From a virus, in IMG/VR virus record IMGVR_UViG_3300036791_000432, positions 1 through 26,415 of that record: a stretch of 26,415 nucleotides of DNA; one strand, 5' to 3'. Position numbers and translations under genes: made by a program. Position 1 is the stretch's first letter. Each line of letters starts with the position of its first letter. Shown one piece after another: positions 1 through 26,415 of this stretch. The notes beneath the pieces are model-generated. The model made no database searches, was not told the DNA's origin, and saw only the letters and a program-made list of their open reading frames with translations.

Positions 1-171
1 ATCGACGCGACCTGGTACACCCGCTACCGCGGCTTCATCGAGGACTACGACTACGCGTTCGACCCGTCGCAGATGGTGAACCGTCTCACCATCACGTTGG
101 TCGACTTGTTCGAGATGGTGTCCGGGATCGAGATGCACGACAAGAACCCCGACGGGACCGCCTACTTCAGC
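1..171 (+). repeat. Terminal redundancy, left copy
   Basis: Matches 26245-26415. Bases 46-171 are identical; bases 1-45 differ at four positions (1, 12, 33, 45), three of them synonymous and one Ile/Val. Confidence 0.95.
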
Positions 172-1152
172 GACACCACGACGCCACGCCCCGCGGTCAC
201 GGACGGGCAGGTGTGGTTCGACAACGTCAACCCGGACAGCTCCGTGCAGACCGCCGGCACCCGGATCACCAACATCCTCGAACGCTCCCTGATCCCGTCC
301 GACTACTACGTCGTGTTCACAGGGAACGTCCAGCTCCAGGACGCCGTCTACACCCCGGGCGAGTCGCCGATGACAGCCATACAAGAAGTCGCCGACGCCG
401 AGTTTCCCGGCGTCTCGAACGTGTACGTCGACCGGTTCGGCCGCTTGGTGTTCCACGGCCGCTACGCCAAGTTCGACCCCGCCGGTGTCCTCGCCGGGCC
501 GGGCGTCTCGGACGAATGGGACTGGTCGCACCTGTTCGCCGGCGACGGGGCAGCCGTGGCGGCCGCTCCTGCGACGACGGGGCACCTCAGAGAGTTCGCA
601 TTCAACCGCGGGCTGTCGAAGGTGATCAACCAGGCGTACGCGACACCCTCACGGGCCGCGTCCGGGGTCGACCTCACACCGGCCGAGATCAACGGGCAGC
701 TCGTCACCGACGCCACCTCGATCGGGCTCCGCGGGATCCGCGCCTGGTCGGCCGAGAACCTGATCGTGAAACTGAACCTCTCGGACAGCTCCGACGACCT
801 CACCGAGACCCACCGGTTCAGCGAGTACTACGTCGCCAACTACTCCACGCCCCGCAACCGTGTCACCGCTTGCGGGTTCCGTTCGATTGCCACGACAAGC
901 CCCGGTGCCGGCGCGACCTGGCATCTCCTCTCCAAAGTCGACATCTCAGACCGGGTCGACATCACCGTCGGCTCACCCGGTGGCGGCGGGTTTGGCGGCA
1001 CCAGCGATCTCGATGCCCAGTTCTACGTCGAGGGTGTCCATGAAACCGTGCAACCCCTGAACCCCGAGATGGACGACGTCACGCTCACCCTCGACCTGTC
1101 CCCCGTCGCGTTCTTCAACGACGTAACGATGTTCCCGGACCCGCCGTCGTGA
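1..1152 (+). CDS. Minor tail protein (tail hub/tip), C-terminal part
   Basis: The frame is already open at base 1 and is the continuation of the gene that starts at 25954; joined through the circular junction the protein would be about 480 residues. It lies directly after the tape measure gene, the usual place of the tail hub/minor tail protein that forms the tail tip. The N-terminal half is rich in beta-strand-type sequence; a stretch near 420-480 (VYVDRFGRLVFHGR) resembles the core of actinophage minor tail proteins. A Gly-rich loop (SPGGGGFGG) occurs near 976-1002. The first ATG at 73 is internal and not the true start. The stop at 1150-1152 overlaps the next start (GTGA). The family assignment rests on context and resemblance; no enzymatic motif was seen. 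Confidence 0.8.
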   Translation: MDATWYTRYRGFIEDYDYAFDPSQMVNRLTITLVDLFEMVSGIEMHDKNPDGTAYFSDTTTPRPAVTDGQVWFDNVNPDSSVQTAGTRITNILERSLIPSDYYVVFTGNVQLQDAVYTPGESPMTAIQEVADAEFPGVSNVYVDRFGRLVFHGRYAKFDPAGVLAGPGVSDEWDWSHLFAGDGAAVAAAPATTGHLREFAFNRGLSKVINQAYATPSRAASGVDLTPAEINGQLVTDATSIGLRGIRAWSAENLIVKLNLSDSSDDLTETHRFSEYYVANYSTPRNRVTACGFRSIATTSPGAGATWHLLSKVDISDRVDITVGSPGGGGFGGTSDLDAQFYVEGVHETVQPLNPEMDDVTLTLDLSPVAFFNDVTMFPDPPS

Positions 1153-2168
1153 GGGACCGCCCCGTGTTGCACGGCCGCGACCACGCCCCAGGTGGCGCCG
1201 ACCCGACCCTGTTCACATGGGACGACGTCGGTGGCGGAGGCACCGGTGGCGGCGGTCTCGGGCCGTGGCATTACTTCACCCCGATCGCGCCGGCCGACAC
1301 ACCACCCGACCTGATCGCCGGGGACCCTGACGGCGGCACGTTCACGAGCCCGTGGGGGAACGTCGCGGGCGCACCGCCCGCGGGATGGAGAACAGCACCC
1401 GGCGGGATCGAGGTGCAACTCGGCGGCGTCGTCGGTGGAGCTCCAGGCTCGACGATCGCGACTCTCCCGTCGGCGGCGCCGGTGCCGTTCGACGACACAC
1501 CCCAGTTCGCCGGGACCGGCGCGAGCGTGATCGGGAAGGTGCTCGTCCGGACGACCGGCGCGATCGACTACGTCGGACCCGTCACAGGCGCTACCGGCCC
1601 GCCAGGTGCAGCAGGCTCGACCGGGCCCGCAGGCCCGACAGGGCCGACAGGCGCGACCGGGGCCGGTGTCCCGACCGGCGGCACCACCGGGCAGGTGCTT
1701 GAGAAGAACAGCTCGACGAACTACGACACCAGCTGGGTGACCCCGACCGGTGGTGGCGGCGGCCCCGCCGGTCTGCTCGGGTCGGCGTCGATCACCGCCG
1801 GGTTCACCACCACGAGCTCGACACCGGTCCAGGTGACGGGGCTCACCGTCACCGTCACAGTTCCCGCCGGCGGCCGGTCGGTCAAGGTGACCGCGTTCGC
1901 TCCTCAGATCTACAACAACAACAGCAGCCAGTACGTCGAGATGTCGCTCTGGGACGGGACCGTTGGGGCGGGAACGAAACTCACGAGCTGCTTTTTCGAG
2001 TCGAACCCGGGCGCCCAGGTTTCTCCGGGGATAGCGGTGGTCGTCGTCACACCTGCGGCGGGCAGCAAGACATACAACGTGGGGCTCTGCAACGCCGCGT
2101 CCGGCGGCACCGCCGGCCTCCTGCCCGGCTCCGGGTATCCCGCCTCCCTGATCGTCGAAGGGGTGTGA
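1149..2168 (+). CDS. Collagen-like tail fibre protein
   Basis: This 339-residue protein probably forms a trimeric fibre at the tail tip and contributes to host recognition. The N-terminus carries HAPGGADP (residues 12-19), a motif common in phage fibre proteins. Residues 147-173 are nine G-X-Y triplets (GAT GPP GAA and so on), expected to form a short collagen triple helix. Next come GQVLEKNSSTNYDTSW (181-196), a motif recurrent in tail fibres, and a Ser/Thr/Val-rich C-terminal domain of about 130 residues that looks like a beta-sandwich knob. The GTG start at 1149 overlaps the upstream stop. Fibre architecture is well supported; receptor binding is inference. Confidence 0.82.
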   Translation: MRDRPVLHGRDHAPGGADPTLFTWDDVGGGGTGGGGLGPWHYFTPIAPADTPPDLIAGDPDGGTFTSPWGNVAGAPPAGWRTAPGGIEVQLGGVVGGAPGSTIATLPSAAPVPFDDTPQFAGTGASVIGKVLVRTTGAIDYVGPVTGATGPPGAAGSTGPAGPTGPTGATGAGVPTGGTTGQVLEKNSSTNYDTSWVTPTGGGGGPAGLLGSASITAGFTTTSSTPVQVTGLTVTVTVPAGGRSVKVTAFAPQIYNNNSSQYVEMSLWDGTVGAGTKLTSCFFESNPGAQVSPGIAVVVVTPAAGSKTYNVGLCNAASGGTAGLLPGSGYPASLIVEGV

Positions 2169-2171
2169 CCG

Positions 2172-3260
2172 TTGACCGTCGTGCTGATCGAAGGGTTCGA
2201 CCACTACAACACCCAAGCGTTCCTGTCGCAGAAGAAAGGGTGGCTGCCATCGGCGATCAACGGCGGCGGCGGCTCCGGCACAGACATCGGGTTCAACACC
2301 GGCCGGCTCGGCGGCAACGCCGTCCAGCTGCTCGCGGGGAGCAACTCGTCGGGGCACACCAACACCGCTTCGGTCACGGCCCCGCTCCCGGCCACCTACA
2401 CCACCCTGATCTGCGGGTTCGCGTTCTACCCCAACTTCAACCCGGTGCAGACGATCACCGACAACATCTTTCAGTTCCAGACCGCAGCCGGTGCCGCGGT
2501 GTGCACCCTCCAGCTCGACTACGGCACAAGCCAACTCGTTGTGCTCAACGCGGCCGGGACGGTGGTCGCGACCGCCGCTGTCGCGATCGTGAACAACAAC
2601 TGGACGTACCTCGAGCTCAAGGTCGTTGTCGCCGGCGCGAGCGGCACCGTCACGCTCCGCCAGAACGGCGTCGTCGACGCGAACGTCAACAACCTGACCG
2701 CCAACCTCGGCTCGACCGCGGTCGGCCGGTTGCAGTGGGTCGCGACGCTCAACCAGTCCGGCGCCGGCAACGCCCCATTGGTCGACGACATCTACGCGCT
2801 CGACACAACCGGCGCAGCCCCCCGAAACGACTTCCTCGGCGACTGCCGCGTCGAGACCCTCTACCCCCGAGCTGACGGCGCCAACCTCGCGTGGACGCCC
2901 GACAGCGGCACTGCGCATTTCAGCCGCGTCAACGAGCATCCCCCCGACGGCGACACCAGCTACGTCGCCGACGCGACCGCCGGCGACCGCGACACCTACC
3001 TGTTCCAGCCGCTCTCGACCGTCACCGGCGCCGTCTACGGCGTCCAGACGAACCTCTATGCACGCAAGAGCGACGCCGCAACACGGCAGATCGCGGCGGT
3101 GATCAGGCAGGCCGGCACCAACCACGACGGCGCCACCAGCCCAGGGTTGTCGACGAGCTACCTGTTCTACTCGCAGCTGTACAACCAGGACCCGACCGGG
3201 AGCGACTGGACGATCGCGACCGTCAACGCCGACGAGTACGGCGTGAAAGAGGTCGTGTAG
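2172..3260 (+). CDS. LamG/jelly-roll-like phage surface protein
   Basis: A 362-residue protein starting at TTG 2172, 3 bases after the upstream stop. It begins [10 protein letters not shown] and has alternating strand patterns through residues 40-210, typical of a concanavalin/LamG-like sandwich used for carbohydrate binding. The C-terminal third contains [14 protein letters not shown] (223-236) and [10 protein letters not shown] (256-265), motifs I recognise from a widespread phage structural family found next to tail genes. It lies between two fibre genes, so a role as receptor-binding or tail decoration protein is likely. The precise ligand cannot be read from the sequence. No signal peptide or membrane segment is visible. 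Confidence 0.72.
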
Positions 3261-3482
3261 ATGGCCAACCAGGTTTCGCAGGCAGCGGTCGAGGCGCTCG
3301 AGCAGCCCTCCGGCCCCGCCCACGCCACGCAGGTCGCCGTCGAGGCGCTGGTGCAGCACTCACCCGTCACCTACGTCTGGTTGACCCAGGCGGCGGTCGA
3401 AGTGCTCCGCCCCGCCCAGTACCCGGTGTGGCTCCCGCCGATCCTGGTCCCGTACGGCAAGCCGACCGTGAGAGGGAGTTGA
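3261..3482 (+). CDS. Small tail-region protein with triple AVE(A/V)L repeat
   Basis: A 73-residue protein whose ATG follows the upstream stop directly (TAG then ATG). It contains three imperfect copies of one short unit: [13 protein letters not shown] (residues 4-16), QVAVEALVQ (24-32) and [10 protein letters not shown] (43-52), each predicted as a beta-strand or short helix. Small proteins with this VSQ-x-VVEVL type of repeat occur beside tail fibre genes in other phages, so it is probably a minor structural component. Its biochemical role is unknown. The stop overlaps the next start (TGATG). Confidence 0.65.
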
Positions 3483-4144
3483 TGCCCGGCCAGTTCAACC
3501 AGGTCCAGTTCGGCGACGGCCTCACCGTCACCGACCTCGGCGCCGGCCTCGTCCGTGTCGACGGAACCGGTGGCGCGACAGGCCCCGCAGGCCCGGCAGG
3601 GCCGCCAGGCGCGGACAGCACCGTGCCAGGCCCGACAGGTCCGACAGGTCCGCCGGGCGCAACAGGGGCAACAGGTCCCGCAGGGCCGACCGGTGCGACA
3701 GGTCCCGCAGGGCCGACCGGACCGGCGGGAGCCGACAGCACTGCTGGTGCCGAGCTCGCCTACGCGCAGATCACTGCGACTGTGACAGTACCGGCGACGG
3801 GTGTCGCCGCCGACATCGTTTCCGCCGGGGCCGTCACATTCGACGGTTCCCCGGTACTGATCGAGTTCTACGCTGCTGCTGCAAGCCCTGGCGCGGGCGC
3901 GAACTGCACACTTCACCTCTTTGACGGTGCGACCGACCTCGGCTACATCGCCCAGTTCTACAACGGAGGCGCAGGAACGATACTCTTCCCGGTCTTCGTT
4001 ACAAGGAAGATCACTCCGAGCGCCGGTAGCCACACCTTCAAGATCACCGGAATCTCGGGCGGCGCGACCTGCGGTATAGCCGCCGGCCCTGGCGCCGCCT
4101 CTGGCGACTATCAGCCCGCCTACATTCGGGTCAGTCGAGCCTGA
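3482..4144 (+). CDS. Collagen-like tail fibre protein, second copy of the architecture
   Basis: A 220-residue protein starting at ATG 3482, with GGGAG-type ribosome binding sequence just upstream. Collagen-like G-X-Y triplets occupy residues 31-45 (5 triplets) and 50-85 (12 triplets), separated by STVP. The C-terminal 130 residues (ELAYAQIT onward, ending YIRVSRA) look like a C1q/TNF-type beta-sandwich head that would trimerise on the collagen stem. Architecture parallels the 1149 gene, but the heads differ. It lies just before the lysis genes, a usual place for the distal fibre. Host recognition is inferred. Confidence 0.8.
3671..3720 (+). repeat. In-frame 27-bp direct repeat in collagen stem
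   Basis: A 23-bp sequence beginning ACAGGTCCCGCAGG occurs exactly at 3671-3693 and 3698-3720, period 27 bp. That equals three G-X-Y triplets, so gain or loss of a unit changes fibre length without changing the frame. Confidence 0.9.
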
Positions 4145-5061
4145 TGGGCTGGTGGGAGCACCCATACAAGGGCGGGCCGATGGTTGCCGTCCCAGGCTTC
4201 CCGCGCCCGCTGTACCCGGCCGACGCGAAAGGCCACACACCATCGGTCGACGGGCCTGATATCGAGGCGTACAAGCGCACCGTGTGGCGCGCCGGCCGCT
4301 GGCCTGGTCCCGCGTCCAGCTTCGACCGCGCCTACTCGAACGGGTTCGCGCACGGCAAGTCAGGGAACGTCGGCGAGACTGGTGTTGCCGGGGTGCAGCG
4401 CCAGCAGGGCGTCGACGACACCGGCTACATCGGGAAGAACACCTTCAACACGCTCCGCTCGATCCGCGTCCCGCACGGCCCGCACGAGGGCGAGATGTGC
4501 ATGGACGCGAACGCCGCCAACCTGATCGCCCAGGCGTGGGAGCTGTACGGCGGCAAGGAGCCCGCGCCACCGTCCCCTGGGGCGGTGAAAACAACACGGG
4601 AACGGGCACTCGACGCGGCGATCGGTGACATCGGGTATGTCGAGTCGGGCAACAACAATACGAAGTACGGGGAGTGGTATGGCGCCAACTATCAGCCGTA
4701 TTGCGCGATGGCGTGTACGTACTGGTACGAGAACAAGGCGGGCGGCTCACCGAGCTTCGCCAAGGGATCGGCCTACGCCTACGTGCCGTACATCCTCTCG
4801 GATGCCAAAAACCATAGGAACGGCCTGAGCGTGACGAGCTCACCGGTAAAAGGCGATCTCGTCGTGTTCGATTGGAATCGAGACGGCACTTACGATCATG
4901 TCGGCCTCTTCCAGTCCTGGCAGGCTGGAACGTCGTTCTTGACGGTCGAGGCGAACACCAGTCCGAACAACTCCGGCTCGCAGAGCAACGGTGGCGGTGT
5001 CTATCAGCGGACTCGCGATGTTGCGAGCCAGGGGACTCAGTTCATTCGGGTTGCCGAATGA
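4144..5061 (+). CDS. Endolysin: PG-binding-like N-domain plus CHAP amidase/endopeptidase
   Basis: A 305-residue peptidoglycan hydrolase. Residues 35-135 resemble a peptidoglycan-binding domain (GVAGVQRQQGVDDTGYIGKN, 80-99, followed by LIAQAWELYGG). A Pro-rich linker (140-147) leads to a CHAP domain at about 150-305. The likely catalytic residues are Cys187 (QPYCAMAC), His252 (YDHVGLF) and a polar residue around Glu269/Asn271 (VEANTS); GDLVVFDW (237-244) is the usual CHAP strand. There is no signal peptide, so export through the downstream holin is expected. ATG 4144 overlaps the fibre stop. Its last ~35 residues are homologous in meaning to the relic frame at 5057-5167. Confidence 0.9.
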   Translation: MGWWEHPYKGGPMVAVPGFPRPLYPADAKGHTPSVDGPDIEAYKRTVWRAGRWPGPASSFDRAYSNGFAHGKSGNVGETGVAGVQRQQGVDDTGYIGKNTFNTLRSIRVPHGPHEGEMCMDANAANLIAQAWELYGGKEPAPPSPGAVKTTRERALDAAIGDIGYVESGNNNTKYGEWYGANYQPYCAMACTYWYENKAGGSPSFAKGSAYAYVPYILSDAKNHRNGLSVTSSPVKGDLVVFDWNRDGTYDHVGLFQSWQAGTSFLTVEANTSPNNSGSQSNGGGVYQRTRDVASQGTQFIRVAE

Positions 5062-5167
5062 CGCTTCAACCGGCCTCGACAACAACTCGAACGGCGGCGA
5101 AGTGATGCGGCGCACCCGCCGTGTCCCCGACCAGTCAACAGTGTTTGTCCGGGTCGCCGAGCCGTGA
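5057..5167 (+). pseudogene. Relic C-terminus of a second CHAP endolysin
   Basis: Just after the endolysin stop, the +1 frame reads NDASTGLDNNSNGGEVMRRT, then RRVPDQSTVFVRVAEP and a stop at 5165-5167. The intact lysin ends with NNSGSQSNGGGVYQRTRDV and QFIRVAE, so the same C-terminal CHAP segment is present twice in tandem in different frames, diverged in sequence. There is no start codon with a ribosome site for the relic. The relic stop still overlaps the holin GTG (GTGA), which suggests the relic is the older lysin end and the present lysin was brought in upstream by recombination. The alignment was made by eye. Confidence 0.75.
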
Positions 5168-5340
5168 GACCGGCGAAGCGGCAGGCGATCCTGGTTGTGA
5201 TCGCGGTCGCTGTGCTTGTCCTGGCCCTGATCGTGTTCTCCACCGACCGCAGCACCGGCGACCACCTCCTCGCCGCGATCGGGCTCCTCGGTGGGCTCGC
5301 GATCGTGATCGTGTCACTACCCGAAGACAAAGACAAGTGA
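5164..5340 (+). CDS. Holin-like small membrane protein (two TM segments)
   Basis: A 58-residue protein with GTG start at 5164. Residues 8-25 (AILVVIAVAVLVLALIVF) and 34-52 (HLLAAIGLLGGLAIVIVSL) are two strong membrane segments; the N-terminus carries RPAKR and the C-terminus is charged (PEDKDK). This is the layout of a class II holin, and it follows the endolysin. It would form the membrane lesion that releases the lysin. The start overlaps the stop of the relic lysin frame, not that of the current lysin, which now ends about 100 bases upstream. Confidence 0.75.
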   Translation: MRPAKRQAILVVIAVAVLVLALIVFSTDRSTGDHLLAAIGLLGGLAIVIVSLPEDKDK

Positions 5341-5345
5341 CGCTC

Positions 5346-5537
5346 TTAGGCTTCCATCGCGACCGCAGCGTCCTCGAGATTGGTAGCAAGCTCCGCGTAC
5401 AACTTAGCCTGCCTACTCCCGTCCGTGTCAATCGTTCTGAGCTTTGCGGCGACTCGCCGAGCCTGCTCAGGCGTGAGCTCCTCGAGGATGGCGGACAGAA
5501 CCGGGATGAGGTCGAACACCATCTGGTCGAACGTCAT
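5346..5537 (-). CDS. Small helical protein of the minus-strand cluster, unknown function
   Basis: A 63-residue protein read from ATG at 5537 down to 5346. The start overlaps the stop of the upstream minus-strand gene by 4 bases (ATGA), which decides it over a longer possible start at 5669. The sequence is mostly amphipathic helix (PVLSAILEELTPEQARRVAAK), acidic at both ends, with no cysteines or membrane segment. It is convergent with the holin gene, 5 bases apart, with no terminator seen between them. Co-transcription with the membrane protein and HTH gene suggests a lysogeny-associated role, but none is recognised. Confidence 0.6.
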   Translation of the reverse strand: MTFDQMVFDLIPVLSAILEELTPEQARRVAAKLRTIDTDGSRQAKLYAELATNLEDAAVAMEA

Positions 5538-5800
5538 GGCGTCCCGAATCGTTTGTTGTACTGCTTCAGCTGGTCGCCGCAGAACGTCGCCCCGAACGCG
5601 TTCTGCCCGCAGTCGGTGTAGTTCAGGTGGACGCGCCAGAGGAAGTTGTCGAACGTCCCCCGCGTCCACGCGAAGAACACGACGACGAAGATCGCGATGA
5701 TGATCAGGGCTTTCTTGTTTTCGTGGCGACGGGTCCTAGTCGTCTGCGCGACCGCAGACTCACGTTCCAGCTCGTCGCGGATGACTGTGTTCCAACTCAA
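5534..5800 (-). CDS. Single-pass membrane protein with extracellular Cys pair (superinfection-exclusion candidate)
   Basis: Start chosen as TTG at 5800 because the minus strand has GAAAGG six bases before it; a GTG at 5833 is the alternative. The 88-residue product has a positive segment (RTRRHENKK, 22-30), a membrane span at 31-45 (ALIIIAIFVVVFFAW) and a C-terminal tail with Cys64 and Cys74 in NYTDCGQNAFGATFCG. The positive-inside rule places the N-terminus in the cytoplasm and the Cys tail outside. It lies between the HTH regulator and a small helical protein on the strand opposite to the lytic genes, so expression in the lysogen is plausible. A role in blocking superinfection is only inference. 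Confidence 0.65.
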   Translation of the reverse strand: MSWNTVIRDELERESAVAQTTRTRRHENKKALIIIAIFVVVFFAWTRGTFDNFLWRVHLNYTDCGQNAFGATFCGDQLKQYNKRFGTP

Positions 5801-5805
5801 GGTAG

Positions 5806-5876
5806 GCCTTTCGTCCGAGGGTACGACCAGCACGGTACCGTCTCATGCTCCGGCGGTGTGGCGCCTTTCGTCCGAG
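5806..5876. repeat. 14-bp direct repeat flanking a 10-bp palindrome
   Basis: GCCTTTCGTCCGAG occurs exactly at 5806-5819 and 5863-5876. On the minus strand the first copy holds the ribosome site (GAAAGG) of the 5534-5800 gene. Between the copies lies the perfect palindrome ACGGTACCGT (5832-5841). This 94-base spacer between two minus-strand genes may carry an operator or secondary promoter. Confidence 0.6.
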
Positions 5877-5894
5877 AGAACGCCCGCCGCCGGT

Positions 5895-6101
5895 CTAGTC
5901 CTCGCGCGCGAGCCGGCGGGCCTCCTTCAACAGTTCATGCACCCGTGTTGGGGACAGGCCCGCGTATTTGGCGATGTCGCGGATCGACTCACCAGACAGC
6001 GACGCCGCGTAGATTTTGTCGCGCAGCCCCGCCCGAGCGGCGTCAACTTTTCGCGTCGCGGTCGCCACGTTCTTGAGATCCTGGTGCGCCAAACGCAGCA
6101 C
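5895..6101 (-). CDS. Helix-turn-helix regulator (repressor candidate)
   Basis: A protein of 68 residues if read from GTG at 6101; the frame stays open to a TTG at 6212 (105 residues). The shorter start is preferred because third-position GC is clearly lower upstream of 6101 and because an operator-like palindrome lies at 6132-6151. The C-terminal half (LSGESIRDIAKYAGLSPTRV) is a clear HTH of the kind seen in sigma-region-4-like or Trp-repressor-like DNA-binding proteins. It is the only recognisable regulator next to the integrase, so it is the best candidate for the lysogeny repressor or switch protein. It has no dimerisation or cleavage domain of the CI/LexA type. Confidence 0.7.
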   Translation of the reverse strand: MLRLAHQDLKNVATATRKVDAARAGLRDKIYAASLSGESIRDIAKYAGLSPTRVHELLKEARRLARED

Positions 6102-6131
6102 CCTGCCTGCCGGAACACTCCGTTTGCGGCG

Positions 6132-6151
6132 TTGTTCGATAATCCGAACAA
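6132..6151. promoter_or_regulatory. Operator-like inverted repeat
   Basis: Seven-base arms TTGTTCG and CGAACAA with a 6-base centre (ATAATC). It lies 31 bases upstream of the preferred HTH start. The orientation GTTCG-N6-CGAAC is the reverse of an actinobacterial SOS box (CGAAC-N4-GTTCG), so LexA control is not implied. Autoregulation by the HTH protein is plausible. Confidence 0.5.
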
Positions 6152-6215
6152 TACGCGCGCAGGGATTATGAGAAAGAAAATCGCGCTCGGAGCGGGAAAA
6201 GCGCGTACCCAAGTC

Positions 6216-6244
6216 TTGAGCGTCGGTGGTATCGCGGCTAGGTT
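6216..6244 (+). promoter_or_regulatory. Candidate rightward promoter upstream of integrase
   Basis: TTGAGC (6216-6221), a 17-base spacer and TAGGTT (6239-6244) fit an actinobacterial sigma-70 type promoter (TTGAnn, TAnnnT). It points towards the integrase and the early operon. Such matches occur by chance, so support is moderate. Confidence 0.4.
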
Positions 6245-6345
6245 GGCAACGCTAGTAGGCAGGTGCGTCTCTCGAAACCAAGGCTGACCTTTGCGGCGGC
6301 CAGCCCGAACCGAAACAACTCGTTCGGAGGGATTGGAGAGGCGTC

Positions 6346-7626
6346 GTGCTACCCCGGCAAACAAACGCAGCGGATGAGGTCGGCGGCGGCTTGGTGCTTC
6401 CCCACGGGCAGGGATGGGGCGAGCAGCGACACCATCGAGAGGCGCCATGCTCGCCCCACGCCTCCCGAACGATAGAACCTTCCGGGCTCGAGCACACCTT
6501 TGCGGGTGACTCTGTCACCGCTGGGAGCGTAAACTTCCTGGCTGACATAAGACCCGGCGCCGCGACGAGCGCGGCCCGGGCGTGGCACAGGAGGTCTCAG
6601 CTCCCATGCATCACGGATCTTACGACGCAACGACTCACGCTTGCCGACGTAGCTCGACTGCTGCGTGAAGCCGTGAAAGACAACTCCTACCGCGCCACCC
6701 CATTGGGGCTCGAGGTCGCGCGGTACATCAGATGGTTCCGCTCCGAGTGGGGCGCCTCGCCGGGCAGCATCGACAAGTACGAGCAGGCGCTCGCCAGGTT
6801 GGCGTTGTACTTCGCCGACCTCGAGCTCACAGACATGGAAGCCCCGGTCGGCGTGGAACGGCTGCGCGAGTGCCTCGACCATTTCTGGGGTGACCGCGAA
6901 CCGGCAACGAGGGCGCGTGTGATCGCGACGTGGCGGTCGTTCTTCGACTGGGCGATCCGTGAGAACCGCGGCATCATCTCGAACCCGGCCCGCGCGTTGC
7001 GGATGCCGAAACGCCGCGACACGAGGCGGGAGCCGTTCAACGAGTCGTTCGTCCGCAGGGCACTCGCGCAACGGTACGGGTGCGACCGCTGCGGCGTCGT
7101 CCTCGTCCTCTTGTACGGGGTTCGTCGCGCGGAGCTCGCCGGCGTCCAGTTCCGCCACTTCGACTTCGGCTACCGCCAACTCAGCCTGGTCGGGAAGGGC
7201 GGCAAGGTCAGGATCATCCCGATCGTCGAGGAAGAGTTCTGGGTCGACCTCTCATCATTGGAGCTCGAACAGGGCGGAGGCGACATCGCAGCCGACAAGT
7301 ACCTGATCTGCCCACGCCGACGCACAGGGATGAACACCTCGTTTTTCCATCAGAAGCAGATGCTCCCGAGGGCGATCGACAAGTGGTGGTACAACCGCCT
7401 CGAGGAAGTCGGGCTGGTGCAACCAGACGGCCGCAGGGATCACGGGATGCACCGGGGCCGCCACACCGTTGCCACCGAGATTTTGCGCGAGACCGGCAAC
7501 ATCGTCGCCGCCCAGGAACTCCTCGGGCACAGCTCACCGGAAACGACCCGGATGTACTACGCCGGGTTCGACACCCGCGATTTGGAGGCCGTCATCCGGG
7601 CCGCCCGCGAAGGCAGGGACGAATGA
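6346..7626 (+). CDS. int: Tyrosine-family site-specific integrase
   Basis: Integrates and excises the phage genome. Numbered from GTG 6346 (GGAGAGG five bases upstream), a SAM-like core-binding domain covers about 115-220 and the catalytic domain 230-415. The catalytic set is visible: Arg260 (YGVRRAEL), Lys284/287 (GKGGKVRIIPI), His369 and Arg372 (HRGRHT), His395 (LLGHSS) and nucleophile Tyr404 (TTRMYY). The first ~95 residues look unlike protein and have low GC3, so the true start may be further in; GTG 6673 is the next good in-frame codon but lies inside conserved-looking sequence. AGGAGG at 6589-6594 precedes an out-of-frame ATG (6606). No excisionase was recognised. Confidence 0.92.
   Translation: MLPRQTNAADEVGGGLVLPHGQGWGEQRHHREAPCSPHASRTIEPSGLEHTFAGDSVTAGSVNFLADIRPGAATSAARAWHRRSQLPCITDLTTQRLTLADVARLLREAVKDNSYRATPLGLEVARYIRWFRSEWGASPGSIDKYEQALARLALYFADLELTDMEAPVGVERLRECLDHFWGDREPATRARVIATWRSFFDWAIRENRGIISNPARALRMPKRRDTRREPFNESFVRRALAQRYGCDRCGVVLVLLYGVRRAELAGVQFRHFDFGYRQLSLVGKGGKVRIIPIVEEEFWVDLSSLELEQGGGDIAADKYLICPRRRTGMNTSFFHQKQMLPRAIDKWWYNRLEEVGLVQPDGRRDHGMHRGRHTVATEILRETGNIVAAQELLGHSSPETTRMYYAGFDTRDLEAVIRAAREGRDE
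6606..6668 (+). CDS. Possible 20-residue leader ORF inside the integrase 5' region
   Basis: AGGAGG at 6589-6594 is the strongest ribosome site near the integrase and is followed 11 bases later by ATG 6606. This opens a 20-codon frame (MHHGSYDATT and on) that ends with TGA at 6666-6668, four bases before the in-frame integrase GTG at 6673. It could be a coupled leader peptide, or the sign of a frameshift error in the assembly that splits the true integrase start. Short and unsupported by homology. Confidence 0.25.
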   Translation: MHHGSYDATTHACRRSSTAA

Positions 7627-7976
7627 CTGACTTGCTCGACTTTGATCTGTCGGCCGAGAAGACATGGGAGCAGCGATTGGTTCTTGCGAAAGCATCTCGG
7701 CGATGTGCTTGGTGTGGGGAGGCAGTCGAAAAGGGACGAACAACGTTCTGTTCGAAGGACCACAGCAGGCGATACCACGCGAAACGCATGCAGCGGATCA
7801 AGCGGGAACGGAATCTGCGTGACCGTGAGATGCGGGCGGAGATCACCGGTTACATCGAAGAGTTGCGAGAGGCGCGGCGCGAGTGGGGCAAGCTCGAGCG
7901 CTGGACGTTGCGCTGGGACTACAAAGACTGGCGGGGCCGCTGGTACGACGAGTTCAAATCGGATGGAGCGAAATGA
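7623..7976 (+). CDS. Zinc-ribbon-like basic protein, unknown function
   Basis: A 117-residue protein whose ATG overlaps the integrase stop (ATGA). Residues 28-47 form a CxxC-x11-CxxxH pattern (CAWCGEAV then FCSKDH), a treble-clef/zinc-ribbon-like site close to those found in HNH-adjacent and DNA-binding proteins. The rest is highly charged and helical (RMQRIKRERNLRDREMRAE), with a Trp-rich C-terminus (WTLRWDYKDWRGRWYDEF). Coupling to integrase suggests a recombination or directionality accessory role, but I do not recognise the family. No nuclease HNH residues are present. Confidence 0.7.
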   Translation: MTDLLDFDLSAEKTWEQRLVLAKASRRCAWCGEAVEKGRTTFCSKDHSRRYHAKRMQRIKRERNLRDREMRAEITGYIEELREARREWGKLERWTLRWDYKDWRGRWYDEFKSDGAK

Positions 7977-7988
7977 GTGTAATACAGC

Positions 7989-8006
7989 TTTCGCTCAACC
8001 ATGCGG
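7989..8006 (+). repeat. 18-bp exact repeat shared with the initiator-like gene
   Basis: TTTCGCTCAACCATGCGG occurs at 7989-8006 and again at 14811-14828 inside the replication-initiator-like gene, same orientation. In the gene it codes for SLNHA; here it sits at the start of the non-coding region. Confidence 0.9.
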
Positions 8007-8213
8007 CTGGCGGCGCTAGAAGACAGGAAAGCATAGTTGGGTGTCCCCAGCAACCCGATAACCAAGCCAAAGTCCCGGCCGGGAAAGGGCGCTGTGCAGC
8101 GATTACGGGACAGATCATCAGGCGGGTACGAGATAAGCCAGGGAGCCCAGCCTGGGGCCTGCACGTCACAGGTGACGTCACCGATCTCCCTGGGGCACAG
8201 CGCCCGACACTTC

Positions 8214-8284
8214 TAGCGGAATCTCACCGCTGTAACAATCCGACAGGATTTAGCGGGGTTTCCCCTGCAAATAGCGGGGTTTCC
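8214..8284 (+). repeat. Iteron-like TAGCGG repeats
   Basis: TAGCGGGGTTTCC occurs exactly at 8251-8263 and 8272-8284 (period 21), with a degenerate copy TAGCGGAATCTCA at 8214-8226. The last copy ends two bases before the next start codon. A 21-bp period places the sites on one face of the helix, as for iterons or repressor sites. Confidence 0.7.
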
Positions 8285-8286
8285 GG

Positions 8287-8517
8287 GTGAACGACTGGCT
8301 GCTAAGGCAGGTCTGCAAGCTAGCAGCCGAGCTCGCTGACGAGCTCCCCTCAGACACGAACGGCGTCCTCATCGATGTCGAGCTTCGAGTACTGATCGAC
8401 GAACCGAGTCTCTCCCAAGGGCCGTCATCTGTGACAGAGCACGTTCGTCGCGTCCGCTCGAACTTCGGCGAATGGAACGGCACCGACCGAATCACGAAGG
8501 AGCGATTCGGCTGGTGA
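8287..8517 (+). CDS. Small early protein, unknown function
   Basis: A 76-residue protein with GTG start at 8287, the first gene of the early operon. The N-terminal half is helical and acidic (LLRQVCKLAAELADELPSD), followed by a strand-like segment (GVLIDVELRVLIDEP). No motif is recognised. Its ribosome site would have to come from the GGGG inside the last TAGCGG repeat, so a factor bound at that repeat could affect translation. The stop overlaps the methyltransferase GTG (GTGA). Codon use is weaker than in its neighbours. Confidence 0.55.
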   Translation: MNDWLLRQVCKLAAELADELPSDTNGVLIDVELRVLIDEPSLSQGPSSVTEHVRRVRSNFGEWNGTDRITKERFGW

Positions 8518-9584
8518 ACGGCACGGCCCTCGCGATCCGCGACGAGACCGGGTACCTCGCGGCGTGCTCAGAGATCCGCGCGCTCGTCGAACGGATCGAA
8601 ACCGTCGGCGACGCCAAAGACCTCGCCGACCGGGCTCGTGCCGCTCAGGTGTGGGCCGAGCGTGCCGGCCTTGCACAGTCACAAGTGAATGTCGCGATCG
8701 TCGCGAAGCTCTGGGCCGAGCGACGTGCCGGTGAGCTCTTAGCGGTTCCGCCAGGAAACCGCTACACGGGCAAGACCCTCCCGGTCAATGTCAGCAAGGG
8801 TCAATCGCACCGCTGGCAGAAGCTCGCCGGGCTGCCGCTCGCTTTCTACGAGCAGGCGGTCGCCGACGCCGTGGCCGCTGGCCGCGTCACCCTCGAAGAG
8901 GTCTTCCGACGTGTCGATCGTCTCGCCCGCGAGGACGCGAACGCCGCCGCGGAGCACGAGCTCCTCGCCGATCTCGCCGAGCGTGGCGGACCGACGTGGT
9001 CGATCACGCACGCCGATTTGCGCGACTTCGACCCGGGTCCAGTTGACGCGATTGTCACCGACCCGCCTTACATCACCGAGGACGCGGTCGAGCTCTACGC
9101 CGAGCTCGGCCGTTTCGCCCTGCGCACGCTCAGACCGGGCGGCGCGCTGCTCACGATGGTCTCGCATCAGCTCCTCCTCGGGGCGCTCGACGCACTCGCG
9201 CAACCCGGGCTGGTCTACCGCTGGATGATCGCCTACCTCTACGGCTCACACGAATCGACGGTCGCGATGCATCACCGCGTCCAGGACTGTTGGAAGCCGG
9301 TCCTCGTCTACCACCACGGCGCGTGGTCGTCGACGACACCGATGTTCCCTGACGTCGTCTCGAGCGGGCGCCACCAACAGAAGGACGTGCACCCGTGGCA
9401 GCAGACGCTCGCCGGCACACGGCAGCTCGTCCGTGCCGTGGCGCGCCCAGGTGACATTGTGTGCGACCCATTCACCGGCGCGGGCACAACAACTGTCGCG
9501 GCGCTCGCCGAGTCATGCCACTTTGTCGGCTGCGACATCGACGCGAACACGGTCGAGGTCGCACGCAATCGGATAGCCGCATGA
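8514..9584 (+). CDS. DNA methyltransferase (DPPY type, beta order) with N-terminal accessory domain
   Basis: A 356-residue S-adenosylmethionine-dependent amino-methyltransferase, modifying adenine N6 or cytosine N4. The catalytic motif TDPPY is at 182-186 and the SAM motif CDPFTGAGTT at 317-326; catalytic before SAM motif is the beta-class order. Residues 1-145 are a helical domain (ADRARAAQVWAERAG; SKGQSHRWQKLAGLP) seen in many phage methylases. GTG 8514 is preferred over an ATG at 8472 because it overlaps the previous stop and has GGAG upstream. No partner endonuclease is nearby, so protection against host restriction is the likely role. Confidence 0.88.
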   Translation: MNGTALAIRDETGYLAACSEIRALVERIETVGDAKDLADRARAAQVWAERAGLAQSQVNVAIVAKLWAERRAGELLAVPPGNRYTGKTLPVNVSKGQSHRWQKLAGLPLAFYEQAVADAVAAGRVTLEEVFRRVDRLAREDANAAAEHELLADLAERGGPTWSITHADLRDFDPGPVDAIVTDPPYITEDAVELYAELGRFALRTLRPGGALLTMVSHQLLLGALDALAQPGLVYRWMIAYLYGSHESTVAMHHRVQDCWKPVLVYHHGAWSSTTPMFPDVVSSGRHQQKDVHPWQQTLAGTRQLVRAVARPGDIVCDPFTGAGTTTVAALAESCHFVGCDIDANTVEVARNRIAA

Positions 9585-10015
9585 CCGTCGAACGTCGCGA
9601 CGGACAACACGCGAACACGTTCGCGCGCGAGATCCGCTCTGTGAACGGTGGCGGCACGATCCCCGGCGAGTGGGGCTGCCGGGTCGTCGACCTCGACCGC
9701 GTCTACGCGCTGATCAATGAGCACGAGCCGATCTCCGTGATGACGGAAGGCCGACTGTGGGCCTGGTACCGGATCCCGATCGAACTTGTCGCGCTGGCCG
9801 AGCTCAAGACGTCACGTGACTTGCAGCAGTCGTGGGCCGTCACCCAAGCGCTAGCCCTGCAAGCCTCGATCCCCGGGTTTCGGGTGCTGCACCACGACAG
9901 CGGCACCATCGACGTCACCGACCTCTCGAGCAAGACGACCCGGTATCCGTCGGCGCGCGACTTTGTTAGCGCTGCAATCCGACCGCTTTTCTGGGCGAAG
10001 GAACTCCCGTTTTGA
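9581..10015 (+). CDS. Hypothetical early protein
   Basis: A 144-residue soluble protein starting at ATG 9581, overlapping the methyltransferase stop (ATGA). It is mixed alpha/beta with several aromatic residues (GRLWAWYRIPIELVAL near 64-79). No known motif, cysteine cluster or membrane segment was seen. The tight coupling to the methyltransferase could mean an accessory function. I do not recognise the family. Confidence 0.65.
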   Translation: MTVERRDGQHANTFAREIRSVNGGGTIPGEWGCRVVDLDRVYALINEHEPISVMTEGRLWAWYRIPIELVALAELKTSRDLQQSWAVTQALALQASIPGFRVLHHDSGTIDVTDLSSKTTRYPSARDFVSAAIRPLFWAKELPF

Positions 10016-10104
10016 TGTCACGGCGGTCTGACGAGTCCTGCCGTGCCGGCATGGCAGGGCCGGCCCACGCTATGAGAGGCGCACAGGGCCGGCCCCAGCC
10101 ATGA
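10015..10104 (+). CDS. Possible 29-residue ORF carrying GGGCCGGCCC repeats
   Basis: ATG 10015 overlaps the upstream stop (TGATG) and its own stop overlaps the next ATG (ATGA), so it bridges the coupled gene chain. The product is short and low in complexity. The sequence contains CAGGGCCGGCCC twice (10055-10066 and 10084-10095, period 29), each with a perfect 10-base palindrome. It may be only a translated linker or a site for a protein. Confidence 0.3.
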   Translation: MSRRSDESCRAGMAGPAHAMRGAQGRPQP

Positions 10105-10283
10105 CCGTTCTGTTGCTCAGCCTTGCTGTTGCCGCGCTCCTGATCGGCTGCCTGTACGCCGTGGTGTGGCTGCGGTGGCGCTACAGGCTCGCGAGGCGCC
10201 GCCGGCAAAGGCTTGTCGAGCGTGAGTGCTGGCGCGACCAGTTGGACCGCGACGAGCGACGGCTCCGGTTAGGGCTCCCATGA
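10101..10283 (+). CDS. Small membrane protein with basic cytoplasmic tail
   Basis: A 60-residue protein with one membrane segment at about 2-24 (TVLLLSLAVAALLIGCLYAVVWL) followed by a strongly basic and charged tail (RWRYRLARRRRQRLVER). The positive-inside rule gives an outside N-terminus and a cytoplasmic tail. It lies in the early operon, coupled to both neighbours by 4-base overlaps. Function unknown; recruitment of phage DNA or proteins to the membrane would fit the shape but is speculation. Confidence 0.6.
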   Translation: MTVLLLSLAVAALLIGCLYAVVWLRWRYRLARRRRQRLVERECWRDQLDRDERRLRLGLP

Positions 10284-10465
10284 AAACCGCGGCGAAGGTC
10301 GACGCGATCCGCGCCCAGTGGCGCCAGGTCGAGAACGACGTCGAATGGTGCGGCGCCCCCGAGATTCTCGAGCACGGCGTGATCATCGGTTTGCTGCTCG
10401 GCCAGTTCGCCGACATGGTCGACGCGCTCGAGCTCGACGAGCCGATCGAGGCGATTGGCGCATGA
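10280..10465 (+). CDS. Small helical protein, unknown function
   Basis: A 61-residue protein starting at ATG 10280 (overlaps the upstream stop by 4 bases). It is predicted all-helical with an acidic C-terminus (FADMVDALELDEPIEAIGA). No motif recognised. Part of the coupled early chain. Confidence 0.55.
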   Translation: MKTAAKVDAIRAQWRQVENDVEWCGAPEILEHGVIIGLLLGQFADMVDALELDEPIEAIGA

Positions 10466-10492
10466 ACGTGACCCCGAGCGAAGGAGGACGTT

Positions 10493-10837
10493 ATCTGCTC
10501 CCGCCTCCCCATCCTGGCCGCACCCGTGGCGGCCGTCGCGATCGCGCTCCCGGCCAACGCCGCGGCCGGGAGCGCGACCCCAACCACGTTGATGCACGCG
10601 TTCGTGTGCATCCACCACTACGAAGGCAGCTGGACCGACCCCAACCCGCCCTACTACGGCGGGCTGCAAATGGACTGGACGTTCATGGCCACGTATGGCG
10701 CCGAGTATTTGCGTGCGTGGGGCCCGGCGAACAACTGGCCGCCCATGATCCAGATCGCTGTTGCTATCCGAGCGTATTTGTCCGGGCGTGGTTTCTGGCC
10801 GTGGCCGGTGTCGGCCAGGTTGTGCGGGCTGATCTGA
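10493..10837 (+). CDS. Secreted RPF/transglycosylase-like protein with apparent ATC start
   Basis: Read from ATC 10493 the product is 114 residues: an N-terminal Sec-type signal (CSRLPILAAPVAAVAIALPA, 2-21, cleavage near ANA-AA) and a small lysozyme-fold domain. The pattern C39-x4-E44-GSW, YYGGLQMD (54-61), IQIAVAIRAY and FWPWP...C111 matches resuscitation-promoting-factor-like wall hydrolases, with Glu44 as the likely catalytic acid. AAGGAGGA (10481-10488) ends four bases before ATC. The frame has no ATG, GTG or TTG until GTG 10526, which would delete the charged start of the signal. Its place in the early operon, far from the lysis genes, is unusual. Confidence 0.72.
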   Translation: MCSRLPILAAPVAAVAIALPANAAAGSATPTTLMHAFVCIHHYEGSWTDPNPPYYGGLQMDWTFMATYGAEYLRAWGPANNWPPMIQIAVAIRAYLSGRGFWPWPVSARLCGLI

Positions 10838-10838
10838 C

Positions 10839-11213
10839 GTGATCGCCGCCCTCTACGTCGAGACGAACGGCGTCTACTACGGCCTCGAGCATCCGGCGCG
10901 GTCGCAGGCGTGGCGAGCATTCGCGCTGCCGTATCCGATGCGAGGCTGGGCGAACGGGCTCGGTGATCCAGGGTGGGCGATCGAAGTCGATCAGCACGCC
11001 TACGGGTTCCCGACCCGCAAAAACACGTGGCTCTACTGCGTAGGCACAGACCTCGGCCCGATCGAGCAGTACCGGGCGCCGTACGGAACGCCCGGCTGTG
11101 ACGCACTCTGGAGCACCGAGCGCGCTCGCACGCCGCTCGCGTTCCGTGATGCGCTCCTGGCGATGGCCCGTTCGGCTTCGCCTGCGCTCGCGGCGGGTGG
11201 GCAACAGCGATGA
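10839..11213 (+). CDS. Internally shortened methylase-like phage protein
   Basis: A 124-residue protein with GTG start at 10839. The beginning (ALYVETNGVYYGL) and the remainder (LEHPARSQAWRAFALP, KNTWLYCVG, RTPLAFRDALLAMAR) match the two ends of a phage protein family that I remember as roughly 180-220 residues. In that family a central block with an AHPPC motif, resembling a methyltransferase catalytic loop, lies between them. Here YYG is joined directly to LEHP, so the central block seems deleted in frame around 10880-10890. If so the protein is probably catalytically dead. The family comparison is from memory. Confidence 0.6.
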   Translation: MIAALYVETNGVYYGLEHPARSQAWRAFALPYPMRGWANGLGDPGWAIEVDQHAYGFPTRKNTWLYCVGTDLGPIEQYRAPYGTPGCDALWSTERARTPLAFRDALLAMARSASPALAAGGQQR

Positions 11214-11482
11214 ACGGTGTAGACACAGCCGCCGCGCGCGGGCGGTTGGCGAAGATTGACGCGCTACTGCGCCCGAAGCTCATGGCCCCGTCGGATGCAT
11301 CGACGCTGCTTCTCGTGGAGATTCTGCTCGCCGCGTGGGAAGAACTGCATCGGGAGATGGCGCCCTGTGGTTGCGCTGAGCGCTGCGGCGACGACGGCGA
11401 CACTGACGGCCCCGGAGTGTGCAAGGGACTGCCCCTCCCGCCGAAGCCGCCTCTCGTTGAGATTGTGCTGGTGCCCCGGTGA
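11210..11482 (+). CDS. Small protein with CxC...C cluster, unknown function
   Basis: A 90-residue protein starting at ATG 11210. An N-terminal helix-rich part (ARGRLAKIDALLRPKLM; LLLVEILLAAWEELHREM) is followed by a Cys-containing segment CGCAERC (53-59) and a further Cys at 71, possibly a metal site. Its first codons (NGVDTAA) are almost the same as those of the next gene. Stop and next GTG overlap. No family recognised. Confidence 0.6.
   Translation: MNGVDTAAARGRLAKIDALLRPKLMAPSDASTLLLVEILLAAWEELHREMAPCGCAERCGDDGDTDGPGVCKGLPLPPKPPLVEIVLVPR
11215..11233 (+). repeat. 19-bp repeat at the 5' ends of two neighbouring genes
   Basis: CGGTGTAGACACAGCCGCC is found exactly at 11215-11233 and 11484-11502, just inside the 11210 and 11479 genes. 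The two proteins share MxGVDTAA at their start and differ afterwards, so this is a shared 5' end and not a whole-gene duplication. Confidence 0.9.
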
Positions 11483-11748
11483 GCGGTGTAGACACAGCCG
11501 CCCTCGAAGCCGCGCTCAAAGCGTGGGAGGCCGACGAAATAGGCGTTCTGGACATTGAGGAAGTGTTGCTCCCCGCTCTCCCGGCGCTTCTCACCATCGC
11601 CACGGCAGCCGAGCGGTTGATGACCGAGGCGTATGTCGCTCCGTCTACGGCGTGGGACGCGGCGACATTACCGCTAATGGTGAAAGTGGAGACGTACACC
11701 GCGCTCCGTGCGGCGTTGGATGGGGTCACAGACGAGGCGAAACCATGA
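11479..11748 (+). CDS. Small acidic helical protein, unknown function
   Basis: An 89-residue protein starting at GTG 11479, overlapping the upstream stop. It is helical and acidic (LEAALKAWEADEIGVLDIEEVLL). Its first eight residues match the 11210 protein through the 19-bp repeat. There are no cysteines, membrane segments or recognised motifs. The stop overlaps the following ATG. Confidence 0.6.
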   Translation: MSGVDTAALEAALKAWEADEIGVLDIEEVLLPALPALLTIATAAERLMTEAYVAPSTAWDAATLPLMVKVETYTALRAALDGVTDEAKP

Positions 11749-12569
11749 ACGTCGGCGACCGCGTCCAGGCACGCGACGGCACCCAGGGCGTCGTCACCGG
11801 GTTCGAGACCACCCCGCGCGGGTGGCCGCTCGTCCGGTTCACCGACCGCCCGCGCCCGACCCCCGGCACGTACCCGCCGTGGCTACTGACCGTCATCGAA
11901 AGGAAAACCATGTCAGAAAATCTGCCGGCCCTACGCGACGAGGCAGGAGTATTCGAGCTGAACCAGAGGCGCGCAAAAGCGTACTCGGAATCTGGTTACT
12001 GGCCTGACGCCAGTAAACTCGCGCAGGCACTCGTAAAGATCGAGGCCGGACGTTCGCTCGGGATAAACCCGCTGATGGCGATGAACGAGATCCACGTCAT
12101 CGAGGGCAAACCTGGTGTCGGTGCCGGCGCGTGCGCCGCACTGGTGAAGGCGCACCCACGCTACGACTACCGGGTCAACGAGCTGACCGGTGAACGATGC
12201 ACGATCAGTTTCTACGAGCGTGGCCACCGGATCGGCGTCTCGACGTTCACGCTCGACGACGCCAAGACGGCGAAGCTGATGAACCGCGGCAACTGGATCA
12301 CCTATCCGCGGAACATGCTGTACGCCCGCGCGATGACGAACGGCGTCGGCTGGTTCTGCCCCGACGTGTTCATGGGCAAGGTGTACACACCGGAGGAGCT
12401 CGGCGACGACAGCTACCCGCCGCCTGAGCTGCCCGACGCTGGGGATGTCACCCCGATCGACGACCCCTACCTGGTCGACGAGGACATCGAGTTCGGCGAC
12501 CCGCTCGAGGCCGACAGCGAAGCCGAGCTGCAAACGCTCGAAGCGCTGCACGAGATGACCGATGAGTAA
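11745..12569 (+). CDS. RecT-like single-strand annealing protein, fused in frame to a small KOW/SH3-like leader
   Basis: From ATG 11745 the frame codes 274 residues. The first 55 (GDRVQARDGTQGVVTGF and on) look like a stand-alone SH3/KOW-type small phage protein that has no stop. AAAGGAAAACC then precedes an in-frame ATG at 11910, the normal start of a 219-residue RecT-like protein. Counted from 11910, the hallmarks are IEAGRSLGINPLMAMNEIHV (44-63), GKPGVGA (67-73) and GNWITYPRNMLYARAM...CPD...YTPEEL (127-164). RecT-type proteins anneal complementary DNA strands in recombination. No paired exonuclease or SSB gene was recognised. Confidence 0.78.
   Translation: MNVGDRVQARDGTQGVVTGFETTPRGWPLVRFTDRPRPTPGTYPPWLLTVIERKTMSENLPALRDEAGVFELNQRRAKAYSESGYWPDASKLAQALVKIEAGRSLGINPLMAMNEIHVIEGKPGVGAGACAALVKAHPRYDYRVNELTGERCTISFYERGHRIGVSTFTLDDAKTAKLMNRGNWITYPRNMLYARAMTNGVGWFCPDVFMGKVYTPEELGDDSYPPPELPDAGDVTPIDDPYLVDEDIEFGDPLEADSEAELQTLEALHEMTDE
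11898..11912 (+). promoter_or_regulatory. Internal ribosome site and ATG for the RecT-like protein
   Basis: GAAAGGAAAACC immediately precedes ATG 11910 in the frame of the preceding small ORF. It should give separate production of the 219-residue RecT-like protein in addition to the longer fused product. Confidence 0.6.
12555..12567 (+). repeat. 13-bp repeat at two successive gene junctions
   Basis: ATGACCGATGAGT occurs at 12555-12567 and 12763-12775, each spanning the end of one gene and the ATG of the next. The piece between them is exactly one small gene (12562-12777). Confidence 0.85.
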
Positions 12570-12777
12570 GTTCATCGTCACCAGCAACGACACGTTCCTA
12601 CGCCTTCATGCGGCCGGCGTCATCAACGTCGAGCCCGACAATGTGCGCCGCTGCATCATCGACCTCGAGGTTGGCCAAGGGGCCCGCATCTACCTCGAGA
12701 CGTTCGCCGACGACGCGATCATTGGCGAACTGCTCGGCGCCGGCCTCAGACCCGAGCCGGACATGACCGATGAGTGA
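12562..12777 (+). CDS. Small hypothetical protein
   Basis: A 71-residue protein starting at ATG 12562, overlapping the RecT-like stop by 8 bases. Mixed strands and helices (FIVTSNDTFLRLHAAGVINV), no cysteine-rich or membrane segment apart from one Cys. It ends MTDE, the same four residues that end the RecT-like protein, through a 13-bp DNA repeat. Function not recognised. Confidence 0.6.
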   Translation: MSKFIVTSNDTFLRLHAAGVINVEPDNVRRCIIDLEVGQGARIYLETFADDAIIGELLGAGLRPEPDMTDE

Positions 12778-13243
12778 GCTCGCCCTGATCCAGCAGGGCG
12801 TCGAGGAGAACCCCGAGATCGTGATGCCCCTGACGGGCGTCCTTGTCGACCTGCGCAACCCGGCCGAGGTCGCCGACGCGCTCGACCAACTCACCGACAT
12901 CAGGCACAGGCTGAAGAATCTCACCGACACCCTCACCGACGCTCTCCGGTTGGAGGCGCACAAGCAGGGAACCAAGACGCTGCACCTCGAAGGCCTCGAC
13001 GCCGTCATCTCGGGCGGCGAACGTGTCGAGTACGACGGGCAACGCTTGCAGTCGGAGTTGATCCGGGCTGGGCTCCCGATCGACCGCGTCAACGAGGCTG
13101 TCGCCGAGATCGTCACCTACAAGCCCGACGGCCGCGTCCTCAAGCAGCTAGCCGGCGCGAACCACGACTACCGGGCGATCATCGACAGCTGCCGCCAGGT
13201 TGTGCCGGCGCCGTGGCGCGCAACGGTGAAACGCGTCAGGTGA
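12770..13243 (+). CDS. Conserved-type phage protein of the recombination module, unknown function
   Basis: A 157-residue protein starting at ATG 12770, overlapping the upstream stop. A helical N-terminal part (VADALDQLTDIRHRLKNLTDT) could be a coiled coil. The rest includes GTKTLHLEGLDAVISGGERV and EIVTYKPDGRVLKQLAGANH, a pattern I recall from uncharacterised actinophage proteins near recombination genes. The position after RecT-like and before a methyltransferase suggests a DNA transaction role. No catalytic motif seen. Confidence 0.65.
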   Translation: MSELALIQQGVEENPEIVMPLTGVLVDLRNPAEVADALDQLTDIRHRLKNLTDTLTDALRLEAHKQGTKTLHLEGLDAVISGGERVEYDGQRLQSELIRAGLPIDRVNEAVAEIVTYKPDGRVLKQLAGANHDYRAIIDSCRQVVPAPWRATVKRVR

Positions 13244-14427
13244 ACTCGGTAGTCCAAGATCGCGACTTCACGCTGTACCTGGGCGATGCGCTCGAGGTGC
13301 TCCGCGAGCTACCCGCCGGCAGCGTGGACTGTTGCGTCACGAGTCCGCCATACTGGGGGCTCAGGGACTACGGCACCGGCCAATGGGACGGCGGCGACTT
13401 CCACTGCGACCACTTGGCAACGGCTCGCCACAAGGGGCGTGACGTCTGTGGATATTGCGGCGCGATGCGGGTCGACCGCCAGCTCGGCCTCGAAGCCACC
13501 CCGCAGGAGTACGTCGCCAACATGGTCGCGGTGTTCCGCGAGATACGCCGCGTGCTGGCCGACCACGGCACCTGCTGGGTCAACCTCGGCGACAGCTACG
13601 CGGGCGGTGGTCGTGGCGGCCACGGCGGACTAGAGAATGTGCCGCGCTGGGGTAAGGCATCCCCGCCGCAAGGTGACGCCGAGTACCCGGAGTCGTTTCG
13701 AGGGATGAGAGCGAAAGATTTGTGCGGGATCCCGTGGCGCGTCGCGTTCGCGCTCCAAACCGACGGCTGGTATTTGCGCAGCGACATCATCTGGGCGAAA
13801 CCCAACCCGATGCCCGAGTCGGTCACGGACAGGCCCACGAAGGCGCACGAATATGTCTTTCTTCTGACGAAGAAAGCGCGGTACTGGTTCGACCAGGAAG
13901 CCGTGCGGGAACTGGCCGAGTACGGGCGTCGTATACAGGGCGCGTTTCGAAGCGGATCCCAGAACGGCGACGGCCATCGCTCAGTTGAAGGCAGCGTTAC
14001 TGGCAGCGATCCCGCTGCTGGCCGCAACGTCCGTTCTGTGTGGGAGATCGCGACCCAGCCGTACGCGGAGGCGCATTTCGCGACGTTCCCGAAGGAGCTC
14101 GCCCGCCGTTGCATCCTCGCCGGCTGCCCCGAGTGGGTGTGCCGGATGTGCGGGAAACCACGCGAACGGATCGTGGAACGCACCGGAGGAACCACGGGTA
14201 GCGGCATGGATACCTACGTTGTTTCGACGCTCGGCTGGTCGGATTGCGGCCACCACGACTACCGTCCCGGAATCGTGCTCGACCCGTTCATGGGCTCAGG
14301 CACAACCGCGCTCGTCGCCCGCGAGCAGGCCCGGCACGCGATCGGGATCGAGCTCAACCCCGAGTACGCGCGCCTTGCCGCGCGCCGGTTGCAGCAGCTG
14401 TCATTGCTCGCCAAGGGCGTGCGGTGA
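13240..14427 (+). CDS. DNA methyltransferase (TSPPYWGLRDYG type)
   Basis: A 395-residue amino-methyltransferase of the N4-cytosine/N6-adenine beta class. The catalytic motif TSPPYWG is at 34-40 and the SAM motif LDPFMGSGTT at 347-356. A Cys/His insertion (HCDH at 55-58, CGYC at 70-73) is probably a zinc finger, and CRMCGKP near 305 may add a second site. QLGLEATPQEYV (81-92) is typical of phage members. GTG 13240 overlaps the previous stop (GTGA) and is preferred over GTG 13213. No cognate nuclease is present, so it is probably an orphan enzyme for anti-restriction or regulation. Confidence 0.9.
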   Translation: MNSVVQDRDFTLYLGDALEVLRELPAGSVDCCVTSPPYWGLRDYGTGQWDGGDFHCDHLATARHKGRDVCGYCGAMRVDRQLGLEATPQEYVANMVAVFREIRRVLADHGTCWVNLGDSYAGGGRGGHGGLENVPRWGKASPPQGDAEYPESFRGMRAKDLCGIPWRVAFALQTDGWYLRSDIIWAKPNPMPESVTDRPTKAHEYVFLLTKKARYWFDQEAVRELAEYGRRIQGAFRSGSQNGDGHRSVEGSVTGSDPAAGRNVRSVWEIATQPYAEAHFATFPKELARRCILAGCPEWVCRMCGKPRERIVERTGGTTGSGMDTYVVSTLGWSDCGHHDYRPGIVLDPFMGSGTTALVAREQARHAIGIELNPEYARLAARRLQQLSLLAKGVR

Positions 14428-14570
14428 GCGACAAGACCGAGCAGTGGGCGTGGAAACGGATCCGCGAGCTCGAACGGCGGATCCATCTGCTCCAAACCAG
14501 GGTGTCGGTGCTCCGCCGGTCCCGCGACCTGTGGCGCGACAAAGCGATCGAGCGGCGCGTGAAGCGGTGA
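14424..14570 (+). CDS. Small basic coiled-coil protein
   Basis: A 48-residue protein from GTG 14424 to TGA 14570, overlapping both neighbours by 4 bases. It is one long basic helix (KRIRELERRIHLLQTRVSVL) with heptad-like leucines and isoleucines. It may bind nucleic acid or a partner. Function unknown. Confidence 0.6.
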   Translation: MSDKTEQWAWKRIRELERRIHLLQTRVSVLRRSRDLWRDKAIERRVKR

Positions 14571-15073
14571 GCGACGACCGGTGGATAGTGGTGCCGAACT
14601 GGGACAAGTTCCAGTCGTACTCGGAACGGTCGCCGGCGTGGATCAAGGTGTACCCGGAACTGAACTCGCACGACGGCTTCCGGAAGTTGTCGAGCGCAGA
14701 AAAGGGAACGCTTCTGGTCATTTGGTGCGAGTACGCGCGCTCGAACTGCGTGATGTCTACCGGAAGCGTGCGGGAAGTGTGCGGGAAGTCGTACCGAAGC
14801 GAACATCTCGTTTCGCTCAACCATGCGGGTTTCATCGAGTTTTCCGCAGTGAAGCCTCTCTCGCGCGCGCGCGTACGCGCGAGAGAAGAGAAGAGAAGAG
14901 AAGAACTAACAGGCGCTCACGCGCAGAAACCGAAGCCCAAGAACAACACCGGCGACGAGCACCGTGAAAACGCCTCCGCCTACAAGAAGTACGTTCCCGA
15001 GCCACCGGAACCGGTCGACTCCGAGCTCGCGCTCGAGCTCACCCGCAAACTCGCGAAACGCTACGACCGTTGA
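14567..15073 (+). CDS. Replication-initiator/replisome-organiser-like protein
   Basis: A 168-residue protein from GTG 14567. The N-terminal 95 residues (WIVVPNWDKFQSYSERSPAW, KLSSAEKGTLLVIW, LVSLNHAGFIEF) match the winged-helix N-terminal domain of phage replisome organisers that open the origin and recruit host helicase. The C-terminal part is low in complexity and charged, ending in a helix. The 5' half of that part is encoded by a palindrome and a 25-base purine run, as in phages whose origin lies in the initiator gene. No helicase or DnaC-like ATPase follows. The family call is by pattern only. Confidence 0.68.
   Translation: MSDDRWIVVPNWDKFQSYSERSPAWIKVYPELNSHDGFRKLSSAEKGTLLVIWCEYARSNCVMSTGSVREVCGKSYRSEHLVSLNHAGFIEFSAVKPLSRARVRAREEKRREELTGAHAQKPKPKNNTGDEHRENASAYKKYVPEPPEPVDSELALELTRKLAKRYDR
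14857..14905 (+). other. Candidate replication origin inside the initiator-like gene
   Basis: TCTCTCGCGCG (14857-14867) pairs perfectly with CGCGCGAGAGA (14876-14886) around an 8-base centre of alternating C/G plus TA. The right arm runs into 25 consecutive purines (14881-14905) made of four AGAGA units (14882-14901). Alternating CG and a homopurine run are both prone to non-B DNA and melting. Position in an initiator gene recalls the lambda O arrangement. Confidence 0.45.
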
Positions 15074-15312
15074 GCCGCTTCATCGTTCAGGAAGTCCACG
15101 GGTGGACGATCGGGCTCGGCACCAACAACACCGGCCAGAACAAACGCCCCGACCCCGTCTCGTTCGTCGTGCTCGACTCCGGGTGCTGCTACCAGCGGAT
15201 GGCCGAGTTCCCGCCCGGCGACGGCCGCAACGTCGGCTACAACCCGATCCGCCGCCGGCGTGCGGCAGCCGAGGCGTTCGCGGCCGAACTGAACGCGACA
15301 CACCGACCATGA
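15070..15312 (+). CDS. Hypothetical protein
   Basis: An 80-residue protein whose TTG start at 15070 overlaps the previous stop (TTGA). The first part is strand-rich (FIVQEVHGWTIGLG) and the C-terminus is a basic helix (NPIRRRRAAAEAFAAELNATH). A CC pair occurs at 39-40. No recognised family; coupled to the resolvase-like gene by a 4-base overlap. Confidence 0.6.
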   Translation: MSRFIVQEVHGWTIGLGTNNTGQNKRPDPVSFVVLDSGCCYQRMAEFPPGDGRNVGYNPIRRRRAAAEAFAAELNATHRP

Positions 15313-15632
15313 CCGCGTGGAAAGACCTTGAGCGCCGAGTCTGTGCCGAGATGGGCGGCAGACGCGGCGGACCAGTCGGCGCCGCAGTCAGCGACTGCGT
15401 CGGTGTGCCGTTCAGCGTGGAGGTCAAGCGCTGCAAAAGCCAGTCCGTGCAGACACGGTTCATCGAGCAAGCCAAGGCGCAATCCAAGCGCGAAGGGAAA
15501 CCCTGGCTCGTCGTCGTCGGCGGTCACAACGACCGCAACCCCACCGCCACGCTCGACTGGCGCCTGCTCGTCGATATCTGCCGGAAAGCCGGCGTCATCG
15601 CCGCGCCGCTCGAAGCCAAGGACGAGAAGTGA
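15309..15632 (+). CDS. PD-(D/E)XK nuclease, Holliday-junction-resolvase-like
   Basis: A 107-residue protein with the layout of small Hjc-type or phage PD-(D/E)XK resolvases: WKDLERRVCAEMGGRRGGP (4-22), Asp29, then the core Glu38-Val-Lys40 (FSVEVKRC), a helix with Gln (FIEQAKAQSK) and a buried strand (WLVVVGG). Asp29, Glu38 and Lys40 would bind the metal. It could resolve recombination or replication intermediates made with the RecT-like protein, or debranch DNA before packaging. Start ATG 15309 overlaps the upstream stop. Confidence 0.72.
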   Translation: MTAWKDLERRVCAEMGGRRGGPVGAAVSDCVGVPFSVEVKRCKSQSVQTRFIEQAKAQSKREGKPWLVVVGGHNDRNPTATLDWRLLVDICRKAGVIAAPLEAKDEK

Positions 15633-15727
15633 TGCCGTGGTGGGCGTGGCTCCTGACCGGGTTCCTGATCTGGCCGATCGCGTTCCTTGTCGTCGCGCTG
15701 TTCCTGAATGATCGCCGCGACCAATAG
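15632..15727 (+). CDS. 31-residue single-pass membrane peptide
   Basis: From ATG 15632 (TGATG overlap with the upstream stop) the product is one hydrophobic span (WWAWLLTGFLIWPIAFLVVA, 3-22) and a charged tail (NDRRDQ). It closes the early operon. Function unknown. Confidence 0.5.
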   Translation: MPWWAWLLTGFLIWPIAFLVVALFLNDRRDQ

Positions 15728-15730
15728 GCT

Positions 15731-15769
15731 GCCGGCCGGCTGGCGAACGGCCTCGACTAGCCGGCCGGC
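15731..15769. repeat. 11-bp perfect inverted repeat after the early operon
   Basis: GCCGGCCGGCT (15731-15741) and AGCCGGCCGGC (15759-15769) with a 17-base loop begin four bases after the last early stop. The stem could stop transcription or protect the 3' end, but no T-run follows, so a rho-independent terminator is not demonstrated. Confidence 0.6.
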
Positions 15770-15786
15770 GGAACTGCAACGCAGCG

Positions 15787-15810
15787 GTGCGTCACGCACA
15801 CGTGCATAAT
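15787..15810 (+). promoter_or_regulatory. Candidate promoter/operator upstream of the 15843 gene
   Basis: GTGCG-TCA-CGCAC (15787-15799) is an operator-like inverted repeat directly followed by CATAAT (15805-15810), a fair -10 hexamer. No -35 is obvious. GGAG at 15831-15834 would be the ribosome site for ATG 15843. Confidence 0.35.
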
Positions 15811-15842
15811 CCCTGCTGCGAGGCCGGAACGGAGCAGTCCAG

Positions 15843-16040
15843 ATGGACCCCGAAGACCTAGGCACGCTCGCCAACATGATCGAGCTCGGCACGCAGTACA
15901 TCGCCGAGCAAGACGAACCCGAAGACCAACCCAACATCGCGCCCATGAAAGCGATCCTCGACCAGATCGCCGCACTGGTGCCCGTCGAGCTCGCCGAACC
16001 GGAGCCTTCCGACGAGCCCGAAGACGAAGGAGGGGAATGA
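15843..16040 (+). CDS. Small acidic protein, unknown function
   Basis: A 65-residue very acidic protein (ending EPEPSDEPEDEGGE) with a helical centre (MKAILDQIAALVPVELAE). The ATG at 15843 follows GGAG. It starts a short three-gene group in front of the terminase. Acidic DNA-mimic or nucleoid-antagonist activity can be imagined but nothing in the sequence proves it. Confidence 0.55.
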   Translation: MDPEDLGTLANMIELGTQYIAEQDEPEDQPNIAPMKAILDQIAALVPVELAEPEPSDEPEDEGGE

Positions 16041-16123
16041 ACGAAACACCGACACCAGAGCCGACCGAGCCGACACCAACACCCGTCCCCGAACCAGACC
16101 AACCCGACGACGACGACGAATGA
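16037..16123 (+). CDS. 28-residue Pro/Glu/Thr-rich acidic peptide
   Basis: ATG 16037 overlaps the upstream stop and follows AGGAGGGGA, a strong ribosome site. The product is a low-complexity run of Thr-Pro-Glu units ending DDDDE. The stop overlaps the next ATG. The strong ribosome site argues that it is translated; function unknown. Confidence 0.45.
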   Translation: MNETPTPEPTEPTPTPVPEPDQPDDDDE

Positions 16124-16215
16124 GGATCGGCACCGTGACCATCACCGTCGGCGAGATCGCCTGGGTGGTCATAGCCATCTTCGTCGTGCTCGCGTACTTC
16201 AACGGCTGGGGCTGA
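16120..16215 (+). CDS. 31-residue membrane peptide
   Basis: ATG 16120 overlaps the upstream stop (ATGA). Residues 7-27 (TITVGEIAWVVIAIFVVLAYF) are a membrane span, ending NGWG. It is the last gene before the terminase. It resembles small holin- or antiholin-like peptides only in shape. Confidence 0.45.
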   Translation: MRIGTVTITVGEIAWVVIAIFVVLAYFNGWG

Positions 16216-16232
16216 CAAACCGCATGGTTGAC

Positions 16233-16255
16233 CCAAAAGGGGGCCCGTTTTTTGG
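16233..16255 (+). terminator. Weak terminator-like hairpin upstream of terminase
   Basis: CCAAAA (16233-16238) and TTTTGG (16250-16255) surround GGGGGCCCG, with six T's at 16248-16253. The stem is short and AT-rich, so termination is only possible. The 103-base gap 16216-16318 otherwise holds two TTGACC motifs that could be -35 elements of the late operon. Confidence 0.3.
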
Positions 16256-16318
16256 TGTGACCACCCGTTTGACCCCCGCCAAGTCCAGAAATCTCTCTCT
16301 TCGAGGTGAGTCGAGCCG

Positions 16319-18076
16319 ATGACGACCAGGTTGGCGCGAGCGGGGCTGAGTTCAGCGGAGCGCGGCTACGGTCCGGAGCATGTAGCGACCAGGCGCCGGT
16401 TGGAGGCGTTCGTGCTCGCCGGGAACGTTCGTTGCGCGCGGTGTGGTGAGTTGATCGTTCCGGGTGAGCTGTGGGATCTGGGCCACGATGACGGTGACCG
16501 GTCGCGGTACAGCGGGCCGGAGCACGCGAGGTGTAACCGGGCTACTGCGAGCAGGCGGAGGTGGGTTGCGCCGCCGCCGCCGGAGCCCGAGCCGGAGCGG
16601 CCCGGGTTAGCCTCGTCGGATGAGTGTTGGCGGGTCCCGTGGCTCGAGCCGTTGCTTGACGTGCCGGCGGACGCGGTGTGGCCGCGGTTCATGTCGGCTC
16701 CGCATCCTCGAGCGGTTGGTTCGCTCGGTGAGGAGTTCGCGAGGTGGGCGGAGGCGCGTGACGGGCGGCCGTTGAGGTGGTGGCAGCGGCTGGTCGCGAC
16801 GCGTCTACTGGAAGTAGACGCGGATCGGCGGCTGGTGTGGGAGACGCTGCTTCTGACGATGGCACGGCAACTCGGGAAGTCGTGGCTGCTCCGCGAGCTT
16901 TTGTTGTGGCGGATCGAGCAGAGCGAGTGGTTCGGTGAGCCCCAGGATGTGCTCCACACCGGCAAGGATCTGCAGGTTTGCACCGAGGTGATGCGGCCGG
17001 CGATGGCGTGGGCGGAGGGCGACTCGCGGTACAAGGTCGGGCGCGCGAACGGCGCGGTGTTCATCGAGCTTGTGGAGGCACGGTCGCGGTGGCTGCTCCG
17101 GGCGAAGACCGCGGTGTACGGCTACTCGGTCTCGGTTGGTGCCGTCGACGAGGCGTGGAAGGTTCGCCCGGAGATCGTCGACGAGGGGCTCACGCCGACG
17201 ATGGTGGAGCGGGAGCAGCCGCAGCTGTGGTTGGTCTCGACGGCGCACCGTGAGGCGACCGCGCTGATGTTGGCGCGCAGGAAGGCCGCGTTGGTGCAGC
17301 TCGAGTCGGGCGAGGGCGATCTGTTGATCGAGTGGTCGACGCCGAAGGCCTCGGCGCTCGACGACATCGACGGGTGGCGGCAGGCTTCACCGCACTGGAC
17401 GCCGCAGCGGGAGCGGTTGATCCGGCGGCAGCTCGAGCAGGTGCAGTCCGGCGAGTCGGAGGTGTACGAGGACGAGACCGACCCGGTCGAGGCGTTCCGC
17501 GCGCAGTGGCTCAATCAGTGGCCCGACCGGACGGTTCCGACGGGGGTCGGTGAGCTGCTGCTTCCGGCCGGCCTGTGGGCGCATCTCGAGCAGTCGGGGT
17601 TGCTGGGTGACGGCGCGTTGTACGTCGCGGTCGAGGACCATTTCGGGAACGGCGCCGCGATCGCTGCAGCGGCCGAGCTTGGCGACGGCCGGTTGGAGGT
17701 CGACGGCTGGTTGTGCCCCGACTGGGACTCGGCAATGATGGATGTGCAACGCCTGGGTGCGTTACGCGAGGTCAGGGTGCTGCTCGTGGGGGCGTCCTTG
17801 CTGTCGCGGGTCCCGGAGGGAACGTCGCCGGCCCCGGACCCGGCCGGTGGTGCCGAGACCCGTCTGGGTCTTCCGCTCCTCCGGGACCTCGCGGCAGGTG
17901 GGATGCTCGCCCACGAAGACACCGCCGAGCTGGATCAGGCCGTCACAGGGGCATTGGTGAAGGAGCTCTCGACGGGGTTGCAGCTCGTCCCGTCCGGCTC
18001 GACGCATCTCGTGAAGGCGCTCTGCTGGGCTGTGAATGCGGCGCACGACTCGGAGCCGTTACCGGTGATCTTCTGA
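16319..18076 (+). CDS. terL: Terminase large subunit with N-terminal HNH domain (fusion)
   Basis: A 585-residue packaging motor. Residues 20-80 are an HNH-type unit: CARC (39-42), LWDLGHDD (51-58), GPEHARCNRA (66-75). A Pro/Glu linker (84-96) leads to the ATPase: adaptor region RWWQRLVATRLLE, Walker A ARQLGKS (182-188), Walker B GAVDE (274-278) and LVSTAH (305-310) as coupling motif. The C-terminal part is the RNase H-like nuclease region (LYVAVEDHFGNGA). No small terminase or separate HNH gene is present. AGGTGAG precedes ATG 16319. The gene also contains a perfect DNA hairpin at 16800-16822. Confidence 0.92.
   Translation: MTTRLARAGLSSAERGYGPEHVATRRRLEAFVLAGNVRCARCGELIVPGELWDLGHDDGDRSRYSGPEHARCNRATASRRRWVAPPPPEPEPERPGLASSDECWRVPWLEPLLDVPADAVWPRFMSAPHPRAVGSLGEEFARWAEARDGRPLRWWQRLVATRLLEVDADRRLVWETLLLTMARQLGKSWLLRELLLWRIEQSEWFGEPQDVLHTGKDLQVCTEVMRPAMAWAEGDSRYKVGRANGAVFIELVEARSRWLLRAKTAVYGYSVSVGAVDEAWKVRPEIVDEGLTPTMVEREQPQLWLVSTAHREATALMLARRKAALVQLESGEGDLLIEWSTPKASALDDIDGWRQASPHWTPQRERLIRRQLEQVQSGESEVYEDETDPVEAFRAQWLNQWPDRTVPTGVGELLLPAGLWAHLEQSGLLGDGALYVAVEDHFGNGAAIAAAAELGDGRLEVDGWLCPDWDSAMMDVQRLGALREVRVLLVGASLLSRVPEGTSPAPDPAGGAETRLGLPLLRDLAAGGMLAHEDTAELDQAVTGALVKELSTGLQLVPSGSTHLVKALCWAVNAAHDSEPLPVIF
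16800..16822. repeat. Perfect 10-bp hairpin inside terL
   Basis: CGCGTCTACT (16800-16809) and AGTAGACGCG (16813-16822) with a 3-base loop GGA. It falls between the HNH and Walker A coding segments. It encodes TRLLEVDAD, so the protein does not demand such symmetry. Confidence 0.85.
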
Positions 18077-19332
18077 TGGCGTTCTGGACGCGCTCGATCC
18101 GCCCGGGCGACCCGGAGGTCCCGAACACGAACCCGCCCGGGGTGCCGCCGGCGAGCGTGGGCCCGCCCGACGCGAACCCGGGTGACCCGATCGGCGTCGA
18201 GCTGGTCGGTGACGATCCGGGGTGGGCGCCACCACCGAGGATTCTCCCTTCGGCGTGGTCGGGGTGGCCGTCGGATTGGGCGACGCCGAACTGGGGGTCG
18301 ATGGACGTGCAGGTCCTCACCGACACCGCCTGGATGTGCTTGGACCGGAACGCGAGCGTGTTGTCGGCGATGCCGCCCTATCTGGTGAACGCGTCGCCGA
18401 CGCTGAACGCGGATTGGCTCCGGAACCCCGATCCGGCGTTCTACGCGTCGTGGGACGAGTTCGCGCACCAGCTGTTCTGGGATTTCCAGATGGGCGAGGC
18501 GTTCGTGCTCGCGACGTCCTATTACTCGACAGGATGGCCGGCCCGGTTCCATGTGGTGCCGCCGTGGTTCGTGAGTATCGATATGCGCGACGGGCTCCGG
18601 AACTACGAGATCGGCGGGCTCGACGTGACCGAGGACATCCTCCACGTCCGCTACCGCTCCGTGACCGGGTACCCGCACGGCTCGGGCCCGTTGGACGCCG
18701 GGAGCATGCGGATCATCGCCGACCAGATGCTGACGCAGTACGGCACGAAGATCGCGACGACGGGGGTCCCGGTCGGGGTGCTGCAGCACCCGGGGAACAT
18801 CAACGCCGCGCAGGCCGCGCAGCTGCAAGCGCAATGGGTGCAGGCCAGGTCGAGCTCGATCGGTGAGCCGGCCGTCCTCGCCGGCGGGATCACGTGGACG
18901 CCAACGCAGCTGAACCCGTCCGAGCTCGGCCTCCTCGACCTCCTCCGGTTCAACCAATCCAGGATCGCGGAGCTGCTCGGGATCCCACCGGTCATCGTCG
19001 GGCTCCCGGCGGGCGGTGACCCGATGACGTACCGCAACGTGGCGATGCTGTACGACCAGCATTGGCGCTCCGGGCTCCGCCCGAAAGCGGCGAAAGTGAT
19101 GGCCGCGCTCTCCGGCTGGGCGCTACCCAGGGCGACGACCGTCGAGGTGAACAGCGACGACTACGTCCAGGGAGAACCGCTCGAGCGGGCGCAGGCCTAC
19201 CAGATCCTCGCGTCGATCCTTGACCCCGTGACGGGGCAGCCGGCGATGACCGTGCAGGAGATCCGCACCGCGGAGCGTCTGGACACGAGCACACCAACCG
19301 ACACACCAACAGGGGCAGGAGTGCTGGCATGA
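18076..19332 (+). CDS. Portal protein (HK97-type)
   Basis: A 418-residue dodecameric head vertex protein through which DNA enters. The start ATG 18076 overlaps the terminase stop. After a Pro-rich N-terminus the typical portal features follow: a strand/helix core (DVQVLTDTAWMCLDRNASV), a membrane-side region (FHVVPPWFVSIDMRDG), the loop YRSVTGYPHGSGPL and the C-terminal AELLGIPPVIVGLP...YRNVAMLYDQHWRSGLRP, characteristic of HK97-like portals. Gene order terminase-portal-protease-capsid agrees. The coding sequence stops in a Thr/Pro-rich tail. Confidence 0.92.
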   Translation: MAFWTRSIRPGDPEVPNTNPPGVPPASVGPPDANPGDPIGVELVGDDPGWAPPPRILPSAWSGWPSDWATPNWGSMDVQVLTDTAWMCLDRNASVLSAMPPYLVNASPTLNADWLRNPDPAFYASWDEFAHQLFWDFQMGEAFVLATSYYSTGWPARFHVVPPWFVSIDMRDGLRNYEIGGLDVTEDILHVRYRSVTGYPHGSGPLDAGSMRIIADQMLTQYGTKIATTGVPVGVLQHPGNINAAQAAQLQAQWVQARSSSIGEPAVLAGGITWTPTQLNPSELGLLDLLRFNQSRIAELLGIPPVIVGLPAGGDPMTYRNVAMLYDQHWRSGLRPKAAKVMAALSGWALPRATTVEVNSDDYVQGEPLERAQAYQILASILDPVTGQPAMTVQEIRTAERLDTSTPTDTPTGAGVLA

Positions 19333-19937
19333 GCGAGATCGAGTTCAGGGCCGCCGAGGTCGCAGACGTCAGCTACCCGAGCCGAACGGTGACGGTGATC
19401 GTGGCGCCGTACGAGACCCCGACAGTGATCCACACCGCGAGAGGGCAGTTCACCGAGATCGTGGCCAGGGGCGCCTACGACGGGGTTCAGCGTCGCGCCG
19501 GCTCGGTCCGCGCGAACCGCGACCACGACTGGCAGCGGATGGCCGGCCGTGTCACAGCCCTACACCCTGAGCGCACCGAGGGATTGGTCGCCGAGGTGCG
19601 GATGTTCAAGACGACGATCGGCGAGGAGACACTGGAGCTGTGCGCCGACGACGGCCTCTCGGCGTCGGCGGGGTTCGGGCTGATGCGGACGGAAGGCTCG
19701 TCTGGGTCGATCAAGCCGAACGCGGAGCAGTGGGAAGGCAAAACCCGCCGGCTGAACGAGTTGTGGCTCGACCATGTCGCGTTCGTGCCGAACCCGGCCT
19801 ATGAGGCCGCGGCGGTCCTCGATGTTCGTGACGCCGAGCCTGTGCTGGTGGTCGCAAGGCCGTTCCTCGACCGGCTCCAGCTCGAGCAGGCCCGGGCGGC
19901 CCTCGCGAGGATTGATGCTCGCTGGGGCGTCCGGTAG
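19329..19937 (+). CDS. Prohead maturation protease (S78/HK97 family)
   Basis: A 202-residue serine protease that processes the capsid during head assembly. His66 (ANRDHDWQRMAGR) and Ser113 (SASAGFGL) fit the catalytic His and Ser; LWLDHVAFVPNPAYEAA near the end of the fold carries the third, acidic site (Asp in place of the more usual Glu). The position between portal and capsid agrees. ATG 19329 overlaps the portal stop. The capsid gene encodes its own N-terminal helical delta-like segment, the expected substrate. Confidence 0.9.
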   Translation: MSEIEFRAAEVADVSYPSRTVTVIVAPYETPTVIHTARGQFTEIVARGAYDGVQRRAGSVRANRDHDWQRMAGRVTALHPERTEGLVAEVRMFKTTIGEETLELCADDGLSASAGFGLMRTEGSSGSIKPNAEQWEGKTRRLNELWLDHVAFVPNPAYEAAAVLDVRDAEPVLVVARPFLDRLQLEQARAALARIDARWGVR

Positions 19938-20000
19938 CATCCCAGCCGAACGTCCTCCTCGGTGCCAGAGACCAAACGCTAGGAGCGGGCAGCCGTAGAC

Positions 20001-20050
20001 GGGAGTGGCGCTCGAACAAACGGGACCCGTAATCCCCTGTTCGCGCTACC
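20001..20050 (+). promoter_or_regulatory. Structured leader before the major capsid gene
   Basis: The 131-base gap 19938-20068 is the largest inside the head genes. GTGGCG (20005-20010) plus CGAACA (20013-20018) pair with TGTTCG (20038-20043) plus CGCTAC (20044-20049), and the loop holds the hairpin ACGGG-A-CCCGT (20020-20030). The stem ends just before AAGGAGG (20053-20059) and ATG 20069. It may stabilise capsid mRNA or end upstream transcripts; no promoter was firmly recognised. Confidence 0.55.
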
Positions 20051-20068
20051 CGAAGGAGGAACCCAGCA

Positions 20069-21268
20069 ATGGGCGCATCTGATCAAATGCTCGCCCGCTA
20101 CGTCGCGGAGATCGAGGAACGACAGCAATTCATCGACGGGCTCGTGACGGCCGCCGGCGACGGCGACCTGACACCCGAGACGGCGGAGCTCGTCACCGAG
20201 GCTCGGAAACGGATGGAGACCGTTGAGAAGATGATGGCGCCGTTGGAGGAGGCCGGCAGGATCAGCGGCGACTCAGCGAAACGGGTCGCCGAGATCGCCA
20301 GGCGGATCGGCGACAAGCCGCACAAGCCGACCGAGGTCGAGTACCGCTCCGCCGGCGACTACGCACTCGATCTGTGGCGGTCAGGGCTCGGCGACAGCGA
20401 GTCGAAGCAGCGCCTCGACATCTACAACCGCGCCGCCTCCCACCAGACGACCACCGACAGCCCCGGCCTGATCCCCTCGCCGATCCTCGGTCCCGTCGTC
20501 GACTTCATCGACTCCAACAGGCCCTTGGTGAACGCGCTCGGGCCGCGGCAGCTGCCGGGGCAGAACTGGTCGAGGCCGAAGGTGACCGTCCACACGACGG
20601 TGGGGTTGCAGTCGGCAGAGAAGGCGGAGCTGACCAGCCAGAAGATGACGATCACGAAGCTCGCCGCGACCGCCGCAACTTATGGCGGTTACGTCAACGT
20701 CTCGAGGCAAAGCATCGACTTCACGCAGCCCGGTGTCATGGACATCGTGATCTCCGACCTCGCGGGGCAGTACGCGATCCAGACTGAATCCGCGGCTGCG
20801 ACAGCGTTCGCTGCAGCCGCCACCGCTGGCACGACGCTCCCGACCGGGCCGAACACCGCCAGCGACGTCGCTAACGCGTTGTGGGCCGCAGCCGCGGCGA
20901 TCTACACCGGTGTCAAGGGCGCCGGCACCGTGTTCGCGGTCATTCCGCCCGGCCTCCTCGCGCAGTGGGGCGGCATGTTCCCGCCGGTGAACCCGTTCAA
21001 CGCGCAGTCGCCGGGCTTCAACGCCGGCAACTTCGGGAGCGGCCTGATGGGGCAGATCGCCGGGATCCCGGTGTACGTGTCCGCGGCGGTCACCGCGAAC
21101 ACCGGGCTCGTGCTCAGCAGCGCAGCCGCCGAGGTGTACGAAGAGCGGATCGGCTCGCTGCAGGTCGTCGAACCCAGTGTGCTCGGTGTCCAGGTCGCCT
21201 ACGCGGGCTACTTCACCCCACTGGTGATCGAGCCGCTCGGGATCATCAAGATCGTGAAGACGCCGTGA
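20069..21268 (+). CDS. Major capsid protein (HK97 fold, with N-terminal helical scaffold segment)
   Basis: A 399-residue protein. The first ~100 residues are charged, coiled-coil helix (YVAEIEERQQFIDGLVTAAG; RKRMETVEKMMAPLEEAG), as in capsid proteins with a built-in scaffolding delta domain cut off by the protease; no separate scaffold gene is present. The remainder has HK97-fold landmarks: PSPILGPVVDFIDSNRPLVN, the E-loop-like segment, the strand GGYVNVSRQSIDFTQP, and AGIPVYVSAAV near the C-terminus. AAGGAGG nine bases upstream of ATG is the strongest ribosome site among the head genes, in keeping with high expression. Confidence 0.92.
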   Translation: MGASDQMLARYVAEIEERQQFIDGLVTAAGDGDLTPETAELVTEARKRMETVEKMMAPLEEAGRISGDSAKRVAEIARRIGDKPHKPTEVEYRSAGDYALDLWRSGLGDSESKQRLDIYNRAASHQTTTDSPGLIPSPILGPVVDFIDSNRPLVNALGPRQLPGQNWSRPKVTVHTTVGLQSAEKAELTSQKMTITKLAATAATYGGYVNVSRQSIDFTQPGVMDIVISDLAGQYAIQTESAAATAFAAAATAGTTLPTGPNTASDVANALWAAAAAIYTGVKGAGTVFAVIPPGLLAQWGGMFPPVNPFNAQSPGFNAGNFGSGLMGQIAGIPVYVSAAVTANTGLVLSSAAAEVYEERIGSLQVVEPSVLGVQVAYAGYFTPLVIEPLGIIKIVKTP

Positions 21269-21549
21269 GCGAGACCGAGACGGTCGCGGAGCCCGGCGGC
21301 ACGATCTGGGACGACCCGAACCAGCAGGTTGTCCGTGAGGACCAGTCGCCGTCGTGGGAGCAAGGCACCGGGGCCGGCGGCAGCCCTGACCCGCAGGAGC
21401 TCGTTGCCGACGAGGAGGCCGGCTACGTGACGTTGGACGAGATGACGAAACAGCAGCTCCTCGAGTACGCGCAGTCGAAGGGCTACTCGCCGGCGAACGC
21501 AGCAATGTCGAAGGACGAGATCCGCGCCACCATCGACACGAACGAGTAA
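21265..21549 (+). CDS. Small acidic protein with SAP/LEM-like C-terminus
   Basis: A 94-residue protein starting at GTG 21265, overlapping the capsid stop (GTGA). The N-terminal half is disordered and acidic (SETETVAEP). The C-terminal segment LDEMTKQQLLEYAQSKGYSP followed by MSKDEIRATI resembles the short helix-extended-helix SAP/HeH/Rho-N folds found in proteins downstream of phage capsids. It may be a head decoration or a head-tail joining component. Function not proven. Confidence 0.7.
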   Translation: MSETETVAEPGGTIWDDPNQQVVREDQSPSWEQGTGAGGSPDPQELVADEEAGYVTLDEMTKQQLLEYAQSKGYSPANAAMSKDEIRATIDTNE

Positions 21550-21552
21550 CGG

Positions 21553-21900
21553 ATGCCGTACGCGACCGCCGCCGACCTGCAACGCGTCCTCGCCAAGCCG
21601 GCGCCGACAGCGTTGGAGGCCGACGCGATGGATCGCGTCCTGAACGAGGGCGCCAGGGAGATCGACTGGGAGCTCAGCTACGACACCGTCGACAACCCGG
21701 CGCCCACGACAGGCCCCGACTTCGACCTGCTTGAGGAGGTCAACCTCTCGAGGGCGGTCGAGTTGTGGAACATGGAGTTCCGGCCGTTCTTGCTCGTCCC
21801 TGTCGGGCCTGACCAGGTGCCGGTCATGGGTGCGCAGGACAGCTGGGCCCGGCACGCGTTCCGGCTCCGCCCGCTGAAAACGATGTTCCCGGTCGGATGA
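21553..21900 (+). CDS. Head-tail connector/adaptor (gp6-like)
   Basis: A 115-residue protein starting at ATG 21553. It begins PYATAADLQRVLAKP, the typical start of connector proteins of the HK97 gp6/SPP1 gp15 class, and has helices carrying AMDRVLNEGAREIDWEL and LSRAVELW. It attaches below the portal. The position after capsid and before a tail-completion gene supports this. The stop overlaps the next ATG. Confidence 0.78.
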   Translation: MPYATAADLQRVLAKPAPTALEADAMDRVLNEGAREIDWELSYDTVDNPAPTTGPDFDLLEEVNLSRAVELWNMEFRPFLLVPVGPDQVPVMGAQDSWARHAFRLRPLKTMFPVG

Positions 21901-22295
21901 GCGTCCAGGATGTTCCCGCCGACATCGCAGCCGCCCTGCAACCGCTCATCGTCGAGGTGCCCGAGCTCCAGATCATCCCGGGCTGGAATACCGATGTCAC
22001 ACCGCCGGCGATCGACGTGTTCCCTTCGACACCGTTCCAGGTCGGTGCCGGGTTCGGTGTCCGCAGCAAACGCACCTACTGGACCGTGCGCGCGCTCGTC
22101 AGCACCGCAGACCCGAACGCCGGACAGACGCTGCTGCTCCGCTTGCTCGACCCCGACGACCCCGCCTCCGTCGAGGCCGCGCTCGCCGAGATCGAGGCTG
22201 TCGTCGATGACAGCTCGAGCGTGTCGGGGTTCCAGACGTTCACCGACCACCCCGAGTGGCTCGGCTGCCAATGGACCGTAGGAGTGTTCACATGA
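21897..22295 (+). CDS. Tail-completion/tail terminator-like protein
   Basis: A 132-residue protein from ATG 21897. It has alternating strands and helices with IDVFPSTPFQVGAGF, TYWTVRALVSTADPNAGQTL and an acidic loop before FQTFTDHPEWLGCQWTVGVF, consistent with the alpha/beta fold of tail terminators and neck proteins that cap the tail tube. Gene order (connector, this gene, tail tube) fits. Assignment is mainly by position and length. Confidence 0.62.
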   Translation: MSVQDVPADIAAALQPLIVEVPELQIIPGWNTDVTPPAIDVFPSTPFQVGAGFGVRSKRTYWTVRALVSTADPNAGQTLLLRLLDPDDPASVEAALAEIEAVVDDSSSVSGFQTFTDHPEWLGCQWTVGVFT

Positions 22296-22480
22296 CCAAA
22301 TACACGGTGTCCGGGCCGACCGCGTTCATGGGTCACGCCCCGGGCGAAACGTTCGACGCCGACCTCGACGACGCCCTCGAAGCCAGGGCATTGGATCGCG
22401 GCTCGATCAAGAAAACAACCAGGAAGAAGGAGGACGGCGATGCCGAAACGGATCGCGCTACAAGACCAGATCACGGTTGA
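22292..22480 (+). CDS. Small protein overlapping the tail tube gene
   Basis: A 62-residue protein from ATG 22292. The N-terminal half (YTVSGPTAFMGHAPGETFDA) looks like a short beta-motif that recurs in small proteins at this position in actinophages; the C-terminus is basic then acidic (KKTTRKKEDGDAETD). The last 41 bases overlap the tail tube gene and contain its ribosome site. Function unknown. Confidence 0.6.
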   Translation: MTKYTVSGPTAFMGHAPGETFDADLDDALEARALDRGSIKKTTRKKEDGDAETDRATRPDHG

Positions 22481-22859
22481 CTCGGTAGACCTGTCCGACT
22501 TCGCTCGGTCGGTCACGTCCGTGTCGTCGCACGCACAGATCGACGTTTCCGGGTTCAACCCGGCCGGCACCAGCGAGTATCTCGCCGGCGCGACGACACA
22601 GTCGGTCACGGTCGAGTTCTACGGCGCCTACGGGACCGGGGAGACCCACGCGACGCTCGAGCCGCTCCACGCGGCCCGCACCGTGACGTCGTTCGAGTGG
22701 CAGCCCGTGCCCGGCCCGATCGGCCCGACGGCGCCGGCGTTGAAAGGCAACGTGATGATTTACGACTACGGCCCCGGAGCGACCCGCGGCGCCGAGGACG
22801 CCTACCAGGTGACGTTCATGCCGGCCGACGCCGCAGGGCTCACCTGGGTGACCGCCTAG
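22440..22859 (+). CDS. Major tail protein (tail tube), short form
   Basis: A 139-residue protein from ATG 22440, with AAGAAGGAGG upstream. The sequence DQITVDSVDLSDFARSVTSV, ATTQSVTVEFYGAYGTGET and AYQVTFMPADAAGLTWVT has the strand order of tail-tube proteins. It lies directly before the frameshifted chaperone gene, where the tube gene always sits. It is at the short end for the family and has no Ig-like add-on domain. Confidence 0.8.
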   Translation: MPKRIALQDQITVDSVDLSDFARSVTSVSSHAQIDVSGFNPAGTSEYLAGATTQSVTVEFYGAYGTGETHATLEPLHAARTVTSFEWQPVPGPIGPTAPALKGNVMIYDYGPGATRGAEDAYQVTFMPADAAGLTWVTA

Positions 22860-23324
22860 ATGGACTGGATCGTCCTCGAAGGCGTCAAGCCGTGGGACGG
22901 ACGGTACGAGTTCGACATCGTCGCCCGCGAACTGACCCGTCGCGAATGGGGCTGGATCAAACGCTTGCCGGGCTACCTCCCGTTGACGATCGAGGACGGT
23001 CTACGGGGCGCCGATCCCGAGTTGTTCGCGGTGTTCGGCGCCATCGCGTTACGGCGTGCCGGCAGGATCCAGCAGGACGAGGTACCCGAGATCTACGAGC
23101 GGCTCCTCGACGCCCCCGCCGGCAGCACCATCCGCCTCGAGGGCGACACGGTCGACACTGACGAGGGTGATGCCGGCCCTCCTCCCGCAAGCAGCAGCGG
23201 GAACGGGAGCTCTTTTGGGAGCGATTCACCGACGAGCTCGGAGACCTCGGAGTCGATCCCGCCCAGTCCTGGGATCCCCGCCTTGGCTACTTCAACGTCA
23301 CCCCCGAAACAGTGGGGGACCTAA
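22860..23324 (+). CDS. Tail assembly chaperone, unshifted product (gpG-like)
   Basis: A 154-residue product that starts right after the tail tube stop. Residues 1-100 (MDWIVLEGVKPWDGRYEFDI, ELTRREWGWIKRLPGYLP, EVPEIYERLLDAP) are helical and typical of tail assembly chaperones that coat the tape measure. After about residue 106 the frame turns to Ser/Pro-rich sequence with poor character, because the second product continues in the -1 frame. The long fusion would be about 176 residues. Confidence 0.82.
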   Translation: MDWIVLEGVKPWDGRYEFDIVARELTRREWGWIKRLPGYLPLTIEDGLRGADPELFAVFGAIALRRAGRIQQDEVPEIYERLLDAPAGSTIRLEGDTVDTDEGDAGPPPASSSGNGSSFGSDSPTSSETSESIPPSPGIPALATSTSPPKQWGT

Positions 23325-23389
23325 CACCCTCACAGCTGATTGGCTGCATCGACTGGTTCCAGGCGATCCACGGGACCGGCGATGGCTGA
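23171..23389 (+). CDS. Tail assembly chaperone, -1 frame extension (gpT-like)
   Basis: In the -1 frame relative to 22860, a continuous protein-like sequence runs to TGA 23387-23389: RKQQRERELFWERFTDELGD, VDPAQSWDPRLGYFN, SQLIGCIDWFQAIHG. The -1 frame is closed by TGA at 23168-23170, so slippage must occur after it and before the extension starts near 23187. The only Pro codon able to re-pair is CCT 23178-23180 (preceded by C). No start codon serves this frame, so it is a ribosomal frameshift product. Confidence 0.75.
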   Translation, partial: CRPSSRKQQRERELFWERFTDELGDLGVDPAQSWDPRLGYFNVTPETVGDLTPSQLIGCIDWFQAIHGTGDG

Positions 23390-23786
23390 GCCCGGCCCCG
23401 CTGTCGTCGTCAAAGGGATGGCCGAGTTCCAGCGTGCCCTCGCGCACGCGGACCGCTCGAGCCGCCTGGGTGTCCGGCGCGAGCTCCGAGACATCGCCCG
23501 CCCCATCGCCAACGACGCCCAGCAGCTCGCGCTCGGAACCATCACAGGGATGGCGGCGTCGCCGAAATGGGCTGGGATGAGGATCGGTGTCACCCGCAAA
23601 CTCGTGTACGTCGCGCCACGGCAGAAAGGTGCCCGCGGGAAAGGCCCACGCGCACGCCCCAACCTGGCCGACCTGATGATGTCCAGGGCCATGGAACCAG
23701 CCCTGGAACGCCACAGGGGCGAGCTCGAAACGAACGTCGAACGGATGCTCGACCGGGTCGCGGACGGGTTCAACCATGGCACGTAA
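23382..23786 (+). CDS. HK97 gp10-like head-tail/tail protein
   Basis: A 134-residue basic protein from ATG 23382, whose start overlaps the chaperone extension stop. VVVKGMAEFQRALAHADRSS, ARPIANDAQQLA, SPKWAGMRIGVTRKLVYVAP and a helical C-terminus (LMMSRAMEPALERHRGELET) follow the pattern of HK97 gp10/minor tail Z-like proteins that join tail to head. Usually this gene lies before the tail tube; here it is between chaperone and tape measure. The end overlaps the tape measure start by 11 bases. Confidence 0.68.
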   Translation: MAEPGPAVVVKGMAEFQRALAHADRSSRLGVRRELRDIARPIANDAQQLALGTITGMAASPKWAGMRIGVTRKLVYVAPRQKGARGKGPRARPNLADLMMSRAMEPALERHRGELETNVERMLDRVADGFNHGT

Positions 23787-25953
23787 GCTCATCGTCGAGG
23801 TCGTCGGTGAGACCGCCGGGCTGTCACGCGCGTTCAGCAAAGCCTCGAGCGACGCGACCAGCTTCCAGGGCAAGATCGAGCACACCTTCCGGAACGTCGG
23901 CCGCAACATCGCCTTCGGTGTCACCGCGCTCGTCGGTGCCGGCGGTCTCAGCGAAGCGTTTACGACCACGATCAAAGCCGCCCAGGACGCCGCGGTCGCG
24001 CAGAAGTCGCTCGCCGCGCAAATGAAAACGAGCGGGGAGTCGTTCCAGCAGAACAAAGCCCGGATCGATGCGGCCGAACAGTCGATGGCGAAGTACGGGT
24101 TTACGAGCGAAGACTCGGCGCGCGGGCTCACGACGCTCGACCGCGCGACCGGGAACATCACGAAGGCGTTCCAGCTCCAGGGTGTCGCCGCGAACGTCGC
24201 CAGGGCACGGAACCTCACCCTTTCGCAGGCTGCGCTGATCCTCGGCAAAGCCTACGACGGCAACACCACCTCGCTGAAACGATTGGGGATCGAGCTTCCG
24301 AAAGGCACCAAGGGGATGCAGGCGATCTACCTCGTCGCGCAGAAGTTCGCCGGGCAGGCGGCCGCGAACACGACCGCGTACGAGAAGTTCTCGACGACTC
24401 TCCACGACACCGAGGTGATCATCGGGACAGCCCTGCTGCCGACCGTGAACAAGTACCTCGACGCGGCGGCCAAGTGGCTCGACAACCTCAACCGCTCCGG
24501 GAAGCTGCAACAGGATGTCAACACGGCGATGAAAGACGCTGTTGCCGCGTTCCAGGCGGTCAAGGACATCGTGACGCCCCTCGTGCAGGCGTTCAAGGAT
24601 CTCGGTGACGCTGTCGGCGGCACCAAGAACGAGGTGAAACTCCTGATCGCCGCGTTCGCCGCGTTCAAGACCGCAAGCTTCCTCGAGTCAATCGGTCTCG
24701 TCTCTGCCGGCGTCGGACGGATCGGAACAAACGCCGAAACGTCGGCTGGCAAGGTCACGGGACTCCGGAGCTCGCTAGGCCGACTTGCGGGCACGACGTT
24801 CGTGGTTCCGATCGCGTTGGAGATCCGGACGGTACTCGACAAGAGCAGCACCTTCCAACGCATCAAGAAAGGCCTTGGCCCGGCCGGGTTCATCCTGAGC
24901 GGCCCGGGTGACATCTACAACATCCTGAAAACGGCTATCGGGAACGTCACCAGCTACATCGGCGGCTCTGGTGCAAACGCACCAGGAGGACTTCAGGGAA
25001 GCCTCTTCGCCGGCAAGACGCTTGTGAGGCCTGGCGCGCCGGGCGGCACGCTCGGGCTACCCACCGGCGTGAGCGGTAGCGGTGGCGTGAACACCCCTCT
25101 GAACGCGTACCAGCGGCTCCAGGTCTCGCTCGCCGCCGACCCCAACAACATCAGCCTGTTGCAGCAGCAGGCTGCACGTGACCGTTCAGCGATCGCGTTC
25201 GCGCAGAAACTGAAAGGGCGCGGTGTGCTCGAAGGGCAGAAGTTCGTCGACACCGTCGGCAAGTACTACAACGACCTCACCTCGACCCTCGGGCAGATCC
25301 AGTCGATCCAGGATGCGGCTGCCGCGCTAACGAAAGCGGCGCGCGACAAGGCCGCTGCCGCTGCGAAGAAACGCGTTCAGGACGCGCTCGCGTTCGCGAA
25401 AAAGGAGAAGGCGATCGAGGACGCCGAAGACAAAGCGGTCCGCGACCAGAACGCCCGGATCGCGAAGCGCGCCGCCGACGTGCTCGCAGCCGCGCGCAAG
25501 CGGCACGCCCGCGACGTGATCGAGCTGCCGGGGTTCCGTCTCGGCCCGATCACGCGTGTACAGGCGGGCACGATCGGGATCCAGCAGTTCACCGAACCGA
25601 TCGGGTTGCAGCTCGCCGAGGCCCGCGCGGGCGCGCTCGGGCAACCGTTACGGCCGATCCTCGTCAAGATGCGGGCCGCCGCCCGCGCTGCCCTGAAGGC
25701 CGGGAACCTCTCTATCCAGGCGCAGATCGAGGCGTGGAACGAGATCACCAGCATCAACCAGCAGCTGACGAAATCAGCGAAGGGGTTCACCAACGACATC
25801 GCCCAGGCGAAGCCCTACTCACTGACCCGCGGCGGCGGCGTCGTCATCAACGGCGGCGTCCACCTCCACGGCGTGCAGGACATGACCCAGCTCGAGAACC
25901 AATTGGAGGCCCGGGCGAAGGCACGGCCGAAGGTTCGCCGCGGGGCGCGGTAG
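23776..25953 (+). CDS. Tape measure protein
   Basis: A 725-residue protein that sets tail length and is injected with the DNA. It has long helical stretches, including an Ala/Lys-rich coiled segment (KAARDKAAAAAKKRVQDALA) and hydrophobic spans near 44-62 (NIAFGVTALVGAGGLSEAF) and around 295-320. The region AEQSMAKYGFTSEDSARGLT and KAYDGNTTSLKRLGIELPKG is typical of tape measures of actinophages and Gram-positive phages. No lytic transglycosylase or peptidase domain was seen. By the usual rule of about 1.5 angstrom per residue the tail would be near 100-110 nm. Confidence 0.92.
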   Translation: MARKLIVEVVGETAGLSRAFSKASSDATSFQGKIEHTFRNVGRNIAFGVTALVGAGGLSEAFTTTIKAAQDAAVAQKSLAAQMKTSGESFQQNKARIDAAEQSMAKYGFTSEDSARGLTTLDRATGNITKAFQLQGVAANVARARNLTLSQAALILGKAYDGNTTSLKRLGIELPKGTKGMQAIYLVAQKFAGQAAANTTAYEKFSTTLHDTEVIIGTALLPTVNKYLDAAAKWLDNLNRSGKLQQDVNTAMKDAVAAFQAVKDIVTPLVQAFKDLGDAVGGTKNEVKLLIAAFAAFKTASFLESIGLVSAGVGRIGTNAETSAGKVTGLRSSLGRLAGTTFVVPIALEIRTVLDKSSTFQRIKKGLGPAGFILSGPGDIYNILKTAIGNVTSYIGGSGANAPGGLQGSLFAGKTLVRPGAPGGTLGLPTGVSGSGGVNTPLNAYQRLQVSLAADPNNISLLQQQAARDRSAIAFAQKLKGRGVLEGQKFVDTVGKYYNDLTSTLGQIQSIQDAAAALTKAARDKAAAAAKKRVQDALAFAKKEKAIEDAEDKAVRDQNARIAKRAADVLAAARKRHARDVIELPGFRLGPITRVQAGTIGIQQFTEPIGLQLAEARAGALGQPLRPILVKMRAAARAALKAGNLSIQAQIEAWNEITSINQQLTKSAKGFTNDIAQAKPYSLTRGGGVVINGGVHLHGVQDMTQLENQLEARAKARPKVRRGAR

Positions 25954-26415
25954 GTGCCGATCCCCGTCGCACCGGCCGGCCGGTTCCTGGTCGCGTTCGA
26001 CACCGCCGGCACCGGGCCGTTCACGTGGGACCCCGTGTGGACTCGGCTGGACAGCACACCCAACCTGGTGACGAGCTACCAGATCGACCGTGGCCGCCAG
26101 TACGAGCTCGACCGCACAGACGTCGGCCGCGCAACCGTGGCGATCGCCGACACCGACGGGATCCTCGACCCAACGAACCCCGACGGCCCGTACTACACCA
26201 AGCTCGAGCCGCTGCTGCAGGCGATGATCGGCCGCTACAACCCGGTCGACGCGACGTGGTACACCCGCTACCGCGGGTTCATCGAGGATTACGACTACGC
26301 GTTCGACCCGTCGCAGATGGTGAACCGTCTCACCATCACGTTGGTCGACTTGTTCGAGATGGTGTCCGGGATCGAGATGCACGACAAGAACCCCGACGGG
26401 ACCGCCTACTTCAGC
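25954..26415 (+). CDS. Minor tail protein (tail hub/tip), N-terminal part; continues at base 1
   Basis: GTG 25954 follows the tape measure stop directly. The frame runs off the window after 154 codons and is the same frame, with the same sequence, as base 1 onwards; the full gene is 25954-26244 joined to 1-1152. The N-terminus (MPIPVAPAGRFLVAFDTAGT, then YELDRTDVGRATVAIADTDG) matches actinophage minor tail proteins encoded after the tape measure. There is no separate distal tail (Dit) gene, so this protein probably serves as combined hub. Confidence 0.82.
   Translation, partial: MPIPVAPAGRFLVAFDTAGTGPFTWDPVWTRLDSTPNLVTSYQIDRGRQYELDRTDVGRATVAIADTDGILDPTNPDGPYYTKLEPLLQAMIGRYNPVDATWYTRYRGFIEDYDYAFDPSQMVNRLTITLVDLFEMVSGIEMHDKNPDGTAYFS
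26245..26415 (+). repeat. Terminal redundancy, right copy
   Basis: Matches 1-171 with 126 exact bases at its right end. Closing the contig here gives a genome unit of about 26,244 bp with an intact minor tail gene. Confidence 0.95.

Follow-up and report, generated by a model that had tools for sequence, protein, structure and literature searches.

In phage HK97, cleavage of cos is triggered by the HNH endonuclease gp74, and the catalytic acids of the terminase large subunit (TerL) are D302, D388 and D471 (PMC9410871). The overhang of HK97 may arise because TerL and gp74 each cut once, or because TerL makes both cuts (PMC11331095), and the source of the staggered cuts made by HK97-type terminases, i.e. 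which nuclease acts on which strand, is debated. In the isolate phages compared in this study the gene order is HNH, cos, gene 1 (the position of the small subunit, TerS) and TerL, in agreement with the original prediction, which described HNH and terminase as separate neighbouring genes in many cos phages. Here I describe a viral contig 26,415 bases long, referred to as the window, where HNH and TerL form a single chain.

The HNH-TerL fusion gene and its relatives

The fusion gene (16319-18076, + strand) is one open reading frame of 585 amino acids, which starts with an ATG with the ribosome-binding site AGGTGAG. An internal start at M125 was dismissed, as no ribosome-binding site is present in front of it. 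The portal gene lies directly 3' of the fusion (18076-19332, + strand; PHROG 12, E 1e-37) and is accompanied downstream by a protease and the major head protein, while RecT, DNA methylases, an integrase and an endolysin are encoded upstream; judged from these neighbours, the window is a fragment of a temperate HK97-like siphovirus. Two DNA methyltransferase genes (8472-9584 and 13213-14427; PHROG 67, the second N6_N4_Mtase) are found in this small genome, and the reading frame at 15309-15632, near cos, weakly resembles resolvases of the RusA-like or Holliday junction kind (E 0.004).

The HNH domain occupies residues 11-81 (16349-16561, + strand) and matches PHROG 1808, 'HNH endonuclease' (E 2.9e-12); Pfam HNH (PF01844) has no match in the window, and no Pfam family matched the full 585-residue chain. 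Its zinc ligands are C39, C42, H69 and C72, with H56 as the catalytic residue and N73 following the last ligand. Among 120 relatives C39 and H56 are invariant, C42, C72 and N73 are present in 119, 117 and 115, respectively, and residue 69 is His in 71 and Cys in 48, as expected of a zinc ligand. The motifs CARC, WDLGHDD and GPEHARCN of the HNH/Cys4 unit that had been claimed are present, but the zinc site of the window is C2HC, and Cys4 is confined to the other half of the clade. In the AlphaFold2 model of the full chain the HNH part forms a helix-strand-strand-helix arrangement (DSSP) with a local pLDDT of about 90; the Foldseek and VIA lists for the full chain are filled by the TerL part and say nothing about the HNH fold, and the sequence alignment with the HNH structure 4h9d is weak (E 0.1). 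The PHROG 1808 profile matched in 11 of 11 records, exactly once in each and inside the frame of about 590 residues, so that an HNH of this type does not occur as a free protein in these records.

A linker defined by the predicted structure (residues 82-121; 16562-16681, + strand), of which residues 82-85 have low confidence in the model, leads to the ATPase domain (residues 122-405; 16682-17533, + strand; PHROG 9, 'terminase large subunit', E 4.6e-21). Walker A (RQLGKS, 183-188), Walker B (DE, 277-278) and motif III (STA, 307-309) are invariant or almost so across the 120 relatives. It is followed by the RNase H-like domain (residues 410-580; 17546-18058, + strand), with E439-D440, G491 and H563 at its apparently altered catalytic positions. 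Structure prediction agrees with the assignment of this part as a TerL: the AlphaFold2 model, built with 120 sequences, has a mean pLDDT of 92 and a pTM of 0.73, and HK97 TerL is the top solved structure in Foldseek (E 3.7e-20). In VIA, HK97 TerL aligns over residues 134-575 with Z 25.1 (410 residues aligned) at an rmsd of 15, probably because the two domains are placed differently. The ATPase alone reaches Z 19-20 at 2.2-2.9 Å, with the P74-26 ATPase among the matches, and residues 410-580 reach Z 12-15 against TerL nuclease domains.

At the catalytic positions E439 and D440 are each found in 118 of the 120 relatives, position 491 (motif II) is Gly in 118, with no acid there, and position 563 (motif III) carries His in 105 relatives and Asp in 4; the motif III Asp is retained in loci L149-L151. 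In the sequence alignment E439 corresponds to the first catalytic Asp of TerL, and H563 to HK97 D471 after manual alignment of the final helix, the equivalence of motifs II and III to HK97 being one of aligned sequences and not of superposed coordinates. Residues were mapped through the TerL of phage Pumancara, a full-length profile match to the fusion (probability 98.8%, E 1.2e-16), as hhalign with the single HK97 TerL sequence spanned just 126 columns. The alignments point to an RNase H-like domain that has kept its fold and lost the standard catalytic acids. The original prediction of a full ATPase and nuclease therefore holds for the ATPase, whose motifs are conserved, but not for the nuclease, which has the fold while the usual acids are, by alignment, altered. 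As far as can be seen by eye, motif I is Tyr in the TerL of the free-HNH phages Redi and Eyre (L169 and L163), the Brujita TerL (L011) is without motifs I and II, and the TerL nucleases of Hum25 and Cornie look intact, so loss of TerL acids is frequent, though not universal, beside an HNH.

Six full-length fusions emerged from an initial scan of IMG/VR, and two profile scans returned 301 and 231 relatives, of which the best 80 of each were used; the second scan, with TerL-only peptide patterns, again returned fused chains. In a profile search HNH and TerL stood on one frame in 136 of 145 loci, which bears out the claim of a single chain and shows that the same fusion is found in other genomes. 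The nine exceptions are six truncated contigs, one free HNH and two Nocardioides prophages, of which one (L150) has a different HNH subtype in the same frame as TerL, while the other (L152, Nocardioides alcanivorans, approximately 7500-8200) has HNH and TerL in adjacent frames, the change of frame falling in the linker, and may represent a pair of split genes or else a frameshift. Bacterial relatives were found at 35-39% identity in one Acidimicrobiia MAG and three Nocardioides genomes, and the nearest isolate phage TerLs are 24-27% identical and unfused. Given the retention of C39, C42 and H56 together with this shared frame, the fusion is real and does not stem from chance or assembly, and its carriers are small soil phages that form a large, uncultured group.

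Within this group the HNH part has been exchanged. HNH types A and B are 21.8% identical, whereas their TerL parts are 61.0% identical, equal to the value within type A. On the TerL tree, which was built quickly and has long branches in its outgroup rows, the distribution of the HNH types requires 7 changes, of which well-supported branches force at least 4, and a tree that unites type B in one clade is rejected (p-AU 0.001). On the sequence evidence, the HNH module has been swapped more than once on the same TerL lineage.

The cos site and the order of genes around it

The cos core GACCCCCGCCAA (16271-16282, + strand) was located from contig ends and isolate termini, and a 3' overhang of about 8-12 nt is predicted here. 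The first base of the predicted left genome terminus, GTCCAGAAATCTCTCTC, is 16283 (+ strand), which places the left end 36 nt upstream of the fusion gene; contig L013, with a TerL 89% identical to that of the window, begins exactly at the equivalent base, and the genomes of Redi and Brujita begin with GTCAGG. A conserved T6 run upstream of cos (16248-16253, + strand) belongs to an element that is terminator-like or flanks cos, and a conserved pyrimidine tract lies just inside the left end (16292-16302, + strand). Contigs that span the site read T6, then TGACCCCCG, then GTCAGA, then TTTTCCCCC, and the ends of the isolate genomes are CTGACCCCGCCGCCTTGG and GTCAGGAATCTCTCCC in Redi and TGACCCCACCCCTCA and GTCAGGAG in Brujita. 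The window has one match to the cos pattern and zero are expected by chance, for a pattern that was made after the site had been seen.

Distinct viral contigs end at most 150 nt upstream of HNH codon 11 in 68 of 123 cases, and at 250-1000 nt upstream in 8 of 123, so that the near zone is about 42 times denser. A GTCAG-like start is present in 17 of 74 edge contigs (background 4.6%; one of the 17 is adapter sequence), and a purine tail followed by a CC start in ten of the 74 (background 1%). Soil viromes at JGI have been prepared with the Accel-NGS 1S kit, which adds low-complexity tails (PMC6612421), and the purine-tail starts fit such tails on an intact 3' overhang beginning in CCCC; the overhang length of 8-12 nt would be implied by this class. 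The pile-up of contig ends and its match to the isolate termini show fixed cohesive ends beside HNH-TerL, i.e. a cos-packaging phage, and speak for cohesive ends in the question that had been raised about the genome ends. Library residue at a contig start, either the TTCCGATCT adapter or a purine tail (L086, 1-9), coincides with the genome end, and is also seen at the starts of L017, L047, L062, L076, L082, L118, L124 and L138. Such library tails may serve to map 3' overhangs in viromes.

With respect to cos, the window has the order cos, then HNH-TerL, whereas in actinophages the gene of a free HNH homologue (50-58% identical) comes last, or nearly so, before cos. From this order the HNH has crossed cos, and now stands in the place of TerS. 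The absence of a TerS upstream, as originally claimed, is in line with the three small reading frames at 15843-16215, which are an acidic one of 65 residues that is not TerS-like (15843-16040, + strand), an acidic peptide of 28 residues, and a membrane peptide of 31 residues ending in NGWG (16120-16215, + strand). The latter is the last gene before cos, and is conserved in 7 of the 21 relatives whose upstream flanks are long.

Some annotations of isolate genes at these positions deserve mention. The gp1 proteins of Brujita (L011, 62-541) and Babsiella (L153) are annotated as 'minor tail protein', yet stand at the TerS position; this label is likely a misannotation, as Brujita gp1 matches the TerS family PHROG 1897. 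Eyre gp73 (L012, 2569-3246), the right-end HNH, is a longer chain whose C-terminal end is formed by the HNH, and is called 'terminase small subunit' in RefSeq and 'polynucleotide kinase' in GenBank.

The cos core may also follow the HNH type. A GACYC core is found in 16 of 22 type A loci versus 3 of 19 type B loci (Fisher p 4e-4, under a rule set after looking); however, relatedness leaves 2-3 independent pairs, a number without power, so the association is not established, and I regard it as a lead suggested by the sequences and not as a result.

Proposed division of labour in the fused terminase

The explanation that I consider probable is that HNH-TerL is the whole motor of a cos terminase, in which nicking of cos falls to the HNH, in cis, and the RNase H-like domain is left with weak activity or a structural role. 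The N-terminal HNH would be a packaging-type HNH endonuclease, of the kind encoded by a separate gene beside cos in other actinophages and in HK97. Tethered to the motor, it would nick cos in the GACCCC-GTC region on at least one of the two strands, and this nicking would yield the 3' cohesive ends; the ATPase domain would translocate the DNA, and the RNase H-like domain would probably hold DNA or cut weakly. The altered catalytic acids of TerL make such a split of labour likely, with the HNH as the nicking enzyme and the ATPase as the motor. I infer from these data that the HNH is the cutter, which strand it cuts, and that TerS is not needed. The original idea of a packaging fusion is strengthened by the conserved fusion, the free relatives beside cos, the lack of a TerS at the usual place and the cohesive ends, and the chain may also recognise cos by itself, in the stead of TerS; a 'full' TerL nuclease, however, is not what the alignments show. 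Replacement of the TerL nuclease by the HNH is not a necessity, since HK97, Hum25 and Cornie have an HNH together with an intact one. The almost invariant E439-D440 also counts against this explanation, as Glu can bind metal, and so does the motif III Asp of L149-L151.

The chief alternative overlaps with this explanation, in which the HNH makes at least one nick. Two nucleases could share the work, the HNH nicking one strand and the RNase H-like domain, through E439/D440, the other, to give the 3' overhang, in which case the fusion would just fix the geometry of the two nucleases. The retention of both residues, each in 118 of 120, fits such sharing, as does the option proposed for HK97 of TerL on one strand and gp74 on the other (PMC11331095); a clade without the motif II acid and with mostly His at motif III does not, and I would put this alternative a little short of an even chance.

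Somewhat more doubtful is that a divergent TerS encoded elsewhere selects cos, and that the HNH has no role in recognition. TerS could have escaped notice, because the PHROGs TerS models recognised 4 of 7 isolate gene-1 proteins as TerS. However, there is no room for a TerS between cos and the fusion, as is seen directly; PHROGs found no TerS among the window reading frames tested; Pfam Terminase_2 had 0 matches in the window and 10 relatives, and Terminase_4 had 0 matches in the 10 relatives; and no upstream gene is shared by every one of the 21 long loci, the most frequent, RecT, being present in 14. The opposite extreme would be a single-protein cos terminase, in which the HNH is the sole cos endonuclease and also chooses the site, the RNase H-like domain is dead, no TerS exists, and cos specificity is changed by HNH swaps on a constant motor; I consider this unlikely.

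It is very improbable that the contig ends, instead of marking cos, arose where assembly stopped at a GC hairpin or a terminator. A GC-rich palindrome does accompany the T6 run about 30 nt upstream of the site, but the contig ends fall beyond the hairpin and on the same base as the isolate termini, the library tails mark physical DNA ends, and just 6 contig breaks lie inside the reading frame. Finally, an HNH that landed before terL as a homing endonuclease or intein remnant is scarcely credible, for although homing HNH genes are often found near terminases (PMC10448857), this HNH is always N-terminal and in frame with its catalytic residues retained over about 120 divergent chains, its free homologues are packaging-type HNHs beside cos, there is one copy per record, and the same terL without HNH occurs among the relatives only in truncated contigs and the frame-split L152. 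An intein or homing element was also dismissed on the single frame and the lack of a free copy of this HNH type.

Comparison with known systems

No description of an HNH-TerL fusion was found in the literature searched, of which coverage was partial. The same architecture is probably already present in UniProt without comment, as the second and third ranking matches among viral models, A0A6J5RK67 (602 residues) and A0A6J5QUV0 (586 residues) from uncultured Caudovirales phages, are named 'HNHc domain containing protein'; both match the fusion structurally over the full length at 17-24% identity. Some proteins of uncultured phages that carry an 'HNHc protein' annotation may thus be terminases in reality. 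The tethering of two nucleases, with altered TerL acids, TerS gone from its usual place and the HNH swapped, makes for a compact system in which single mutations would be informative, and the fusion could help to decide which nuclease cuts which strand.

Among isolates, the Arthrobacter phage Pumancara (Korravirus) has one of the TerLs closest to the fusion, but this TerL is unfused, a separate gene 1 stands at the TerS position, and the right-end HNH is of the PHROG 338 type. The mycobacteriophages Redi and Brujita have a free PHROG 1808 HNH as their last gene, about 50-58% identical to that of the fusion, and cos cores near-identical to that of the window (in Redi GACCCC ... GTCAGGAATCTCTCCC); they differ in that the HNH lies across cos, a separate gene 1 occupies the TerS position, and TerL is clearly different. 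HK97, with gp74 and gp1/gp2, resembles the window in having an HNH beside cos, a TerL of the same fold and the core TGACCGCC near the genome end, like the cos of the window; its 3' overhang is reported in the literature, while that of the window is predicted. In contrast to the window, separate HNH and TerS genes flank cos in HK97 (HNH-cos-TerS-TerL), and D302, D388 and D471 are intact. As far as the literature searched shows, the fusion thus combines known parts in a real, widespread and apparently undescribed arrangement, a variant of the HNH-assisted cos terminase.
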